Part shown: in pieces, positions 1 to 43,893 of the stretch
Layout: every line of letters starts with the position of its first letter
Position numbering within the stretch: the stretch's first letter is position 1
Made by a program: the position numbers and the translations under genes
The notes under the pieces: generated by a model
Databases searched by the model: none
What the model was told of the DNA's origin: nothing
What the model saw: the letters and a program-made list of their open reading frames with translations, nothing else
NCBI GenBank assembly: GCA_015062605.1
Contig: SUUI01000015.1
Coordinates: 1 to 43,893, forward strand
DNA length: 43,893 bases
Direction of reading: 5' to 3'
Origin: Eggerthellaceae bacterium
Lineage (GTDB): Bacteria; Actinomycetota; Coriobacteriia; Coriobacteriales; Eggerthellaceae

Positions 1-266
1 AACACGATGAACGCAACGAGCGAAATCATGATCAGAGGCTTGCGGCCGAACTTGTCGGACATCGGGCCGATAACGAGCATGCCGACCGCCATGAAGAAGA
101 AGAAACCGACGAGTGCGAAGTTGACGACCGATGCCGTGGTGCCGAAGAATTCCGGCATTGAGGGTACCGCGGGCAGAAACAGATCCGTTGCCAAAGGCGG
201 CGCCATGGAAAGCAGCACTATAAGCGCGATGAGTGCGGGTTTGGATAGCTGCTTCGTCTGTTTCAC
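1..266 (-). CDS. MFS drug/H+ antiporter, Bcr/CflA-like (5' part only; runs off the window)
   Basis: This is the N-terminal 88 residues of a major facilitator superfamily transporter, read from a GTG start at 266. The visible part has a first membrane helix, then the motif DLFLPAVPSMPEFF, a second helix rich in Phe, and GPMSDKFGRKP. The last is the MFS loop 2-3 signature, and the DxxLPAxP context is typical of Bcr/CflA-type DHA1 multidrug exporters. The rest lies left of position 1, so substrate and completeness cannot be judged. It follows lysS by 48 bp on the same strand and could be cotranscribed with it. The start is uncertain: upstream codons in frame run back to a stop at 315-317 without a better initiator, and the ribosome binding site is weak (AACGAAG). 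Confidence 0.8.
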   Translation of the reverse strand, partial: MKQTKQLSKPALIALIVLLSMAPPLATDLFLPAVPSMPEFFGTTASVVNFALVGFFFFMAVGMLVIGPMSDKFGRKPLIMISLVAFIV

Positions 267-314
267 TCTGTCACTTCGTTCTATTTCAGGGGCGATGCGA
301 GATCGGCCATTCGC

Positions 315-2309
315 CTAATACAACTTCGCTCCGGCGGGGATATGCGGGTCGACCATCAGCAGATGGAGCCTCTCCTCTCCCTCTTCCTCATGCACGGCGC
401 TGATGAGCATGCCACAGGAATCGATGCCCATCATCTTGCGCGGAGGTAGATTCGTGATCGCGATGCACGTCTTGCCCACGAGATCCTCCGGCTCATAGTA
501 GGCGCGAATGCCGCTTAGGATGGTACGCGGTGCATCCGTACCATCATCGAGCGTGAACTGCAGAAGCTTCTTCGATTTGGGCACAGCTTCGCACGCAAGC
601 ACCTTCACGACGCGGAAGTCGCTCTTGGAGAAGGTCTCGAAATCGACCGAGTCCTCGAACAGCGGCTCGATGACCACCTTGGAAAAATCGATCGGCTCAT
701 CCGAGATGAGGGGCGCACCCTCAATCGGTACGAAAACAGCCTGATCAGGCCCAGCAACGGCATCCGCGGATGCAGGCGTGCCAGCCGGTTTCGCTGTAGG
801 TGCCTCATCCTTCATAAGCGGGAACAGCAGCACATCGCGGATGGAATCGCTATCGGTAAGCAGCATGACCAGACGGTCGATGCCGATGCCGATGCCACCA
901 GCGGGAGGCATGCCGTACTCCAGCGCACGGATGTAGTCGGCATCGTAGCCCATGGCTTCATCGTCATAATCTTTTGCGGCAACCTGCGCATGGAAGCGCT
1001 CGGCCTGGTCGACCGGGTCGTTGAGTTCGTTGAATGCGTTGGCGTATTCGTGACCGCAAATATAAAGCTCGAAGCGATCGGTCAGGTTCGGATCCTCGGG
1101 CTTCTTCTTGGCAAGCGGTGAGATCTCGAGCGGATGGTCGGTGATGAAGATGGGCTGGATGAGCTTGCTTTCGCAGGTCTCCTCGAAGATCTCGGAGATA
1201 AGCTTGCCCTTGCCCCACGGCTCCTCGACTTCCACGCCAACGCGCTTGGCGATGGCGCGCAAGTCATCGAGGCTACGGTCAAACGAAACATCCTCGCCCG
1301 CACCCTCAGTTGCCATTTCGATCATGGTCTTGCGAGGCCAAGGGCCTTCGAGGTTGATCATGGTGCCCTGATATGGCACCTGCAGCGTCCCACACGCGGC
1401 CATGGCAGCGGCTTGGATGACGCCCTCGGCAAGTTCCATCATGCCTTCGAGGTCGGAATAGGCGCAGTATGCCTCCATCGTGGTGAACTCGGGATTGTGC
1501 GTCTGATCCATGCCCTCATTACGGAAAATGCGACCAAGCTCAAACACGCGCTCGAAACCTCCCACAAGCAGGCGCTTCAGCGGCAGCTCGGTAGCGATGC
1601 GCAGATAGTAATCGCGGTCGAGCGCATTAAGATGCGTGACGAAGGGACGCGCATTGGCACCACCCATGATGGATTGCAAAAACGGCGTTTCGACTTCGAA
1701 ATAGCCCAGCTCATCCTCCATGTAACGGCGGATTGCCGAGACGATTTTGAAACGTTTTTCGAATGTGCTCTTGACCTCGGGATTCGCAATCAGGTCAACG
1801 TAACGCTGGCGATAGCGGATCTCTTTGTCGGCAAGACCATGGAACTTCTCGGGTAGAGGGCGCAGGGATTTTGAAAGAAGCTCGAAAGCCTCAACCGCTA
1901 CGGAAAGTTGCCCGCGCTTGGTGCGCATCATGACGCCGCAGGCGCTTATCCAGTCCCCCACATCGAGGTCCTTGAGCTCGGCATAGGCTTCTTCACCGAG
2001 CGTGTTGATGCGGCAGAACAGTTGGATGGTCGCCGTAGCGTCGCGCAACTCCAAAAACGACACTTTGCCCTGCACGCGCTTCGCCATCACGCGACCTGCG
2101 ATGCGCACCGCATCTTCAGTGGTCGCACCATCTTCGAGCTCGGCATACAAGCTGATGAGCTCATCGATATGATGCGAATACGCAAACGCATGCCCATACG
2201 GGTTCTTGCCTGCATCGATGAGCGCTTGGCGCTTGTTACGGCGAACTTCGATCGGATCGTCTTCGATTGCCTGCACAGCCAGTTGCTCTTGCTCAGATGA
2301 TGCTGCCAT
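315..2309 (-). CDS. lysS: Lysyl-tRNA synthetase, class II, with C-terminal MetRS-type tRNA-binding domain
   Basis: Charges tRNA-Lys with lysine in the cytoplasm. Residues 1-500 form a normal class II LysRS: an N-terminal OB-fold anticodon-binding domain (about 60-180), motif 2 around FRNEGMDQTHNPEFTTMEAY, and motif 3 GIGIGIDRLVMLL near residue 480. The protein is 664 residues, about 160 longer than a standard bacterial LysRS. After a linker rich in Ala and Pro (501-550), residues about 555-664 form a second, EMAP-II/Trbp111-like OB fold. This part has the hallmarks of the MetRS C-terminal domain: DFRVVKVLACEAVPKSKKLL, TILSGIRAYYEPEDLVGK, NLPPRKMMGIDSCGMLIS. The start at 2309 has a clear SD (AAGGAAAGG). 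It follows greA on the same strand, with a T-ended hairpin in between. Confidence 0.97.
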   Translation of the reverse strand: MAASSEQEQLAVQAIEDDPIEVRRNKRQALIDAGKNPYGHAFAYSHHIDELISLYAELEDGATTEDAVRIAGRVMAKRVQGKVSFLELRDATATIQLFCRINTLGEEAYAELKDLDVGDWISACGVMMRTKRGQLSVAVEAFELLSKSLRPLPEKFHGLADKEIRYRQRYVDLIANPEVKSTFEKRFKIVSAIRRYMEDELGYFEVETPFLQSIMGGANARPFVTHLNALDRDYYLRIATELPLKRLLVGGFERVFELGRIFRNEGMDQTHNPEFTTMEAYCAYSDLEGMMELAEGVIQAAAMAACGTLQVPYQGTMINLEGPWPRKTMIEMATEGAGEDVSFDRSLDDLRAIAKRVGVEVEEPWGKGKLISEIFEETCESKLIQPIFITDHPLEISPLAKKKPEDPNLTDRFELYICGHEYANAFNELNDPVDQAERFHAQVAAKDYDDEAMGYDADYIRALEYGMPPAGGIGIGIDRLVMLLTDSDSIRDVLLFPLMKDEAPTAKPAGTPASADAVAGPDQAVFVPIEGAPLISDEPIDFSKVVIEPLFEDSVDFETFSKSDFRVVKVLACEAVPKSKKLLQFTLDDGTDAPRTILSGIRAYYEPEDLVGKTCIAITNLPPRKMMGIDSCGMLISAVHEEEGEERLHLLMVDPHIPAGAKLY

Positions 2310-2328
2310 GTTGTAGCCTTTCCTTGTG

Positions 2329-2355
2329 AAAAAGGGGCCCGACTAGCGACCCCTT
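2329..2355 (-). terminator. T-ended hairpin between greA and lysS
   Basis: Read on the minus strand, AAGGGG (2355-2350) pairs with CCCCTT (2337-2332) across a 12-nt loop and runs into five T residues (2333-2329). It lies 20 nt upstream of the lysS start codon and 38 nt after the greA stop. It can end greA transcripts or attenuate read-through into lysS. Confidence 0.5.
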
Positions 2356-2393
2356 CTCATGCTTTCTCGTCCCAGGTGCTTTTCGGGTGTGCC

Positions 2394-2864
2394 TTAGCGT
2401 TCGATCTTAAGGATCTCGATGACGCTCTTCTTGCCCGTCGGACCGACGGCTTCAACCGTTTCACCTTTCTTGTGACCCAGAAGCGCTGCGCCAACCGGCG
2501 ACTCGTTGGAAATCTTACCGACTTGAACGTCGCTCTCGGCGCCGCCCACGATGGTGAAAACGCGCTCGACGCCGTTCATGTTCAGTGTGACGGTGCTGCC
2601 GACAGTGACCTTGGTGGAGCGCTTCGGCGTGCTCACGATGGTCGCCTCAGAGAGAATATGCATGATTTCAGCAATGCGCGCCTCCATCATACCCTGCTCG
2701 TTCTTTGCATCGTCATACTCGGAGTTCTCAGTGATATCACCGAACTCACGCGCGATGCGGATGCGCTCGCCGACTTCGGCGCGCTTCTCGGTTTCGAGGT
2801 AATGCAACTCCTCCTCGAGCTTCTTCTTGCCTTCGGGGGTCAACACGTAATTGCTGTCAGCCAT
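2394..2864 (-). CDS. greA: Transcription elongation factor GreA
   Basis: GreA rescues backtracked RNA polymerase by stimulating cleavage of the nascent RNA 3' end through the secondary channel. The 156-residue protein has the usual size. It shows the N-terminal coiled coil with the acidic tip in GDITENSEYDDAKNEQ (residues about 42-57), where the Asp and Glu coordinate the catalytic magnesium. The C-terminal FKBP-like domain includes the ISNESPVGAALLGHKKGE segment. The start at 2864 has only a weak SD (GGACGAACGGACGAAC region). A strong AT-flanked hairpin sits 20 nt upstream of the start codon, so greA is either transcribed from a promoter further upstream through that hairpin or from one overlapping it. 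lysS lies downstream on the same strand. Confidence 0.97.
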   Translation of the reverse strand: MADSNYVLTPEGKKKLEEELHYLETEKRAEVGERIRIAREFGDITENSEYDDAKNEQGMMEARIAEIMHILSEATIVSTPKRSTKVTVGSTVTLNMNGVERVFTIVGGAESDVQVGKISNESPVGAALLGHKKGETVEAVGPTGKKSVIEILKIER

Positions 2865-2883
2865 GTTCGTCCGTTCGTCCGTG

Positions 2884-2911
2884 AAAAAACGTATCCGACG
2901 ATACGTTTTTT
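2884..2911. terminator. 12-bp hairpin with T-tract on both strands, between tatA and greA
   Basis: The arms at 2884-2895 (six A then CGTATC) and 2900-2911 (GATACG then six T) pair perfectly around a CGAC loop. Each strand ends in a T-tract, so it can work in either direction. On the minus strand it terminates tatA and also sits in the leader of greA. A second palindrome, GCGAGGAT-C-ATCCTCGC, is at 2928-2944. Confidence 0.75.
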
Positions 2912-2975
2912 CGAGCTTATGCTTCTTGCGAGGATCATCCTCGCGTGCTCCTACATCGCTGCAGGAGGCTACGTA

Positions 2976-3410
2976 CTAATTGATGCGCTTGACCACGCGC
3001 TTCACCGTGCGCGTAACCTCTTGCGAATCTGCCTCTGCGTCTGCAAAGGCTTTCTCAGCCTTTGCTACGGTCGCCTGGGCCCGCGCGATAGCGGAATCCT
3101 CGACCTCGCTTGCTTTCTCCTCAACCGTAGTCACAGTATCGGAGGCCTCATCTGCCACACTTGCAACAACCGTTTCAGGAACAGCCTCGGCTTCCGGCTC
3201 GTCGACTGGCGCCTCAAGCACTTCGGGCGCAGCCTCAACAGGATTTTCGGCCGCGGCCTTCTTCTTGGATGAACCAAGACCCGCACGCAGGTTCTTCATC
3301 GTTTTGCCGATGGCAGCGCCAAGCTTGGGAAGATTCTTCGGGCCGAAAATGAGCAAGACGACCACAAGGATGATGATCAGCTCAACCCAGCCCATGCCAA
3401 AGATCTTCAT
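2976..3410 (-). CDS. tatA: Sec-independent translocase subunit TatA/TatE with long acidic tail
   Basis: Forms the protein-conducting oligomer of the twin-arginine translocase, which exports folded proteins. The N-terminus is typical: a single membrane helix ([15 protein letters not shown], residues about 8-22), the [10 protein letters not shown] hinge and the amphipathic helix [21 protein letters not shown]. The length of 144 residues is well above the usual 60-90. The extra C-terminal part (from about residue 45) is rich in Ala, Glu and Val and ends in a mixed-charge stretch rich in Arg and Val. The start is the ATG at 3410, because GGAGGTG lies just upstream; a GTG at 3422 would include the SD itself. 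No tatC or tatB is seen in the window. A GTAACC-N6-GGTTAC inverted repeat (3462-3479) lies upstream, near a weak putative promoter. Confidence 0.9.
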
Positions 3411-3529
3411 AAACACCTCCACATCATACGTGGCGTTCCATCAAAACATACACCTAGCGGTGTAACCACGTAAGGTTACCATATCGGAACGCCTTTCACG
3501 GCGAAGATAAATAATCGACATGATTCCTT

Positions 3530-3557
3530 TTGCCGATGGCAAAATATGTGCTATCAT
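3530..3557 (+). promoter_or_regulatory. Putative sigma-70 promoter of tRNA-Pro
   Basis: TTGCCG (3530-3535) and TATCAT (3552-3557) are separated by 16 bp and lie about 37 bp before the tRNA 5' end. Confidence 0.5.
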
Positions 3558-3593
3558 ATCTGCCGCTGTTTGGAAAAGCAGCATTTTTGCAGT

Positions 3594-3670
3594 CGGGTTG
3601 TGGCTCAGTTTGGTAGAGCGCTGCGTTCGGGACGCAGAGGTCGCAAGTTCAAATCTTGTCAACCCGACCA
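3594..3670 (+). tRNA. tRNA-Pro (anticodon CGG)
   Basis: A full cloverleaf can be drawn by eye. The acceptor stem CGGGTTG/CAACCCG is followed by discriminator A and an encoded CCA. The D arm is GCTC...GAGC. The anticodon stem CTGCG/CGCAG carries the loop TTCGGGA, giving anticodon CGG, which decodes CCG. The T arm GCAAG/CTTGT has the loop TTCAAAT. It is a single gene with its own promoter and terminator. Confidence 0.95.
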
Positions 3671-3679
3671 TGAACTTCC

Positions 3680-3709
3680 GAAACCGCCGAATGGCGGTTT
3701 CTTTTTTTT
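3680..3709 (+). terminator. Rho-independent terminator of tRNA-Pro
   Basis: GAAACCGCC (3680-3688) pairs with GGCGGTTTC (3693-3701) around a GAAT loop, followed by eight T residues (3702-3709). This is a canonical intrinsic terminator. Confidence 0.92.
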
Positions 3710-3775
3710 GAAAGATGTTGAGGGTTTGAGCCTGGGCACCCTTATGTCCTCCCTCGAATCACAAGGGCGAGCGCG

Positions 3776-3781
3776 TATAAT
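3776..3781 (+). promoter_or_regulatory. Putative -10 element of the glycosyltransferase gene
   Basis: A perfect TATAAT lies 30 bp before the start codon. No convincing -35 is seen at 16-18 bp, so only the -10 is supported. Confidence 0.45.
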
Positions 3782-3811
3782 GGCATCAAGCAAAAACCGC
3801 AAGGAGGACTC

Positions 3812-4900
3812 ATGGATATCAGCATCATCGTCGCATTCGATAATAGCGCACCGCTCATGGAAAACTTCATTGACCAGATCATGCCCTTCTTAGAAGGTCG
3901 CGATGACCGTGAGCTCGTATTAGTAAGCGATGGCTGCCGCAACTTAGAGACGATAGGGTTCTCACGTGCATGCGCTGATAAATGGGACAACGTAATGCTC
4001 GTCGAGATGCACAAAAAGGGCGGTTACTCCAAGGCGAACAATGCAGGTGTTGCTGCATCATCGGGCGACTATCTCTTGTTCGCGAACACAGACATATTCC
4101 CCGAACCGGATGCAGTGGATTTGCTGCGTGCCAAGTTCGATGACAACCCCAAACTCGGCGCCGCTCAAGGCTGTCTCGCATATCCGCAGAACGGCAAAGT
4201 CATGTGCTGCGGCCACACCTTCAACGATTACATGAACCATCACATCTACCAAGGTCGCCCCGTAAGCGATGCAGTGGTTCAGATTGCCGGTCCGCGTCAA
4301 GCGCTGAATTCCGCCTTCCTCATGATGCCACGCTCGGTATACGAGGAGATGGGCGGCATGGACGAGTTCTTCTTCAACGCTTACGACGGCATGGACCTCA
4401 CCATGCGTACAGGCTGGGCGGGCTACGATCTCATGTACTATCCGGATGTTTTAGCCTGGCATTCTACTGGCGGAAGCCGCGATTACATCCGACACAACAA
4501 TGAATACCAGAGCAAGTACTACTATGCCCATAACGGAACGAGAATCCGCTCCGATGTTGTGGATTATCTCAGACCGCAAATCGAGGCAATAAACCTCGCG
4601 CCGGCCTATTATGCCATCGATTGCACATTTTGCATGACATGGAAGGACATGGCCGCAGACCTCGGCATCCACATTGATGGCGTTTTCGAAATCGAGGAGC
4701 GGGATTCATCGCACGTGGACCTGTACCGCAACGTACCGCCTTCGATCAAGACATGCGAGAAGCCCCTGTTGTTCGTAACGAACAACTATAACGATGCGAC
4801 CGGCAACAAGCGTTGGTTCAAGCAACGCGGATGTCCAGATGATCTGTTCATCGATTTCTTCGGCAATGCGTTCACGGCAGCGCAGCTGGGGCTCGTATAG
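3812..4900 (+). CDS. Family 2 glycosyltransferase (GT-A fold)
   Basis: Likely transfers a sugar from a nucleotide-sugar donor to a glycan or lipid acceptor on the cytoplasmic side of the membrane. The 362-residue protein starts MDISIIVAFDNS. It has the nucleotide-binding SDGC (39-42), the GYSKANNAGVAASSGDYLLFANTD segment in which NTD (92-94) takes the DxD metal-binding place, and an acceptor-side region GGMDEFFFNAYDGMDL followed by the conserved AWHSTGG. This pattern fits rhamnosyltransferase-like GT2 enzymes. No membrane helices are seen. The start has a strong SD (AAGGAGG, 3801-3807). No other glycan genes are adjacent, so the acceptor is unknown. About 110 residues at the C-terminus are not assigned. 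Confidence 0.85.
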   Translation: MDISIIVAFDNSAPLMENFIDQIMPFLEGRDDRELVLVSDGCRNLETIGFSRACADKWDNVMLVEMHKKGGYSKANNAGVAASSGDYLLFANTDIFPEPDAVDLLRAKFDDNPKLGAAQGCLAYPQNGKVMCCGHTFNDYMNHHIYQGRPVSDAVVQIAGPRQALNSAFLMMPRSVYEEMGGMDEFFFNAYDGMDLTMRTGWAGYDLMYYPDVLAWHSTGGSRDYIRHNNEYQSKYYYAHNGTRIRSDVVDYLRPQIEAINLAPAYYAIDCTFCMTWKDMAADLGIHIDGVFEIEERDSSHVDLYRNVPPSIKTCEKPLLFVTNNYNDATGNKRWFKQRGCPDDLFIDFFGNAFTAAQLGLV

Positions 4901-4978
4901 GAATTGCCGGAGCTTGCACGGAACGACTAGGCGTATACTGCACCATACGTATTGTTTTCACGAATCAGGACATGCATG

Positions 4979-5869
4979 ATGGCACTTGAGCACCCGCCCG
5001 AAAACGCGCAGACGCCTTCCGCCGTAGGTTCCTCGGCCTGCACGACGACCGAGGTTCAAAACCATTATGCCCGCGTGGCGCTCGATGTGTTAGAACAGCT
5101 TGATGATCAAGCGATATGCGGTTGCGAATCATGCGATGACACGCCTTCGCGCACAAGCGAAGCTAAGGAATTGTACGCTCGTGAGATCATGGACAATCTT
5201 CCCGAAGGTGCACTTGCGGCAAGCCGAGGGTGCGGCGACCCGGTTGCGAAAGCTCAGCTTGCACTTGGAGAGGTGGTTGTCGACCTCGGCAGCGGCGGCG
5301 GAATCGACGCGCTCATCGCTGCCCGTTTCGTCGGGGAGACAGGCTATGTGTACGGCATCGATATGACGTACGAGATGATCGAGCTTGCCGAGCGCAATGC
5401 AGCGGATGCGAAGGTCGCCAATGTTGAGTTCGTGCAAGGAACGATCGAAGAGATTCCCCTTCCTGATGCAAGCGTCGACGTCGTTCTTTCCAATTGCGTT
5501 ATCAATTTCTCAGATGACAAGCCACGCGTCATGCGCGAAGCATGCCGTATCCTAAAACCTGGCGGACGTTTCGTTGTAAGCGATATCGTCAGCTACGCGC
5601 CCATCGCCAAGGACGCATTCGAGCCTCTATGCCGCATCGTCGGATGCACAAAGGGCATGCAATCCGCCGAAAGCTATCGCATGGCACTTGAAGACGCCGG
5701 ATTCGTCGATATCATGCTCGAGCCGAAAACAACCTACACGCTCGACATCCTCGAGCAGAAGGCACGGGCGAAGGATCGGATGCGATTCTTCGAAAGCATC
5801 GAGAACGACCCCGCCATAGAAGGCGCAAGCGGCAGCGTCATCATCTATGCATACAAACCGCAGAACTAA
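4979..5869 (+). CDS. arsM: Arsenite S-adenosylmethionine methyltransferase
   Basis: Methylates As(III) using SAM, giving methylated and partly volatile arsenicals. The 296-residue protein has the SAM-binding motif VVVDLGSGGGIDALIAA (residues about 99-115), GIDMTYEM (motif II) and LKPGGRFVVSDI (motif III). Three cysteines are at the places expected for the arsenic-binding triad: Cys85 in SRGCGDP, Cys173 in SNCVINFS and Cys223 in VGCTKGM. An additional CGCESC cluster (47-52) lies in the N-terminal region. Two ATG codons are adjacent (4976 and 4979); 4979 gives better spacing to the SD AGGA at 4967-4970. No arsR, arsB or arsC is nearby. A TATACT sequence at 4934-4939 may be the -10. Confidence 0.9.
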   Translation: MALEHPPENAQTPSAVGSSACTTTEVQNHYARVALDVLEQLDDQAICGCESCDDTPSRTSEAKELYAREIMDNLPEGALAASRGCGDPVAKAQLALGEVVVDLGSGGGIDALIAARFVGETGYVYGIDMTYEMIELAERNAADAKVANVEFVQGTIEEIPLPDASVDVVLSNCVINFSDDKPRVMREACRILKPGGRFVVSDIVSYAPIAKDAFEPLCRIVGCTKGMQSAESYRMALEDAGFVDIMLEPKTTYTLDILEQKARAKDRMRFFESIENDPAIEGASGSVIIYAYKPQN

Positions 5870-5899
5870 CGCCTCGAAATCGTTATTCCCGTAATGCAA

Positions 5900-5922
5900 T
5901 GGACGCCCCAGCGGGGCGCCCA
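5900..5922. terminator. GC-rich hairpin between convergent arsM and DUF4230 genes
   Basis: CGCCCC (5904-5909) pairs with GGGGCG (5913-5918) around an AGC loop, extended by TGG/CCA beyond one A-C mismatch. There is no clear T-tract on either strand. Its place between two converging genes suggests a terminator. Confidence 0.4.
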
Positions 5923-5947
5923 TCAAAACGTTGCTCGGGTATCTTTG

Positions 5948-6571
5948 CTACTCCCAGCGCACATTCACCGTGCAGTTCTCCAATTCGGTGCCGGTCAAGA
6001 GCGCCTTCACATGCGCTTCGACTACACGAGCTGCATGCTCGCGCGCACTGTTAAGCAAACCATCAGCCTTCGCCTGCTCCACATGCGAATCGACCTCTGC
6101 CTTTAAGAGCTCTGCCACATCAGCAGGTGTGATTTGATTAAACGGATTGAAGGTCTCATCGAGCGTTTCGTACGAATTCGGATCGGTATACGCATCGAGG
6201 ATCTCAACGTCAGGCAAGGTTACCGTCAAGATACGCGTGACATCATTAAGCTCCACCTTCGCTTGAGTGATATCGCGGATACCTGCTTTCACAACGCCGT
6301 CATATGAAATCACGAAATACTTGCCCGTGAAAGGAATGCGGATATCGCCGATGAGCTTCTTGTTCTCCTGCTCGTATTTACCCATGTCGGAGAACTCGTA
6401 TTGCTGTGTCGTCAGCTCGGCGATATCACCGAACGAATTCTTGATGACAGTCACATTGATCTTCGTATCACCACTTTCGAAGATCTGGAGATTATTGATC
6501 GAGTAGATACCGAATAGCGCAACGACCGCGCCCAAAAGAAATGGGACGAGGATCTTCAGGAACGTCTTCAT
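5948..6571 (-). CDS. DUF4230 membrane-anchored protein
   Basis: A 207-residue protein with one N-terminal membrane helix (MKTFLKILVPFLLGAVVALFGIYS) and an extracytoplasmic domain of the DUF4230 type. The family core is recognisable in IAELTTQQYEFSDMG and the later FVISYDGVVKAGI and TVTLPDVEILDAY. The function of the family is not established. The start at 6571 is chosen because AAAGGGGGCC precedes it and the membrane helix begins there; longer in-frame forms (for example from 6595 or 6634) lack a good SD. The upstream region carries a 14-bp palindrome and three copies of a 10-bp repeat that may be regulatory. Confidence 0.8.
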   Translation of the reverse strand: MKTFLKILVPFLLGAVVALFGIYSINNLQIFESGDTKINVTVIKNSFGDIAELTTQQYEFSDMGKYEQENKKLIGDIRIPFTGKYFVISYDGVVKAGIRDITQAKVELNDVTRILTVTLPDVEILDAYTDPNSYETLDETFNPFNQITPADVAELLKAEVDSHVEQAKADGLLNSAREHAARVVEAHVKALLTGTELENCTVNVRWE

Positions 6572-6611
6572 AAGAAGGCCCCCTTTCTCTTCCATCCTAT
6601 CTGAAAGGTCG

Positions 6612-6625
6612 CATGCGATCGCATG
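6612..6625. repeat. 14-bp perfect palindrome upstream of the DUF4230 gene
   Basis: CATGCGATCGCATG lies 41 bp upstream of the start codon at 6571. It could be a dimeric repressor site, but no regulator is identified. Confidence 0.35.
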
Positions 6626-6650
6626 TGCGAGCAATCGCGCAAGCCGTTAT

Positions 6651-6703
6651 TACCACATCTAAAAGCGAATTACCATATCTATCTTTTCGCATGCACCATA
6701 TCT
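6651..6703. repeat. Three direct copies of YACCAYATCT
   Basis: Copies are at 6651-6660 (TACCACATCT), 6671-6680 (TACCATATCT) and 6694-6703 (CACCATATCT). The spacings of 20 and 23 bp are close to two helical turns. They lie 80-130 bp upstream of the DUF4230 start. A similar TACCATATC is found at 3477-3485, near tatA. Confidence 0.35.
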
Positions 6704-6743
6704 TGTGGTTGCATAGGCAGAATCCGCGAAAAATACGCATTAT

Positions 6744-6758
6744 GCGGGCATAGCCCGC
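6744..6758 (-). terminator. Possible terminator after the asparagine-synthetase-like gene
   Basis: GCGGGC/GCCCGC (6744-6749 and 6753-6758) pair around a 3-nt loop about 25 nt after the stop codon. Five T residues on the minus strand (6733-6729) come 10 nt later, so it is not canonical. Confidence 0.35.
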
Positions 6759-6782
6759 GCTTTGAGGTTCAATTTGGCAAGC

Positions 6783-8369
6783 TTACTGTTCGCTATTGCC
6801 GAAGAACAGCTCATACCAACGGATGAACAGGTAGATCACCCACACGTGACGCCAGATGCGCGTCTTGCGGCGACCGAACCAAATCGGATGACTCACGCGC
6901 GGTTTCTCACCTAAGAACGCATCGAGCAAGGCGCCGATCTCATCGACATTGAAGAACTCGCGGGCGACATCGCTCTCGAATGCGCGACGAATCTCGGCCG
7001 CCACCTTCGGGTCGGCAAGCCATTTGCGCGCAGGCACCGGGAACCCGAGTTTCTTGCGATACGCAACTTCATGCGGAAGCACGCGCGATGCTGCAGCACG
7101 TAAGGCGAGCTTGTTCCCGCCATTCTCCCCCACCTTGAACTTGCTTGGCATACGGCGTGCGATATCGAAGATACGAAGGTCGCAGTACGGCATGCGGATA
7201 TCGAGCCCCGTACCGCGCACGATCTTGGTCGAGTTGAACAGAATGCTCGCCTCGAAATAGCTGCGCAAATCAGTGTAGAGCATCCACGCAACCGTATCGT
7301 ATTTGCGCCCACCCGCACCACGCTCGCGCATGAAATCGCCGGCTTTGCGATTCGCGTACCATTTCTTCAGGAAGCGCTTCTGCTCGAAGTCCGCCATGAT
7401 GTAGGTCGCCCCGAAATACACCGAGGAGTTCTTGTTGTAGCGCTTGGCATTGCGATAGATGCTGTAGCCGCCGAAGAACTCGTCGGCACCTTCGCCGGAC
7501 AGGCACAGCTTCGACTCCTGTGCGATTTTCTTGCATGCGCAGAACAGCGCAAGGCCAGCCACATCGGCGGAGGGCTGCTCGTAGGCGAAGAGGAAGTCAT
7601 CGATCGCGGCGAAGAACTCCTCAGGTGTGACCTTGACACCTTCGAATTCGCGCCCGAGCGCCTCCGCGGTCTTGCGCGCATCTTCCTCTTCGCTTGCCGA
7701 AGGGTCGTCGTAAGAGACGCAGTAGGCCTTCTTCGCACCGCTCTTCGCTAAGATGTACGACGAATCAACACCGCCTGAAAGGAAGCTATCAACCTCTTCC
7801 CCCTCATCGATGATCGTATCTATGCTCGCATCGAACGCCGCATCGAGTTCGTCCGCCCACTCTTCCAAGGTCTTTGACTCGTCAGGCTCGAAGGAAAGCT
7901 CCCAATACCGACCGAGCACAAGCCCGCCTGAACCGAATGTCAAATAACCGCCCGGCTCGAGTTTGTATACGCCCTTGAACAGGGTCTCCTCGCCGGGAAC
8001 GTAGTTGAAGCCCAAATAGAACTGAATGAGCTCGCGATTGAGCTCGCGTCGGAATCCAGGCTGATCGAACAGGTCCTTTATCTGCGTGGCTACGAGCAGA
8101 CGACCGTCGATGGTCTTGTAGTAGAACAAGAGCTCCGCACCCAAAGGATCGCGTGTGCAGAACGTCTCGTAAGTTTCAGGGTTGTATAGCACGATGGCGA
8201 ACTGCCCATTGAGGTGGTTGCCCAACGAAGTGCCCCATTCATCCCATGCAGCAACAACCAATCGCTCCTCACGCTCACGACGCGATAAGCCATCAATCGA
8301 TACGCCCAGCTCTTCGGCGAGTTCCTCATGATTATGGATCAGCCCTTCGTAGGCTCTCAGCTCTACCAT
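6783..8369 (-). CDS. Asparagine-synthetase-like amidotransferase lacking the glutaminase N-terminus
   Basis: Homologous to AsnB, which makes asparagine from aspartate, ATP and glutamine. The synthetase domain is intact: the PP-loop SFLSGGVDSS (SGGVDS at 198-203) for ATP activation, CLSGEGADEFFGGY, and a C-terminal YRKKLGFPVPARKW segment. The N-terminal glutaminase domain is short. It begins at YEGLIHNHEELAEEL, which matches the NGEIYNHxxLxxE region about 75 residues into normal AsnB. The catalytic N-terminal Cys, the RGPD motif and the HxRL motif are therefore absent. Only about 120 bp separate this start from the next gene, so no lost N-terminus is encoded there. It may use free ammonia or another amine, or make a different amide. 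The start at 8369 has AAGGGTG upstream; a longer form from 8441 has no better signal. Confidence 0.8.
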   Translation of the reverse strand: MVELRAYEGLIHNHEELAEELGVSIDGLSRREREERLVVAAWDEWGTSLGNHLNGQFAIVLYNPETYETFCTRDPLGAELLFYYKTIDGRLLVATQIKDLFDQPGFRRELNRELIQFYLGFNYVPGEETLFKGVYKLEPGGYLTFGSGGLVLGRYWELSFEPDESKTLEEWADELDAAFDASIDTIIDEGEEVDSFLSGGVDSSYILAKSGAKKAYCVSYDDPSASEEEDARKTAEALGREFEGVKVTPEEFFAAIDDFLFAYEQPSADVAGLALFCACKKIAQESKLCLSGEGADEFFGGYSIYRNAKRYNKNSSVYFGATYIMADFEQKRFLKKWYANRKAGDFMRERGAGGRKYDTVAWMLYTDLRSYFEASILFNSTKIVRGTGLDIRMPYCDLRIFDIARRMPSKFKVGENGGNKLALRAAASRVLPHEVAYRKKLGFPVPARKWLADPKVAAEIRRAFESDVAREFFNVDEIGALLDAFLGEKPRVSHPIWFGRRKTRIWRHVWVIYLFIRWYELFFGNSEQ

Positions 8370-8491
8370 TCGCGCACCCTTCGTGTTACATGCATTTTGC
8401 ATGGAGGCGTCAGTTTCCAAGGGGTAAATATAGCACGGCACAAGCGCGATGCGGAGAAGTTCACCAGACCTACCGAAACGCCCCTCCTATG

Positions 8492-9001
8492 CTAGAGGCT
8501 TTTCAGTTCGAATGCGCCGTCCTGATAAACCGCATAGCCATGGATGCCATCCTTCGGCAGGCTCACACTCCCTGGATTCACGAAGCGGTGCCCGTCTTTC
8601 ACCTCGTTTACTTGCACATGCGTGTGCCCCGAAACGAAGCAGGCGTCCTTCGACATCGGCGGAAGATGGTCGGAATCGAAAAGGTGACCGTGCGTGCAAA
8701 ACAGCTCCTGGTCTCCATCGAAAACCACTGCGTAATCGGCCATGCACGGAAAGTCAAGCATCACTTGGTCGACTTCGGCCTCGCAGTTGCCACGCACCGC
8801 GATGATACGGTCGGCATACTTGTTGAGCATGCGCGCGACCTCACGAGGGTCATGTCCTTCAGGAAGCGGATTTCGGGGGCCATGGTACAGAAGATCGCCG
8901 AGCAGGATGACCTTGTCGGGAGCCTCGCTCTCAATCTGCTCCACCAGTCGCGCACACCAAAACGCAGAGCCATGGATGTCGGAGGCTACAAGGTACTTCA
9001 T
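8492..9001 (-). CDS. yfcE: YfcE/MJ0936-type metallophosphoesterase
   Basis: A 169-residue calcineurin-like phosphodiesterase acting in the cytoplasm on phosphodiester substrates that are not fixed by sequence. The metal ligands are all visible: DIHG near the N-terminus, LGDLLYHGPRNPLPEGHDP, RGNCE (the GNxx motif), the His in FCTHGH and the paired His in SGHTH, then NPGSVSLPK. The length and the LLYHGPRNP loop agree with YfcE. The start at 9001 has a good SD (GAGAGGAGA). It is 122 bp upstream of the asparagine-synthetase-like gene on the same strand; no functional link is evident. Confidence 0.92.
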   Translation of the reverse strand: MKYLVASDIHGSAFWCARLVEQIESEAPDKVILLGDLLYHGPRNPLPEGHDPREVARMLNKYADRIIAVRGNCEAEVDQVMLDFPCMADYAVVFDGDQELFCTHGHLFDSDHLPPMSKDACFVSGHTHVQVNEVKDGHRFVNPGSVSLPKDGIHGYAVYQDGAFELKSL

Positions 9002-9158
9002 AGGTATCGATCTCCTCTCGCGCTATCAACGAAACCGCGCGTCAGAACCTTTTCGTCGCACGCAATCGTACCACGTGAGTGCGACACTTGCTCTATACTG
9101 TCGGTATGCACATGAAAGAATCCGCGCGTATTTGCGCATCGCCTCAAAGGAGTCGAGC

Positions 9159-9920
9159 ATGCTCATCGACGAGAAAGCCCGCGAAACCTTCGCGAAACTG
9201 GAATTGGAATTCTCACCTGTCGCATTGAAGTACTATTACGCCCCTCCGAAAGGAGTCGAGAGATTCGAGGGCACGGGAGCGTTCTGCGAGCTGGTGCATG
9301 CTGCCTCAAGCGGAGATGGCGCATTCTACATCGACAAAGATAACGAGACGTGCTTCGGCAAGGTAGCACTTGGAATGGTGCCTGATAACGGCCTCGCTGC
9401 GAGCGGGCTGATCGGCCCCGATATCGACATGTACGCTACACAGGCGCCGAATGCCCGTTTGCATGACCTTTTGCCCACGTTAACGCTCGGTGCGCACAAC
9501 GTCGTCGTCATGGCGCCTATCAAAGCATGCGACTTCGACCCGGATATCCTCGTAGTCGTCGCCCCCACCGAGAAAGCCGAGATAATCCTGCGTGCAACAA
9601 GCTGGGTGTCGGGAGACCCATGGGAGTCGAAGTCGACGCCTGTCATGAGCTGCGGCTGGATGTACGCGCATCCCTACGTCACTGGCAAGGTGAATTACTG
9701 CATCACCGGCATGCATCATGGGCTGAAACGCCGTAATCTGTACCCGGCAGGCATGCATCTTATCGCCATCCCGTTTGCGAAGCTCCCCGAAACCATCTAC
9801 TCGCTGGAGAATATGAATTGGACGCCGCTCTACTTCCGCCAGGATACAGAAGAGGGTCGCGAAGAATTGGCTGCCGCCCAAGCGCGATGGGCCGAAGCGG
9901 GCACGAGAATTGGCGGTTAG
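9159..9920 (+). CDS. DUF169 family protein
   Basis: A 253-residue soluble protein of the DUF169 (COG2043) family, common in anaerobes and of unknown function. Family features include an N-terminal LELEFSPVALKYYYAPP segment, the region FCELVHAASSGDGAFYIDKDNETCFGK with a conserved Cys pair, GLIGPDIDMYATQAP, and SCGWMYAHPYVTGKVNYCITGMHHGLKRR near the C-terminus. Several Cys residues (including FCE, TCFG, SCG and YCI) could bind metal or be redox active, but this is inference. The start at 9159 follows AAAGGAG (9147-9153). A TATACT lies at 9094-9099. The next gene follows after 88 bp with its own possible -10 element. Confidence 0.82.
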   Translation: MLIDEKARETFAKLELEFSPVALKYYYAPPKGVERFEGTGAFCELVHAASSGDGAFYIDKDNETCFGKVALGMVPDNGLAASGLIGPDIDMYATQAPNARLHDLLPTLTLGAHNVVVMAPIKACDFDPDILVVVAPTEKAEIILRATSWVSGDPWESKSTPVMSCGWMYAHPYVTGKVNYCITGMHHGLKRRNLYPAGMHLIAIPFAKLPETIYSLENMNWTPLYFRQDTEEGREELAAAQARWAEAGTRIGG

Positions 9921-10008
9921 CACTCAAACGATTTGCAAAAGCATTTCGTTTATACTGAATCGTGAGCATGGAACCGAAGCCGTATCAGTTTGAGCAAAGG
10001 AGCATACG

Positions 10009-10971
10009 ATGACCGATGTCGCAATCATCCCCATCAACTTCCCTTCCCATGATGCCAAAAGCACGTGCAAGGGACAGATTTGGCAAGCCGCGGACTTGGA
10101 CGGAAAACCACGCGGTATCATCCAATTCGTGCATGGCATGGCAGAGCACATCACACGCTATGACGACCTCGCACGTTTCTTCGTCGACCACGGATTCATC
10201 GCATGCGGCATCGATCATATCGGCCATGGCGACACAGCTGCGACGAAGGCTGACTGGGGCGTCATGCCAATCGAGGGCGGTTCGCAGGTGCTTGTCGATG
10301 ATGCCCATGAACTGCGTCTCGCCATTCAGCAAAGCTATGGCGAGGATGTCCCATATTTCATGTATGGACATAGCATGGGAAGCTTCGTTACGCGCCTGTA
10401 CATCAGCCAACATGGCGCGGGTTTAAGCGGAGCGATTCTTTCGGGCACGGGGCATAATCCCGTCGCCGTCTGCAAGGCTGGTCTCATCCTCGCCCGTCGC
10501 ATCGCGAAGAGCAAGGGCATTCGCTACCAGAGCAAGACCTTGCACAACTTGGCTGATGGCGCCTACTCTGGCGCTATCAAGGACGCACGCACCAAGTTCG
10601 ATTGGCTCAGCCATGACGATGCGGTCGTCGACACCTATATTGCTGATGAGGCAAGCGGCTTTCCCTTTAAGGCAGGCGGGTATGCAACCTTGATGGAGCT
10701 TTGCGAAAAAATCGCGCATCAGAGCTGCGCTGACAAAGTCCCACGCGACCTCCCCGTCTTATTCATTGCAGGCAACGAAGACCCCGTCGGCAACAACGGC
10801 AAGGGCGTCACGGCCGTCTACGACATGTTCCGTAAGGCGAATATCAACGATGTCACGCTCACGCTCTACGATGGCATGCGCCATGAAGTGCATAACGAAA
10901 TCGACCATGAGAAGGTCTACAACGACGTCCTGCGATGGATCGAAGACCGCATGGCGAGCCCTGCTGAGTGA
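10009..10971 (+). CDS. Alpha/beta hydrolase, monoacylglycerol lipase/lysophospholipase type
   Basis: A 320-residue serine hydrolase of the PldB/monoglyceride lipase group. The oxyanion segment is QFVHGMAEHITRYDDLARF, followed by GIDHIGHGDTA. The nucleophile elbow is GHSMGSF, the acid is in AGNEDPVG and the catalytic His in GMRHEVHNE near the C-terminus. These are the full catalytic triad. No signal peptide is seen, so it acts in the cytoplasm. The SD AAAGGAG is well placed before 10009. Glycerol kinase starts 54 bp downstream on the same strand, which suggests that glycerol released from glycerides is phosphorylated directly. Substrate identity remains inference. Confidence 0.85.
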   Translation: MTDVAIIPINFPSHDAKSTCKGQIWQAADLDGKPRGIIQFVHGMAEHITRYDDLARFFVDHGFIACGIDHIGHGDTAATKADWGVMPIEGGSQVLVDDAHELRLAIQQSYGEDVPYFMYGHSMGSFVTRLYISQHGAGLSGAILSGTGHNPVAVCKAGLILARRIAKSKGIRYQSKTLHNLADGAYSGAIKDARTKFDWLSHDDAVVDTYIADEASGFPFKAGGYATLMELCEKIAHQSCADKVPRDLPVLFIAGNEDPVGNNGKGVTAVYDMFRKANINDVTLTLYDGMRHEVHNEIDHEKVYNDVLRWIEDRMASPAE

Positions 10972-11025
10972 TTCCACGCGAATTCGGGAAGCATATAGAG
11001 TATTGAAGTAGAAAGCGAGAACAGA

Positions 11026-12531
11026 GTGAATCCGACAGAAGCTGGTCTTAAGGAAACGTATCTCATCGCTATCGACCAGGGCACCACATCATCACGCGCT
11101 CTGCTTGTCGATGAGAAGGGAAACACGGTCAGATCGTTCCAAGAGGAATTCCCCCAGATTTATCCTAAGCCAGGCTGGGTCGAACATGACCCAATGCAGA
11201 TTTGGCAATCTGTGAAGCATACGCTCGAACAACTGGCATGCGCACGCGAGCTTTCCGCTGAAAACGTCGCAGCCATCGGCATCACTAACCAGCGCGAAAC
11301 GACCATGATCTGGGACCGTGAAACCGGCGAGCCGATCGCCAACGCCATCGTATGGCAATGCCGGCGTACCGCGGAAATGGTAAATGAGATCTGCGGGGAG
11401 AAAGAGATTGCCTCGCGCATCAAGAAGAAGACGGGCCTTCTTCCCGATGCTTACTTCTCTGCCAGCAAAATCAAATGGATACTTGATAATACACCGGGCG
11501 CATGGGAGAAAGCGCGCGCTGGCGAGCTTGCATTCGGCACGGTCGATACATGGATTCTATGGAACCTCACCGGAGGCGCCGTCCATGCGACGGACTACAC
11601 CAACGCATCGCGCACGATGCTTTTCAACATCCACACACTTGAGTGGGATGAGTGGCTGCTTGACCTGTTCGGCATTCCCTCCTCAATGCTACCCTCCGTG
11701 CATCCAAGTGCATTTGATTACGGATACGTCGCTTGCGGCCCGCTTGAGGGAACGCCTATCGCAAGCCTTGTCGGCGATCAGCAGGCAGCGCTCTTCGGCC
11801 AATGCTGTTTCGAAGCAGGTCAAGCAAAGGCAACATATGGAACTGGTTGCTTCTTGCTCGTGAATACAGGCGAGTCCGCATGCGAGAGCACGCACGGTTT
11901 GCTTACCACCGTCGCCGCAAGCGCCCCTGGTGATAAAGTCACCTATGCGCTTGAAGGCAGCGTACTGAATTGCGGCACGCTCATCAAATGGCTTCGCGAT
12001 AACCTCGGCATCATAACCGATGCTGCTGAAACCGAAGCGATGGCGAAGAGCGTGGATGATGCCGCAGGCGTATATATCGTTCCCGCTTTCACGGGACTCG
12101 GTGCACCGTATTGGAACCCCGATGCGCGCGGCGCCATCCTCGGCATCACCCGCGGCGTGAACAGGGCACATATCTGCCGTGCGGCGCTCGAGGCGATCGC
12201 TTACCAGAATTATGACCTCGTCAAGGCAATGGAAGCCGATTCCTGCCAGGCTATTCGCCTCATCAACGTTGACGGTGGTGTTAGCAACAACGGTTTCTGC
12301 ATGCAGTTCCAAGCCGATATCCTCGAAACGACGCTGCTTCGTCCAGCAAGCGTCGAAACCACGGCTCTCGGCGCGGCATTCCTCGCAGGCCTAAAGACCA
12401 ACTACTATGCGAGTACGGATTACCTCCTCGGATTGCGCGGGAACGACGAGGTGTTCCAGCCTCAAATGGATGATGAAACGCGCGAAGCGGTGCTTGCCGG
12501 ATGGCAGGCTGCCGTCAAACGCGTCATGTAG
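11026..12531 (+). CDS. glpK: Glycerol kinase
   Basis: Phosphorylates glycerol to glycerol-3-phosphate, the entry step of glycerol use. The 501-residue protein is full length for the FGGY family. It has the N-terminal phosphate-binding IAIDQGTTSSRALL, TNQRETTMIWDRETGEPIANAIVWQCRRT, GTVDTWILWNLTGG, and the C-terminal GLGAPYWNPDARGAILGITRG and INVDGGVSNN. The start is taken as GTG at 11026 with a weak GA-rich SD; no ATG lies in frame near the conserved N-terminus. It probably forms an operon with the lipase upstream. No glpF or glycerol-3-phosphate dehydrogenase gene is in the window. A strong inverted repeat follows. Confidence 0.97.
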   Translation: MNPTEAGLKETYLIAIDQGTTSSRALLVDEKGNTVRSFQEEFPQIYPKPGWVEHDPMQIWQSVKHTLEQLACARELSAENVAAIGITNQRETTMIWDRETGEPIANAIVWQCRRTAEMVNEICGEKEIASRIKKKTGLLPDAYFSASKIKWILDNTPGAWEKARAGELAFGTVDTWILWNLTGGAVHATDYTNASRTMLFNIHTLEWDEWLLDLFGIPSSMLPSVHPSAFDYGYVACGPLEGTPIASLVGDQQAALFGQCCFEAGQAKATYGTGCFLLVNTGESACESTHGLLTTVAASAPGDKVTYALEGSVLNCGTLIKWLRDNLGIITDAAETEAMAKSVDDAAGVYIVPAFTGLGAPYWNPDARGAILGITRGVNRAHICRAALEAIAYQNYDLVKAMEADSCQAIRLINVDGGVSNNGFCMQFQADILETTLLRPASVETTALGAAFLAGLKTNYYASTDYLLGLRGNDEVFQPQMDDETREAVLAGWQAAVKRVM

Positions 12532-12560
12532 TATATTGACGTCCGTTCACTTAATACAGC

Positions 12561-12599
12561 GATAAGGGGAGCTGACCTGATTGGTCAGCTCCCCTTATC
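12561..12599. terminator. 17-bp perfect inverted repeat between convergent glpK and GNAT genes
   Basis: GATAAGGGGAGCTGACC (12561-12577) pairs perfectly with 12583-12599 around a TGATT loop. It is followed on the plus strand by only TTT, so it lacks a long U-tract. Its position between converging stops fits a bidirectional terminator. Confidence 0.8.
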
Positions 12600-12630
12600 T
12601 TTAAGATAATCCATTAAGCAAATATGCCCG

Positions 12631-13098
12631 TCATGCGTCCTCAACGTAGCGGATGACGTTTTCCTCGTTGAGGCGGAACTCATAGGAATTGTAATCTGGG
12701 CGCCGCGTCCAACCAATGTGCTCCCAGAAAGCGTTGCCGCCCTCGTTCGAGCTGAACGCGACTAATGTCACCTTGCTCACGTGCTCTTCGGCTAACGCTC
12801 GAAGCGATGCACGTACCATGTCTCTGCCGATGCCATGCTTGCGGTATTCAGGACTCACGCATACATGATAGAAACTCCCCTGACGGCCATCGTGACCACA
12901 CAGGATAGAACCGATGATCTCGCTATCGATTACGGCAACGACGCTTGAATTCGGATTGCGCGCCAAAAACCGAGCGATGCCCTCACGCGAGTCATCGACG
13001 CTTCTCAACGCAAATCCGCTGATGCGTTCCCAAAGCGCATACACTTGGTCGTAATCATCGATGGTCATCGGCCGTATGGTGATATCAGATTGCGTCAT
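12631..13098 (-). CDS. GNAT family N-acetyltransferase
   Basis: A 155-residue acetyl-CoA-dependent acyltransferase. The GNAT fold is visible: DITIRPMTIDDYDQVYALWE at the N-terminus, the strand SSVVAVIDSEIIGSILCG, and the acetyl-CoA pyrophosphate loop in VSPEYRKHGIGRDMVRASL (the RxxGxG/A motif as RKHGIGRDM). The C-terminal part NEGGNAFWEHIGWTRR is typical. The substrate cannot be told. The start at 13098 has AGGAG at the right distance; an in-frame extension to 13155 lacks an SD. Confidence 0.85.
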   Translation of the reverse strand: MTQSDITIRPMTIDDYDQVYALWERISGFALRSVDDSREGIARFLARNPNSSVVAVIDSEIIGSILCGHDGRQGSFYHVCVSPEYRKHGIGRDMVRASLRALAEEHVSKVTLVAFSSNEGGNAFWEHIGWTRRPDYNSYEFRLNEENVIRYVEDA

Positions 13099-13215
13099 AT
13101 AAGCTCCTGAAATGCATCGAGGGACATCACGAAGGACGCCCCTCGATTCTAGCATGCATGGATGTTCAAATGCGCCAATACCGAGTTAGTCATCGGCGCA
13201 TCGATTGAACGGCGA

Positions 13216-13587
13216 TTAAGCCTCGACTTCGACGATCGGCGCCTCGGGAGCATTCTTGCCAATGCTCGCGATGCCGTTCAGGCAGCTCTTCTTGGCCTTA
13301 TAGCCCTCACCCGTCGCGATGATTTCGCCGTTGCTTGCCTTCAGGCGGAAACGGAACTCGCCAGCCTTGTCGACATACACTTCGTACTTCGGATGCTTGA
13401 CCTTCTCGAAGCCTTCCTGGGTCTGATCCTCGATCGCGACGGCGCAGTTCTTGCGAACGCTCTCGATGCCCTTAAGGCAGCTCCTCTTGGTCGTGTAGGT
13501 CTCGCTCGTGGCGATGATCTCGCCGTTTCCAGCCTTCAGGTTGAACCGGAAGCCGCTCTTCGTCTGCTTAACCTCGAACTTGCCCAT
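13216..13587 (-). CDS. YegP-like protein with two DUF1508 repeats
   Basis: A 123-residue soluble protein made of two tandem repeats of the DUF1508/YegP domain. Each copy has the pattern FRFNLKAGNGEIIATSETY (residues about 13-31) or FRFRLKASNGEIIATGEGY, followed by a KxSCLxGIxSxxKN helix. YegP family proteins are widespread; their function is not established. The start at 13587 is preceded by AAAGGGG. A plausible promoter lies about 90 bp upstream. Confidence 0.9.
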   Translation of the reverse strand: MGKFEVKQTKSGFRFNLKAGNGEIIATSETYTTKRSCLKGIESVRKNCAVAIEDQTQEGFEKVKHPKYEVYVDKAGEFRFRLKASNGEIIATGEGYKAKKSCLNGIASIGKNAPEAPIVEVEA

Positions 13588-13680
13588 TACGTGCCCCTTT
13601 CATTTTCCCGAGTACGCGCGCCGTCAGCTGGTATGACTTTGCGAGTACAATCTGTCGACTACGACTTTAACCTTGTTTTG

Positions 13681-13709
13681 ATTATACCCCCATTTGAGTC
13701 CATTGACAG
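13681..13709 (-). promoter_or_regulatory. Putative promoter of the YegP-like gene
   Basis: On the minus strand, CTGTCA (13709-13704) and a perfect TATAAT (13686-13681) are separated by 17 bp. Transcription would start near 13674, giving a leader of about 87 nt. Confidence 0.55.
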
Positions 13710-13809
13710 TAGAAATGCGCATGGGTTTTCCCTCATTTTCTTCTGCTTTCCTTCATTTTCAGTTATCGAAAAACCAGCATCTGGAATACATGCCACATCG
13801 CAGGTACGC

Positions 13810-13815
13810 TATACT
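13810..13815 (+). promoter_or_regulatory. Putative -10 element of the ZTP-riboswitch transcript
   Basis: TATACT lies about 17 bp before the first aptamer stem, which is the right place for a transcript starting near 13821. No good -35 is visible. Confidence 0.45.
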
Positions 13816-13831
13816 GGATTAAAAGGAAAAA

Positions 13832-13903
13832 CCCGCGGCAACTGACGGATTTGTGGAGCACCACAAGGGAGCCGCGGGAAGAGAACGCCGACCGTCTGGG
13901 CAA
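13832..13903 (+). promoter_or_regulatory. ZTP riboswitch (pfl motif)
   Basis: Senses ZTP/ZMP (AICAR nucleotides), which build up when 10-formyl-tetrahydrofolate is short. The outer stem is CCCGCGGC (13832-13839) with GCCGCGGG (13871-13878). Inside it lies the conserved AACTGACGGA. An inner hairpin TTGTGG-AGCA-CCACAA (13851-13866) is followed by the conserved AGGGAGC. The 3' subdomain GCCGACCGTCTGGGCA (13887-13902) carries the signature CTGGGC. A pseudoknot can form between ACGG (13845-13848) and CCGT (13892-13895). All of these are hallmarks of the pfl motif. The two genes downstream make IMP from AICAR nucleotide, which is the expected regulon. Confidence 0.95.
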
Positions 13904-13937
13904 ATCGTTTGAATGCGATTTGCCCTGCTTTGTTTTT
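13898..13937 (+). terminator. Intrinsic terminator forming the expression platform of the ZTP riboswitch
   Basis: GGGCAAATCG (13898-13907) pairs with CGATTTGCCC (13916-13925), followed by a T-rich tract ending TTTTT (13933-13937). The left arm reuses the GGGC of the aptamer's CTGGGC. Ligand binding should therefore block this hairpin and let transcription continue, making it an ON switch. Confidence 0.88.
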
Positions 13938-13976
13938 GGCGCGCATTCCAACCTTCTTCGAGCGAAAGGAGCACGT

Positions 13977-14627
13977 ATGCTAGACCTCATCGAACTCTTG
14001 AAAGGAAACCCGTATCCAGGACGCGGCATCGTAGTCGGAGCGGATTGTGTGTATTACTTCATCATGGGACGCAGCATCAATAGCAGAAACCGCATCTTCG
14101 TCGAAACGGAAGATGGCATCCGCACTGAAGCGCACGACCCCTCGCAGATGGTCGATCCGAGCCTTATCATCTACCATCCGGTTCGCAAAGTTGGTGACGA
14201 CCTCATCGTCACCAACGGTGACCAAACCGACACCATCGCCAACATGGGCGACTTCCGGAAGGCGTGCATGGCACGCGAATATGAGCCGGATGCGCCAAAT
14301 TACACGCCGCGTATCAGCGCCATCATCCATGCGGATAAAAGCTTTGAGATCAGCATCTTGAAGCACGCGGAAGACGTTGCCGATGGCGCCGATCGCTGCC
14401 TGCGTGAATTCTTCGCATACGAAGGATGCGATCAGGGAGTCGGTTATTTCATCAGCACATATCAAGGCGATGGCAATCCCCTGCCGTCCTTTGCGGGTGA
14501 GCCAATTCGCGTGAGCATGCCCGATCCCGATGCTGTATGGGACGCGCTCAATGCTGATAACAAGGTTTCCCTGTACACTAATGTCGGCGGCGAGGTACGG
14601 CTATTCAACAAGAATCTTGGCGACTAA
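13977..14627 (+). CDS. purO: IMP cyclohydrolase, PurO type
   Basis: Closes the ring of FAICAR to give IMP, the last step of de novo purine synthesis. The 216-residue protein matches the archaeal-type IMP cyclohydrolase family (PF07826) in NPYPGRGIVVG, YYFIMGRSINSRNRIF, DPSLIIYHPVR and the ITNGDQTDTI-like VTNGDQTDTIANM. It is unrelated to the MGS-like cyclohydrolase domain of bifunctional PurH. The start at 13977 follows AAAGGAG; an open frame continuing 5' from 13851 overlaps the riboswitch and is not coding. It is the first gene after a ZTP riboswitch and is followed after 28 bp by the AICAR transformylase gene, so the two form an operon. Confidence 0.9.
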   Translation: MLDLIELLKGNPYPGRGIVVGADCVYYFIMGRSINSRNRIFVETEDGIRTEAHDPSQMVDPSLIIYHPVRKVGDDLIVTNGDQTDTIANMGDFRKACMAREYEPDAPNYTPRISAIIHADKSFEISILKHAEDVADGADRCLREFFAYEGCDQGVGYFISTYQGDGNPLPSFAGEPIRVSMPDPDAVWDALNADNKVSLYTNVGGEVRLFNKNLGD

Positions 14628-14655
14628 ACAAAAGCCGCTAACGAAAGGAATGACC

Positions 14656-15834
14656 ATGAACGAACTCGAACTCAAATATGGATGCAATCCGAATCAGAAA
14701 CCCTCGAAAATCTTCATGCGCGATGGTTCCGATTTACCGGTTAAGGTGCTCAACGGCAAGCCGGGTTACATCAACTTCCTCGACGCGCTCAATTCCTGGC
14801 AACTCGTACGCGAGTTGAAAGAGGCTACCGGGCTTCCCGCTGCAGCAAGCTTCAAGCATGTCTCCCCAGCTGGTGCAGCTGTAGGTCTGCCGCTTTCGGA
14901 TGTTGATCGGCAAATCTATTTCGTCGATGATCCAGGTGAGCTCTCCCCCATTGCGTGCGCGTACATTCGCGCCCGCGGAGCCGACCGCCTCTGCTCCTAC
15001 GGTGATTGGGCGGCGCTTTCCGATGAATGCGATGCCGATACTGCACGGTACCTTAAGCTTGAGGTCTCTGATGGCATCATCGCGCCTGGTTACACCGAGG
15101 AGGCACTCGAAATCCTCTCGAGCAAGAAGAAAGGAAACTACAACGTCGTGCAGATCGACCCTGATTACGTGTGTGCCGAGCAGGAATACAAAGATGTATT
15201 CGGCATCACTTTCGAGCAGGGTCATAATTTCTTCCGCATCGATGAGGAACTGCTTGCAAACGTCGTAACCGAGAACAAGGAGCTTCCCGACCAAGCGAAG
15301 ATCGACCTGATCGTTGCGCTCATCACCTTGAAATACACGCAGAGCAACTCGGTGTGCTACGTCAAGGATGGTCAGGCGATCGGCGTTGGCGCAGGTCAGC
15401 AAAGCCGTATTCACTGCACGCGCCTCGCGGGCAGCAAGGCCGATACATGGTATCTGCGTCAGCATCCCAAAGTTTTGGGTCTTCAGTTCATCGAAAGCAT
15501 TGGAAGGCCAAGCCGCGACAACGCCATCGATGTCTACATCTCCGATGAGCATGACGATGTTCTAGCCGAAGGCGAATGGCAAAAAGTATTCGCCGTAAAA
15601 CCCGATGTGCTCACCGCGGAAGAGAAGAAGGCATGGATTGCCACGCAAACCGGCGTGAGCGTTGGAAGCGATGCGTTCTTCCCCTTCGGTGACAATGTCG
15701 AACGTGCCCGCAAGTCGGGTGTGGCCTATATCGCCGAGCCAGGCGGCTCGATCCGTGATGACAACGTGATCGAAACGGCTGATAAATACGGTATCGCCAT
15801 GTGCTTCACCGGCATGCGCCTGTTCCATCACTAG
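14656..15834 (+). CDS. purH: Stand-alone AICAR transformylase (PurH C-terminal domain)
   Basis: Transfers a formyl group from 10-formyl-THF to AICAR, giving FAICAR. The 392-residue protein contains only the transformylase half of PurH. It starts at ELKYGCNPNQKPSKIF, which is the beginning of that domain in the bifunctional enzyme. The catalytic Lys-His pair is in SFKHVSPAGAAVG (Lys67, His68). Other conserved parts are LKYTQSNSVCYVKDGQAIGVGAGQQSR and the C-terminal AEPGGSIRDDNVIETADKYGIAMCFTG. The N-terminal IMP cyclohydrolase domain is absent; the upstream PurO-type enzyme supplies it. The start at 14656 follows AAAGGAA (14644-14650); an ATG six bases earlier is too close to the SD. Confidence 0.95.
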   Translation: MNELELKYGCNPNQKPSKIFMRDGSDLPVKVLNGKPGYINFLDALNSWQLVRELKEATGLPAAASFKHVSPAGAAVGLPLSDVDRQIYFVDDPGELSPIACAYIRARGADRLCSYGDWAALSDECDADTARYLKLEVSDGIIAPGYTEEALEILSSKKKGNYNVVQIDPDYVCAEQEYKDVFGITFEQGHNFFRIDEELLANVVTENKELPDQAKIDLIVALITLKYTQSNSVCYVKDGQAIGVGAGQQSRIHCTRLAGSKADTWYLRQHPKVLGLQFIESIGRPSRDNAIDVYISDEHDDVLAEGEWQKVFAVKPDVLTAEEKKAWIATQTGVSVGSDAFFPFGDNVERARKSGVAYIAEPGGSIRDDNVIETADKYGIAMCFTGMRLFHH

Positions 15835-15948
15835 GAAACGACCGTCTGGCGCCCGTTCACGCACAGAAATCCGAAATCGGAGTAACATGCACGAGTTTTC
15901 GGGTATAGATAGGTCTGCAAGAGAACTTTGAACTTGAGGAGGTTCAGA

Positions 15949-16116
15949 ATGGCTGTCACTATCGATAATGATGCTTGCATCGCTTGTGGTATCTGCGTTG
16001 GAGAGTGCCCGCAAGAGGCTCTGACCGTTGATGATGTTGCCGTCGTGGACGCGGACGCATGCATCGAGTGCGGCATTTGCGTTGACGCTTGCCCGCAAGA
16101 GGCAATCGCCCTGTAA
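15949..16116 (+). CDS. 2[4Fe-4S] ferredoxin
   Basis: A 55-residue clostridial-type ferredoxin carrying low-potential electrons between oxidoreductases in the cytoplasm. It has two Cys motifs, CIACGICVGECPQEA and CIECGICVDACPQEA, the remote Cys of each binding the other cluster. Length and symmetry are normal for the family. The start at 15949 is fixed by GGAGG (15938-15942). A TCCGA-AA-TCGGA palindrome (15870-15881) and a TATAGA (15904-15909) lie upstream; the promoter is not certain. A strong terminator follows, so it is monocistronic. Its partner enzyme is not in the window. Confidence 0.95.
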   Translation: MAVTIDNDACIACGICVGECPQEALTVDDVAVVDADACIECGICVDACPQEAIAL

Positions 16117-16136
16117 GCTTTTTCACACCGAAAGCG

Positions 16137-16170
16137 AAGGAGGCCCGCGCCAGCGGGCCTCCTTTTCGTT
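16137..16170 (+). terminator. Rho-independent terminator of the ferredoxin gene
   Basis: AAGGAGGCCCGC (16137-16148) pairs with GCGGGCCTCCTT (16153-16164) around a GCCA loop and runs into TTTTCGTTT. It also lies at the 3' end of the convergent surface protein gene. Confidence 0.9.
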
Positions 16171-16197
16171 TGCGGTTAATGCGTGAGGCTACCGCAC

Positions 16198-19146
16198 TTA
16201 CCCGACAATCCTGCGACGATAGGCTGCGCACGCGAACACGATGAAGGCCGCAAGCGCCAAACCGACGAGCAGACCAGCGGGACTTTCATCGCCGGTTTTC
16301 GCACCGGTTCCACTCGTGGAAGACGATGTATCGCCAGAGCCAGCTCCGGAATCGTCCTTCGACGCCGCTTCTGCAATCGTCAAGGTCGTTTCGGCGCTGC
16401 TGTCACTGAAGTTCACCTTGACGGCATGCTCGCCAGCCGAAAGCGTTTCGAGGAAAGCAGCGTTGAGCGAGGCCTCCAAGCTGCCGGAAGCGGCCGTATA
16501 GTTCGACGCCGCGATGACCACGCCATCGACCTCGATGCTCTCAAACAACGAGAAGGTCTTATCATCCTCGATGCTGCGATTCACCGTAAGGTCGAACCCT
16601 GAAGAAGAACCCTTCGTCCACGTGCCATCCGCACCCTTGGAGAACGTGTAGACAATCTCGGTCCACTTGGCATAGACCGTTATGCTTTCCGTAACGGGCA
16701 CGCCGAAGTTATGGGAAGTATTACACGCCGCATCGTCAAACCAGCCGCCGAAGACGTATCCCGTGCGTACCGGATCTTCAGGCTTGGAGACCGTACCACC
16801 GCTCGAAACCGTCTGCGATGCTACCTCGGGCCCGCCGTTGGTCTCGAAGGCCACCGTGACAGGATTCATCGGACCCAGCCTTAACGTGATGCTGCCGTCG
16901 GTGTTCAACGTGAGTTCAGCGACTTCCATGCCCGCCAATGCCGCCGGAAGTATCACCTTGTCTTTCGTTAGACTGGCGAAATTCTTGGCATCATCTGGAA
17001 AGACCGTCGTCAGCAGGTAGCCGTCGTCCTTGTTCTCGAAGTTCTCGTCGGTCAGCGACGCCGTGTTTCCAGTCGAGATGGCGGCTTTCAACGGCTCGAA
17101 TGAAACCTTCGGGAACTTGCCCGTGTCGATCACCAGCTCGTCGGAAGCGGCGTCCTCCTTGCCGGACGATTTCGTTGGAGGAAGGTCGGAATTGTTAAAA
17201 TAATACGTCGTGCCGCTCGAGCTTGCCGAATTCGGCCTGCTGAACATGACGTAACCAAGACGGTGGCCGTTTTCCGGATAGCTCGAATCGTAGTAATCCA
17301 TCGTGACCCACTCACGCCCGAGATCGTCGGTAAAGCTGCCAGTTGCGAGGATTTCCCTGCCGGCCGACAGTCCACCGATGCGGTTGCCATCGTCCGTTGG
17401 CGTCTCCGGCGTGCTGCGGACGTTCATGGCCCCCGCCGTGACCGTGTACTTGACTGGTCCGTCTTCGAAAGGCGCACCCAGTTGTTCGGCGGAAGGGCAG
17501 AGCGCCAGGTAGCTCGCGTTCACCCAGGCGGTCTGGCCCTCGAAGTCGATCATGGTCCAACCGCCGCTCTGGCCGACGGCCTGGACGACGTCGCCGTACG
17601 AAAGGCCGCCCACGTGCGCGCCGGCGGTGCTGGCGTCGGAGCGCACGTTCAGCGCGCCCGCCGTCACCACGTACGTGCTGTCGCTCAACGCGATCACGTC
17701 CATCGGGCACTCGATGCGCACGGTGGTGTCGTTGATGACGTCGATTTCCGCCGCGACCGTCTTGCCGTTGACGCTCACCGTGGCGTCGGTCGCGAACGTG
17801 TAGCCCGCCTCGCAGCGGACGGGGATGCTGATGCGGTACTCGCCCGACGCCTCGAACTTATCAGTGGGGCCCATGGCAACCCACGAGCCGCTTACATGGC
17901 GCCGCCAGTACGCGCTGCCGGAGCCCGGGTCGGGCAGGGAGAGATTCGCTTCCTCGACGCTGTAGTCGCCGATGTAGGCTTGCGCGAGGTCGCCCTCCAT
18001 CGGCTGCTTGACGCCGTTCACGCTGATGGTCTTCACCTTCGGCGTGTAGTTGTACTCGACGTAGTCGGGCTCGGTGAGCTCCCAGCCGTCGTTCGACTTC
18101 ATCCTGTCCATCGCGATAACGTACAGGTAGTACTTTCCGGCCTCACCGTGGAAGTACTCGATGTTCGATTCGATGTAGCAGGTGGTTATGCTGCTGTCGT
18201 AGTAGCCGTCGACGATTTGCTTGCCATCGGGCGTGCCGTACACGAGCCGGTAGTAGAAGTACTTGGCCTCTTCGAATGGGTATGGGTCCCATGACGCCGT
18301 TCCAGCGGTGGCATCCACCTTCAGGTTCAGGTGCTTCTCGACCATGAAGGCCCATTGCGAGCCTTCGGCCGTCGAGCTGGACGCGGGCTCGCTGTCTTTG
18401 TAGCCCGCGGGTGCGAGCGCCTTGACGGTGATGATGAACGTGTTGTGGCCGGTGCGGATCGAGAGTGACTTGAACACGTCTTTCAGGTCGTACGAGTTGG
18501 TGCTGGCGCCGACCTCGAAAGTCGTCTCTTTCGGGGCGAAGCCCTGGGTCGTGTTCTTGACGGTTATCTCGTAGCCCTTGGCTTTGTCGACCGGAGTCCA
18601 GCTGATGCCGTAGTCGTGCAAGGTGTCGCCGGTTTTCTTGATCGGCCCCGGCGAGTCGAGCTGCTCGTCGGGCAAGTTGATCTCGGGGGAGGCGAACAGG
18701 GCGTACTCGATGCCGGTGGACAGCTTCTCCTTCTTGATCATGGTCCAGGTTTCGTCGTCGATGATGAGGGTCGCGGTGTCGGAGAACGTGTAGTTCTCAT
18801 CCGGGCACATGACGCAGACGTGGTAGCGGTACGCTCCTTCTAGGAACTGCTGGTCGCCTGGCATTATCGCCCATGCGTCGTCGCTTTTCTTGTAGTGCCA
18901 CGCTGCGTCGGTGTGGTACGAGAGGCCGCCCGCTTCGAACACTGGATCTGTGGATAGGAGCTTGATGTCCGGCGCTTTGGGTAGCTCGTAGGGCACCGCG
19001 ATCGACCTGACGGTGGGCGTTGCTGTGCCGTCGAGCGATTCGACGATTACCGGATCGTCCGCATACGCCGATGAGCCAAAACACGGGAGTAGCACGATAG
19101 CCATCGTAATGGCCGCAATCATGCCGAGGAACTTGGTCGCCTTCAT
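16198..19146 (-). CDS. Large secreted, wall-anchored surface protein with SH3b and InlB-type repeats
   Basis: A 982-residue exported protein. Residues 1-29 are a signal peptide ending AYA. Two related modules at about 80-135 and 410-465 share the pattern W-(K/R)-...-G-x-YR-...-YTF-(S/A)-(T/D)-x-AT. Between them are two Fn3-like segments (about 175-260 and 270-370). SH3b domains follow at about 491-549 (VTAGALNVRSD) and 567-636 (VTAGAMNVRST). An InlB/Listeria-Bacteroides repeat is at about 762-829 (FETNGG...FGGWFDDAACN...ITVYAKW), then an X2-like domain (830-926). The end is a Ser/Gly linker, GAKTG (948-952) as a degenerate LPXTG motif, a membrane helix and YRRR. It likely binds cell-wall or host glycans. 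SD AAGGAGG precedes 19146. A class B sortase gene lies two genes upstream. The 193-bp leader shows no known RNA element. Confidence 0.87.
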   Translation of the reverse strand: MKATKFLGMIAAITMAIVLLPCFGSSAYADDPVIVESLDGTATPTVRSIAVPYELPKAPDIKLLSTDPVFEAGGLSYHTDAAWHYKKSDDAWAIMPGDQQFLEGAYRYHVCVMCPDENYTFSDTATLIIDDETWTMIKKEKLSTGIEYALFASPEINLPDEQLDSPGPIKKTGDTLHDYGISWTPVDKAKGYEITVKNTTQGFAPKETTFEVGASTNSYDLKDVFKSLSIRTGHNTFIITVKALAPAGYKDSEPASSSTAEGSQWAFMVEKHLNLKVDATAGTASWDPYPFEEAKYFYYRLVYGTPDGKQIVDGYYDSSITTCYIESNIEYFHGEAGKYYLYVIAMDRMKSNDGWELTEPDYVEYNYTPKVKTISVNGVKQPMEGDLAQAYIGDYSVEEANLSLPDPGSGSAYWRRHVSGSWVAMGPTDKFEASGEYRISIPVRCEAGYTFATDATVSVNGKTVAAEIDVINDTTVRIECPMDVIALSDSTYVVTAGALNVRSDASTAGAHVGGLSYGDVVQAVGQSGGWTMIDFEGQTAWVNASYLALCPSAEQLGAPFEDGPVKYTVTAGAMNVRSTPETPTDDGNRIGGLSAGREILATGSFTDDLGREWVTMDYYDSSYPENGHRLGYVMFSRPNSASSSGTTYYFNNSDLPPTKSSGKEDAASDELVIDTGKFPKVSFEPLKAAISTGNTASLTDENFENKDDGYLLTTVFPDDAKNFASLTKDKVILPAALAGMEVAELTLNTDGSITLRLGPMNPVTVAFETNGGPEVASQTVSSGGTVSKPEDPVRTGYVFGGWFDDAACNTSHNFGVPVTESITVYAKWTEIVYTFSKGADGTWTKGSSSGFDLTVNRSIEDDKTFSLFESIEVDGVVIAASNYTAASGSLEASLNAAFLETLSAGEHAVKVNFSDSSAETTLTIAEAASKDDSGAGSGDTSSSTSGTGAKTGDESPAGLLVGLALAAFIVFACAAYRRRIVG

Positions 19147-19339
19147 AGAGAGAACCTCCTTGGGAAACGTTTCTTCGAGGGAGGCTGGGTGGGATTACGC
19201 TACAAGTGCCCATCCTTCGATGCGAAGCGCACACACCTATGGATGCGTCGAAAAGAAAGTGTTTTCTAGACGCGAACGCTTTCTGTCAGAATACGCCAAA
19301 AGCTGCCTTCCCGCAATGTGGGCGGCGACGAGCGTACAA

Positions 19340-19951
19340 CTATGCGATATGCACCTTGCCATCATCGCCGACACTGACGCGGCCTTCCGCAATCAGCTGG
19401 ATGACTTGCGGATACAGCTCATGCTCGACATTGTGGATGCGAGCTTCGAGCGTATCGACCGTATCGTCCTCGCGCACTACGACCGGACGCTGCGCGATAA
19501 TCGGACCCTTGTCGTACTCGGCATTCGCGAAATGAACCGTAACACCTGTGACCTTCACTCCGGCATCCCATGCATCCTGAATGCCGTGCGCGCCACGGAA
19601 TGATGGCAGCAATGCTGGGTGTAAATTCACTACGCGGTTCTCATAAGCATTAAGCAAAACGGAGGTGACCATACGCATATACCCTGCCATCACGACATAT
19701 TCGGCACCCGCTTGCTTGAGCGCATCGACAATGCGCCGATCAGCGGCCTCAACGTCAACATATGCCTCGCGATTGAGCACTAGCACGTCAAGCCCAGCTG
19801 CCTTGGCGCGCTCTATTCCGTACGCATCGGGACGCGATGAGATGACCAGGACGATATCAGCTGCAAGGGAGCCGTCCGCAATGCGGTCGATAAGCGCTTG
19901 CAGATTCGTTCCGCTGCCAGAAAGCAACACGCCGATTGGAAGCTTCTTCAT
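19340..19951 (-). CDS. purN: Phosphoribosylglycinamide formyltransferase 1
   Basis: Transfers the formyl group from 10-formyl-THF to GAR in step 3 of purine synthesis. The 203-residue protein has the N-terminal IGVLLSGSGTNLQALID, which binds the ribonucleotide phosphate, the catalytic VNLHPALLPSFRGAHGI (Asn, His), and VTGVTVHFANAEYDKGPIIAQ with the conserved Asp. The start at 19951 has AAAGGAT upstream; the open frame extends 5' to 19975 without an SD. It lies 30 bp after purM, so the two are cotranscribed. Confidence 0.96.
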   Translation of the reverse strand: MKKLPIGVLLSGSGTNLQALIDRIADGSLAADIVLVISSRPDAYGIERAKAAGLDVLVLNREAYVDVEAADRRIVDALKQAGAEYVVMAGYMRMVTSVLLNAYENRVVNLHPALLPSFRGAHGIQDAWDAGVKVTGVTVHFANAEYDKGPIIAQRPVVVREDDTVDTLEARIHNVEHELYPQVIQLIAEGRVSVGDDGKVHIA

Positions 19952-19981
19952 CACAGATCCTTTCGTACGAAACATCGCCGC

Positions 19982-21106
19982 CTACGCCTGTGCGTATGCG
20001 AACAGACCGCCTTCATTGCGATATCGAACAACGCCTTCGCCTTCCACAACTTGGCCGATACGGTAGGTCTTCTCACCTAGCTCGGCAAGGCATGCCTCGA
20101 CCTCATCGGCACGAGCAGGATCGACAATGAGAACCAGACCGATGCCCATGTTGAAGGTCTTCAGCGCCTCTGTCTCATCAAGATTCGCTTGAGCACATAC
20201 AAAAGAAGCAACAGGAGGAACCGGCCAAGCGCCGAGCTCGACTTCCGCATCGCACGCCTTCGGAAGCGCACGGTCGAGATTCTCGGTGATGCCGCCACCC
20301 GTGATATGGGCAAGCGCGCGCACAGCACCGGGAATGCGATCGATTACCGCACGGACGGGTTTTACGTAGATTCTCGTTGGCGTGAGCAGCGCATCGAGAA
20401 CGCTTCTTCCCTCGAGCTCCTCCCGCGGGGTCTGCAGCTCGTCAAGCGCAACGCCCTCGGTGCACACCTTGCGTGCCAGCGAATAACCGTTGGAATGCAA
20501 GCCGCTGCTCGCCAGGCCGATGAGCACATCGCCCGGCTGCACCGCTTCAGGATCGAGCATCTTCGGGCGGTCGACAATGCCGACGCAAAAGCCCGAAAGA
20601 TCATAATCGTCAGGATCCATCACGCCGGGATGCTCGGCCATCTCGCCGCCGATGAGCGCACAGCTAGCCTGCTTGCAGCCTTCACCGATACCTGCAACCA
20701 CCTCGGCAACTGCCTCAGCGCGAAGCTTGCCGACCGCGATGTAATCGAGGAAGAAGAGCGGCTCGGCGCCTGTTGCGAGGATATCGTTCGCGCACATGGC
20801 TACCAGATCGATACCGACCGTATCATGCTTGTCGGCAAGACGGGCGAGCTGGAGTTTCGTACCAACACCATCAGTGCCCGACACGAGAATGGGGTCTTCC
20901 ATGCCTTTCGCCGCGGCTACGGAGAACAAGCCACCGAACCCGCCGATATCGCCGATGACCTCGGGACGATACGTATCGTGCACGGTATCCTTGATCGCTT
21001 TAACGGCCCGAGCGCCCTCTGCCGTATCGACACCTGCTTGCGCATACGTCACCTGATCGGCGTTTTCCGGCATAGTGGCTTTGGAATCGTTATTTGTTTG
21101 CGTCAT
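19982..21106 (-). CDS. purM: Phosphoribosylformylglycinamidine cyclo-ligase (AIR synthetase)
   Basis: Closes the imidazole ring of FGAM with ATP to give AIR, step 5 of purine synthesis. The 374-residue protein has the family core: YAQAGVDTAEG near the N-terminus, the FGGLF segment, SGTDGVGTKLQLA, GIDLVAMCANDILATGAEPLFFLDYIA and LIGGEMAEHPG, then GLASSGLHSNGYSLAR and HITGGGITENL. About 20 extra polar residues precede the domain. The start at 21106 is supported by AAAGGAC. The sortase gene ends 46 bp upstream on the same strand, so sortase, purM and purN may share a transcript. Confidence 0.97.
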   Translation of the reverse strand: MTQTNNDSKATMPENADQVTYAQAGVDTAEGARAVKAIKDTVHDTYRPEVIGDIGGFGGLFSVAAAKGMEDPILVSGTDGVGTKLQLARLADKHDTVGIDLVAMCANDILATGAEPLFFLDYIAVGKLRAEAVAEVVAGIGEGCKQASCALIGGEMAEHPGVMDPDDYDLSGFCVGIVDRPKMLDPEAVQPGDVLIGLASSGLHSNGYSLARKVCTEGVALDELQTPREELEGRSVLDALLTPTRIYVKPVRAVIDRIPGAVRALAHITGGGITENLDRALPKACDAEVELGAWPVPPVASFVCAQANLDETEALKTFNMGIGLVLIVDPARADEVEACLAELGEKTYRIGQVVEGEGVVRYRNEGGLFAYAQA

Positions 21107-21152
21107 GTTCGGTCCTTTGACTCGTCACAAGTTATGAAGCTTGCTACCTCTT

Positions 21153-22292
21153 CTATTCAACGTCATTACCTTCGGCGAAGCTGTTCGCTCCAGCACCCAC
21201 GATTGACGTAGCATTCCGTGAGATCATGCCTTGCTCTTCAAGACCCTCAACACCCGGCACGGTGCTTTCGGCGACATAGCCGAACAAGATATACCGTGCA
21301 TTATTCTGATTGTTGTCGCAGGTGGAGAACGTGAATATCTGGTTCATGCCGTCGACCGCTGGAAGCGCTTCAGCAGGCGAAACAACGCTGCGCTCGATCT
21401 TGTCGTTTATGTAGTACGCAAGATCGGATGCGCTGCCGAACATTGTCTGGACAACCGCCTCGTCATTGCCGCTCGTATGGATGAGCGAAAACGTCTTGAT
21501 GCGGTAATTGCCAGACGGGGTGAGTACGTAGACCTCACGATGCGCGTTGAACACACTGGGGTCAGAGAAATCCGCGATGACCGAGAACATCGAACCATCG
21601 TTCATGTTGTGGCCGTAGATGATACTGTTGTCGTCAGTAAACGAAATGCTGTTCTTCGTTTCGAGGAAGATGGCTCCAACCGACGTTACCCAATTCGTCT
21701 CGCCTTGGAAGTTGGTCTTCAGGTACTTATCGTTGTTCGATGTGTGGACAACCGGATAATTGATCTGAGTATCGGGAACGTAAATCCACGCTACGGTTTC
21801 GGGATTCTTTCCCCTAAGCGCATCCCAATCGACTTTAAGGTCGGCAAGCGTATTCGCAGAAACGTCAAACACCTCTCCGGCAATGTCAGAGTACGCACTG
21901 CGCTCTTTCCAATACGAGTAGTAGATGTAACCAAGCGAAAGCAATGAGGCAACGAACACCACAAGTGCAACATAAAATACCACGTTCCAGATGCTGCGTT
22001 TTTTCTTCGCCTTGGCGCCATCGGTTCCGACCGAATGCGCAGCAGTTGCGTCACCTGCGCCCGCTATAACCGGCATCGCGCTTTTCCAATTAGCATTCGC
22101 ATTCGACTTCGAAGCCGTTTGGCGAGATGCATTTTCCGGCCCTGGATGCTCGTCCACGGCTTCTGATATGGTCGGCAGCGATGCAAGACGGCTTCGACCC
22201 GATGCAGCTTGACGCTTCGATTGGGCGGCATCGGACGATGGCTTCGCTTGATTTTGCCGACTAGATGGATTGTTGGTATCGCGTTGAACCAT
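21153..22292 (-). CDS. srtB: Class B sortase
   Basis: A membrane-anchored cysteine transpeptidase that attaches surface proteins to peptidoglycan or pilin. The 379-residue protein has a long cytoplasmic N-terminus (1-100, polar and basic), one membrane helix (about 102-124) and an extracellular catalytic domain. The domain has WIYVPDTQINYPVVHTSNNDKYL, typical of class B. The catalytic residues are His228 in IIYGHNM, Cys325 in FSTCDN and Arg333 in NNARY. The start at 22292 has AAAAGGA. The 100-residue cytoplasmic extension is longer than in Firmicutes SrtB. The nearby surface protein with a GAKTG tail is a possible substrate, though class B enzymes often use NPxTN-like motifs. Confidence 0.92.
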   Translation of the reverse strand: MVQRDTNNPSSRQNQAKPSSDAAQSKRQAASGRSRLASLPTISEAVDEHPGPENASRQTASKSNANANWKSAMPVIAGAGDATAAHSVGTDGAKAKKKRSIWNVVFYVALVVFVASLLSLGYIYYSYWKERSAYSDIAGEVFDVSANTLADLKVDWDALRGKNPETVAWIYVPDTQINYPVVHTSNNDKYLKTNFQGETNWVTSVGAIFLETKNSISFTDDNSIIYGHNMNDGSMFSVIADFSDPSVFNAHREVYVLTPSGNYRIKTFSLIHTSGNDEAVVQTMFGSASDLAYYINDKIERSVVSPAEALPAVDGMNQIFTFSTCDNNQNNARYILFGYVAESTVPGVEGLEEQGMISRNATSIVGAGANSFAEGNDVE

Positions 22293-22389
22293 GCAATATC
22301 CTTTTCACCATCGCGCACGAAAGGACTCTTTCCGTACGCTGATCATTATTCCTGCCTTCATGCACACAAACACATAAGGCAGCTCTGCC

Positions 22390-22406
22390 ATACTGTGAAA
22401 CAGTAT
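22390..22406. repeat. 17-bp palindrome in the sortase/ppk intergenic region (operator candidate)
   Basis: ATACTGT-GAA-ACAGTAT is a perfect 7-3-7 inverted repeat. On the minus strand it overlaps TATACT (22407-22402), a possible -10 element for the sortase operon. Confidence 0.45.
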
Positions 22407-22446
22407 ACCGTTTCCTTGCGTCGCAGATGTGAAGGAACGAGGCAGA

Positions 22447-22476
22447 TTGGGTAAAAGCAGCCCAATGCGCTATGAT
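22447..22476 (+). promoter_or_regulatory. Putative promoter of ppk1
   Basis: TTGGGT (22447-22452) and TATGAT (22471-22476) are separated by 18 bp and lie about 55 bp before the ppk1 start codon. Confidence 0.45.
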
Positions 22477-22530
22477 GCGATGCGTAAGCGAAAGCACTAG
22501 CCGTCCGCATAATGCGCACGAGGAAAACCC

Positions 22531-24948
22531 ATGTCGCAGCAAGAAAAACCAAACGTTGCGCCTGAACCCGAAGATACCGGGCCAGCATCGCCATGCTACA
22601 TGCAAAACCGCGAGCTATCATGGCTCGATTTTAATGAACGCGTCCTCGATCAAGGTGCGGATCCGACGGTCCCTCTGCTTGAGCGGCTGAATTTCATCTC
22701 AATCTTCTGGAGCAACCTGCAAGAGTTCTTCATGGTGCGTGTCGGCAGCCTCACGGACCTCTCTCTCTTGAAAAAACCTGTGATAGACGTACGTACGGGC
22801 ATGACACCGCCCGAGCAGATTGCGGCAATCCATACACGCTGCCATGCCCTCTATCCCCTTCAGGAATCGGCATTCCAAAAGCTGCGCTCCGAGCTCGCCT
22901 CGGAAGGAATCAATCACGTGTATCCCGATGAGTTAACGGAGGAGCAGCGAGCTTTCGTTATCGACTACACGCGTAAAGCCATATCCCCGTTGCTTTCTCC
23001 GCAAATCGTCAACGCAATGCACCCGTTCCCGCATTTGGAGAACGGAGCGCTTTACATCATCGTCCAACTTAAGGATAAGAACGCTGAGACAGAATCCGCC
23101 ATCAAGACAGATGGCGCAGCGGATCTAGATGCGTCCACCAAAATAGGCAAAAAGAAAAAGGGCGCTCGCGCTAAGGACGTAACGCTCGGCATCATTCCGC
23201 TTCCGCATCTGGCGAAGCGCATCATCCCGCTTCCAGGCAACGACTTCTCTTTTCTGCTCCTCGAGCATGCACTCGAATTGATCGCGCACGACATCTTCAG
23301 CATGTACCGCGTCATAGGCACCAACATCATCTGCGTCACCAGAAATGCCGACCTCGATGCCGACGAGGGAGTTGATGAGAGCGGCGAGAGCTATCGCGAA
23401 CACATGAAGAGGATTTTGAAGAAGCGCGGACGCCTTGCGCCCGTGCGCCTGGAAAGCTTTAAGCCCCTTTCGGGCGGAACCTTGAAATTCCTCGCGAAGC
23501 GGCTTGGGCTCAAGCCGTACCAAACCTACATTACGAGCGTGCCTCTGGATTTGAGTTATACGCATCAACTCCCTGACCTCATTCCCGAAAAGCTCAAAAA
23601 GGATCTTTCCTATGCGCCGTTTGCGCCTCAATGGCCTTGCGATGTAGAGAAGAACCGCCCCATCATCGAACAGGTCATGGAACATGATATCTTGCTCGAA
23701 TATCCCTATCAGAGCATCGATCCTTTCGTGCAGCTTTTGCGCGAAGCAAGCCGAGACCCTAAAGTCGTCTCCATAAAGATCACGCTCTATCGCCTTGCCA
23801 GCCGGTCGCATATCGCCGAAGCGCTCATTGACGCAGCAGAAGCCGGTAAGGAGGTTACGGCGCTCTTCGAACTGAGAGCGCGTTTCGACGAAAGCAACAA
23901 CATCATGTGGTCACAGCGTTTCGAGGAAGCTGGAGCGAAAGTCATCTATGGTTTTCGCGATTACAAGGTCCACTGCAAAGTCTGCTGCATCACGCTGCAA
24001 ACCGATCAAGGCATTAGACACATTACCCAACTCGGTACGGGCAATTACAATGAGAAGACCGCGCGCCTCTATACAGATTTGGCATTCATCACATCTGATC
24101 CCGCATACGCCGATGATGCACTCGAACTGTTCCGCAACATGGGACTCGAAAGCCTTTCGGATGCTTACCCGATTCTTTGCGTAGCACCATTGCAGATCAA
24201 GCAGACCATCATGCAACGCATCGACGAGCAAATGGAACTGGCCAGCATAGGCAAGCCGAGCGGCATCTTCTTCAAAACAAACGCCATCACCGATTACGAT
24301 GTCATCGAAAAGATCTCGCAAGCATCGCAGGCGGGTGTCCCCATAACCATCATGGCACGTGGAATCAGCTGTATCGTTCCAGGCATTTCAGGTTTTACAG
24401 AAAACGTGCGCGTGGTTTCCATCGTGGGCAGATTGCTTGAACACAGCAGAATATACGGATTCGGCCCACAAGAGAATATGGCAATTTACCTATCAAGCGC
24501 AGATTTGATGACGCGGAACCTGGACAAGCGCATCGAGGTCGCATGGCCCGTCACCAACGATGAGCTTCGCAAGCGCATCATCGACTATATCTCGGTTTCG
24601 CTTTCAGACACTGCTAAGCTCCGCGAGCTTAAACCTGATGGAAGCTACACAGCTCTTGGCGCGCAAGCTGCTTGCGGCGAGGCAAAGAAAGGTGCTCTGT
24701 TCGATTCGCAGGAATATCTCATCGAACGCGCTTTGCAGCAAAGCCAACAAGCAGCGCAGAATACAATCGACAAGGAAGCCCCCAAGAAAAAACTCTTGCT
24801 GCTTAGAAAACCATCTTTGGAAAAGATGAAGCAAGCTTTGCCGAAGATACCATCGAAGTCAACCTCCAAAACGACGAAACCCGCTTCTTCGAAAGAGAAG
24901 GCGAAGAGGCTTCTCGGCAGCATCAGGAAGCGCTTCTCAAAGAAATAA
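22531..24948 (+). CDS. ppk1: Polyphosphate kinase 1
   Basis: Makes inorganic polyphosphate from ATP reversibly. The N-terminal domain opens with NRELSWLDFNERVLDQ. The two active-site histidines are in DYKVHCKVCC (His481, the phosphorylated residue) and LLEHSRIYGFG (His638), with LGTGNYNEKTARLYTD and MARGISCIVPGI nearby. The length of 805 residues is about 100 above the usual size. The extra material is a polar insert at about 181-216 containing KIGKKKKGARAK, and a basic tail from about 740 rich in Lys, Ser and Pro. The tail might bind polyphosphate or nucleic acid (inference). The start at 22531 follows GAGGAAAA. Monocistronic; a hairpin follows. Confidence 0.96.
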   Translation: MSQQEKPNVAPEPEDTGPASPCYMQNRELSWLDFNERVLDQGADPTVPLLERLNFISIFWSNLQEFFMVRVGSLTDLSLLKKPVIDVRTGMTPPEQIAAIHTRCHALYPLQESAFQKLRSELASEGINHVYPDELTEEQRAFVIDYTRKAISPLLSPQIVNAMHPFPHLENGALYIIVQLKDKNAETESAIKTDGAADLDASTKIGKKKKGARAKDVTLGIIPLPHLAKRIIPLPGNDFSFLLLEHALELIAHDIFSMYRVIGTNIICVTRNADLDADEGVDESGESYREHMKRILKKRGRLAPVRLESFKPLSGGTLKFLAKRLGLKPYQTYITSVPLDLSYTHQLPDLIPEKLKKDLSYAPFAPQWPCDVEKNRPIIEQVMEHDILLEYPYQSIDPFVQLLREASRDPKVVSIKITLYRLASRSHIAEALIDAAEAGKEVTALFELRARFDESNNIMWSQRFEEAGAKVIYGFRDYKVHCKVCCITLQTDQGIRHITQLGTGNYNEKTARLYTDLAFITSDPAYADDALELFRNMGLESLSDAYPILCVAPLQIKQTIMQRIDEQMELASIGKPSGIFFKTNAITDYDVIEKISQASQAGVPITIMARGISCIVPGISGFTENVRVVSIVGRLLEHSRIYGFGPQENMAIYLSSADLMTRNLDKRIEVAWPVTNDELRKRIIDYISVSLSDTAKLRELKPDGSYTALGAQAACGEAKKGALFDSQEYLIERALQQSQQAAQNTIDKEAPKKKLLLLRKPSLEKMKQALPKIPSKSTSKTTKPASSKEKAKRLLGSIRKRFSKK

Positions 24949-24986
24949 ATCTGGCATCGGAAGACCATCCATGTCGCGCATATGCA

Positions 24987-25019
24987 AGAGGGCTGGAAGG
25001 ATGTTCCTTCCAGCCCTCT
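24987..25019. terminator. 15-bp perfect inverted repeat between convergent ppk1 and rpoC
   Basis: AGAGGGCTGGAAGGA (24987-25001) pairs with 25005-25019 around a TGT loop. No strong T-tract follows on either strand, but its position fits a bidirectional terminator. Confidence 0.75.
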
Positions 25020-25054
25020 GTTCATGCCAGATCTGAGGCTATGATGATGAGCCC

Positions 25055-28000
25055 TTACTCCTCATCATCGTCGTCGTCAGCCTGCTCATCATCTTTGCTG
25101 GTGAAGCTGAAGCCAAGCGAACCGACAGACCCAAGCAGGGCATCAAGCTCCTCGAGGTGACGCTGATACGAGCGCGGAGGAAGCGCCTCGCCAAGCATAT
25201 CCTCACCTTCCAGATTGAATGTCGGAGGCTCGTCGCCGCCAATCAGAATCGTATCGTCTGGCGAGAACACCATATCGAGCAGTTGGCTGATGTCATCGCT
25301 CGTTGCATTCAGGTCATCTTCGATGACATGCGAAAGGTTGTGCGCTGCCAAACCTTCGCGCAGCTCTGCAATTGCCTTCACGCCGATGCCCTCGATGCGC
25401 AGCAAGTCCTCCTCGGTATGCCCGAGCAGATCGCTGACAGTCTCGATGCCAGCCTCGCTGAACTTGTTAGCCCAGCGCTGGGAGACATGCAGGTCATCAT
25501 AGATGTACAGACGCGCATCCTCATCGGAGAGGTTCTTACGCGAACCGAACATGCCGCCACCATAGTAGCTGCCATAACCCGAATTCATGTTCAGATATCC
25601 ATCGGTGTCGAGCGACCAATCCTGAGGCTGCGGGAGCAGCTCCTCGATCTCGCGCAGTGCCGCAGGAGCGTAATCCGGCAATGTATCGTTTGAGCTGCGT
25701 GAAATCGGGTGGCCCTTGTACGTAAGACGTACATCGTGATAGCGCTTGAGACCCGTACCTGCAGGAATCGGCTTGCCGATGATGACGTTCTCCTTCAAAC
25801 CGGCAAGACGATCAACCTTGCCTTCGATAGCTGCATCGGTGAGGACCTTCGTGGTCTCCTGGAACGATGCGGCAGACAGGAAGGAGTCGGTTGCCAGCGA
25901 TGCCTTCGTAATACCGAGCAGAAGCGGCTGACCGACAGGGGGCACCTTGCCCTCGGCGATAAGCTTGTTCGCAACCTTCTCGAATTCGAAACGATTGACC
26001 TGACGTCCAGGCAGTAAATCGGAATCGCCCGCATCGAGCACGACGACCTTGCGCAGCATCTGACGTGCAATAACCTCGATGTGCTTGTCGTTGATGTCAA
26101 CGCCCTGGGAAACATATACGCCCTGAACCTGACCGACGATGTAGCGAAGCGTTGCGTTCGCATCGGTCAGACGCAGAAGGTCATGCGGGTTGATGGAGCC
26201 CTTAGTCAACTGCTGACCGATCTTGACTTCGCAGCCGTCCACGACACCAGGCATCATCTGAGCACGTGCAGACACGACGTATTCGCGATAGTTACCCTCT
26301 TGATCGTGGATGGTCAGGGTCATGGTCTGCTTATCGCCCGTAATCTGCAGCGTACCTGCGATTTCTGCAAGCACTGCTTGGCCCTTCGGCTTACGGGCTT
26401 CAAACAGCTCTTGGACACGAGGAAGACCCTGGGTAATGTCCTCACCGGCAACGCCGCCGGTGTGGAACGTACGCATCGTCAGCTGCGTGCCCGGCTCGCC
26501 AATGGACTGAGCCGCGATGATGCCGACTGCCGTGCCGATGTTCACCGGTCGGCTCGTTGCAAGATCCCAACCGTAGCACTTCTGGCAAATGCCTTGGTCT
26601 GCATGGCACGTCATGACCGTGCGGATGACGACTTCCTCAACACCCTTGGCAAGCAGCTCTTTAAGCTGGGCCACGGAGCTGATGTGCTCATCAGCAGGAA
26701 TGACAACCTCGCCATTGGCGTCGACGACATCCTCGAGCAGACAACGACCAACCAGGTTGTCGTCAATCTCGTCCTTCTCGTTGAGGATCGGATACGCAAC
26801 GCCATCGGTGGTACCGCAATCGAGCTCGCGGATGATGACATCTTGCGCGACATCGACCAGACGACGGGTCAGATAACCAGAGTCGGCGGTACGCAATGCG
26901 GTGTCAGCGAGACCCTTACGTGCGCCATGCGTGGAAATAAAGTATTCCAATACGCTCAAGCCTTCACGGAAGTTCGCCTTGATGGGCACGTCGATGTTTT
27001 CGCCCTTCGGGTCCTGCATAACGCCACGCATGCCAGCGAGCTGACGAATCTGCTTGATGTTACCGCGGGCACCGGAGAAGGCCATCATGTAAATCGGATT
27101 GAACTTGTCGAAGTTGTTGGCCATTGCCTCGCCAACTTCCTCGTTAGCCTCCTGCCAGATGCTGACGACCTGACGATGGCGCTCTTCGCGGTTCATCAAA
27201 CCGATTTCGTAGTCCTCATCGATTGCGGCAACCTTGGCATCGGCGGCAGCAAGAATCTCAGCTTTGTTCGGCGGCACCGTTGCGTCGTAAACGGAAACGG
27301 TAACGCCGGCGAGCGTTGCATAGTGGAAACCAGCATCCTTCAGACCATCGAGAATCGGTGGGACTTCAGAAGGCAGATAGCGATTGCATACGTCCTCGAC
27401 GAGACGGCTGATTTCCTTCTTGTTCATCTCGTAGTTCAAATACGGATACTCACGAGGAAGAACGCTGTTGAAGATAATGCGGCCAACAGAGGTCTCGATA
27501 CGATCGCCAGCCTTGTGATCCTCGAAGACATTGTATGAGGATGCGATCTTGCCATCGCGACTCAGACGTACCTTGATCCTCGCCTGCAAGTCCAAATCAG
27601 CACGAGCTTCATATGCGTTGAGCGCATCAGCGAAATCGATGAATGCACGACCCTCGCCCGGGAAGCCTTCACGCACTGCGGTCAGGTAATACAGGCCGAT
27701 GATCATGTCTTGTGTCGGAACGGTCAGAGGACGACCATGGGCAGGCGACTTGATGTTGTTGGTGGACAGCATCAGCACGCGAGCTTCTGCCTGCGCTTCA
27801 GCGCCGAGCGGTACGTGGACAGCCATCTGATCGCCATCGAAGTCGGCATTGAATGCGGTGCAGACGAGCGGATGCAGCTTGATGGCCTTGCCCTCAACCA
27901 ACACCGGCTCAAAGGCCTGGATGCCCAGACGGTGCAGGGTGGGTGCGCGGTTCAAGAGCACCGGATGCTCGGTGATGACTTCTTCGAGGACATCCCATAC

Positions 28001-29458
28001 GTAGGAGGCGCCACGATCGACTGCGCGCTTCGCGGCTTTGATATTCGCTACGTACTCGAGCTCGACCAGACGCTTCATAACGAATGGCTTGAACAGCTCC
28101 AAAGCCATCGCGCTCGGAAGACCGCATTGATGCAGCTTGAGCTGAGGACCAACGACGATAACCGAACGACCGGAGTAGTCGACGCGCTTGCCGAGCAGGT
28201 TCTGACGGAAACGGCCCTGCTTACCCTTGAGCATGTCGGACAGGCTCTTTAAGGGACGATTGCCGGGTCCAGTGACCGGACGGCCACGGCGGCCATTATC
28301 GAACAGACTATCCACAGCTTCCTGCAGCATACGCTTCTCGTTGTTCACGATGATCTCGGGTGCACCGAGATCGAGCAGACGCTTCAGGCGGTTGTTACGG
28401 TTGATGACACGACGATACAGATCGTTCAAGTCGCTCGTAGCGAATCGGCCGCCATCAAGCTGAACCATCGGACGCAAATCCGGCGGAATGACAGGGATGA
28501 CATCAAGGATCATGTCGGTCGGCTTGTTGGAGGACTTCAGGAACGCGTCGACGACCTTAAGGCGCTTTATAGCCTTCGCGCGACGTTGGCCTTTGCCCGT
28601 ATCGATGATCTCGCGCAGCTCCTCGGCGGTAGCTTCGAGGTCGATGTCGGCAAGCAGATCGCGGACAGCTTCGGCACCCATGCCACCCGTGAAGTAATCC
28701 TTGTAGTTCATGCGCATTTCGCGATACAAGGTTTCATCGGGCACGAGCTGCTTCGGCTCGATCTTCAGAAGCGCATCAAGCGCGTCAGCACGCAGCACCT
28801 TGCGCTCGGCATACTCCTCGTAGATGTCGGCGATTTCTGCTTCGACCTCTTCGGGAGTCATGCGCTCGTCATCTTCCAAGTCGTCGACGAACTCGTCATC
28901 CTCTGGCACGTAGTCAGTGGAAAGACGACGCGTCGCCGCGATCAGGCGATCGCGCTCGGCATCGAGCTCTTCGAGATCGGCTGCCAACTCATCGCGCAGC
29001 TCGTCCACGTCGGCATCGCGTGCCTCCGTGTCAACGCTCGTGATAATGGAGCTCGCGAAGTACAGAACCTTCTCAAGCTCTTTGGGCGGGATGTCAAGCA
29101 GGTAGCCCAAACGGCTTGGACTGCCCTTGAAATACCAGATATGGCTCACAGGAGCGGCAAGCTCGATGTGGCCCATGCGATCGCGACGGACCTTGCTGCG
29201 CGTCACTTCGACGCCGCAACGCTCGCAGACGATGCCCTTGAAACGGACACGCTTATACTTACCGCAACCGCATTCCCAGTCCTTGGTAGGACCGAAGATC
29301 TTCTCGCAGAACAAGCCGTCCTTCTCAGGCTTGAGCGTACGGTAATTGATCGTCTCGGGTTTCTTGACCTCGCCGCGCGACCAGCTGCGCACGTCTTCGG
29401 CACTCGCAAGGGAGATGCGGATATCGTCGAAATTATTGACATCGAATTCCGTAGTCAT
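25055..29458 (-). CDS. rpoC: RNA polymerase beta-prime subunit with a C-terminal alpha-CTD-like domain
   Basis: Catalytic subunit of RNA polymerase. Normal features are the N-terminal [20 protein letters not shown], a Cys4 zinc site (CGCGKYK...CERCG), the active-site [15 protein letters not shown] and the bridge/trigger region with [20 protein letters not shown]. The conserved body ends near [16 protein letters not shown] (about 1220-1240). The protein is 1467 residues, so about 220 are extra. Residues about 1320-1382 resemble the alpha subunit C-terminal domain: [44 protein letters not shown]. Arg1328, Asn1331, Gly1359, Lys1361 and Glu1365 match E. coli alpha Arg265, Asn268, Gly296, Lys298 and Glu302. 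A tail ending in acidic residues follows. The ATG overlaps the rpoB stop (TAATG), showing translational coupling. Confidence 0.97.
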
Positions 29459-32400
29459 TATCGCTCCTCTCCCTCACCGATAAGTTCACTCACGTCGGTG
29501 GTAACACTCTCGTTCATTAATTCTCCCAGTTCAGCGGCGATGTTATCGAGTACGCTCGCCGCATCGTCCTCTTCGGTCTTCTGGGCATCCTCAGCCATGG
29601 CTTGATACATCGCACGATCGGCTGCTTCCTGGTCGTCCATGTCCTCGTCCTCGGTCGTCACTTCGGCATGGCTGTCGAGCTGAACGTTCAAGCACAGAGA
29701 CTTCATTTCCTTGATGAGGACCTTGAAGCTCTCGGGAATCTCTGCAGCCGGGATGTTTTCGCCCTTGACGATCGCCTCATAGGACTTCACGCGGCCTGCC
29801 GTATCGTCGGACTTCACCGTGAGGATCTCTTGCAGCACATTGCTTGCGCCGTACGCATACAACGCCCAGACTTCCATTTCGCCGAAGCGCTGGCCGCCGA
29901 ATTGCGCCTTGCCGCCCAAAGGCTGCTGGGTGATCAGGCTGTACGGGCCAGTCGAACGTGCATGGATCTTATCGTCGACCATGTGGCCGAGCTTTAGGAT
30001 GTAGGTTTGACCAACGGTGATCGGCTCACGGAACTTCTCGCCCGTGCGGCCATCGAATAGCCAGGTCTTGCCCTCACGCGTCAGTTGCGGGACGAACTCG
30101 TCACGCGCCTTATCGCCATACTTAGCGTGATTGATGTTGATCAGATTGCGGTTCGCAGCCTCGATAGCATCGGAAATCTCGTCTTCATGCGCACCATCGA
30201 ATACCGGTGTGGAGACGAAGATCGGTCCTTCGACCGGCTCGGTGCTGTTCGGATCGTCCGACCAGCCCCACTTCGCCGCCCAACCAAGATGGTTCTCAAG
30301 CAGCTGACCGACGTTCATACGGGAAGGAACGCCAAGGGGATTCAGGATGACATCGATAGGCGTGCCATCTGCCAGATACGGCATATCCTCAACAGGCAGG
30401 ACGCGAGAGATAACGCCCTTGTTGCCATGGCGGCCAGACAGCTTATCGCCCTGCTGAACCTTACGCTTCTGGGCTACGTAGATGCGGATGAGCTCGTTGA
30501 CGCCAGGCGTCAGCTCATCGCCGTTCTCGCGGCTGAAACGATAAACGCCGATGACACGGCCACCAGCACCATGGGGTACCTTCAGGCTTGTGTCGCGGAC
30601 CTCGCGTGCCTTCTCACCGAAGATGGCGCGCAGCAGGCGCTCCTCAGCCGTCAGCTCGGTTTCGCCCTTGGGGGTGACCTTGCCGACCAGCACGTCGCCC
30701 GGGAACACTTCGGCGCCGATACGGATAATGCCATCGGCATCCAGATCGCTGATCATATCGTCGGAGATGTTCGGGATCTCACGTGTGATCTCTTCTGGGC
30801 CGAGCTTGGTATCACGCGCATCGATCTCGTATTCGGAGATATGGATGGAGGTCAGAAGGTCTTCTGCAACCACGCGCTCGGACACGATGATAGCATCCTC
30901 GTAGTTGTAACCTTCCCACGGCATGTACGCGATCATGAGGTTGTGACCAAGAGCCAACTCGCCCAAATCGCAGCTCGGACCATCAGCGAGCACGTCGCCC
31001 GCCTGAACCTCGTCGCCCTTGCGAACGATGGGACGATGATTGATGCAGCCGCTCTGGTTGGAACGCTGGAACTTTGGAACGAGATACTCGTCGTACTCGC
31101 CATCGTTATTCAGGATGATGATGGTCTGGCCATCGACGTAGTCGACCACACCGGGGTTCTGCGCTACGAGGATCTCGCCGGAGTCGACCGCGATACGGTG
31201 CTCGATGCCGGTACCGACCAACGGAGCCTCCGGACGCAGAAGCGGCACGGCCTGGCGCTGCATGTTCGAACCCATGAGCGCGCGGTTTGCGTCGTCGTGC
31301 TCCAAGAACGGGATGAGGGACGTTGCAACCGATACCATCTGGCGCGGAGAAACGTCCATGTAGTTGACCAGCTCGGGAGAAACCTCTTCCGGCTCACCGA
31401 ACTGACCGGATGCATCCTTCACGCGGCAGAGAACCTTCGTGGCCTTCACGAATTTGCCGTTCTCGTCGAACGTGCCGAACTGACGGGTCTTAGGATCGAA
31501 CGAATCGTTCGCCTGTGCGATGACGTACTTCTCCTCCTCGTCAGCCGTCAGGTAATCGACCTCGTCGGTTACCTTGCCATCGATGACGCGACGATACGGC
31601 GTCTCGATGAAGCCGTAGGGATTGACCTGCGCATACGTTGCCAACGAACCGATTAGGCCGATGTTGGGACCTTCAGGGGTCTCGATCGGGCACATGCGGC
31701 CATAGTGGCTGGTATGGACGTCGCGAACCTCGAAGCCTGCACGCTCACGCGAAAGGCCACCAGGGCCAAGCGCGCTCAGGCGGCGCTTATGCGTGATGCC
31801 GGCAGCCGGATTGGTCTGATCCATGAACTGAGACAGCTGGGAAGAACCGAAGAACTCCTTGATCGCTGCCACGATAGGACGAATGTTGACGAGGCTCTGC
31901 GGCGTGATGTCGTCGGGCTCTTGCATGCTCATGCGCTCGCGAACGACGCGCTCCATGCGCGAAAGGCCGATGCGGAACTGGTTTTGAATCAGCTCGCCCA
32001 CCGTACGGATGCGGCGGTTGCCGAAGTGGTCGATGTCGTCCGTAGTGACGCCCTCTTCGCCGGCATGCAGCGCGATGATGTAGCGCATGGTCTCGGTGAT
32101 GTCCTTCTCGGTCAGCGTGGAGAAGTCCTCGTCCGGGTCAAAACCGAGCTTCTTGTTGATCTTATAGCGGCCCACCTTGGCCAAATCGTAGCGCTGCGGA
32201 TTGAAGAACAAGCCCTCGAGCAGCGTGCGGGCGCTATCGATTGTCGGAGGCTCGCCTGGACGGAAGCGCTTGTACAGCTCGATGAGCGATTCCTCGCGCG
32301 TGGTGGCGGGATCGCGATCGAGCGTGCGCAGCACCATCTCGTCGTTGCCGAGCAGCTTGACGATGTCCTCATGCGTTTCGGCAAGGCCGAGCGCGCGAAC

Positions 32401-32994
32401 CAGAAGCGTCGCGGGCTGCTTGCGCTTGCGGTCGATACGCACCGAGAGGATGTCGCGCTTGTCGGTCTCGAACTCGAGCCAAGCACCACGGCTCGGGATG
32501 ACCTTCGCGTTGTAGATGATCTTGTCGGAGGTCTTATCACGCTCTGACGAGAAATACACGCCAGGGCTGCGAACGAGCTGAGAAACCACAACGCGCTCGG
32601 TGCCATTGATGATGAAGGTGCCACGCGGGGTCATGAGCGGGAAATCACCCATGAACACGTCTTGCTCTTTCATCTCGCCGGTCTCACGGTTGACGAAGCG
32701 GATCTCAACGAAAAGCGGCGCCTGATAGGAGACGTCCTTCTCCTTGCATTCGTCCACAGAGTACTTCGGCTCGCCGAATTCGTGCTTGCCGAATTCAACG
32801 TACATGTCCTTCGTGCTGTTCTCGATAGGACAGATGTCGTTGAATGCTTGGGTAATGCCTTCCGTCTGGAACCACTTGAAGCTCTTGGTCTGAATCTCGA
32901 TCAGATTGGGAGCATCCATGACGTCAGGAATCTTTGCAAAGCTTCTGCGATTCCTATAAAGGCTGGTGGGAGTGGATTTTTTACCTTTGGCCAC
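29458..32994 (-). CDS. rpoB: RNA polymerase beta subunit
   Basis: Second catalytic subunit of RNA polymerase and the target of rifampicin. The 1178-residue protein has the usual layout: the N-terminal lobe with [16 protein letters not shown] and [28 protein letters not shown], the rifampicin region [16 protein letters not shown]...[13 protein letters not shown], and the C-terminal [10 protein letters not shown] and [20 protein letters not shown] motifs. The GTG at 32994 is the start, because AAGGAGGG precedes it; an open frame running 5' to 33075 crosses the -10 element of a near-consensus promoter. rpoC follows with a 1-bp overlap. Upstream is uvrB, not rplJ/rplL as in most bacteria. The last 60 residues are acidic and poorly conserved. 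Confidence 0.98.
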
Positions 32995-33060
32995 GAGGCT
33001 TTCCCTCCTTTTGTAAAACGGTTGTTTGAACTCGCTTTTATCAAAAAGTCGCAATTTTCC

Positions 33061-33089
33061 AAGATACTCGCGCACAGGCGCGAAGTCAA
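33061..33089 (-). promoter_or_regulatory. Strong sigma-70 promoter of rpoBC
   Basis: On the minus strand TTGACT (33089-33084) and TATCTT (33066-33061) are separated by exactly 17 bp. Transcription would start near 33054 and give a leader of about 60 nt before the GTG at 32994. Confidence 0.78.
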
Positions 33090-33157
33090 GAAAAATTTCT
33101 ACGAGATGTGGTTTATTTGTATGTTTTTAGAGCGGTTTTAAGGGTGCTGAACTGCCT

Positions 33158-35275
33158 TTATGAACGTCTGCTGGAGCCGTAGGCGGCGTGTTTGCGGTTC
33201 CCGTATGCACTTCCCTTGCGCGCAGTGCGCTTGAGCTCAGCTAAAACATCGGCCTCGGACGTTCCTTCGAACTGCGCGCGGAGCTTGACGAGCTGATCGC
33301 GTAAACGTGCTGCCTGCTCGAAATCCATGCCCGCAGAAGCCTGCGCCATCTCATCCTCCAAAGAACCGATGAGGCGCATGATCTCGGCACGGCTTAAGCT
33401 CGCCAGTTCGGCACTCACCTGCTCGGCCGTGGAATTGCCGACTTCGTCTGTCACGTAGCCGATGATGTCGTTGATAGCCTTCCGGATGGTTTGCGGTTCG
33501 ATGCCGTGCTCTTCATTGAAACGCTTCTGGATCTCACGGCGGCGACGGGTTTCCTCGATTGCCTCGGCCATAGAATCCGTGATCTTATCGCAGTACATGA
33601 TGACCTGACCCGACACGTTGCGGGCGGCGCGGCCGATGGTTTGAATGAGTGAACGACGATTGCGCAGGAAGCCCTCCTTGTCGGCGTCAAGAATCGCCAC
33701 AAGCGAAACTTCGGGCAAATCGAGTCCCTCGCGCAGCAAATTGATGCCGACAAGCACATCGAAGCTCCCCCGACGCAAATCGCTCAGTATCTCAACGCGT
33801 TCGAGCGTTGCGATATCCGAATGCATATAGCGGGCCCTCACACCGCGGTCCAACAGATGATCGGTCAGATTCTCGGCCATCTTCTTCGTCAGCGTCGTAA
33901 TCAAGACGCGTTCGTCTCGTGCCGCGCGTTCCTTTGCCTCGTCGATGATGTCATCGATTTGCGAACGGCTCGAGCGTACGATGATCTCGGGGTCAAGTAA
34001 GCCCGTGGGACGGATGATCTGCTCGACGAGGGCCTGGCTGGCACGTTCCTCGTAATCGCCTGGCGTTGCCGAAACGTAGATGAATTGCGGAACGCGCGCT
34101 TCGAATTCATCGAAACGCAAAGGACGGTTATCGAGACAGCTAGGCAGCCTGAAACCATGCTCCGCCAACGTGACTTTACGAGAGCGGTCACCTTCGTGCA
34201 TGCCGCGAATCTGAGGAACCGTCACATGGCTCTCATCGATGATGCACAAAAAGTCATCTGGGAAATAATCGATGAGCGTATAAGGCGGCTCTCCCGGCGC
34301 ACGTCCGTCTAGATGCCGCGAATAATTCTCGATGCCGGAGCAGAAGCCAAGCGTCTCGAGCATCTCCAAATCGTAGTTCGTGCGCATCTCAAGACGCTGC
34401 GCTTCGAGCAGCTTCCCTTCTGCTTTGAATTGCTGCAAACGATCATTCAGCTCGTCACGGATGGTCAGCACAGCGTGATTGAGCTTTGCTCGTTCGGTCA
34501 CATAATGAGATGCCGGCCAGATCGGCATAACCTGATACGAAGTCAGCTCTTCGCCCGTCACGAGGTCGAACTCGATGATACGCTCGATCTCGTCGCCCCA
34601 CATCTCCACCCTGACTGGATTATCCGCATATGGTGGGAATACATCGAGCGAATCACCGCGCACGCGGAACGTCCCCCGCTTGAGTTCGTAATCGTTACGG
34701 TCGTACTGGATGTCGATCAATTCGTGGATGAGATCATCCCGAGATGTTTCCTTCTCGATGTCGAGAAACACCGCCATGCCTGCATATTCCGCAGGCGAGC
34801 CGATGCCGTAGATGCATGAGACGCTCGCAACGACGATGCAGTCACGCCGTGAAAGCAGCGCAGATGTCGCAGCATGCCTGAGCTTCTCGACTTCTTCGTT
34901 GATGGAAGCATCCTTCTCTATGAACGTATCGGATGACGGCACGTAGGCCTCAGGCTGGTAATAATCGTAGTAGCTGACGAAATAAACGACCGCGTTGTCG
35001 GGAAAGAATTCGCGAAGCTCGCTTGCAAGCTGGGCTGCAAGCGTTTTGTTGGGAGCCATGATCAGCGTCGGTTTCTGGACCGCTTCGATGGTCTTAGCCA
35101 TCGTGAACGTTTTGCCCGATCCAGTCACGCCGAGCAGGGTCTGGTAGCGCAAGCCTTCGCGTACGCCATGGGCCAAGGCATCGATTGCCTGCGGTTGATC
35201 GCCCGCGGGCTCGTAAGGAGACACCACGCGAAACGGCGTGTCCGCCAGCCTGACTTGAGGCAACTTGCCTTCCAT
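33158..35275 (-). CDS. uvrB: Excinuclease ABC subunit B
   Basis: Damage-verifying helicase-like subunit of nucleotide excision repair; works with UvrA and UvrC. The 705-residue protein has Walker [11 protein letters not shown], the damage-probing beta-hairpin [21 protein letters not shown], the DEAD-like [19 protein letters not shown], the helicase motif VI region QTIGRAARN, and a C-terminal UVR domain (about 655-690) that binds UvrA/UvrC. After it comes a short basic tail. The start at 35275 is chosen for GGGAGGGA just upstream; an in-frame extension to 35308 includes that SD. No LexA-like site was recognised upstream. rpoB follows after 163 bp with its own promoter. Confidence 0.97.
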
Positions 35276-35394
35276 GCAGTCCCTCCCCTTCGTAACGCAA
35301 TTGCCCACATGGTTTTCTTTCAGGGAACCAGTATACCTTCCGAAGAGGGAACGTAGGCGCTCGATGCAAGAAAGAGCGGCGGCATTAGAACAGG

Positions 35395-35437
35395 ACGCAC
35401 CATGCGAACGATAGCGGTGAGCCTTCGCATGGTGCGT
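35395..35437. terminator. 14-bp inverted repeat between the XRE-fusion gene and uvrB
   Basis: ACGCACCATGCGAA (35395-35408) pairs perfectly with 35424-35437 around a 15-nt loop. Four T (35437-35440) overlap and follow the right arm on the plus strand. On the minus strand, the direction of both neighbouring genes, no T-tract follows. Confidence 0.5.
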
Positions 35438-35455
35438 TTTGTGCGAACTGAACGG

Positions 35456-36430
35456 CTAAGCCAGGCAAGCATCGAGCGCATCGGCCAAGAACGCACATGC
35501 GCCTTTGCCCGCTCGCGACTCATAGTAATCAGAAAAGCGTTCATCGTTCAGATACATCTTTGCCAACCCTAGGTGCGCCTGGCGCGAATACGCCCCATCT
35601 GCCCATTGCATGCGAATCCATCTTTCATGCATATGTGCGAGCTTTTGCGCTTCCTCGCCCGAAGCATCGCCCGTCGCCATCGCTTTGACGAGTTGGTCGA
35701 TGATGGCTTCTTCAAGTTCTTCCTTGTTCTGCCATTGCGTATCATCCATAGCGAGAACCTTCCTGTTCGCAGCATCGATAGCTTCATCACCGTACTTGGC
35801 GCGCGCTTCTTCGCCATAGAGCTTCTCGTTCTCCTGCACAGCTTTACCTGCGCGCGTTCTCAGCAAACCATGGCGATTGCAATATGCGTAGAAGTCGCAT
35901 GGGCCATGAATGCCGAATCGGGCTTCTGCCGAGCCTTCGGGGTACAGCTTTTTTATCTGCACCTCGTCATCGCACACGCATGCGATGAAGCTGATGTAGT
36001 GCTCTTTCGTCATCGGATGATCGATGCTGACGTAGTATTCGTCATCGATGCGATCCGTATGGATCACATGCTGGTCATCGAAGGATTCCGCCTCAAGCGG
36101 AATCATCTGAATACCACAGCAGCTCGCAGCATTCGCACCGAGCGACCAAACAACGTTTCCGCAGATGGGGCAAACATGGAAAATGCTCTTGCGCACATTG
36201 CCGGAACGGTTCTCGTTACGCGCGACCTCACCTGTGATCAGCTCGGCAACCGACACGCAAAATGCTTGAGCAAGCGGTTCTATAAGGCTGATATCAGGCA
36301 GACCACGACCCGTCTCCCACTTCGAGACAGCCTTCGCAGTCACACCGATTTGCGCGGCAAGCTGCTCCTGGGTCATCGCGTGGGCAGTACGCAAGTCCTT
36401 TATTGTTTCGGGGGAAATATACCCGCTCAT
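35456..36430 (-). CDS. XRE regulator fused to desulfoferrodoxin-like and TipAS domains
   Basis: A 324-residue three-part protein. Residues 6-62 are an XRE/Cro helix-turn-helix (TQEQLAAQIGVTAKAVSKWETGRGLPD). Residues about 83-190 look like desulfoferrodoxin. A CxxC...CC rubredoxin-like knot (Cys87, Cys90, Cys104, Cys105) is followed by a superoxide-reductase-like module in which His121, His138 (DHPM), His144 (EHYI), Cys184 and His187 (CNRHG) match the SOR iron ligands. Residues about 203-322 match TipAS, the drug-binding domain of TipA (YGEEARAKYGDEAI...HMHERWI...GLAKMYLNDERFSDYY...FLADAL). It probably senses redox state or superoxide and perhaps a cationic or thiopeptide ligand (inference). 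The SD GAGGAGGAG is strong. Only the HTH role is well supported. Confidence 0.88.
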   Translation of the reverse strand: MSGYISPETIKDLRTAHAMTQEQLAAQIGVTAKAVSKWETGRGLPDISLIEPLAQAFCVSVAELITGEVARNENRSGNVRKSIFHVCPICGNVVWSLGANAASCCGIQMIPLEAESFDDQHVIHTDRIDDEYYVSIDHPMTKEHYISFIACVCDDEVQIKKLYPEGSAEARFGIHGPCDFYAYCNRHGLLRTRAGKAVQENEKLYGEEARAKYGDEAIDAANRKVLAMDDTQWQNKEELEEAIIDQLVKAMATGDASGEEAQKLAHMHERWIRMQWADGAYSRQAHLGLAKMYLNDERFSDYYESRAGKGACAFLADALDACLA

Positions 36431-36546
36431 CGTCTCCTCCTCATAGATGTGCGACTTACACGAATCGCAGGGGTTCGGTTACATGCCAAAACGTATTTTG
36501 AAGAGGAATCCCCCGACACGCAACCTACGCTTCGTAGATACGGGCA

Positions 36547-37101
36547 CTAGGGGCGCACGAGTTCGTACCACATGGCATCCTGATCGGGTTCGTCTGGGCA
36601 ATCGGAGGGCCATGCGGCTGTATGCGTGTACACGAAACCGCACTTCTCGATTACGCGTCGCGATGCATCATTGAAAAGGTAATGGCTCGTCGTAATGAGC
36701 CGCACGTCCGTCCTCTTCCATGCCCAATCGATGACCGCTTGCGCAGCTTCGGTCGTGTAACCACGATTCCAATATGGCTCTGCAAGCCAATAACCGAGCA
36801 GGAGCGCATCGGGCTCGTTTTGGCGCGATGGATCGGGAATTAAGCCGATAGACCCGATAACAGGACCTTGAGAGGCATCTGGGCCATCGAGTTTTTCGCA
36901 AACTGCCCATACGCATCCCAGCGGAACGATTTCCTCGATATATGCGAGCGAATCCTCAATGCATGTATGGGGCGGCCAACCCGCATTGGTGCCTAAAACG
37001 GGATTGCTACATGCTTGGAAAACGTCGGGGGCATCCGTGCGTTCGAACGCGCGGAGCACAAGACGCTTGGTACGTATTTCCTCAACCGAAGGCATCGTCA
37101 T
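36547..37101 (-). CDS. RimJ/RimL-type GNAT acetyltransferase
   Basis: A 184-residue N-acetyltransferase of the RimJ/RimL type. It has IRTKRLVLRAFERTDAPDVF at the N-terminus, GSIGLIPDPS, then LLLGYWLAEPYWNRGYTTEAAQAVIDWAW, which is the acetyl-CoA binding segment, and NDASRRVIEKCGF. The substrate is probably a protein alpha-amino group or a small amine; it cannot be decided. Starts at 37101 and 37095 are both possible and neither has a clear SD. It begins 25 bp after the aconitase stop, so it is probably the third gene of the icd-acn operon. Confidence 0.85.
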   Translation of the reverse strand: MTMPSVEEIRTKRLVLRAFERTDAPDVFQACSNPVLGTNAGWPPHTCIEDSLAYIEEIVPLGCVWAVCEKLDGPDASQGPVIGSIGLIPDPSRQNEPDALLLGYWLAEPYWNRGYTTEAAQAVIDWAWKRTDVRLITTSHYLFNDASRRVIEKCGFVYTHTAAWPSDCPDEPDQDAMWYELVRP

Positions 37102-37126
37102 CGATCGTTCGCGAGAACGCGGAGCC

Positions 37127-39946
37127 CTAGCGGTTCTCCAGAACGTACTGAAGAATGCCGCCACTCGTGAAGTAGTGACCCTCCGTAGGTGTGTCGATAC
37201 GAACGATCGCCTCGAAGCTGCGAGTTACCCCATCAGAGTCTTTGGCATGTACGCATACGGTCGACGGCTTAGGCAAACCATCCGCGCAATCGATTGGATC
37301 GATCGAGAAACGTTCGTGTCCGGTAAGCCCGAGCGTTTCCGCATTCTGTCCATCGAGAAATTGGAGGGGCAAGATGCCCATCCCAATGAGGTTGGAGCGA
37401 TGAATACGCTCGAAACTCTCAGCTATGACCGCGCGGACGCCAAGGAGCATCGGCCCCTTCCCCGCCCAGTCGCGCGATGAGCCGCTGCCATAGAGTTTGC
37501 CTGCCACGATAATGCTATCGATTCCCGCATCCTTATAAGCCATCGCCGCATCGAAGATCGTCTCAATCTGGCCGGTCAGATGATTGCGCGTGAAGCCACC
37601 TACGCGACCTTCGGCCAGCTCATTGCGCAGTTTAACGTTCGCGAACGTGCCGCGCATCATAACCTCGTGATTGCCTCTACGTGAGCCATAGCTATTGAAA
37701 TCTGCAGGTGCCACACCGTGCGACTCCAAATAACGCGCTGCAGGAGAATCAAGCGCAATGGAACCTGCTGGAGAGATATGGTCGGTCGTGATGAAATCAC
37801 CGAACTTGCCGAGTACGCATGCGTCTTCAAGGCTCCAGGAAGCCTCGCTCGCATCTGCACGTTCATCTTCGCTATCCGCGTTTGAACGAGCGACGAGCTC
37901 ATCGAAATATGGTGCGCAACGCACGTAGGTCGAAGCGTCGTCCCATGAATACAAATCGCCGCCTATAACATCGATGGCACGCCAAGATTCGCTTCCTTCG
38001 TAGGTGCCGCACGCTCCTTCCTCGTAAAGGACGTTCGTTGCGAATTCATTCATCAATTCATCGATTTTTGCAGCGCTCGGCGCAAGATCGCGCAGATACA
38101 CCGGCTCACCGTCGTTTGATACGCCCAAGGCGTCCTTCGTCAAATCGATATCCATCGTGCCCGCCAACGCATAAGCGACCACGAGCGCGGGAGCCATCAG
38201 ATAATTCTGCGCGACATCGGGCGAGATGCGCCCATCGAAGTTGCGATTGCCCGAAAGAACGCTCGTAAGCTCAATCGAGTCGGCGATGGCATGCATAGGC
38301 TCGCACAAAGGACCGGAGTTTCCAATACAGCTCATGCATCCAAAACCGCAGTTATAGAAGCCTTCCTTTTGCAAGCTTTCCAACAAGCCGGCATGGGCGA
38401 GCAGCAATTCCGTCGCCTTGCTGCCTGGTGCGAAAATCGTCTTCACCCATGGTTTGGGAGTAAGACCGGCTTCCGCAGCGTTCTTGGCTAGAAGTCCTGC
38501 AGCTAACATCATGGCGGGATCGGTTGCCGTCGTGCAGCTCGTAATCGCTGCGATGGCAATAGCGCCGTGAGAAATCTCGAAATCACCCTGCTCAAGCGCA
38601 ACCGTCACGCACTCCGAAGCATCGAGTTCGCGCTTTTCGCACAGGCTCTTGAAGCTTTTTTGCGCGCAGGAAAGCGCGATGCGGTCATGCGGGCGCGAAG
38701 GTCCTGCGATGGATGGCTCGATTGCACCCAGGTCGATCTCGACGATGCGCGCGTAGACGCAATCATCTTCGGCAGCTATTTGATCTCCCGCCAAAACGCC
38801 ACCGTGCTCGCCCCAGCAACCCTGCACCTTCGCATATGCCTCGATTAAGGCAAGTTGCTCGCTTTCGCGACCGGTCAGCCGCAGATAATCGATTGTGCGA
38901 TCGTCCACGGGGAACAACGTGCACGTGCATCCATATTCAGGCGTCATATTGGCGATGCAAGCGCGCTGCGTGGCGGAAAGCGAAGCGATTCCCTCCCCAA
39001 AGCACTCGACGAAGCATCCGACAACGCCCTCGGCACGCAATGTTTCCGCAAACGTCAAAGCGACATCCATGCCCATTACTCCGGGTTTGAGCTCTCCGAC
39101 AAGGCGTACACCCACCACTTGCGGAACAAGCGTGGTAATCGGCTGTCCAAGGGCTGCAGCCTCCGCTTCGATACCGCCAACGCCCCAGCCGAGTACGCCG
39201 ATGCCATTCGCAGTGGGCGTATGGCTATCGGTTCCTACCAATGTGTCGAAATACGCAAGCGCCTCATCACAAGCCTCGGATTCGTTCGTCATGACAACAT
39301 GCGCGAACTGCTCGATATTGAGCTGATGGCAGATGCCCGATCCTGGAGGAACGATGCGCACGTTATCGAACGATTCCTGCGACCATTTCAGGAAGCCGTA
39401 GCGCTCTGCGTTGCGTTCCGACTCTAAAACCATGTTGGCCTTAAGCGCTTCGGCGCAACCTGCCACGTCGGCAATGACGGAATGATCGATAACAAGATCG
39501 CAGGGAACGAGCGGATTAATGGTTGCGGGGTCGCCACCCATTTCGACGCACGCTTTGCGCATAGCCGCAAAATCCACGAACACCGGAACGCCGGTGAAGT
39601 CTTGGAACAGAACGCGCGCAGGTGCGAATTCGACTTCCTGCCCCGTTTGGCCAGCAAGACCTGCTTCGACGATACGGTCTGCAAGCATTCGGGCCGCATT
39701 TTCATCAGCGGCTGTGCGTAACACGTTCTCAAGCAAAACCTTGAGCGCGCGAGGCAAATGCTTTACGCCATCGATTTGATCGATTGCGCAATAACGATAG
39801 TTCCGCCCCCTCACGGTAAGCGTCTTTTGGAATGAAGCGTTTCCACTCAAGATGGCGTCCTTTCCTTCGGATGCGTGGAGTTCTCCATACGCACAATCAA
39901 ACTCATGCTCGCGCACGTCAAGCTCCTCTTCGCTTAACGCGTCCAT
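37127..39946 (-). CDS. acnA: Aconitate hydratase A
   Basis: Interconverts citrate and isocitrate through an active-site [4Fe-4S] cluster. The 939-residue protein has the cluster cysteines in AITSCTTATDPAM and GFGCMSCIGNSGP, the substrate region VGTDSHTPTANGIGVLGWGVGG, and the swivelling C-terminal domain with GKFGDFITTDHISPAG and YGSGSSRDWAGKGP. The conserved domain begins near YRYCAIDQI (residue 50), so about 45 N-terminal residues are extra. The ATG at 39946 has a weak SD; a GTG at 39916 has GAGGAG upstream and may be the true start. The gene lies 28 bp after isocitrate dehydrogenase, giving the oxidative branch from citrate to 2-oxoglutarate. No citrate synthase gene is in the window. Confidence 0.96.
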   Translation of the reverse strand: MDALSEEELDVREHEFDCAYGELHASEGKDAILSGNASFQKTLTVRGRNYRYCAIDQIDGVKHLPRALKVLLENVLRTAADENAARMLADRIVEAGLAGQTGQEVEFAPARVLFQDFTGVPVFVDFAAMRKACVEMGGDPATINPLVPCDLVIDHSVIADVAGCAEALKANMVLESERNAERYGFLKWSQESFDNVRIVPPGSGICHQLNIEQFAHVVMTNESEACDEALAYFDTLVGTDSHTPTANGIGVLGWGVGGIEAEAAALGQPITTLVPQVVGVRLVGELKPGVMGMDVALTFAETLRAEGVVGCFVECFGEGIASLSATQRACIANMTPEYGCTCTLFPVDDRTIDYLRLTGRESEQLALIEAYAKVQGCWGEHGGVLAGDQIAAEDDCVYARIVEIDLGAIEPSIAGPSRPHDRIALSCAQKSFKSLCEKRELDASECVTVALEQGDFEISHGAIAIAAITSCTTATDPAMMLAAGLLAKNAAEAGLTPKPWVKTIFAPGSKATELLLAHAGLLESLQKEGFYNCGFGCMSCIGNSGPLCEPMHAIADSIELTSVLSGNRNFDGRISPDVAQNYLMAPALVVAYALAGTMDIDLTKDALGVSNDGEPVYLRDLAPSAAKIDELMNEFATNVLYEEGACGTYEGSESWRAIDVIGGDLYSWDDASTYVRCAPYFDELVARSNADSEDERADASEASWSLEDACVLGKFGDFITTDHISPAGSIALDSPAARYLESHGVAPADFNSYGSRRGNHEVMMRGTFANVKLRNELAEGRVGGFTRNHLTGQIETIFDAAMAYKDAGIDSIIVAGKLYGSGSSRDWAGKGPMLLGVRAVIAESFERIHRSNLIGMGILPLQFLDGQNAETLGLTGHERFSIDPIDCADGLPKPSTVCVHAKDSDGVTRSFEAIVRIDTPTEGHYFTSGGILQYVLENR

Positions 39947-39974
39947 TCACTCGATTGAAAGTGGCGACTTGCGT

Positions 39975-41063
39975 TTACTTCGTCATGCAGTCGATTAGCG
40001 CCTGGGTGAACTCGGTACAAGAAGCAGCCGGCTTGTCGGAGGCCGTTGCACGGCGGATATCCTGCGTCACATGCTCACCGCGTGCGTACACCTCAGCAAC
40101 CGCATCACGGATGCGTTTTGCGCATTCGCGCTCGCCGATATGCTCGAGCATCATAGCAGCAGAGATGATCTGAGCAGTCGGATTCGCCGTGTTCTTGCCC
40201 GCATGCTTCGGAGCAGAACCGTGAACGGGCTCGAAAATGGCGCATTCATCGCCGATGTTCGCACCGGGGGCGATACCCAATCCGCCAATGAGGCCGGCAG
40301 CCAAGTCGCTTGCGATGTCGCCATACAGATTCGGGAAAACGACTACATCGAATTGGCTTGGATCCTTAACAAGGTTCATGCAGAACGCATCGATGATGCG
40401 GTCCTCGAACTCAACACGGCCTTCATAGCGCTGGGCAACCTCGCGTGCAACCTGCAAGAACAGTCCATCGGAATACTTCATGATGTTCGCCTTGTGGGCT
40501 GCCGTCACCTTCGCACGGCCGTTTGCCAGTGCATATTCGAAGCCGAAGCGAAGTATGCGCTCACTCGCCGTCACGCTGATCGGCTTGATGGAAATGCCCG
40601 AATCGGGACGGATGATGCCCGCGCCGGTTTCCTTGCACAACTCGATGAGCCGCGCAGCTTCTGCGCTTCCCTTCTCGAACTCGATACCCGCATAGAGGTC
40701 CTCGGAATTCTCACGCACGATAACAAGATCGACGTTCTCGTATCGCCCGCCTGCACCGGGCAGGGAGACGACCGGCCTGAGGCAAACATATAAATCGAGT
40801 TCCTTGCGCAGGGCAACATTCACGCTACGGAATCCCGTACCGACTGGCGTTGTGATGGGGCCCTTGATGGCAACCTTATTGCGGCGGACAGCCTCGAGCG
40901 TTTGCTCGGGAAGCGGGGTCCCGTATGTCTCCAAGCAAGCCTCACCTGCCGGTACTTCTTCCCAAACGATATCAGCGCCGCTCGCTTCAACGACGCGCTT
41001 GGTTGCTGCAGAGGTTTCGAGTCCGATGCCATCACCGGGGATCAACGTGATTGTGTGTTGCAT
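39975..41063 (-). CDS. icd: Isocitrate dehydrogenase (IDH/IMDH family; cofactor unclear)
   Basis: Oxidatively decarboxylates isocitrate to 2-oxoglutarate. The 362-residue protein has ITLIPGDGIGLE, the substrate motif FRSVNVALRKELDLYVCLRP (Ser80, Asn82), RENSEDLYAGIE, and the metal-binding NLYGDIASDLAAGL. RENSEDLYAGIE resembles the eukaryotic-type NAD-IDH subfamily. The cofactor loop HGSAPKHAGKNTANP mixes types: Lys286 matches E. coli NADP-IDH Lys344, while Ala293 matches the NAD-type residue. The gene order with aconitase argues against isopropylmalate dehydrogenase. The start at 41063 follows AAAGGTC. It is the first gene of the icd-acnA-GNAT operon. Confidence 0.9.
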   Translation of the reverse strand: MQHTITLIPGDGIGLETSAATKRVVEASGADIVWEEVPAGEACLETYGTPLPEQTLEAVRRNKVAIKGPITTPVGTGFRSVNVALRKELDLYVCLRPVVSLPGAGGRYENVDLVIVRENSEDLYAGIEFEKGSAEAARLIELCKETGAGIIRPDSGISIKPISVTASERILRFGFEYALANGRAKVTAAHKANIMKYSDGLFLQVAREVAQRYEGRVEFEDRIIDAFCMNLVKDPSQFDVVVFPNLYGDIASDLAAGLIGGLGIAPGANIGDECAIFEPVHGSAPKHAGKNTANPTAQIISAAMMLEHIGERECAKRIRDAVAEVYARGEHVTQDIRRATASDKPAASCTEFTQALIDCMTK

Positions 41064-41212
41064 AGATACGACCTTTCAGTTACTTGTGATTCGATTATCA
41101 GAGGCACCCTTCACCTCTGCATAAACGCGTGCGCACATGATGATTCACATGGTGCACCCGTTGATCGTGACCATTATCGAAGCCTGATGTTTCGAAAAGA
41201 ATACAACCTCGC

Positions 41213-41800
41213 TTACTGGAGGTTAGCGATGATCGCTTGCGCCTTGCGACCTAAAGCGCCCTTCCCGTTTTCAGCATCGAATGCCATACGGGCAAGCAAC
41301 TGCTCCTTGACAGGAGCGCTAATCTTCCCCGCTGAGAAATTCATAACCGCATTAAGCATATCCTGGAATTCCAAATCGCCATGGTAGCACTGGATCGCCT
41401 CATCGATGTATGGCCACACCTTCTCCGAACGCTTTTGCGTCGTTGCTCCGAGTGCGCATAAAAAGCGCATAGCAGCCAGACGGACCGTGCCGCTATCTTC
41501 GTCGAACAGAGCCGATTCGGCACCTACAATCGCCTTGTCGCACAAGCGCGAATCAAGCGGGACAAGCTGGGTGAGCGCATCGAGGCACTCCCAGCGTGTC
41601 TGGGCCTCAGGCCGATGCAACGCATCAACGAACGATGCGCCATAGGGAAGCACCGATTCAGGATCTTCTTTCGCCTGGCGTGCGAAGACGGAAGCTGCGC
41701 TTTGACGCGCACGGCGAGACGCGCCTTCGAGGTCCTCCGCGAGAGCTGCAAAATCCTTGGCCAGCACTTCGCCTTGAGCGGACAATTCGGAATTGCTCAT
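41213..41800 (-). CDS. HEAT-repeat-like protein of unknown function
   Basis: A 195-residue, all-helical, soluble protein. Helical pairs resembling HEAT repeats are visible: ASRRARQSAASVFARQAKEDPESVLPYG, EAQTRWECLDALTQLVP, and GTVRLAAMRFLCALGATTQ, each with the Arg-x-x-Ala/Trp-hydrophobic spacing of the repeat. Such folds usually act as protein-binding scaffolds. No catalytic motif is seen and I do not recognise a named family. The SD AGGT before 41800 is weak. Neighbours on the same strand (the DUF1836 gene upstream, icd downstream) are 118 and 149 bp away. Confidence 0.7.
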   Translation of the reverse strand: MSNSELSAQGEVLAKDFAALAEDLEGASRRARQSAASVFARQAKEDPESVLPYGASFVDALHRPEAQTRWECLDALTQLVPLDSRLCDKAIVGAESALFDEDSGTVRLAAMRFLCALGATTQKRSEKVWPYIDEAIQCYHGDLEFQDMLNAVMNFSAGKISAPVKEQLLARMAFDAENGKGALGRKAQAIIANLQ

Positions 41801-41918
41801 TTGAACCTACATTCTCATCAAATCATAAACAGACTAATCCAGTTGGTATTCTACCATCTATCAAATGCAAGCGTGAAGACAATGAAGGCTTTTCAAACGA
41901 GTTTAGTAGCACCTCGGG

Positions 41919-42527
41919 TCATTCGTTCGAGGTGCTCCCAGAATACAATTCGCAAGCCTCGGCAGTTAGCTTCTGGGCAAGAAGAACACCATAGCCGCCA
42001 ATAATCGATGTTGCGAGAATCAAGTCATCCATGTCATCGATCTCAGGATATCCATCCAAGCGCTCTTCCCCTCGTAAAGCAGCGACGGATTTCTTAACCT
42101 CCGCGCAGAAATACTTCGCAGAGCTGCGCCGTAGCGAGGAAAAGCGCCCATAAATGCTGCGCAACCTGTCCTCGGGAAGATCCGCCGGAAGCGCTTGGGC
42201 GATTTCAGCGATGCTAAGGGACTGTTTCAGCAAGCAGATGATAATGAGATGAGCAAGATGCACGCGGTAGTAGCGCTTTTTAACAGATGGGGGCACAACA
42301 CCCGCCTGAACGTAATTGTTGATCATAGCCTTCGTGGCAAGGGGAGTTCCTTTGATGTCAGGCGCAAGGTAATCGAAATAGCCATCGAGAAGCGAAATCA
42401 CCTGGTCCATGTACAGCCCGATATCGGGAATGTCTTCCCAAGCGGGAAGGTCATATTCGAGAAGGTATCGTTCCCAAACCTTCATTTTCTCATCGATATA
42501 CGTCGACTCGTTCGGTAACCGTTCCAT
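41919..42527 (-). CDS. DUF1836 family putative transcriptional regulator
   Basis: A 202-residue protein of the DUF1836 family, which has a MerR-like winged helix-turn-helix region. The family signature is clear: LPAWEDIPDIGLYMDQVISLLDGYF, then KAMINNYVQAGVVPPSVKKRYYRVHLAHLIIICLLKQSLSIAEIAQAL (residues about 64-112). The function is not established; DNA binding is inferred. The start at 42527 has AGGGAGGA. It is divergent from the DegV gene across a 276-bp AT-rich region. On its strand TTGACA (42648-42643) and TATACT (42622-42617) are seen, but the 20-bp spacing is too long for a normal promoter. Confidence 0.83.
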   Translation of the reverse strand: MERLPNESTYIDEKMKVWERYLLEYDLPAWEDIPDIGLYMDQVISLLDGYFDYLAPDIKGTPLATKAMINNYVQAGVVPPSVKKRYYRVHLAHLIIICLLKQSLSIAEIAQALPADLPEDRLRSIYGRFSSLRRSSAKYFCAEVKKSVAALRGEERLDGYPEIDDMDDLILATSIIGGYGVLLAQKLTAEACELYSGSTSNE

Positions 42528-42700
42528 ACGAATCCTCCCTAACGGACTCGTCCCAACGCGAATGCATGCCGATGCCTGGTCGGCTGGATGAGAGCCCGAT
42601 TCTTCTTTGGGAACAAAGTATACGACTATTATGAACGATTATTGTCAAAATGATATAAAAAATCATTACGGATATTACGTGTCGTGGTTACGCCATGATA

Positions 42701-42730
42701 TTGATATGCAAGTAATTGTTTTGGTATAAT
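42701..42730 (+). promoter_or_regulatory. Promoter of the DegV gene (extended -10)
   Basis: TTGATA (42701-42706) and TATAAT (42725-42730) are separated by 18 bp. A TG at 42722-42723 makes an extended -10 (TGGTATAAT). The surrounding 276-bp intergenic region is AT-rich and holds the promoters of both divergent genes. Confidence 0.8.
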
Positions 42731-42803
42731 TTATATAACTATGCGGTATGCGTTTCGAGATATGCCAATGACGTTTCTCTACCCGCTCAGTAAGGAGAAT
42801 GCA

Positions 42804-43682
42804 ATGACGGCACAAGATCAGACCTATGTAATTTTCGCAGACTCGGCTTGCGACTTAGAACCCGCAGTTCTCACGTCATGGGAAATCCCATGGTGTGGCC
42901 TCAGCTGCTCGAGCAATGGAATATTGCAGACCGGCTTCGATGGCGAAGCGGGCATAAAGTCCTTTTTCCAGCGTATGCGCGACGGTGAAGTGTTCAAAAC
43001 CTCCGCTGTGACCATCGGTGAATTCTCCGAAGGATTCTCCGAAGTGCTAGCCGAAGGGAAGGACATCCTCTATTTGGGCTTCTCTTCAGGTTTAAGCGCA
43101 ACCGTCGAAAGCGCAACGCAGGCAGCGGACCTGTTAAAGGAACAATATCCCGATCGACGCATACTCATCGTCGATACGCTTTGCGCCTCTGCAGGATACG
43201 GTTTGATTTTGTATCTCGCATGCCAGAAGCGCGATGCCGGCGCGACGATCGATGAAGTACGCGATTACGCCGAGGACATCAAGCTCAACATAACCCACCT
43301 GTTCACGGTCGATGATCTTGTCTATCTCAGGCGCGGCGGCAGGGTTAGCGGTGCATCCGCGACCATCGCGACCGCGCTTAACATCAAACCGGTTTTGCAT
43401 GTTGATGACGAAGGCAAGCTCGTTGGCATTTCCAAAGCTCATGGTCGAAAGAAAGCGCTCATGGCAATCGCAACACGGTACGGGAATCTCGCAAAGCATC
43501 CTTCTACCGGCCCTGTGTTCATCTCGCATGGTGATTGCATCGACGATGTCAACATGCTTGCCGCAATGCTCAATGAAAAATATGGTGTAGGCGTCGACCT
43601 CGTCAGCTATGTCGGTCCTGTCATCGGGGCCCACTCCGGACCAGGAACTTTAGCGCTCTTCTTCGAAGGCAAGCAACGTTAA
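42804..43682 (+). CDS. DegV family fatty-acid-binding protein
   Basis: A 292-residue protein of the DegV (FakB-like) family. These proteins bind a fatty acid and, in Firmicutes, present it to the kinase FakA. It has YVIFADSACDLEPAVL at the N-terminus, the KTSAVTIGEFSEGFSEVLAEGKDILYLGFSSGLSATVESA segment (a Ser/Thr-rich lipid headgroup site), VDTLCASAGYGLILYLA, and DDLVYLRRGGRVSG, the typical C-terminal-domain motif. The end SYVGPVIGAHSGPGTLALFFEGK is also characteristic. The start at 42804 is set by AAGGAG (42792-42797). No fakA gene is in the window. A strong inverted repeat follows. Confidence 0.93.
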   Translation: MTAQDQTYVIFADSACDLEPAVLTSWEIPWCGLSCSSNGILQTGFDGEAGIKSFFQRMRDGEVFKTSAVTIGEFSEGFSEVLAEGKDILYLGFSSGLSATVESATQAADLLKEQYPDRRILIVDTLCASAGYGLILYLACQKRDAGATIDEVRDYAEDIKLNITHLFTVDDLVYLRRGGRVSGASATIATALNIKPVLHVDDEGKLVGISKAHGRKKALMAIATRYGNLAKHPSTGPVFISHGDCIDDVNMLAAMLNEKYGVGVDLVSYVGPVIGAHSGPGTLALFFEGKQR

Positions 43683-43713
43683 CAGAGTTCTCGTCTTCTT
43701 ATAATCGATTATT

Positions 43714-43753
43714 GATACGCAAGGCCAGCCTTTATCGGCTGGCCTTGCGTATC
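43714..43753. terminator. 17-bp perfect inverted repeat after the DegV gene
   Basis: GATACGCAAGGCCAGCC (43714-43730) pairs perfectly with 43737-43753 around TTTATC. It lies between the DegV gene and the convergent rRNA operon. No T-tract is present on the plus strand. Confidence 0.75.
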
Positions 43754-43775
43754 TGATAGCTACATGAGAACCAAT

Positions 43776-43811
43776 AAAAAGGCCGAGGACCCGCGAATGC
43801 GGGTCCTCGGC
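43776..43811 (-). terminator. rRNA operon terminator
   Basis: On the minus strand GCCGAGGACCCGC (43811-43799 read as complement) pairs with 43794-43782 around a 4-nt loop, and five T residues follow after two bases (43780-43776). It lies 17 nt after the 5S rRNA 3' end. Confidence 0.88.
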
Positions 43812-43827
43812 GCTCCATAGAAAAACA

Positions 43828-43893
43828 TGCCCTGCGAGCACGACGTCCTATCCTCCCACGGACTGCACCGCAGTACTTTCGGCGATGGCGGGC
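43828..43893 (-). rRNA. rrf: 5S ribosomal RNA, 3' part (cut by the window edge)
   Basis: The minus strand reads GCCCGCCATCGCCGAAAGTA, then CGGTGCAGTCCGTGGGAGGA and TAGGACGTCGTGCTCGCAGGGC. The GGGAGGATAGGACG segment is the conserved 3' domain of 5S rRNA and the end GCTCGCAGGGC is the 3' side of the terminal helix. About half of the molecule lies beyond the right edge. It implies an rRNA operon on the minus strand that ends here. Confidence 0.9.

What the first reader, a model, noticed from the sequence alone, without database searches (positions are those of the whole stretch)
25055..25492. RNA polymerase beta-prime carries its own alpha-CTD-like domain
The last about 145 residues of RpoC include a helix-hairpin-helix block that lines up along its length with the C-terminal domain of RNA polymerase alpha: LxVSxRxxN, AGIxTVxxLL, TEEDLL, GxGxKxxxEL. 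The residues that in E. coli alpha touch UP-element DNA are largely kept (Arg265, Asn268, Gly296, Lys298 and Glu302 equivalents at 1328, 1331, 1359, 1361, 1365), while Asn294 and Ser299 are changed. A ~75-residue linker with a Gly/Tyr-rich part precedes it and a tail ending in Asp/Glu follows. Such a polymerase would have extra promoter- or activator-contacting modules fixed to beta-prime. Similarity and conserved residues are seen directly; DNA binding is inference.
Basis: partly seen in the sequence, partly recalled or inferred. Interest (0 to 1): 0.85.

Follow-up and report, generated by a model that had tools for sequence, protein, structure and literature searches.

The report
RNA polymerase beta-prime with alpha-type domain
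In this bacterium and most of its class, the largest subunit of the enzyme that copies DNA into RNA ends in an extra copy of a small DNA- and regulator-binding domain otherwise carried by the alpha subunit, so the enzyme may grip promoters with three such domains instead of two.

Summary
Confirmed. RpoC (25055-29458, minus strand, 1467 aa) ends in a domain matching RNA_pol_A_CTD (PF03118) above its cut-off (36.2 v 23.8 bits), predicted as an alpha-CTD fold, after a 79-residue linker and before a 90-residue acidic tail. RpoA keeps its ordinary CTD. The feature is class-wide: 253 of 296 genomes have two or more PF03118 matches, and 35 of 38 class members of another search show it in RpoC-length frames. 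In 34 sampled copies Arg265, Gly296 and Glu302 equivalents are invariant and Lys298 is kept in 29; Asn294 is always Gly, Ser299 Ala in 33. Three families lack it and carry a tandem Cys/His (zinc-type) module instead, in 33 of 33 genomes with an RpoC match. One family of another class has a similar domain without Arg265. Best reading: a third alpha-CTD-type module on beta-prime contacting upstream DNA and/or regulators; DNA binding is inference. The long RpoC is already an NCBI family; seven searches aimed at it found no paper describing the domain. New variant of a known kind; interest 0.6.

The parts
25055..29458 (-). rpoC, RNA polymerase beta-prime, 1467 aa, with extra C-terminal modules
25499..25735 (-). 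linker, residues 1242-1320, after the end of the TIGR02386 core match; includes a Gly/Tyr-rich low-confidence stretch
25328..25498 (-). alpha-CTD-like domain, residues 1321-1377 (PF03118 match 1321-1371 = 25346-25498)
25475..25477 (-). Arg1328, equivalent of E. coli alpha Arg265
25466..25468 (-). Asn1331, equivalent of Asn268
25388..25390 (-). Gly1357 in place of Asn294
25382..25384 (-). Gly1359, equivalent of Gly296
25373..25378 (-). Lys1361 (Lys298 equivalent) and Ala1362 (in place of Ser299)
25364..25366 (-). Glu1365, equivalent of Glu302
25058..25327 (-). acidic C-terminal tail, residues 1378-1467, mostly low-confidence in the model
25259..25294 (-). short motif [12 protein letters not shown], residues 1389-1400, recurrent in beta-prime tails of the class
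29458..33075 (-). rpoB, upstream partner gene, no PF03118 match

Best explanation
The C-terminus of beta-prime carries a paralogue of the alpha-subunit C-terminal domain on a long linker. Shown: homology, predicted fold, class-wide conservation, and coexistence with a normal RpoA CTD. Inferred: in the holoenzyme it is a third alpha-CTD-type module that reaches upstream promoter DNA from the beta-prime side, gripping the minor groove or backbone through the Arg265/Gly296/Lys298-type surface and a canonical GxGxKA hairpin, with weaker sequence preference than alpha because Asn294 and Ser299 are gone, and that it also offers a docking surface for regulators, to which the conserved acidic tail motifs may add. 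I put homology at about 0.97 and a DNA-contacting role in initiation at about 0.55.
For: PF03118 over cut-off in the window, matched by 18 of 18 diverse copies at E <= 0.01; profile-profile match of 18 beta-prime copies to 6 RpoA CTDs, probability 99, E 2.5e-18, 61 columns. Predicted five-helix core, model residues 81-130 at block pLDDT 83-88; 49 of the 50 listed rows in each structure search are RNAP entries, e.g. Z 9.8, 1.5 A over 66 residues. Residue pattern R265 34/34, G296 34/34, E302 34/34, K298 29/34 in copies from 16 families. Class-wide: 253 of 296 genomes with two or more matches. omega is encoded in the same genome. E. coli dCas9 fused to omega or to alpha-NTD recruits polymerase to promoters (PMC8096225, passages); that omega lies by the beta-prime C-terminus is recalled.
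Against: Asn294, one of two side chains put into the minor groove in E. coli, is Gly in 34 of 34 and Ser299 is Ala in 33 of 34; Asn268 is kept in only 21 of 34. Copies outside the window's order drift: one scores 34.3 with HHH_5, cut-off 27, and with a profile built from RpoA CTDs five of them score only 7.7-17.9 bits (L088, L093, L099, L100, L101). The domain is absent in three families of the class, so it is not indispensable. Foldseek's best E-value is 1.5e-3, and the VIA tool warns that Z under 8, or under about 13 for helical bundles, may be only a common arrangement. No binding data.
Confidence: 0.6

Rival explanations
1. The domain is a protein-docking module only: it binds sigma, NusA/NusG-like factors or class-specific activators and does not touch DNA.
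For: Loss of Asn294 and Ser299. In family f50 the parallel domain has Tyr for Arg265 (12/12) and Ser for Asn268 (12/12) yet keeps the profile match and K298/E302, so the domain can persist without the groove-inserting residues. Recurrent short motif in the tail.
Against: Arg265, Gly296 and Glu302 equivalents are invariant in 34 of 34 Coriobacteriia copies, an odd set to keep if DNA contact were lost; the replacement module in three families is of zinc-finger type, compatible with nucleic acid binding.
Confidence: 0.28
2. The domain is a general, sequence-neutral DNA anchor of the HhH kind that holds duplex DNA along the polymerase during elongation or pausing rather than at promoters.
For: The second hairpin is a canonical GxGxKA (alignment A1), nearer to generic HhH than alpha is; HHH_5 matches 18 of 18 at E <= 0.01.
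Against: PF03118 scores higher than HHH_5 in each of the five copies whose scores were shown, one of them from f50; per-member scores of the other copies were not shown.
Confidence: 0.2
3. Remnant without function, carried along as a neutral C-terminal extension.
For: Sequence alone cannot exclude it; absent in three families.
Against: 253 of 260 genomes outside those families have a second PF03118 match, with invariant surface residues in the sampled copies, while linker and tail diverge.
Confidence: 0.04

Closest known systems
C-terminal domain of RNA polymerase alpha (RpoA; Pfam PF03118)
   Same: Sequence profile, predicted fold, Arg265, Asn268 (window), Gly296, Lys298, Glu302; sits at the end of a core RNAP subunit behind a linker.
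   Different: On beta-prime; Asn294 to Gly, Ser299 to Ala, Glu261 to His (Gly in most relatives); followed by an acidic tail in this order.
NCBIfam NF011498 / PRK14906 (DNA-directed RNA polymerase subunit beta', 1459 positions)
   Same: Full-length match, 2-1464 of the protein to 1-1459 of the model, 2884.6 bits against 1437: this long RpoC is a catalogued family. I recall, from no call, that CDD titles it a beta'/alpha domain fusion protein.
   Different: A name and a model only; the description shown says beta' and nothing of function or distribution.
Lineage-specific domains of RNAP beta and beta-prime (BEAN/HABAS, PMC11515920, passages read)
   Same: Lineage-specific accretion on the large RNAP subunits.
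   Different: Those are insertional domains; the legends of its conservation panels say that N- and C-terminal residues beyond the shared core are masked, and 'Coriobacter' does not occur in its main text.
Engineered fusions of dCas9 to omega or alpha-NTD in E. coli (PMC8096225, passages read)
   Same: A DNA-binding module tethered to a polymerase subunit recruits the polymerase to promoters (works like).
   Different: Engineered, and the tether is another subunit.

Membership tests
RNA_pol_A_CTD domain (PF03118) | profile score above the curated cut-off | tested here: met
   36.2 bits on the C-terminal 213 aa, 32.5 on the whole protein, cut-off 23.8
RNA_pol_A_CTD domain (PF03118) | alpha-CTD fold | tested here: met
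   AlphaFold2 core pLDDT 83-88 in a model of mean 61.5; 49 of 50 listed Foldseek rows and 49 of 50 listed VIA-align rows are RNAP entries; Foldseek E-values are weak (best 1.5e-3)
RNA_pol_A_CTD domain (PF03118) | DNA-contact residues Arg265, Gly296, Lys298, Glu302 | tested here: met
   R1328, G1359, K1361, E1365; 34/34, 34/34, 29/34, 34/34 in sampled copies
RNA_pol_A_CTD domain (PF03118) | DNA-contact residues Asn294 and Ser299 | tested here: not met
   G1357 and A1362; Asn294 0 of 34, Ser299 1 of 34
RNA_pol_A_CTD domain (PF03118) | binds UP-element DNA or activators | not testable with these tools
RNA polymerase alpha subunit (RpoA) | alpha N-terminal dimerisation domain in the same protein | tested here: not met
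   the protein is RpoC; RpoA is a separate gene in the genome. It is an alpha-CTD-type domain, not an alpha subunit
NCBIfam NF011498 (PRK14906) | full-length match over the cut-off | tested here: met
   2884.6 bits, cut-off 1437, residues 2-1464
Generic helix-hairpin-helix HHH_5 (PF14520) | profile score above cut-off and better than PF03118 | tested here: not met
   window 15.6/19.9 bits against 27; a relative reaches 34.3 but PF03118 gives 40.0 there

The most novel reading that the evidence does not exclude
The polymerase of Coriobacteriia is a three-CTD enzyme whose beta-prime C-terminus is an exchangeable DNA-binding socket: an ancient alpha-CTD paralogue in most lineages, swapped (perhaps once) for a tandem zinc module in a subgroup, and a separately shaped, Arg265-less version in another actinobacterial family. 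The socket changes which upstream DNA or regulators the enzyme reads, so promoter rules from E. coli or mycobacteria would not carry over to these bacteria.
Probability: 0.35. Interest if true: 0.78.

Novelty: new variant of a known kind. Interest (0 to 1): 0.6.

Why it matters
The subunit plan of bacterial RNA polymerase is usually treated as fixed: two alpha-CTDs, one per alpha. A class that includes genera such as Olsenella, Adlercreutzia, Gordonibacter and Senegalimassilia (record titles) seems to have added a third on beta-prime, and a subgroup exchanged it for another nucleic-acid-type module. If it contacts promoters, upstream elements, activation geometry and heterologous expression in these bacteria need their own rules, and deletion of a ~60-residue domain would test it directly.

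Tried and rejected
Artefact or chance: rejected, see profile, fold and conservation. Assembly or read-through joining of rpoC with another gene: rejected; in 80 of 80 named loci the domain lies in a frame that ends at a stop, 66 of these frames being 1426 aa or longer. The other 14 are 301-1346 aa, mostly at contig ends; L191 (561 aa) lies inside a long contig and may hold a broken or misassembled rpoC.

Recent copy of the organism's own rpoA CTD: not supported. The tree (72 rows, only 60 columns, 34 of 69 inner branches open) puts all 35 beta-prime copies on one side of a branch against 37 RpoA CTDs, support 94/85, below the star threshold; the 32 Coriobacteriia copies are one side at 99/94. 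It cannot tell whether f50 is an independent gain.

Counts that lean: the 80 named loci (the best 80 of 331 confirmed) were found with patterns that themselves hold the Arg265/Asn268 stretch or the D-L-x-G stretch, so their 80/80 for R265 and N268 is circular; I rest on the 34 copies fetched by RpoC position. The 31 RpoA copies of the class are the own one plus the 30 best-scoring matches, so their 31/31 is favoured by choice. The phylum search (396 genomes) cut its match list at E about 3e-16, so weaker fusions, and the second matches of many genomes, were not seen. Second PF03118 matches were not each checked to lie in RpoC. Other phyla were not surveyed. The structure searches are filled by one domain; linker and tail are barely tested. 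Solvent exposure of Arg1328 was not computed, as no coordinates are given. The tail-motif pattern gave 27 of 41 in its first form and 38 of 41 after loosening.

Literature: of nine paper searches, seven aimed at this feature and two at background. None listed a paper on an alpha-CTD on beta-prime, but the papers listed were judged by listing alone, not opened; only PMC11515920 was looked into (passages). The library lacks most subscription papers (one architecture review was not held), so absence from print is not shown.

Full report
What is there. The minus-strand frame 25055-29458 is RpoC, 1467 aa, directly after rpoB at 29458-33075. The common beta-prime core model TIGR02386 ends at residue 1241, while NCBIfam NF011498 (PRK14906), a 1459-position beta-prime model, covers residues 2-1464 at 2884.6 bits. 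Beyond the core lie a 79-residue linker (1242-1320), the domain (1321-1377) and a 90-residue acidic tail (1378-1467).

Identity of the domain. PF03118 (RNA_pol_A_CTD) matches residues 1321-1371 at 36.2 bits, cut-off 23.8; generic HHH_5 reaches 19.9, cut-off 27. In the PDB by sequence, 53 of 55 listed sequences are RNAP chains, from E 3e-5; the other two are at E 0.63 and 0.68. Eighteen diverse beta-prime copies against six RpoA CTDs, profile to profile: probability 99, E 2.5e-18, 61 columns, 34% identity. A profile built here from RpoA CTDs (30 of the class, E. coli, 8i23) hits 34 of 41 RpoC tails, from 7.7 to 43.5 bits, and none of the seven zinc-type tails; five copies outside the window's order score under 18 bits. 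AlphaFold2 on 225 aa with 33 sequences gives mean pLDDT only 61.5, but residues 81-130 (the domain) are at 83-88 with the five helices of an alpha-CTD. In the structure searches 49 of 50 listed rows are RNAP entries in each, e.g. Z 9.8, 1.5 A over 66 residues of E. coli alpha; the best other row of the VIA list is a Dmc1 entry at Z 7.8, and of the Foldseek list a RAD51 complex at rank 47. Foldseek found nothing at E <= 0.001. The aligned ranges set model residue 86 (Arg1328) on alpha 265 and 119 (Lys1361) on 298.

Residues. In 34 copies from 16 families of the class (fetched by RpoC position; the seven tails with the zinc module set aside): Arg265 34, Asn268 21, Asn294 0 (Gly 34), Gly296 34, Lys298 29 plus one Arg, Ser299 1 (Ala 33), Glu302 34, Glu261 0 (Gly 32). 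RpoA of the class keeps all seven contact residues in 31 of 31 (own copy and the 30 best-scoring matches). In an E. coli closed complex Arg265 and Asn294 enter the minor groove and Lys291/Lys298 contact phosphates (PMC7822876, passages; a review lists R265, N294 and K298, PMC5101437, passages). So the beta-prime copy keeps one of the two groove residues and turns the second hairpin into a canonical GxGxKA.

Distribution. The own genome has two PF03118 matches at E <= 1, RpoA (97.5 bits) and RpoC (38 bits). Of 296 genomes of the class, 253 have two or more matches, 40 one, 3 none (counted from its table; not each second match was checked to be RpoC). Families f8, f19 and f20 (36 genomes) contribute none of the 253; outside them it is 253 of 260. 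A search with the RpoC C-terminus matched 143 of 149 genomes. All 80 named loci kept from the public genome scan (the best 80 of 331 confirmed) have the domain in a long frame; titles include Olsenella, Adlercreutzia, Gordonibacter, Senegalimassilia, Atopobium. In the phylum search (396 genomes, match list cut) 35 of 38 class members show it in frames of 1460-1501 aa, the other three being f8, and outside the class only family f50 appears among the listed matches in RpoC-length frames. A search of the class of f50 (119 genomes) finds it in 17 of 18 f50 genomes, 16 of them in frames of 1019 aa or more; in the 101 genomes of other families no match lies in a frame above 709 aa. The f50 version has Tyr for Arg265 and Ser for Asn268 in 12 of 12, but keeps Lys298 and Ser299.

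Replacement. The tails of f8, f19 and f20 end instead in two tandem Cys/His units (C..C..C..H). Of two such tails scanned whole, both pass the zf-TRM13_CCCH cut-off and one the DUF5763 cut-off; 7 of 7 units match both at E <= 0.01. In 149 genomes, 33 hold the (nearly) full-length tandem module, each on the contig of the RpoC match: f8 24, f19 8, f20 1; the two f8 genomes without it (G077, G121) also gave no RpoC match. On an RpoC-core tree without the tails (44 rows, quick method, rooted on f50) these lie inside CTD-bearing lineages; two changes are needed, and one origin is not rejected (p-AU 0.111). So the CTD is most simply ancestral in the class and was replaced.

Tail motif. A short pattern D[VMLIT]xx[FYL]xxx[TVA]F[DESA]P occurs in 38 of 41 tails: before the CTD outside the window's order, after it within the order, and also in zinc-tail proteins. 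A stricter first form gave 27 of 41, so the count is descriptive.

Mechanism. Inferred: beta-prime ends near omega (recalled), omega is encoded here, and a long linker would let the domain reach upstream DNA, as dCas9 fused to omega or alpha-NTD recruits polymerase in engineered E. coli systems (PMC8096225, passages). Invariant Arg265/Gly296/Glu302 favours DNA contact; loss of Asn294 and the f50 version without Arg265 keep protein docking alive as the main rival.

Novelty. The domain type is known, its carrier is unusual, and the long RpoC is a catalogued NCBI family; I recall a CDD title calling it a beta'/alpha domain fusion, from no call. Seven searches of the open library aimed at it listed no description (most listed papers not opened). 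The class-wide survey, the residue pattern, the zinc-module replacement and the f50 variant were not met in these searches.

Noticed in passing
L079-L085 (C-termini of RpoC; families f8, f19, f20): beta-prime ends in two tandem Cys/His zinc-type units (zf-TRM13_CCCH/DUF5763) in place of the alpha-CTD-like domain; 33 of 33 genomes of these families with an RpoC match.
   Followed up: yes
L113-L115, L222-L230 (family f50, another class of the phylum): A beta-prime C-terminal domain of the same Pfam family with Tyr for Arg265 and Ser for Asn268 in 12 of 12, while RpoA of two of these genomes keeps Arg265 (L199, L200).
   Followed up: partly
window 25259-25294 (-), and tails of 38 of 41 RpoC: Short motif D-x-x-x-(L/F/Y)-x-x-x-x-F-(S/D/E)-P: after the CTD in the window's order, before it in other orders, also where the CTD is absent; possible binding motif, partner unknown.
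   Followed up: partly
G040:C24:6466-6666 and G022:C16:12826-13029: Second partial RpoC C-terminus matches in two genomes, one in a 1315-aa frame, one with two stops; may be a second rpoC copy, a remnant or contamination.
   Followed up: no
L191: The RpoC frame with the domain is only 561 aa although the locus lies inside a long contig; may be a broken or misassembled rpoC.
   Followed up: no
window 22531-24948 (+): Convergent neighbour of rpoC, 805 aa, looks like a polyphosphate kinase (recalled from its sequence, not searched); 106 bases separate the two genes.
   Followed up: no
window about 28800-29010 (-), RpoC residues ~150-215: Acidic, charged stretch near the N-terminus of beta-prime, of the kind recalled for insertions in actinobacterial polymerases; not examined.
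   Followed up: no

Follow-up and report, generated by a model that had tools for sequence, protein, structure and literature searches.

The window, a stretch of 43,893 nucleotides from an Eggerthellaceae genome (contig SUUI01000015.1), carries on its minus strand a gene (35456..36430, stop codon included) that joins an XRE-type helix-turn-helix (HTH), a desulforedoxin-superoxide reductase (Dx-SOR) module, and a TipAS domain. Its assignment is based on the open reading frame (ORF) in the window, Pfam, alignment to solved desulfoferrodoxins, and orthologues. The ORF encodes a protein of 324 aa from an ATG start, and a Shine-Dalgarno sequence, AGGAGG, can be read 5 nt before this codon (36436..36441, minus strand).

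The XRE (Cro/CI-type) helix-turn-helix occupies residues 10-64 (36239..36403, minus strand; HTH_3, 7e-12), and its recognition helix contains the residues AKAVSKWE. The desulforedoxin-like metal site, CPIC-x13-CC (C87, C90, C104, and C105; 36116..36172, minus strand), was placed by alignment to solved desulfoferrodoxins and is followed by an SOR-like module at residues 107-193 (35852..36112, minus strand), where Pfam Desulfoferrodox (PF01880) matches residues 135-190 above its cut-off at 1.1e-5, in addition to a model match. A predicted drug-binding domain, TipAS, extends over residues 197-324 (35459..35842, minus strand; PF07739, 1.3e-28, residues 205-321). The initial annotation had proposed this three-domain fusion, and HTH_3, PF01880, and TipAS all score above their cut-offs, with structural models in agreement; of the domain searches that it suggested, those with PF01880 and PF07739 were positive, whereas desulforedoxin PF06397 reached 12.0 bits, under its cut-off of 23. 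TIGR00320 covers residues 85-191 at 5e-14, its 52.5 bits lying far under the equivalog cut-off of 146.9. Residues 85-189 align with solved desulfoferrodoxins (up to 1.6e-10), and residues 203-320 align with solved TipAS proteins.

AlphaFold models back all three folds, the mean pLDDT of the whole-protein model being 78.5. In this model, the XRE part is similar to the P22 c2 repressor (Z 11.5), and the Dx-SOR part is similar to the SOR of T. pallidum (1y07, Z 15.5) and to desulfoferrodoxin (1dfx, Z 14.4). TipAS, modelled with family sequences, reaches a pLDDT of 94.7 and best matches 2mbz, TipAS with promothiocin A (Z 12.2).

The other two genomes of the genus each carry an intact, full-length orthologue (97% and 91% identity), and the gene order uvrB, GNAT, aconitase, isocitrate dehydrogenase is common to all three; a full-length gene with identical neighbors in two other species rules out an assembly artefact. 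Searches of 138 family, 298 class, and 391 clostridial genomes gave no other full-length fusion. A location on mobile elements is not backed, as plasmid and phage searches gave no place covering at least 80% of the fusion protein.

The two portions of the protein have separate counterparts elsewhere in Eggerthellaceae: the closest stand-alone HTH-Dx-SOR proteins match residues 1-197 at 59%, and the closest separate TipAS proteins match the final 130 residues at 62%. The joining of XRE with Dx-SOR is not new, as it corresponds to the published and widespread class HTH-Dx-SOR (SORGOdb, 2011; PMC3116461), which is defined by sequence only. As in that class, the HTH stands directly before a Dx-SOR module with CxxC...CC ligands, in the order HTH, desulforedoxin, SOR site, with 40-60% identity over residues 1-196. 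Unlike that class, the fusion carries an extra C-terminal TipAS, and its desulforedoxin cysteines follow the tighter spacing CxxC-x13-CC, against CxxC-x15-CC in SORGOdb. A scan of 84,980 species returned at least 567 relatives; the 80 best are without exception HTH-Dx-SOR proteins, 192-232 aa long, and such genes occur by the hundred in strict gut anaerobes (Clostridia, Treponema, and Coriobacteriia). In the literature searched, we found neither a function nor an operator for this class, nor a TipAS joined with a desulfoferrodoxin; judged by its domain order, the triple fusion with TipAS is a new variant of HTH-Dx-SOR. T. denticola TrtA, a 104-aa XRE protein with no recognizable domain past the HTH, was considered and is unrelated to the fusion.

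Metal ligands of the Dx-SOR module

All nine metal ligands, four in the Dx center and five in the SOR center, are present by alignment, as the initial annotation had claimed. C87, C90, C104, and C105 map one to one onto solved desulfoferrodoxins, and the His4Cys ligands H121, H138, H144, H187, and C184 align to 2ji2. Both metal sites and the overall fold are those of canonical desulfoferrodoxin or 2Fe-SOR (2ji2, 1dfx, and the genome's own copy, G000:C10:47150-47536); in contrast, the canonical proteins have no HTH or TipAS, and the fusion has a shortened Lys48 loop in which the lysine is replaced.

Seven of the nine ligands (C87, C90, C104, H121, H138, H144, and C184) are invariant in 80/80 relatives, taken as the best 80 of at least 567, and the ligands that vary among these 80 are C105 (Cys in 56/80) and H187. 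In a set of 126 HTH-Dx-SOR relatives, all nine ligands are kept in 91. His replaces C105 in 29 of the 126, and all 29 have Asp at position 187, which is otherwise Asp in three only; L112, L119, L133, and L050 are examples of this joint change. As these alignments indicate, one ligand from each metal site is changed together in part of the HTH-Dx-SOR family.

This conservation bears on whether the protein is mainly an enzyme, in which case Dx-SOR would be an active superoxide reductase or scavenger, the XRE head would do no more than set the protein's own amount, and TipAS would trap a drug independently; the protein would then detoxify and adjust its own level instead of sensing. The intact ligands, in the fusion and in 91/126 relatives, fit this explanation, as does the single operator per genome described below, so that no regulon beyond the protein's own gene is seen. 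In addition, K142 in the HPMxKxH motif is K or R in 126/126 relatives, with Glu at this position in the genome's canonical SOR, and may substitute for the lost Lys48 in an active enzyme. However, the position of the catalytic Lys48 (EKH motif) is Q120 in the fusion, within a loop shorter than that of canonical SOR, and is K in only 4/126 relatives; the window genome also encodes a canonical Dx-SOR, separate from the fusion, that has the EKH motif; and about a quarter of the relatives carry His at 105 together with Asp at 187 and still keep the operator. Some natural SORs also have no Lys48, so its absence is not decisive. For D. baarsii, Glu47 and Lys48 are reported to have a role in SOR catalysis, according to the title of reference 98 in PMC3116461. 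Overall, we consider the enzyme explanation rather unlikely. Given that Lys48 is not a conserved position and that the genome encodes its canonical Dx-SOR separately, we favor an autoregulator that senses iron or redox state over a protein that is mainly an enzyme. Of the two possibilities offered at the outset, an iron sensor or an active SOR, the former is thus preferred on the present comparison and the latter is the weaker.

Origin and conservation of the fused TipAS domain

TipAS had been described as normally attached to MerR, and this description does not hold within Eggerthellaceae, where its partners are MerR, XRE-Zn_ribbon_2, XRE directly (L102, in G346), or none (L105, in G146). The XRE-Zn_ribbon_2-TipAS architecture was confirmed by Pfam in G253 and G233, and the same sequence pattern is present in G336, G215, G323, and G337. 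These proteins (L064/L072, L071, and others) share with the fusion an XRE head, a metal-binding middle, and a TipAS tail, but have a zinc ribbon in place of Dx-SOR and belong to a different XRE subfamily. Going by these architectures, TipAS has been repeatedly reshuffled in Eggerthellaceae.

In a tree of TipAS domains, the fused ones form one well-supported clade, and therefore one fusion event is indicated. The candidate donors are a MerR-TipAS and an XRE-Zn-ribbon-TipAS protein, which the branches do not separate, and the start AVQENE, shared with the G233 protein, may point to an XRE-Zn-ribbon-TipAS donor. An origin from a tandem such as that in G169, where an HTH-Dx-SOR gene is followed by a nearby MerR-TipAS gene, was rejected, as the TipAS of G169 is not the nearest.

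None of the three genomes of the genus has a TipAS gene besides the fusion, whose TipAS keeps every invariant residue of 25 family TipAS domains. Separate production of TipAS from an internal start, known from S. lividans, is not supported: a GTG at V199 is conserved, without a conserved Shine-Dalgarno sequence.

The dN/dS ratio among the three species of the genus is about 0.07 for the whole gene; it is about 0.02 in the HTH (range 0-0.03), about 0.03 in Dx-SOR (0.02-0.04), and about 0.14 in TipAS (0.13-0.16), and the fusion has been maintained at dS up to about 0.7. These ratios place all three parts under purifying selection, with TipAS the least constrained.

One explanation on which this pattern bears is that Dx-SOR is a metal-dependent structural module, with zinc or iron serving the fold only and the regulator answering the TipAS ligand alone. 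The parallel XRE-Zn_ribbon_2-TipAS architecture is in keeping with such a role, but the same ligands occur in HTH-Dx-SOR proteins that have no TipAS, a His4Cys site would have no obvious structural need, and constraint within the genus is stronger on Dx-SOR than on TipAS; a purely structural role is accordingly improbable in our judgment. Another is that TipAS is the passive passenger of an accidental gene fusion, the protein being an ordinary HTH-Dx-SOR. The dN/dS ratio is indeed higher for TipAS than for the other two domains, and the fusion is restricted to one genus among the family, class, and clostridial genomes searched. Nevertheless, its ratio is still that of purifying selection, its invariant residues are all kept, its fold is modelled with high confidence, and three species at the divergence given above retain it, and we find a passenger TipAS quite doubtful.

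A conserved dyad upstream of HTH-Dx-SOR genes

The upstream regions of 126 HTH-Dx-SOR genes, relatives picked by similarity to the window protein, were searched for a common motif. A dyad, CTCTACGNNNCGTAGGTNGC, is common to 121 of them and has the consensus CTACGNNNCGTAGGTNGC, mostly with CT just before it. With an operator counted when at least 11 of the 14 consensus positions match, 121/126 upstream regions score, as compared with 18/2520 shuffled regions and 17/1501 random windows of the same loci. The operator-bearing genes come from three phyla, Actinomycetota, Bacillota, and Spirochaetota (for example, L119, L146, and L010). We found no published description of an operator-like dyad of this cross-phylum kind in the literature searched. 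An RNA element was rejected as the nature of the upstream dyad, there being no Rfam match at this place.

In the window, the putative operator, TCTACGAAGCGTAGGTTGC (36520..36538, minus strand), matches 14/14 consensus positions and lies 90-108 bp upstream of the start codon. The predicted -35 hexamer, TTGCGT (36518..36523, minus strand), overlaps the operator edge, its position relative to the motif and the -10 box being fixed over 121 promoters, and the predicted -10 hexamer, CAAAAT (36495..36500, minus strand; family consensus TATAAT), follows after a 17-bp spacer. Across the 121 promoters, the -10 box stands at fixed spacing from the operator, its two firmest columns being A in 93% and T in 94%, and the columns flanking the operator are near random apart from this box. 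With the 17-bp spacer, the -35 box is TNGCNN and forms the right edge of the motif, TNGC retaining three consensus bases. This places the dyad center about 42-43 bp upstream of where transcription is predicted to start.

A perfect operator precedes all three fused genes of the genus, and the single exact copy in the window genome is the one before the fusion gene. Fifty exact operators occur in 299 genomes from the order, and 43 of them immediately precede either an HTH-Dx-SOR gene or what remains of one. The weight lies on this position before the gene; the site count per genome is weak evidence, since a reversed control pattern is likewise present in a good number of genomes. The other seven exact sites include a second exact copy in one genome (L233:1161-1434, G211), which precedes a short ORF of about 69 aa with a flavodoxin/FMN reductase-like start, perhaps truncated. 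At L202, L219, L229, and L232, the HTH-Dx-SOR genes are truncated or broken, with a perfect operator still in front.

HTH residue 42 and recognition-helix residue 34 covary with operator positions 1 and 4, as counted with shared ancestry uncorrected, and this covariation fits direct reading of the site by the HTH-Dx-SOR protein. A conserved dyad operator at the gene's own promoter is what would be expected of an XRE autoregulator, and autoregulation by the XRE head at the predicted operator is the best reading of these sequences. That the site is instead bound by another regulator, of which HTH-Dx-SOR genes would be targets without self-regulation, is very improbable, for although the dyad core ACGNNNCGT is similar to MerR/TipA operators (PMC7762955), MerR operators lie between -35 and -10 and this dyad lies upstream of -35, and the site is essentially single copy, tied to the HTH-Dx-SOR gene over three phyla, and varies with the HTH residues. 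The putative autoregulatory site, which we continue to assign to the XRE head, goes beyond what the initial annotation had observed.

A possible mode of regulation

We therefore return to a self-regulating HTH-Dx-SOR transcription factor that has gained TipAS and combines class II self-activation, redox or iron sensing, and a ligand input, a reading in which we place about even confidence. The XRE head would bind the dyad CTACGNNNCGTAG as a dimer, touching the -35 box of its own gene, and a protein bound at this distance from the predicted start would more likely lead to positive autoregulation. At its own promoter, lambda CI takes the class II activator position around -42. Because the predicted operator lies at this position, positive autoregulation is judged likelier than repression by this analogy. 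However, because TNGC keeps three consensus bases of a -35 box, repression by covering of the promoter fits nearly as well, and self-repression is a close second choice after self-activation.

The Dx-SOR module would hold iron in its two sites. From its conserved ligands, it probably senses redox state or iron, and perhaps scavenges as well, and it would alter the action of the head. A hydrophobic drug on the C-terminal TipAS could then stabilize or switch the protein, and high self-induced protein levels would trap the drug, as in TipA. TipA proteins are minimal autoregulated systems that trap drugs (PMC7762955), and for this reason TipAS on another self-regulating protein makes sense, as an increase in ligand would raise the amount of protein; by this analogy, TipAS probably adds a second, ligand-sensing input. 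The fusion shares with the TipA class (TipAL, Mta, SkgA, and AlbA; PMC7762955) the C-terminal TipAS fold with its conserved core and a likely autoregulation. It differs in having XRE HTH_3 rather than MerR, in the absence of a coiled coil and, by alignment, of the thiostrepton-binding cysteine of S. lividans, and in an operator upstream of -35, whereas the TipA operator lies in the spacer. SkgA, a TipA-class protein, was named for KatG regulation (PMC7762955).

The protein was initially proposed to be a regulator joining oxidative and antibiotic signals; its being a regulator is supported, and the joining of the two signals is plausible. No conserved gene neighborhood pointing to a redox pathway was seen near HTH-Dx-SOR genes, and their most frequent "neighbor" proved to be an antisense artefact. 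A broader proposal, tentative and somewhat unlikely as it stands, is that HTH-Dx-SOR proteins are widespread, unrecognized iron-based redox regulators of anaerobes, mainly self-activating from a cross-phylum class II site, and that in this genus TipAS makes the regulator a two-input one, oxidative and drug, whose response is more of itself.

The precise, conserved putative operator and promoter make HTH-Dx-SOR regulation directly testable. The fusion represents a drug-binding domain grafted onto an iron-site regulator, both functions being predicted, and kept by selection; such a graft would let a single molecule connect the responses to antibiotics and to oxygen.

As a minor observation on the surroundings, the fusion gene is closely preceded by the GNAT gene (36547-37164), which shares 38 bp with the end of the aconitase gene (37127-39946; both on the minus strand), and GNAT-like genes lie near 6 of 80 HTH-Dx-SOR genes, again the best 80 of at least 567.
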